Shown here: positions 1 through 8,571 of the stretch, in pieces
Position numbering within the stretch: position 1 is the stretch's first letter
Layout: every line of letters starts with the position of its first letter
Assembly: GCA_016844515.1 (NCBI GenBank)
Contig: JAERMP010000088.1
Span: forward strand, 1 to 8,571
Reading direction: 5' to 3'
From: Thermoleophilia bacterium
Lineage (GTDB): Bacteria; Actinomycetota; Thermoleophilia; Gaiellales; Gaiellaceae
DNA length: 8,571 nt
Translations under genes and position numbers: made by a program
Notes under the pieces: model-generated
What the model was told of the DNA's origin: nothing
Databases searched by the model: none
The model's input: only the letters and a program-made list of their open reading frames with translations

Positions 1-404
1 GCGCCTTCGTCGAGGTTCGCCGCGTCGCTGAAGCCGAACGACGCGTACCTCGTCTTGAACTTCTGCGCGCTCTGGAAGAAGCAGACGACCTTGCCGTCCA
101 TGGCGTACGCGGGCATCCCGTACCAGGTTCTCGGCGAGAGGGCTGGCGCGCTGGCTTTGATGATGGCATGGAGCCGCTCGGCCATGGCGCGATCCGGTTC
201 CGGCATCTCGGCGATCTTCGCGAGCACGTCGTGTTCCCCGTCCGCCTTGCCCGCACGTCGTCCGCGGCGCGCGGCCGCCTTGAGCTCTTGGGCGCGCTCC
301 CTCATCGCGGCTCGTTCCTCGTCCGTGAATCCCTGGGACGCCTTGCCGGTAGCGGTCGTAGCGGACGTCTTCGTGCCCTTCTTTGCAGGTTTCCTCTCAG
401 CCAT
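1..404 (-). CDS. DUF1801-family protein, C-terminus off the left edge
   Basis: The visible part is 134 codons. A Lys/Ala/Thr-rich tail (residues 1-22) is followed by a charged helix (about 26-50) and then the start of a DUF1801 (YdhG-like) domain from about residue 58. The stretch TWYGMPAY (93-100), then [16 protein letters not shown] (105-120) and FGFSDAANL, is what I recognise as typical of actinobacterial DUF1801 proteins. The C-terminal few tens of residues lie outside the window. The biochemical role is unknown; distant relatives have been called frataxin-like iron chaperones, which is not supported here. The start ATG (404-402) is well placed: GGAGG lies at 418-414 on the minus strand with a 9-nt spacer. 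The next unit to the right is separated by repeat copy 1. Family assignment is from motif recognition only. Confidence 0.85.
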
Positions 405-469
405 TGCGAAGCACCTCCGTGCGTCGAACGAGTCCTAGCAACTTGACCTCCGCCTCGATCGCCGGACGC

Positions 470-663
470 TCAGCGGAGCTCCTGGATGCGGATGTCCATG
501 GCGGTCAGGGTAGTTGCGGCTCCGTGACCGGCGCTTTCCTCAGCTCGGACGACCCTCTTCTCGATCAAGCCTCGAAGTACACCAGCGGTTGTGCGGTCAG
601 CGACGGATCAGATGCGTGCAAGTCGCTCGGCGGGATGGCATTCGGGTCGCGTTCAAGCGCCAT
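470..663 (-). pseudogene. possible small frameshifted ORF starting inside repeat copy 1
   Basis: Two short minus-strand frames abut. From the ATG at 663-661, inside repeat copy 1, a frame reads MALERDPNAIPP and continues through QPLVYFEA to a TGA at 567-565. A frame one base off reads LIEKRVVRAEESAGHG from 568 through MDIRIQELR to a TGA at 472-470. A single extra base near 568 would join them into about 64 residues with protein-like composition. No family is recognised, there is no clear Shine-Dalgarno, and the apparent start is repeat-derived. It may be a decayed gene remnant or chance. Confidence 0.2.
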
Positions 664-680
664 TCCCGCACACTGGCGCA
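653..680 (+). repeat. interspersed 28-nt repeat, copy 1
   Basis: Left arm TCAAGCGCCATT (two changes from TCAAGGGACATT), middle CCCGCA, right arm CACTGGCGCA (one change). It lies 24 nt beyond the stop of the minus-strand GYD gene, in the gap between two minus-strand genes. The rest of the 405-704 gap holds only the doubtful small frames described at 470-663. Confidence 0.8.
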
Positions 681-704
681 CCCGACGGCGACCTCTTCGC
701 GCCG

Positions 705-1031
705 CTACGCGCCGGGCGCTTGGTACTGGACTTGCTCCGCCTTGCGCAGGGCGTCCATCGTTTCGTCGACGGTCAGCAGGACTGTCGTTTCCAGCGAGCT
801 AAGGGCACCGCCGCTACTAATCGCCAGCGCAACCGCGGCCATGGAAACGTTGTCGGGGGCCTCCCAGAGCGTGTAGCCGTCGTGTGTGCCGAAGGCGTAC
901 CAGAACCCGTGGAGCTTCCCATCGACCGACTCGATGTATGACTGAGCGGCCTTTCGGCGATCCTCCGGGTTGCCGATCAGCCTGGCCCAAGTCTCCGGCG
1001 TGTAGCTGAACCTCGAAAGATAGAGCGGCAT
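705..1031 (-). CDS. GYD-domain protein
   Basis: A complete 108-residue protein matching the usual length of the small single-domain GYD family, a ferredoxin-like alpha/beta fold of unknown function that is common in actinobacteria and proteobacteria. Recognisable blocks are MPLYLSRFSYTPETW at the N-terminus, the central GKLHGFWYAFGTHDGY (38-53), and ALAISSGGALSSLETTVLL (68-86). The name-giving GxYD is GTHD here (48-51). The start is supported by AGGAGG at 1041-1036 on the minus strand, 4 nt from the ATG, a short but usable spacing. It stands alone: the DUF1801 gene downstream and the divergent MBL-like gene upstream are each separated from it by a repeat copy. A weak -10-like CATACT lies at 1086-1081 on the minus strand without a recognisable -35. 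The substrate or partner is unknown. Confidence 0.9.
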   Translation of the reverse strand: MPLYLSRFSYTPETWARLIGNPEDRRKAAQSYIESVDGKLHGFWYAFGTHDGYTLWEAPDNVSMAAVALAISSGGALSSLETTVLLTVDETMDALRKAEQVQYQAPGA

Positions 1032-1166
1032 CGTCCCTCCTCTCGTTCGCCGACCCGGGCGAGTCGCCGGTAGGCGTCGAAGTATGACCGGGGGGAGAGC
1101 AGTCTGGCCTGAGGCGGCCTGGGGCGAATTCGTTTGCGACGAGGTCGTGGTAGCGGCGATCTAGTG

Positions 1167-1194
1167 TCGAGCGACATTCCTGAACACTCGCGCA
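1167..1194 (+). repeat. interspersed 28-nt repeat, copy 2
   Basis: Left arm TCGAGCGACATT, middle CCTGAA, right arm CACTCGCGCA (identical to consensus). It sits in the divergent gap between the GYD gene and the MBL-like gene, 136 nt from the first start and 102 nt from the second. Nothing else is evident in the gap (1032-1295) except the -10-like signals. Confidence 0.93.
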
Positions 1195-1283
1195 GGTAGC
1201 TGCTCCGTCGCTCGAACGTCACGCCAGCGGCACCCGACACAGGCGTCGACCGTCGCGTGCATCGGGAGCGCGCAGCGTTTCAG

Positions 1284-1289
1284 TAGCAT
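1284..1289 (+). promoter_or_regulatory. -10 hexamer TAGCAT, probable leaderless promoter
   Basis: TAGCAT fits the actinobacterial TAnnnT pattern and lies 6 nt before the GTG start of the MBL-like gene. Transcription would begin at or next to the start codon. No Shine-Dalgarno is present at the usual distance, in keeping with a leaderless message. No clear -35 is visible. Confidence 0.5.
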
Positions 1290-1295
1290 CGCGCC

Positions 1296-1964
1296 GTGCG
1301 CGAGTTGCGTCCGGGCCTGTGGCACTGGGAGGCACCGCACCCGCAGTGGCGGCCGACCGAGCCGTGGAGCGAGAACGTGTCGTCCTACGCGATCGACGAC
1401 GGGGAGCGGCTGCTGCTCTTCGATCCGCTGGCCGTGCCGAGCGAGCTTGGGGACCTCGCGGCCAGCCGCGAGACGACGATCGTGCTCACCGCGCCATGGC
1501 ATGAGCGCGACGCGCAGAGCCTGGTCGAGCGGCTCGGCGTGCCGGTCTACACGCCGCTGCCCGACACCGCGCAGGACCTCATGGACATGTACGGCCTCAC
1601 CGCCGAGCAGGCTGGCGACGGCAGTCCCGACCTCGTCTGGCTGCTCCGCGAGAAGAAAGGCGAGGCACGCCCGTACTCGTCCGGCGACCGGCTGCCGTTC
1701 GGTGCCGACGTGTTCCCCGGGCATAAGGCGAACGACACTGTGCTCTGGGTCGAGAGCCAGCGTGCGGTGATCTCCGGCGACACGCTCGTCGACTTCGGCC
1801 GGGGCCTCGAGATCAACGAGAGGTGGCTCCGCCCTGGCGTGACGCGCGAGGAGATCGCCGAGGGGCTGCGCCCGCTACTCGCACTGCCGGTCGAGCACGT
1901 GCTTGCGACGCACGGCGGGCCGACCGACCGGGCCGCCCTCGAGCGCGCGCTGTCCTCTACCTAG
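1296..1964 (+). CDS. metallo-beta-lactamase-fold-like protein with degenerate metal motif
   Basis: 222 residues from a GTG start. The layout follows an MBL fold: an N-terminal strand region with SSYAIDDGERLLLFDP (29-44), then TIVLTAPWHERDA (61-73) where the HxHxDH motif would be, VFPGHKANDTVLWVESQRAVISGDTL (139-164) and HVLATHGGP (201-209). Possible ligands are H69, D72, H143, D162 and H206. The canonical HxHxDH is reduced to WHERD, so a normal dinuclear site is doubtful. I have seen this degenerate form in actinobacterial proteins labelled MBL-fold hydrolases. Hydrolase activity is possible but not shown, and the substrate is unknown. The GTG is preferred because of the TAGCAT hexamer 6 nt upstream. 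Third positions are about 93% G/C over the first 60 codons by hand count. The stop is only 5 nt from repeat copy 3. Confidence 0.8.
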   Translation: MRELRPGLWHWEAPHPQWRPTEPWSENVSSYAIDDGERLLLFDPLAVPSELGDLAASRETTIVLTAPWHERDAQSLVERLGVPVYTPLPDTAQDLMDMYGLTAEQAGDGSPDLVWLLREKKGEARPYSSGDRLPFGADVFPGHKANDTVLWVESQRAVISGDTLVDFGRGLEINERWLRPGVTREEIAEGLRPLLALPVEHVLATHGGPTDRAALERALSST

Positions 1965-1969
1965 TTCGT

Positions 1970-1997
1970 TCAAGGGACATTCCCACACGCTCGCGCA
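1970..1997 (+). repeat. interspersed 28-nt repeat, copy 3
   Basis: Left arm TCAAGGGACATT (perfect), middle CCCACA, right arm CGCTCGCGCA (one change). It lies between two + strand genes, starting 6 nt after the stop of the MBL-like gene and ending 53 nt before the iminopeptidase start. A -10-like TATTAG follows at 2032-2037. Confidence 0.95.
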
Positions 1998-2050
1998 AGC
2001 CTGCGCCATCTCGCAGGGCCCGCTGATGCGTTATTAGCGAGACTCTCGAG

Positions 2051-3010
2051 ATGGCCGAGCCGCATCCGCCGATCGAGCCGTATGACCACGGGATGCTCGA
2101 CGTGGGCGATCACAACCTCGTGTACTGGGAGGCGTGCGGCAACCCGGACGGAAAGCCTGCACTGGTCGTTCACGGCGGGCCGGGATCGGGTTGCGGTACG
2201 GGTAGCCGTCGCTCCTTCGACCCCGACCGCTACCGGGCGGTGCTCTTCGACCAGCGCGGCTGCGGTCGCAGCACGCCGCACGCGAGCGACCCCGCCGCGG
2301 ACATGAGGGTGAACACGACGGAGCACTTGCTCGCGGACATGGAGCTGCTGCGCGCACACCTCAGGATCGAGAAATGGCTGCTGTTCGGAGGGTCGTGGGG
2401 ATCGACGTTGATCCTCGCCTACGCCGAGCGGCATCCAGAGCGCGTGTCGGCGATTGTCATACCCAGCGTAACCACGTGCCGACGGTCCGAGATCGACTGG
2501 CTCTACGGGGGCGTGGGACGCTTCTTCCCCGAGGAATGGGAGCGGTTTCGAGCCGGTGTTCCCGAGGCCGAGCGCGACGGCAATCTCCTCGCGGCGTACG
2601 CGCGGCTCATGGAGGACCCTGATGCGAACGTCCGCGGCATAGCCGCCGCCGACTGGCTGGCGTGGGAAGACACGGTCATCTCGCAGGAACCGCATGGGGT
2701 GCCCAAGGCGTACAGCTCGCGGCCGCCCGCCGCGCAGCTCGCCTTCGTACGGATCTGCGCCCACTACTACTCGAACGGAGCGTGGCTGGAAGAGGGTGCG
2801 CTGCTTCGTGACGCGGATCGCCTGGCAGGCATTCCAGGTGTTCTCATCCACGGCCGCCTCGACATGGGCTCCCCGCTCGGCACCGCTTGGGAACTCGCGC
2901 GAGCCTGGCCGGACGCGCAGCTCGTGGTCGTCGACGACGCAGGACACACGGGCAGCAAGGCCATGAATAGCGGAGTCCTCGAAGCGCTCGAACGGTTTGT
3001 ACGCGATTGA
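2051..3010 (+). CDS. pip: proline iminopeptidase (alpha/beta hydrolase, peptidase family S33)
   Basis: 319 residues, the normal length for bacterial proline iminopeptidases, which remove N-terminal proline from peptides in the cytoplasm. The motifs are in order: HGGPGSGCG (41-49, oxyanion region), FDQRGCGRS (66-74), GGSWGS (113-118) with nucleophile Ser115, GRLDMGSP (268-275) with acid Asp271, and DAGHTG (296-301) with catalytic His299. The catalytic triad is intact. The more usual GRYDxxCP around the acid is GRLDMGSP here, which may change substrate preference. No signal peptide is seen. The ATG has no convincing Shine-Dalgarno. A TATTAG hexamer at 2032-2037 would place transcription start near 2044, giving a leader of only about 7 nt. 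The stop codon TGA (3008-3010) lies within repeat copy 4. Gene expression looks independent of the neighbours. Confidence 0.93.
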   Translation: MAEPHPPIEPYDHGMLDVGDHNLVYWEACGNPDGKPALVVHGGPGSGCGTGSRRSFDPDRYRAVLFDQRGCGRSTPHASDPAADMRVNTTEHLLADMELLRAHLRIEKWLLFGGSWGSTLILAYAERHPERVSAIVIPSVTTCRRSEIDWLYGGVGRFFPEEWERFRAGVPEAERDGNLLAAYARLMEDPDANVRGIAAADWLAWEDTVISQEPHGVPKAYSSRPPAAQLAFVRICAHYYSNGAWLEEGALLRDADRLAGIPGVLIHGRLDMGSPLGTAWELARAWPDAQLVVVDDAGHTGSKAMNSGVLEALERFVRD

Positions 3011-3034
3011 GGGACACTTCCGATCACTCGGGCA
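3007..3034 (+). repeat. interspersed 28-nt repeat, copy 4 (contains the pip stop codon)
   Basis: Left arm TTGAGGGACACT, middle TCCGAT, right arm CACTCGGGCA. It sits in the convergent gap between pip and the beta-propeller gene, and its second to fourth bases are the TGA stop of pip. It shares the TCCGAT middle with copy 7. Confidence 0.9.
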
Positions 3035-3065
3035 CCCGATTGTGGTCTCCGCCGTAATGCAGTTG

Positions 3066-3087
3066 GCCTAGGCAGCCACAGGTGGCT
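3066..3087. terminator. small inverted repeats between convergent genes
   Basis: GCCTAGGC (3066-3073) is a perfect palindrome, followed directly by AGCCA, loop CAGG, TGGCT (3074-3087). They lie between two convergent stops and could help terminate either transcript. There is no T-tract, so this is tentative. Confidence 0.25.
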
Positions 3088-3097
3088 AACGGACCTA

Positions 3098-4105
3098 TCA
3101 CGGCCGCCAGGCTGGTTCGCCATCCCAGACCTCGTTTTCCGTGATCCGGCGTACGTCGTCGCCGTTGGCGTTCATCACGTAGATCTCGATCTCATGCGCA
3201 TTCGGGTTCGAGCGGTCGGATGCGAAGGCGATCAGGCGGCCGTCCTGTGACCACGCGGGCGAGCCATCGTTCGCCTGGGACTCAGTCAGCCGCTGCTCCT
3301 CTCGGCCGTCGGCGCCCACGACGTAGATCTCGCCGCTCGTTCCGCACTCGTGGAAGCAGGTTCTGCCGAAGCGATCGCGGAAGGAGGTGAACGCGATGCG
3401 CTTCCCATCGGGCGACCAGTCGGGCTCTCCGCCGTCGCTCGTCAGCTTCCTGAGCGTGCGGCCCTCGAGTGCGACGAGGTAGAGCGCGGCGCTCGGACTC
3501 TCGGAACCGGTACTTGGCGCGATTCGCGTGAATGCGATCATCGATCCATCCGGGGACCACGCGGGGCTGAAATCGAAGGTCGGCCATGCAGCCTGCGTCA
3601 GCTGGACCTCGTCGTCGCCGGCCTCGCCCAGCACGAAGATGCCGCTGCGCGCCCCGGCTGTGCCTTGGTCGACGATGCGCGTGAACGCGATGCGTTTCCC
3701 GTCCGGCGACCAGCTCGGGCTTGTGTCTACGTCGTCGTTCGTCGTGAGCCGGCGCCGGTCTGTCCCGTCCGCATCCATGACGTAGATCTCGCTCAGGCGC
3801 GGATCCTCGGCGAGCGTGCCGATCTGGGCCGCGAAGGCGATCTGCGTGCCGTCGGGCGACCAGGCCGGGCTCGCGCTTCCGGCCGCGTCGCTCTGCGGCG
3901 GTTCGACCTCGGTCAGCCGCCTACGGTCGCTTCCGTCCGCCGCCATGAGCCAGATCTCGTTCCAGCCGGTCCGATTGACCGTGAACGCGATTTCTCCGCT
4001 GCCGTGCTCAGCTTTCATGCTGTCGCTTCCGTCGCAGGCGACGAGTAAGACCAGGGCCGCGAACAGCGGGATCGCGCGCACAGCGAGCGCTGACTGCCTC
4101 GTCAC
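3098..4105 (-). CDS. PD40 (TolB-like) beta-propeller lipoprotein
   Basis: 335 residues from the GTG at 4105-4103. The N-terminus VTRQSALAVRAIPLFAALVL ends in a lipobox LVAC with Cys24, indicating a signal peptide and lipid anchoring on the outer face of the membrane. The rest is PD40 repeats: WSPDG or WSQDG at 82-86, 132-136, 183-187, 230-234 and 285-289, each followed by an IAFT/IAFA strand and an EIYVM-type strand ending in a DG...RRLT turn. The N-terminal strand (from about residue 38) and the final PAWRP suggest a closed six-bladed propeller. Such proteins usually mediate protein or ligand contacts; no enzyme motif is seen. An upstream ATG at 4183 is in frame, but its first residues come from repeat copy 5 and the signal peptide would be misplaced. 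The GTG is further favoured by a TAGGCT hexamer 7 nt upstream. The partner is unknown. Confidence 0.88.
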   Translation of the reverse strand: MTRQSALAVRAIPLFAALVLLVACDGSDSMKAEHGSGEIAFTVNRTGWNEIWLMAADGSDRRRLTEVEPPQSDAAGSASPAWSPDGTQIAFAAQIGTLAEDPRLSEIYVMDADGTDRRRLTTNDDVDTSPSWSPDGKRIAFTRIVDQGTAGARSGIFVLGEAGDDEVQLTQAAWPTFDFSPAWSPDGSMIAFTRIAPSTGSESPSAALYLVALEGRTLRKLTSDGGEPDWSPDGKRIAFTSFRDRFGRTCFHECGTSGEIYVVGADGREEQRLTESQANDGSPAWSQDGRLIAFASDRSNPNAHEIEIYVMNANGDDVRRITENEVWDGEPAWRP

Positions 4106-4112
4106 GTTCGCG

Positions 4113-4118
4113 AGCCTA
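4113..4118 (-). promoter_or_regulatory. -10 hexamer TAGGCT, probable leaderless promoter
   Basis: On the minus strand TAGGCT is followed by 7 nt and then the GTG of the beta-propeller lipoprotein. No Shine-Dalgarno precedes that GTG. This matches the arrangement before the genes at 1296 and 4981. Confidence 0.5.
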
Positions 4119-4162
4119 GCCGCGTGAGAGTGCGCGGCGATCCCGCTCAACTGCCTCAGTCG

Positions 4163-4190
4163 GCAAGGGAGATTCCTGAACACTCGCGCA
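4163..4190 (+). repeat. interspersed 28-nt repeat, copy 5
   Basis: Left arm GCAAGGGAGATT (two changes), middle CCTGAA, right arm CACTCGCGCA (perfect). It lies between two minus-strand genes, 57 nt upstream of the lipoprotein start and 89 nt past the stop of the next gene. It is the only copy lacking T at the first position. Confidence 0.93.
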
Positions 4191-4206
4191 CACCGGCACC
4201 CTCTTG

Positions 4207-4261
4207 CCCGACAACCCGCGGCGCTGCCTCGACCTCGTAACCGCGCCTTCGGGTTGTCCGG
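4207..4261. terminator. long imperfect inverted repeat
   Basis: GACAACCCG (4210-4218) pairs perfectly with CGGGTTGTC (4250-4258), and the outer three bases pair at two of three positions. Inside, GGCGC (4220-4224) pairs with GCGCC (4243-4247) around an 18-nt loop. It lies just past the stop of the minus-strand gene ending at 4280, so a terminator or mRNA 3' hairpin is the simplest reading. There is no T-tract. It lies 16 nt from repeat copy 5. Confidence 0.4.
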
Positions 4262-4279
4262 CGGCCTTCTCTCCCTCGC

Positions 4280-4981
4280 TCAGGAGGCGTCGACGTTGAA
4301 CACGATGTCACTCGCCTCTTCTGGAGAATCGGCAAACGCGGCTTTCGCGGCACGTTCGAGACGATCTGCGAAGCGCAACACGGCAGCCCTCATCTCGCTC
4401 AGGGAGACGGTCCTGCCCGCTGCCGTCAATTCGATGAGCCCGACCGGTGACTCGCATTGTCGACCTACCGGATTAACCACCGGGATCCCCTTCACCCGAG
4501 CCAACGTTCCAGGTACGAACGCTGCTGCCTTGAGAGCATCGCCGGGCTCCACGGGAGGAGCAGCCCATGACAGGCTGCCCCAGATTGGATGACCAGTGTC
4601 GGCGATCTTGTGAACCTGGCCGTAGAGATGCTGAACGGCGTTTCTGAGGTCCTCGATCGGCCCAAGTGAGTGGAGGAACGACTTCACGCCTGGGCTCGAC
4701 TTCTTGAGACCAGGCATCGAATCGACCAGGACGCGCAGGCGGTTGAGGACATCAACCAGAGACCATGCGTCCAACAGGATCGCGGAATCGAGGCGAGACA
4801 TCTCGTCGGACTCTTTCGGCAGGGATGCGTTCGCCGACTCGTACAACGACATCTTGGCAGCAAGGGACTCTTGAAGACGCTCATAGGCCAGGCTGGCCAT
4901 CCGAAACGACTCTTCGATGGCGTCGAGGTACAAGACTTGGCGTCGCGGGAGAAACGCGGGGCGCCCGATGTCCGCTGCCAC
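4280..4981 (-). CDS. uncharacterised all-helical protein with HEPN-like RNxxxH motif
   Basis: 233 residues from a GTG start. I do not recognise the family. Residues 17-50 and 62-120 read as amphipathic helices (for example RLDSAILLDAWSLVDVLNRL, 63-82), and there is a C-terminal helix at about 194-216. EDLRNAVQHLYG (110-121) contains R113-N-A-V-Q-H118, which fits the RX4-6H motif with Asn after Arg that marks HEPN ribonuclease domains. This is a motif match only. The middle (130-190) is likely beta or loop, ending in a polar tail. No signal peptide or membrane segment is seen. No nucleotidyltransferase (MNT) partner, the usual HEPN companion, is adjacent. Third-position G/C is about 77% over 60 codons by hand count, lower than in the MBL-like gene, suggesting a different origin. 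The GTG start is supported by TAGCCT 6 nt upstream. Confidence 0.75.
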   Translation of the reverse strand: MAADIGRPAFLPRRQVLYLDAIEESFRMASLAYERLQESLAAKMSLYESANASLPKESDEMSRLDSAILLDAWSLVDVLNRLRVLVDSMPGLKKSSPGVKSFLHSLGPIEDLRNAVQHLYGQVHKIADTGHPIWGSLSWAAPPVEPGDALKAAAFVPGTLARVKGIPVVNPVGRQCESPVGLIELTAAGRTVSLSEMRAAVLRFADRLERAAKAAFADSPEEASDIVFNVDAS

Positions 4982-4987
4982 GTACAG

Positions 4988-4993
4988 AGGCTA
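4988..4993 (-). promoter_or_regulatory. -10 hexamer TAGCCT, probable leaderless promoter
   Basis: On the minus strand TAGCCT, then the 6-nt spacer CTGTAC, then the GTG start at 4981. There is no Shine-Dalgarno. The spacer length is the same as for the gene starting at 1296. Confidence 0.5.
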
Positions 4994-5034
4994 TCCAGCG
5001 CCGTTCGCGAGCTGACACTTGCCTGGTTTCGTCT

Positions 5035-5058
5035 CGGGCGACATTCAAGACGCTGCGG
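5035..5058 (+). repeat. possible degenerate half copy of the repeat
   Basis: CGGGCGACATTC (5035-5046) matches the left half of copy 2 at 11 of 12 positions, but the right half has decayed or never existed. It lies about 45 nt before intact copy 7 in the same orientation. It could be chance. Confidence 0.2.
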
Positions 5059-5091
5059 AACTTCGTCTACGTTCCCCGAGCGCGTACCGGC

Positions 5092-5119
5092 TCAAGGGAC
5101 ATTTCCGATCACTCGCACA
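5092..5119 (+). repeat. interspersed 28-nt repeat, copy 7
   Basis: Left arm TCAAGGGACATT (perfect), middle TCCGAT, right arm CACTCGCACA (one change). It is in the divergent gap between the HEPN-like gene and the DsrE gene, 110 nt from the first start and 131 nt from the second. Number 6 is reserved for the degenerate half copy at 5035. Confidence 0.95.
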
Positions 5120-5207
5120 GATCGGTGTCGTGTGCCCCGACGCGTCAGTCGTGCATCGGCCCGCCCACACCCCGAGCTCTTCACTGCCTCCGCGTGGAGC
5201 GTGTTAC

Positions 5208-5213
5208 TAGAGT
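5208..5213 (+). promoter_or_regulatory. -10 hexamer TAGAGT for the DsrE gene
   Basis: TAGAGT fits TAnnnT and would give a leader of about 30 nt containing the AAGGAGG ribosome-binding site at 5237-5243. No convincing -35 is visible; TTCACT at 5180-5185 is too far upstream. Weak call. Confidence 0.3.
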
Positions 5214-5250
5214 GACGGGCGCACCCCATCGATCCGAAGGAGGGCCACCC

Positions 5251-5619
5251 ATGGCCGACGGAGCCAAAGTCGTCATCAACCTCGCGACGGGACTCGAGGA
5301 CCCCGAGCGGGTAACAGTCGCATTCCTCGTCGGTGGCGCAGCCGCCGAACAGGGCAAGCAGGTCGCCATGTTCTTGACCAAGGAGGCGGTCCGGCTCGCG
5401 GTCCCAGGTGTGGCAGAAGCGGTTGCCTGCGACGGCTGCCCGCCGCTCGGCCAGCTCTTCCAACAGTTCGCCGACAACGGTGGCGAGCTGCTCGTCTGCC
5501 CGATCTGCGTCAACTCCCGGAAGATCCCCCAGAACTTCGTGGAGAACGCTCGCCTCGCGGGCGCCACCCCCCTGTGGGAATGGATCGGAGCGGACGCGGC
5601 GACCGTCTTCAGTTACTAG
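5251..5619 (+). CDS. DsrE-family protein
   Basis: 122 residues with a strong start: AAGGAGG followed by GCCACCC and ATG. The DsrE/DsrF/TusD-like alpha/beta fold is indicated by VVINLATGLEDPERVTVAFL (7-26), GKQVAMFLTKEAVRLA (35-50), and a C-terminal ARLAGATPLWEWIG (100-113). Two cysteine pairs, C60/C63 in ACDGCPPL and C83/C86 in LVCPICVNSR, suggest thiol or persulfide chemistry or metal binding, as in sulfur-relay relatives. I recognise the overall sequence as a common stand-alone actinobacterial DsrE subtype. No other dsr, tus or sulfur-oxidation genes are nearby, so the partner is unknown. It is predicted cytoplasmic. Divergent from the HEPN-like gene and convergent with the methyltransferase, with a repeat copy on each side. 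Confidence 0.9.
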   Translation: MADGAKVVINLATGLEDPERVTVAFLVGGAAAEQGKQVAMFLTKEAVRLAVPGVAEAVACDGCPPLGQLFQQFADNGGELLVCPICVNSRKIPQNFVENARLAGATPLWEWIGADAATVFSY

Positions 5620-5672
5620 CGCTCACGCCACCGGAGCCCTCGTCGCCGTCCGGAGGTGCAACCAGTGGTGCT

Positions 5673-5701
5673 TCGAGGGACATTACCCGCACACTCGCGC
5701 A
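5673..5701 (+). repeat. interspersed repeat, copy 8, with one inserted base
   Basis: Left arm TCGAGGGACATT (one change), an extra A, middle CCCGCA, right arm CACTCGCGCA (perfect). It lies between convergent genes, 53 nt after the DsrE stop and 14 nt from the methyltransferase stop. It is the only copy of 29 nt. Confidence 0.93.
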
Positions 5702-5715
5702 GACGAGCGCGTTCG

Positions 5716-6477
5716 TCAGCTGAGGCCGCTCTCGAAGCCTGCAGCGCGCGTCCAGTGAACCTGCGTCTCCCACAGCCGCCGGTACTCAGCAGCGGTGAGG
5801 AGTGAACGCACCTCGTCGACCAGGGGCAGCCGCTCGTCGTCGGGGAGGTCGGCGAGCCAGCCCATAGAGGCGTAGAACGCCACCAGCCCGTCGCGGTCGA
5901 GCGTCTGCGGATTCGGCAGCCGCACCTCCTGGAGCGGCTCGAAGGTGGGCTCCGCCAGCGGCCACTCGCCCGTCGCGTAGCGGGGACCTCCGAGGTCGAG
6001 GGGGATGTAGCTCACCTCACTCGGGCCTCGTTCGGTCAAGAGTTCCTCCGCCGTCGCTGTCGACGGCTCCCAGGGCCCCGCTGGGACGTTCCACATCAGC
6101 GCGACGGCGCCTTGGGGACGCAGGACGCGGGCGATCTCGGCGACAGCACGCTCGTCGTCAAACGTGTGGAACGCCTGCGCTGCGAAGATGGCGTCGACCG
6201 ACGCATCTGCGAGCGGGATCGCCTGGGCGGTTCCGGGAAGTGCCTCGGCCCCCGGGCAGATCGTCTCTAGGATGCGGTGCATCGCCTCGGCCGGCTCGAC
6301 GGCGACCACGCGGTCGAACGCGGGCACGAGCAGCCGCGTGAGCTTCCCCGTGCCCGCGCCCAAGTCGAGCACGGTCGCGGTCGGCAGGAGGCCGGGGACG
6401 TCGACGACATCGGGCGGCCAGCCGGGACGGCCGCGCTCGTAGTCGTCGGCCCAGCCATCGCCGCTACCAGTCGGCAT
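5716..6477 (-). CDS. class I SAM-dependent methyltransferase (Methyltransf_11 type)
   Basis: 253 residues from the ATG at 6477-6475. Motif I is TVLDLGAGTGKLT (35-47), the glycine-rich SAM-binding loop. E61 in VVAVEPAEAMHRIL follows beta-2 and should bind the ribose hydroxyls. The stretch IPLADASVDAIFAAQAFHTF (87-106) covers motifs II/III and ARVLRPQGAVALMWN (116-130) is the usual beta-5 region. The N-terminal ADDYERGRPGWPP (10-22) is typical of this subgroup. The acceptor substrate cannot be read from sequence. An ORF extension to 6540 adds 21 residues without family character, so the internal ATG is preferred. Its ribosome-binding signal is poor (GGAG only 2 nt before the ATG). A TACAGT hexamer at 6509-6504 on the minus strand is a possible -10. 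No functionally linked neighbour is seen. Confidence 0.9.
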   Translation of the reverse strand: MPTGSGDGWADDYERGRPGWPPDVVDVPGLLPTATVLDLGAGTGKLTRLLVPAFDRVVAVEPAEAMHRILETICPGAEALPGTAQAIPLADASVDAIFAAQAFHTFDDERAVAEIARVLRPQGAVALMWNVPAGPWEPSTATAEELLTERGPSEVSYIPLDLGGPRYATGEWPLAEPTFEPLQEVRLPNPQTLDRDGLVAFYASMGWLADLPDDERLPLVDEVRSLLTAAEYRRLWETQVHWTRAAGFESGLS

Positions 6478-6582
6478 GCTCCAGGTATTCGGCAACGCGG
6501 GCGACTGTACAGAGCAGACGACTGAGAGGGACGTCAGCAAACCTCGCAGCGCGTACGAACGAGGCAGTCAACGCGCACGGGC

Positions 6583-6610
6583 TCGGGGGACATTCGTGAA
6601 CACCGGGCCA
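6583..6610 (+). repeat. interspersed 28-nt repeat, copy 9 (diverged)
   Basis: Left arm TCGGGGGACATT, middle CGTGAA, right arm CACCGGGCCA (four changes). It is in the divergent gap between the methyltransferase and VOC genes and is the most diverged of the ten. The remaining roughly 300-nt gap (6478-6774) shows no confident gene; see the doubtful ORF at 6621-6716. Confidence 0.85.
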
Positions 6611-6620
6611 CTCGTCGTAC

Positions 6621-6716
6621 TTATCCCTCCAATCTGACCTCCGGGTGTATCGCGTAACGAAGGCATCCGATATGCGCGAGGTAGTACGTCACGTCTCGCG
6701 GTGCGATCTTCGTCAC
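6621..6716 (-). CDS. doubtful 31-codon ORF
   Basis: A minus-strand GTG frame reads VTKIAPRDVTYYLAHIGC and ends RYAIHPEVRLEG before TAA at 6623-6621. The frame stays open upstream into the VOC region without a better start. Its composition looks protein-like and the end is clean, so it may be a remnant or a small gene, but there is no clear ribosome-binding site and no family is recognised. Confidence 0.15.
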   Translation of the reverse strand: MTKIAPRDVTYYLAHIGCLRYAIHPEVRLEG

Positions 6717-6774
6717 AGTCAGCGCGTGGCCCCAATACCTCCACGAACGCGCGGCGTTCGTCAGACTTCGCCAG

Positions 6775-7173
6775 GTGCAGCCGGAGGAGTGGGATTGGTC
6801 GCGGACTGTGGTCGACCACGTTGACCTCCATGCGAGCGACTTCTCTCAGAGCGTTCGGTTCTACGACACAGTTCTCGCGCCGCTCGGGATTCCCAAGTTG
6901 TATGAGCGCGACGACGAGGCGTGCTTCACTCACGTCAACGTTGTTGCTCGTACGCCGCCCACGAACGATCTCCATCTCTGTTTCTACACGCGCTCGAAGG
7001 ACGAGGTTGATGCATTTCACCGTGCCGGAGTGGAAGCGGGCTTCCGCTCGAACGGAGCGCCGGGCTATCGCACCTACGCGCCAGGCTATTACGCCGCATA
7101 CCTTCTCGACCCGGATGGAAACAACATCGAGGCGCTCTACCGAGACGTAGGCAATCCGGGTCACGCGGCGTAG
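6775..7173 (+). CDS. VOC-superfamily (glyoxalase/dioxygenase-fold) protein
   Basis: 132 residues if the GTG at 6775 is used, 121 from the GTG at 6808. One pair of beta-alpha-beta-beta-beta modules is visible: VDHVDLHASDFSQSVRFYDT (13-32) opens the first, and KDEVDAFHRAGVEAGF (75-90) through YYAAYLLDPDGNNIEALYRD (105-124) forms the second. The expected metal ligands are H15, H67 (in LHLCF) and E119, all present, so a metal-dependent lyase, isomerase or dioxygenase activity is plausible. The substrate is unknown, and resistance-type or detoxification roles are common in the family. Neither start has a good Shine-Dalgarno, so the start is uncertain. Third-position G/C is about 75% over the first 60 codons by hand count, clearly below the MBL-like gene, hinting at a separate origin. 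Confidence 0.88.
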   Translation: MQPEEWDWSRTVVDHVDLHASDFSQSVRFYDTVLAPLGIPKLYERDDEACFTHVNVVARTPPTNDLHLCFYTRSKDEVDAFHRAGVEAGFRSNGAPGYRTYAPGYYAAYLLDPDGNNIEALYRDVGNPGHAA

Positions 7174-7227
7174 CCGGCAACCGCGTTCTGTCGTTCTGCT
7201 CGACGCTACCGAGATCTTGGGCGCGCG

Positions 7228-7255
7228 TCAGGGGACATTCCCGCACACTCGGGCA
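7228..7255 (+). repeat. interspersed 28-nt repeat, copy 10
   Basis: Left arm TCAGGGGACATT (one change), middle CCCGCA, right arm CACTCGGGCA (one change). It lies between two + strand genes, 54 nt after the VOC stop and 141 nt before the SnoaL-like start. Confidence 0.95.
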
Positions 7256-7359
7256 GGCGACAGGCCTGTCCGTCGAGGGCCGGATTGGCCTTCCGGGGAT
7301 AGTGGGGATCGGGACATCACCACGCGGGGCGAACCTACGCGGGCTCAGCTCAGCAACCC

Positions 7360-7365
7360 TATGAT
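7360..7365 (+). promoter_or_regulatory. -10 hexamer TATGAT for the SnoaL-like gene
   Basis: TATGAT is one base from the sigma-70 type consensus TATAAT. Transcription from about 7372 would leave a leader of roughly 25 nt carrying the Shine-Dalgarno. No clear -35 is seen. It lies between repeat copy 10 and the gene, so the unit seems to carry its own promoter. Confidence 0.5.
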
Positions 7366-7383
7366 CGCCGCACCAACCCGTCC

Positions 7384-7390
7384 AAGGAGG
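7384..7390 (+). promoter_or_regulatory. ribosome-binding site AAGGAGG that fixes the start at 7397
   Basis: AAGGAGG lies 6 nt before the ATG at 7397. It decides against an upstream in-frame start at 7217, whose extra 60 codons run through repeat copy 10 and the promoter. Confidence 0.9.
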
Positions 7391-7396
7391 AAAACG

Positions 7397-7816
7397 ATGG
7401 ATCACGCAGCCACGATGCAGCGCATGTACGACCTTCTCAACGCCGGCGACGTCGACGGCTTTGGCGATGGGCTCGCCGACGACTTCGTTGACCATGAGGA
7501 GCTGCCCGACCTTGCGCCGACGAAGGAGGGGGTCAAGGCCTTCTTCCGGATGTACATCGCAGCGTTCCCCGACCTGCGTCTGGACGCAGAGGACATTTTG
7601 CCGAGTGGCGACAAGGTCGTCGCTCGTGCGAGGGCGACCGGAACCCATCAAGGCGAGTTCATGGGCATGCCGGCAACGGGGAAGGCCGTCGACGTACAGC
7701 TCATCGACATCATCCGCTTCGGCGACGACGGGCTCGCGTACGAGCACTGGGGAGTCTTCGACACGATGGCGATGATGCAGCAGCTCGGCGCGGTGCCCGA
7801 GGGCCCTCCGGCCTAG
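7397..7816 (+). CDS. SnoaL-like (NTF2-fold) protein
   Basis: 139 residues, the size of a single SnoaL-like polyketide-cyclase/ester-cyclase domain of the NTF2 superfamily. The N-terminal helix MQRMYDLLNAGDVDGF (7-22) is followed by LADDFVDHEELPDL (26-39), VKAFFRMYIAAFPDLRLDAEDILPSGDKVVARARATGTHQGEFMG (46-90) and a C-terminal strand pair around IIRFGDDGLAYEHWGVFD (105-122). The signature AAFPDLR and GTHQGEFMGMPATGK segments are classic for the actinobacterial subgroup. These proteins form a cone-shaped barrel whose pocket binds small hydrophobic molecules; many have no known substrate. No polyketide genes are nearby, so a cyclase role in an antibiotic pathway is not supported. It has its own -10 and ribosome-binding site. 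A hairpin overlaps the stop codon. Confidence 0.92.
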   Translation: MDHAATMQRMYDLLNAGDVDGFGDGLADDFVDHEELPDLAPTKEGVKAFFRMYIAAFPDLRLDAEDILPSGDKVVARARATGTHQGEFMGMPATGKAVDVQLIDIIRFGDDGLAYEHWGVFDTMAMMQQLGAVPEGPPA

Positions 7817-7857
7817 ACGCCTCTGCCGGTCACCGATCGCGAAGCGACACGTCTGGC
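7811..7857 (+). terminator. nested hairpin over the SnoaL-like stop codon
   Basis: GCC-T-AGACG (7811-7819) can pair with CGTCTGGC (7850-7857) with one bulged T, and inside it TCGC-GAA-GCGA (7837-7847) forms a small stem. There is no T-tract. It ends 15 nt before repeat copy 11. Tentative terminator. Confidence 0.3.
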
Positions 7858-7872
7858 GGCATCCGCGGCGGC

Positions 7873-7900
7873 TCAAGGGACATTCCCGCACACTCGCGCA
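7873..7900 (+). repeat. interspersed 28-nt repeat, copy 11 (consensus copy)
   Basis: Left arm TCAAGGGACATT, middle CCCGCA and right arm CACTCGCGCA all match the consensus exactly. It lies between the convergent SnoaL-like gene and the APH pseudogene. Confidence 0.97.
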
Positions 7901-7973
7901 CCCCGCGATTACATCACTGGTCAACTCTCCAACCGGCCTTAGAGCAGCTGCGGGGCGTCGGCCATCGGTCCGC

Positions 7974-8571
7974 TCAGAGCCTCTGTCGGATCCCTGCTAG
8001 GCCGCGCTCGATGTGCGCCGGCTGGTTCGTGAACAGGCCGTAGTGCGCCTCGTACCACGGCCCGAGGCGATGGTAGAACTGAGCCCGGCGGCGGAGGTCG
8101 GGATCGACCTCCCAGTCCGCGAACGGGCCGTTCAGCAGCCAGGCGTAGTCGAGGGCGGGATCGCCCAGACGCACGTCACCCCAGTCGATCACGCCGGCGA
8201 GGCGGCCGTCGCGCACGAGGAGATGCTCAGGACCGAGGTCCGCGTGGATGAGTGCCGGCTCGAAATCCACGAGCGTTTCCACGTCGCCGAAGAGTCGCTT
8301 CGCCTGTGGCCGCCGGTCTGTGTCGAGGAGGGGAAGCACGAGCCGAGTCGGGACGCTCCATAGGCAGCCCGGACGGGTCGAGCGCATGGAGCACCTCGAG
8401 GAACGCACGAACCCCGTCGGCGTCCTCGTCGACGAGCGGCTCGCCGCGGATCAAGCGGTAGCCGACGAAGAGCGGATTGCGCGAGATGTGCTCGAACGAA
8501 GGGAGATCCACCGGGAGTGCAGGAGCGAGCGCCGGCAGCACCACGATCTCGACCTCGAGCGCCTCCTCGAC
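7974..8571 (-). pseudogene. aminoglycoside phosphotransferase-family gene, frameshifted, N-terminus off the right edge
   Basis: Two minus-strand frames carry successive parts of one APH-family kinase. The frame from 8571 to about 8344 reads VEIVVLPALAPALPVDLPSF, then SRNPLFVGYRLIRGEPL and FLEVLHALDPSGLPMERPDS, the end of the N-lobe and hinge. The other frame, from about 8345 to 7974, reads RLVLPLLDTDRRPQAKRLFG, then the catalytic loop HADLGPEHLL (8246-8217), VIDWGDVRLGDPALDYAWLL with the metal-binding Asp, and a normal helical C-terminus. Catalytic Asp residues are intact, so decay is recent or the shift is a sequencing error. From memory, homologues have about a dozen more residues between ERPDW and VLPLLD, so the lesion may be a small deletion that also shifts frame. 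Such kinases phosphorylate aminoglycosides, macrolides or unknown small molecules; the substrate is not assignable. Confidence 0.85.

Follow-up and report, generated by a model that had tools for sequence, protein, structure and literature searches.

Single-gene intervals bounded by a 28-nt repeat in soil Actinomycetota: a probable gene-cassette system of large serine recombinases

Genes and repeats of the window

The 8,571-nt stretch of DNA analysed here (the window) holds 11 genes lying in both directions, and by our reading of its open reading frame list each of the 10 gaps between them contains one copy of a 28-nt repeat (Table 1). All ten starts given in the initial annotation, from 653 to 7873, were confirmed. 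With the pattern TCAAGGGACATTCCCGCACACTCGCGCA and up to nine mismatches we obtained ten matches on the + strand of the window, none on the – strand and none in 30 first-order Markov shuffles used as a control; that every copy has the same orientation is a point absent from the initial annotation. The length of 28 nt holds for nine copies, which are those recovered by an ungapped matrix, but not for the copy at 5673 with its one extra base. An Rfam scan of the window returned no match.

Every one of the nine intervals between neighbouring copies contains a single gene in the same reading of the frame list. The window probably contains nine complete gene cassettes in one array, with head-to-tail junctions at composite sites of the form P-CA-B', whose anatomy is considered below. 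One of these units (1195..1997) is also present in another genome (G059, contig C19) at 91% identity and with repeats at both ends. The gene to the right of the last site is presumably phosphotransferase-like, judging by its appearance. Neither a large serine recombinase (LSR) in the Pfam scan of the genes nor a recognisable head in the scoring of head sites was found in the window.

Table 1. Repeat copies (sites), genes and putative cassettes of the window; the strand is that of the site or of the gene
Feature	Position	Strand	Content	Pfam match or remark
DUF1801-like gene	3..404	-		PF08818 below cut-off; left of site 1; cassette or chromosomal flank
Site 1	653..680	+	P half 653-678, CA 679-680	
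Putative cassette	681..1194	-	GYD-domain gene 705-1031	PF08734
Site 2	1167..1194	+		Left edge of cassette common to window and G059
Putative cassette	1195..1997	+	Metallo-beta-lactamase-fold gene 1296-1964	PF00753 below Pfam cut-off
Site 3	1970..1997	+		G059 homology stops <=8 bases past its CA
Putative cassette	1998..3034	+	Alpha/beta hydrolase gene 2051-3010	PF00561
Site 4	3007..3034	+		Stop codon of the alpha/beta hydrolase gene inside site
Putative cassette	3035..4190	-	PD40 beta-propeller gene 3098-4081 (gene caller)	PF07676; frame scanned 3098-4183
Site 5	4163..4190	+		
Putative cassette	4191..5119	-	Open frame 4280-4981	No match in Pfam scan; missed by simple gene caller
Site 6	5092..5119	+		
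Putative cassette	5120..5701	+	DsrE-family gene 5251-5619	PF02635
Site 7	5673..5701	+		One inserted base, 29 nt; missed by ungapped matrix
Putative cassette	5702..6610	-	Methyltransferase gene 5716-6477 (gene caller)	PF08241; frame scanned 5716-6540
Site 8	6583..6610	+		Divergent copy
Putative cassette	6611..7255	+	Glyoxalase/VOC gene 6775-7173	PF00903
Site 9	7228..7255	+		
Putative cassette	7256..7900	+	SnoaL-like gene 7397-7816	PF07366
Site 10	7873..7900	+		Consensus copy; G059:C152 blastn match stops at its last base
Gene right of site 10	7974..8544	-		Split over two frames

Distribution of the repeat and ends of DNA matches

Genome-wide counts were taken in relatives of the organism from which the window comes, 129 genomes of one actinobacterial order (soil Actinomycetota, Thermoleophilia by their names). 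The repeat occurs in 54 of them and the reversed pattern in none; in all, 435 copies lie in 181 loci (1.52 Mb), again with zero in the reversed-sequence control. The term unclassified, applied to the repeat earlier, is consistent with our literature search, in which no description of the repeat, of serine-recombinase cassette arrays or of a 'serine integron' was found; this search took in few subscription journals and no preprints and is weak evidence of absence. In viral contigs the exact 24-nt core gave no matches, and two looser patterns both led to one pair of contigs, each with a single copy.

Copies are spread over many contigs per genome, degenerate ones among them, and form arrays of constant direction: neighbours less than 4 kb apart point the same way in 244 pairs and opposite ways in 3. 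The intervals between copies have a median spacing of 660 bp, and 103 of 189 contain one called gene and 66 none, counts affected by the genes that the caller misses. By this home-made caller 291 of 295 repeat midpoints are intergenic, and genes of single-gene intervals run with the repeat in 54 cases and against it in 49. Genome G104 has 35 copies and lacks an LSR at E <= 1e-30; on one of its contigs (C33) arrays in both directions stand about 15 kb apart.

DNA homology between loci stops at the repeat far more often than at shifted positions. Among 307 matches between different loci, 26 end on one side at a repeat in both sequences, 6 do so on both sides and 275 on neither, while repeat positions shifted by 100-400 bases give expectations of 0.8 (one side) and 0 (both), with maxima of 4 and 0 in 200 shifts. 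The 264 matches between different genomes include 16 one-sided and 4 two-sided repeat ends (control 0.6 and 0). The unit at 1195..1997 is one of the six matches bounded by repeats on both sides, two window cassettes end at the final CA of the repeat, and blocks as similar as 97-98% stop at it. We also compared site pairs with at least 30 bases of flank: where only the left flank is shared, identity follows at positions 0-19 of the repeat (23 pairs, non-independent), and where only the right flank is shared it does not (31 pairs, likewise non-independent). The exchange point is narrowed to positions 20-27, of which 22 and 25 are clearly tied to neither side. A first estimate, C20-T21, was revised to this range. 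By this evidence the repeat appears to mark the borders of units, each about the size of a gene, that are exchanged between positions. The earlier argument from density, to a functional role or to active spreading, is upheld, but by the evidence the repeat does not spread by itself.

Site anatomy and the associated recombinase

The conservation profile was built after removal of near-duplicates (435 to 359 copies) and from copies scoring at least 20, a threshold applied also to the B matrix and to the strict-left head and last-site analyses. Earlier described as sharply bounded, the unit is so on its left; on its right, weak conservation continues to about position 48 in the 359 non-redundant copies. 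The 6-nt middle described as variable proved only moderately so, and the two bases that end the repeat are an unchanged CA in 391 of 411 copies overall and in 10 of 10 in the window. We believe that the 28 nt are probably the P half of an LSR attachment site followed by the crossover dinucleotide CA. They would make up about half of a complete site of some 49 bp, P-CA-B', whose weakly conserved right flank is probably the attB half, B'. The P half reads approximately TCRRGSGACATTCCNGMACACTSGCS and B' approximately GGCGAGNGTCCT....

This code is read from the halves of related sites upstream of LSR genes, which reveal it, and CA is taken as the crossover dinucleotide because of the symmetry of those LSR-side sites. 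Sites of arrays read P-CA-B' and sites beside the LSR B-CA-P'; by our own reading P measures 26 and B about 21 bases, and the putative att half-sites are thus inverted about a constant dinucleotide with the attP half the longer. attP would be the joined form P-CA-P', which was not observed as such.

Six arrays have an LSR gene at their head. At E <= 1e-30 the enzyme was detected in 11 of the 129 genomes; 10 of these carry the repeat, versus 44 of the 118 others (p=0.0007). The two proteins scanned contain resolvase, recombinase and zinc-ribbon domains (PF00239+PF07508+PF13408), and the motifs Tyr-x-Arg-x-Ser and Asp-Arg-Leu-x-Arg, which we take to be of catalytic type, are invariant in 9 of 9 aligned LSRs (12 loci). 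Relatives are PDB 9iu2 ('Integrase') and phrog_95 ('integrase'), and the LSR family comprised 1,767 proteins at E <= 1e-40 among 7,996 candidates scored. All 11 LSR genes having upstream DNA show a B-CA-P' site at their start or within about 15 bases of it, the presumed attL; on its P side, array sites, the presumed attR of the opposite end, follow in 6 of 12 loci, most others being cut by the end of the contig. In the available DNA of the 12 loci, no array site lies further upstream than the LSR-side site. Judged by eye, a repeat copy is found no more than about 3 kb away from 5 of 13 resolvase places and, in 12 genomes, from 3 of 62 places with a tyrosine recombinase (G045:C26, G059:C166 and G044:C31).

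A B matrix derived from array sites scores the outer halves of LSR-side sites at 12.1, versus –4.7 for random sequence (0 of 20,000 at the median). Sequences resembling B-CA-B' are enriched to the left of arrays, where the best score is 12.2 (n=65), versus 4.6 to the right (n=75, p=1.7e–12); being best-of-flank values, these are interpretable only against the right-flank control. Solitary repeat copies show the same enrichment on their left. Strict-left heads exceed the 97.5% level of right flanks in 30 of 71 arrays only. Flanks of at least 1500 bases entered the score comparison and of at least 1000 bases the strict-left count, and mixed-direction loci were dropped from the B matrix, head and last-site analyses. 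A further expectation, that the strong original B' half would be retained by the final site of an array, was not borne out: the right half-site at the outer edge is no more B-like than those further in (–1.3, n=73, versus 0.5, n=226; for the last-site count, arrays with a right end less than 1500 bases from the end of the contig are omitted).

Proposed mechanism, rival explanations and relation to known systems

It appears probable, on sequence evidence, that we are dealing with a serine-recombinase gene-cassette system of integron-like layout and SCC-like chemistry, and we infer that this LSR makes the exchanges. A cassette would begin with a B' end and finish with a P end, with a single gene of either orientation between them. 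An LSR circle carrying attP would integrate at the head of an array, attB (B-CA-B'), with attL (B-CA-P')-LSR-attR (P-CA-B')-array as the product; excision of the LSR through attL plus its own or a later attR would then carry cassettes off or leave them behind. New units would be added to an array at its head, and all its sites would face the same way. Alternatively, a cassette circle (P-CA-B') might react directly with the head (B-CA-B') and yield the same map. Among the points against the LSR reading, hybrid sites of known serine integrases need a directionality factor to recombine, and two hybrid sites of the same kind align antiparallel, according to PMC3783163; moreover, the LSR is found in 11 genomes versus 54 for the repeat. 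A farther-reaching proposal is that of a 'serine integron', a second invention active today, in which a dedicated LSR, acting on attB heads at scattered points of the chromosome, would insert, excise and reorder cassettes of one gene; to us it seems evenly poised between right and wrong.

The scarcity of the enzyme fits an alternative that we consider rather unlikely, namely that the LSR moves only its own element and the arrays are old LSR-less remnants bounded by former attR sites and reshuffled by homologous recombination. Most repeat-bearing genomes do lack an LSR, degenerate copies exist, and multiple attR sites are reported for ECC and complex SCC elements in PMC6222049. However, the 97-98% identical blocks stop at a repeat whose 28 nt are short for homologous recombination, and neither the unit size of one gene nor the head sites agree with remnants. 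One-ended, rolling-circle transfer through the HUH replication protein that accompanies some LSRs is far less plausible: a Rep gene (PF23343 in two proteins scanned) and a small companion gene adjoin the LSR in L070, L315 and L194/L322, and Rep occurs without the companion in L316 and without an LSR in L219, yet the LSR loci L078, L142 and L155 have arrays and gave no Rep match, and the P and B half-sites would be left unexplained.

Tyrosine recombinases were considered in two forms. An 11+6+11 Xer site was the first interpretation of the repeat; XerC/XerD acting on dif-like 28-bp sites would explain the site length, and two genes that we read as XerC/XerD-like are the sole full-length tyrosine recombinases listed for two array genomes (G036, G037). 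Such enzymes are, however, present in 125 of 129 genomes whether or not these have arrays, and the LSR-side sites and B halves find no place in a Xer scheme, which we judge very unlikely. A search for the order's own dif gave few matches, with a dif-like sequence of other make-up in 9 of 129 genomes and the reversed pattern in 1, and the repeat does not clearly resemble the actinobacterial dif. Slimmer still is the chance that the repeats are single-strand folded attC sites of a tyrosine integron integrase (integron/CALIN), although tandem single-gene cassettes with a site each, uniform direction and breakpoints within the site speak for it. The integrase model TIGR02249 is above cut-off in one genome of 129 (G039), which is without the repeat; there is no excess folding with the upstream (p=0.99) or downstream (p=0.37) flank (n=284), none of the seven symmetry axes compared shows covarying pairs, gene direction is random relative to the site (54:49), and the consensus lacks the GTTRRRY/RYYYAAC boxes of attC. 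The least credible explanation is a dispersed regulatory or replication-directed motif (terminator, operator, Chi/KOPS-like) or a REP/MITE-like repeat. It suits the intergenic position in all ten window gaps but not a direction unrelated to genes yet uniform within arrays, the opposed arrays about 15 kb apart on one contig, the homology that stops at the repeat, or the lack of excess hairpins and of an Rfam match in the window.

Among known systems, dif/pdif modules (XerCD) likewise have genes between ~28-bp sites, but the enzyme here is by the evidence another one, and pdif sites alternate in direction. Phage-type serine integrase elements possess one attL and one attR each, whereas here attR-type sites are arrayed between genes. 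With the integrases themselves (Bxb1, phiC31, A118) the LSR shares its domain make-up and, following the half-site logic in PMC3783163, inverted half-sites around a constant dinucleotide with the longer P half. SCC/ECC elements (CcrAB LSRs) resemble our system, as far as descriptions go, in combining an LSR with dyad-symmetric att sites of ~50 bp; ECCs, according to PMC6222049, are islands of 21-78 kb situated at the 3' region of rlmH, with multiple attR sites in 16 of 32, in contrast to the mostly single-gene units at many places per genome found here. With integrons, whose features (IntI, attI, attC cassettes, CALIN arrays) we take from PMC8618304 and from established knowledge, the likeness lies in arrays of single-gene cassettes, one site of constant direction per cassette, and an enzyme gene that flanks some arrays on one end while many others lack it. 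The differences are a recombinase that is by the evidence serine rather than tyrosine, sites of double-strand half-site type without hairpin, genes lying either way and many small arrays per genome.

The system offers defined attP/attB half-sites and an enzyme family with intact catalytic-type motifs and is therefore directly testable in the laboratory. To our knowledge, gene-cassette arrays are known only as integrons, built by one tyrosine-recombinase lineage. If our reading is true, accessory genes would have a second, independent shuffling platform, moved by serine recombinases and invisible to searches built on IntI and attC. Should the 'serine integron' prove true as well, a gene-cassette system would have been invented a second time, by an unrelated enzyme family, in soil Actinomycetota.

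Arrays of the repeat and their cassettes

The initial annotation had counted ten copies of the repeat in the window, and ten TCAAGGGACATTCCCGCACACTCGCGCA-like sequences do stand at those places, all on the forward strand and each with the final CA; the copy at 5673 is one base longer than the others. Shuffling the window 30 times gave 0 copies. By our reading of the gene list, the eleven genes of the window point both ways, each gap between them holds one copy, and the Pfam content of the genes is that of accessory-type single genes.

Features of the window and of related loci (LSR, large serine recombinase)
Feature	Sequence	Position	Basis or remark
GYD gene	window		Pfam
Metallo-beta-lactamase fold gene	window		Pfam, below cut-off
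Alpha/beta hydrolase gene	window		Pfam
PD40 propeller gene	window		Pfam
DsrE gene	window		Pfam
Methyltransferase gene	window		Pfam
Glyoxalase gene	window		Pfam
SnoaL-like gene	window		Pfam
Cassette open frame, 233 aa	window	4280-4981	no Pfam match
Related site	L301 (IMG/VR contig)	9440	surroundings near-identical to those in L302
Related site	L302 (IMG/VR contig)	6863	surroundings near-identical to those in L301
Small LSR element	L070	1880-5988	HNH gene
Second, unrelated resolvase-family recombinase	L075 (G002:C36)	3325-4758	27% identical to LSR; ~2.5 kb from copy

A weight matrix found 435 copies in 181 fetched loci (1.52 Mb) and 0 in the control, and 244 of the 247 neighbour pairs less than 4 kb apart have the same direction. 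An earlier count in 101 loci had given 295 copies, with 189 pairs agreeing, 0 opposed and a median spacing of 660 bp. Direction is a property of the array and not of the replication arm, because a single contig, G104:C33, bears arrays of both directions. Mapped against genes, as the initial annotation had suggested, 291 of the 295 copies are intergenic, the 189 intervals hold 0, 1, 2 or 3 called genes in 66, 103, 18 and 2 cases, and gene direction is random with respect to the site (54:49), all by a simple home-made gene caller that overlooks some genes, including one of the window. Among the cassette proteins scanned (100 of 121 eligible), the commonest families are cupin, guanylate cyclase and glyoxalase (5 each), TPR and AAA (4 each) and GNAT (3); the best 25 of 111 cassette families include two IS110-type transposases and no site-specific recombinase. 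Several contigs (loci L203, L298 and L170) end less than ~100 bases from a copy, as if assemblies broke at variable cassettes.

Distribution of the repeat and probable exchange between loci

An exact-pattern scan of a species-genome collection matched four contigs, from MAGs named Actinobacteria, Actinomycetota, Acidimicrobiales and Thermoleophilia; one of these, G002, has 29 copies, mostly clustered. When the search was extended to related genomes, the repeat appeared in 54 of 129 genomes of the order of G002 (reversed pattern, 0 matches) and in 14 of 396 genomes of an even phylum sample, namely G002, G060 and G104 of the same order plus eleven more, of which nine have just one copy. The repeat is thus chiefly a feature of one order. 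In L187, L190 and L193 (genomes G115, G105 and G112) the site belongs to a variant lineage with the sequence GGGTCATTCCGGAACACTGGCCCA.

Some blocks shared between loci, up to 98% identical, stop at the repeat (blastn). Among 307 inter-locus matches, a repeat bounds the match in both sequences at one end in 26 cases and at both ends in 6, versus control means of 0.8 and 0 (maximum 4 and 0; 200 trials with repeats shifted by 100-400 bases); between different genomes only, the counts are 16 and 4 of 264 matches, versus 0.6 and 0. One of the six is the metallo-beta-lactamase cassette of the window, which shares 91% identity with a G059 cassette, the match limits being inside the site on the left and 8 bases past the final CA on the right. 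For the SnoaL cassette of the window the counterpart is G059:C152, which has a degenerate site; the match reaches as far as the final A of the window's copy, and its left stop falls inside the cassette.

Pairs sharing only the left flank agree at repeat positions 0-19 well above genome-matched background (23 pairs, not independent), and pairs sharing only the right flank do not (31 pairs, not independent). Since positions 22 and 25 follow neither flank, the putative exchange point can be placed only between positions 20 and 27. Two locus pairs, L143/L163 and L184/L290, have both flanks in common and different contents. The joined flanks of L184/L290 gave a one-piece match in G108 (801 bases for 762, 77%), where there is no copy and no clear attB was seen in the gap; at the same place G110 and G112 carry 1.2-1.8 kb of different sequence, with no copy within the part examined.

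A large serine recombinase and its proposed half-sites

An integron integrase model scored above cut-off in only one of the 129 genomes, and that genome lacks the repeat; the hit, in L084 (G039:C2), is a genuine integron integrase (372 bits). Folding of the repeat with its flanks was no better than with shuffled flanks, and no covariation of opposed positions was found at the seven axes compared. By eye, tyrosine recombinases lie less than ~3 kb from a copy at 3 of 62 places in 12 array genomes, and resolvase domains lie within this distance at 5 of 13. In G002, G044 and G059 the resolvase-domain place is an LSR of ~460 aa heading an array.

A search for this LSR found 12 loci in 11 of the 129 genomes; the repeat is present in 10 of these 11, versus 44 of the remaining 118. 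Both LSRs scanned have all three domains (resolvase, recombinase and zinc-ribbon), and catalytic-type motifs are invariant in all nine aligned from the 12 loci. Relatives include PDB integrases and phrog_95, with at least two named Solirubrobacteraceae among the 120 matches listed. A Rep gene (PF23343), usually with a small unknown gene, adjoins the LSR in some loci. The small LSR loci L070, L194, L315 and L316, with a rolling-circle-type Rep gene and usually a ~125-aa unknown gene, are compact integrative elements.

Wherever upstream DNA is available (11 LSR loci), a same-family site lies at the LSR start codon, although in L321, a contig-end fragment, it is ~15 bases away; the twelfth locus, L142, is cut by the contig end. 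The weight matrix flags 8 of the 11, and the others (L318, L319 and L320) were read by alignment, their P-matrix scores being 13.3, 6.1 and 3.0 versus a random mean of -45.9. Read in the LSR direction, this site is B-CA-P', where P' is a relaxed reverse complement of the left 26 bases of the repeat and B the reverse complement of a weakly conserved stretch to its right. Hypothetical joining would give near-palindromes of ~54 bp (P-CA-P') and ~44 bp (B-CA-B'). In serine-integrase sites the zinc-domain motif lies 5 bp nearer the centre in attB (PMC3783163), and the two joined sites match this attP/attB pattern at the level of sequence. This argues that the repeat represents a P half with the crossover dinucleotide, and that the array site, P-CA-B', is by its sequence an attR-type hybrid. 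Six LSR loci have array sites on the P side, and no array site was found upstream of the LSR-side site within the DNA examined.

Proposed growth of arrays at their heads

We propose that the LSR recombines at the repeat sites. An LSR circle carrying attP would integrate at a head (attB, B-CA-B') left of the array, and the element would then excise by pairing attL with any one of several attR sites. The head would thereby be restored, and all sites of an array would point the same way. The same map would result if a P-CA-B' cassette circle inserted directly into the head; we favour the LSR-circle route, which needs only standard site pairings.

Were LSR elements to enter and leave at heads, arrays that lack one would be expected to start with attB. 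Scored with a matrix built from array sites, left flanks reach a best B-CA-B' value of 12.2 within 2 kb (n=65), versus 4.6 for right flanks (n=75; p=1.7e-12). When the left half of the model was made stricter by deriving it from LSR loci, the 97.5% level of right flanks was exceeded in 30 of 71 arrays and in 25 of 59 solitary copies, at median head-to-first-copy distances of 628 and 1,002 bp, respectively. No head is recognisable in the window, whose array may start further to the left. The outermost right half was predicted to be more B-like than inner halves, and this failed (-1.3 versus 0.5); both scores lie far above CA-anchored chance (-11.7).

A visible LSR is missing from most genomes with the repeat, possibly because these are draft genomes, because the enzyme acts in trans or because the arrays are remnants. 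Such genomes have parallels in the CALINs of integrons (PMC8618304) and, among serine-recombinase systems, in the multiple attR sites of ECC and SCC (PMC6222049).
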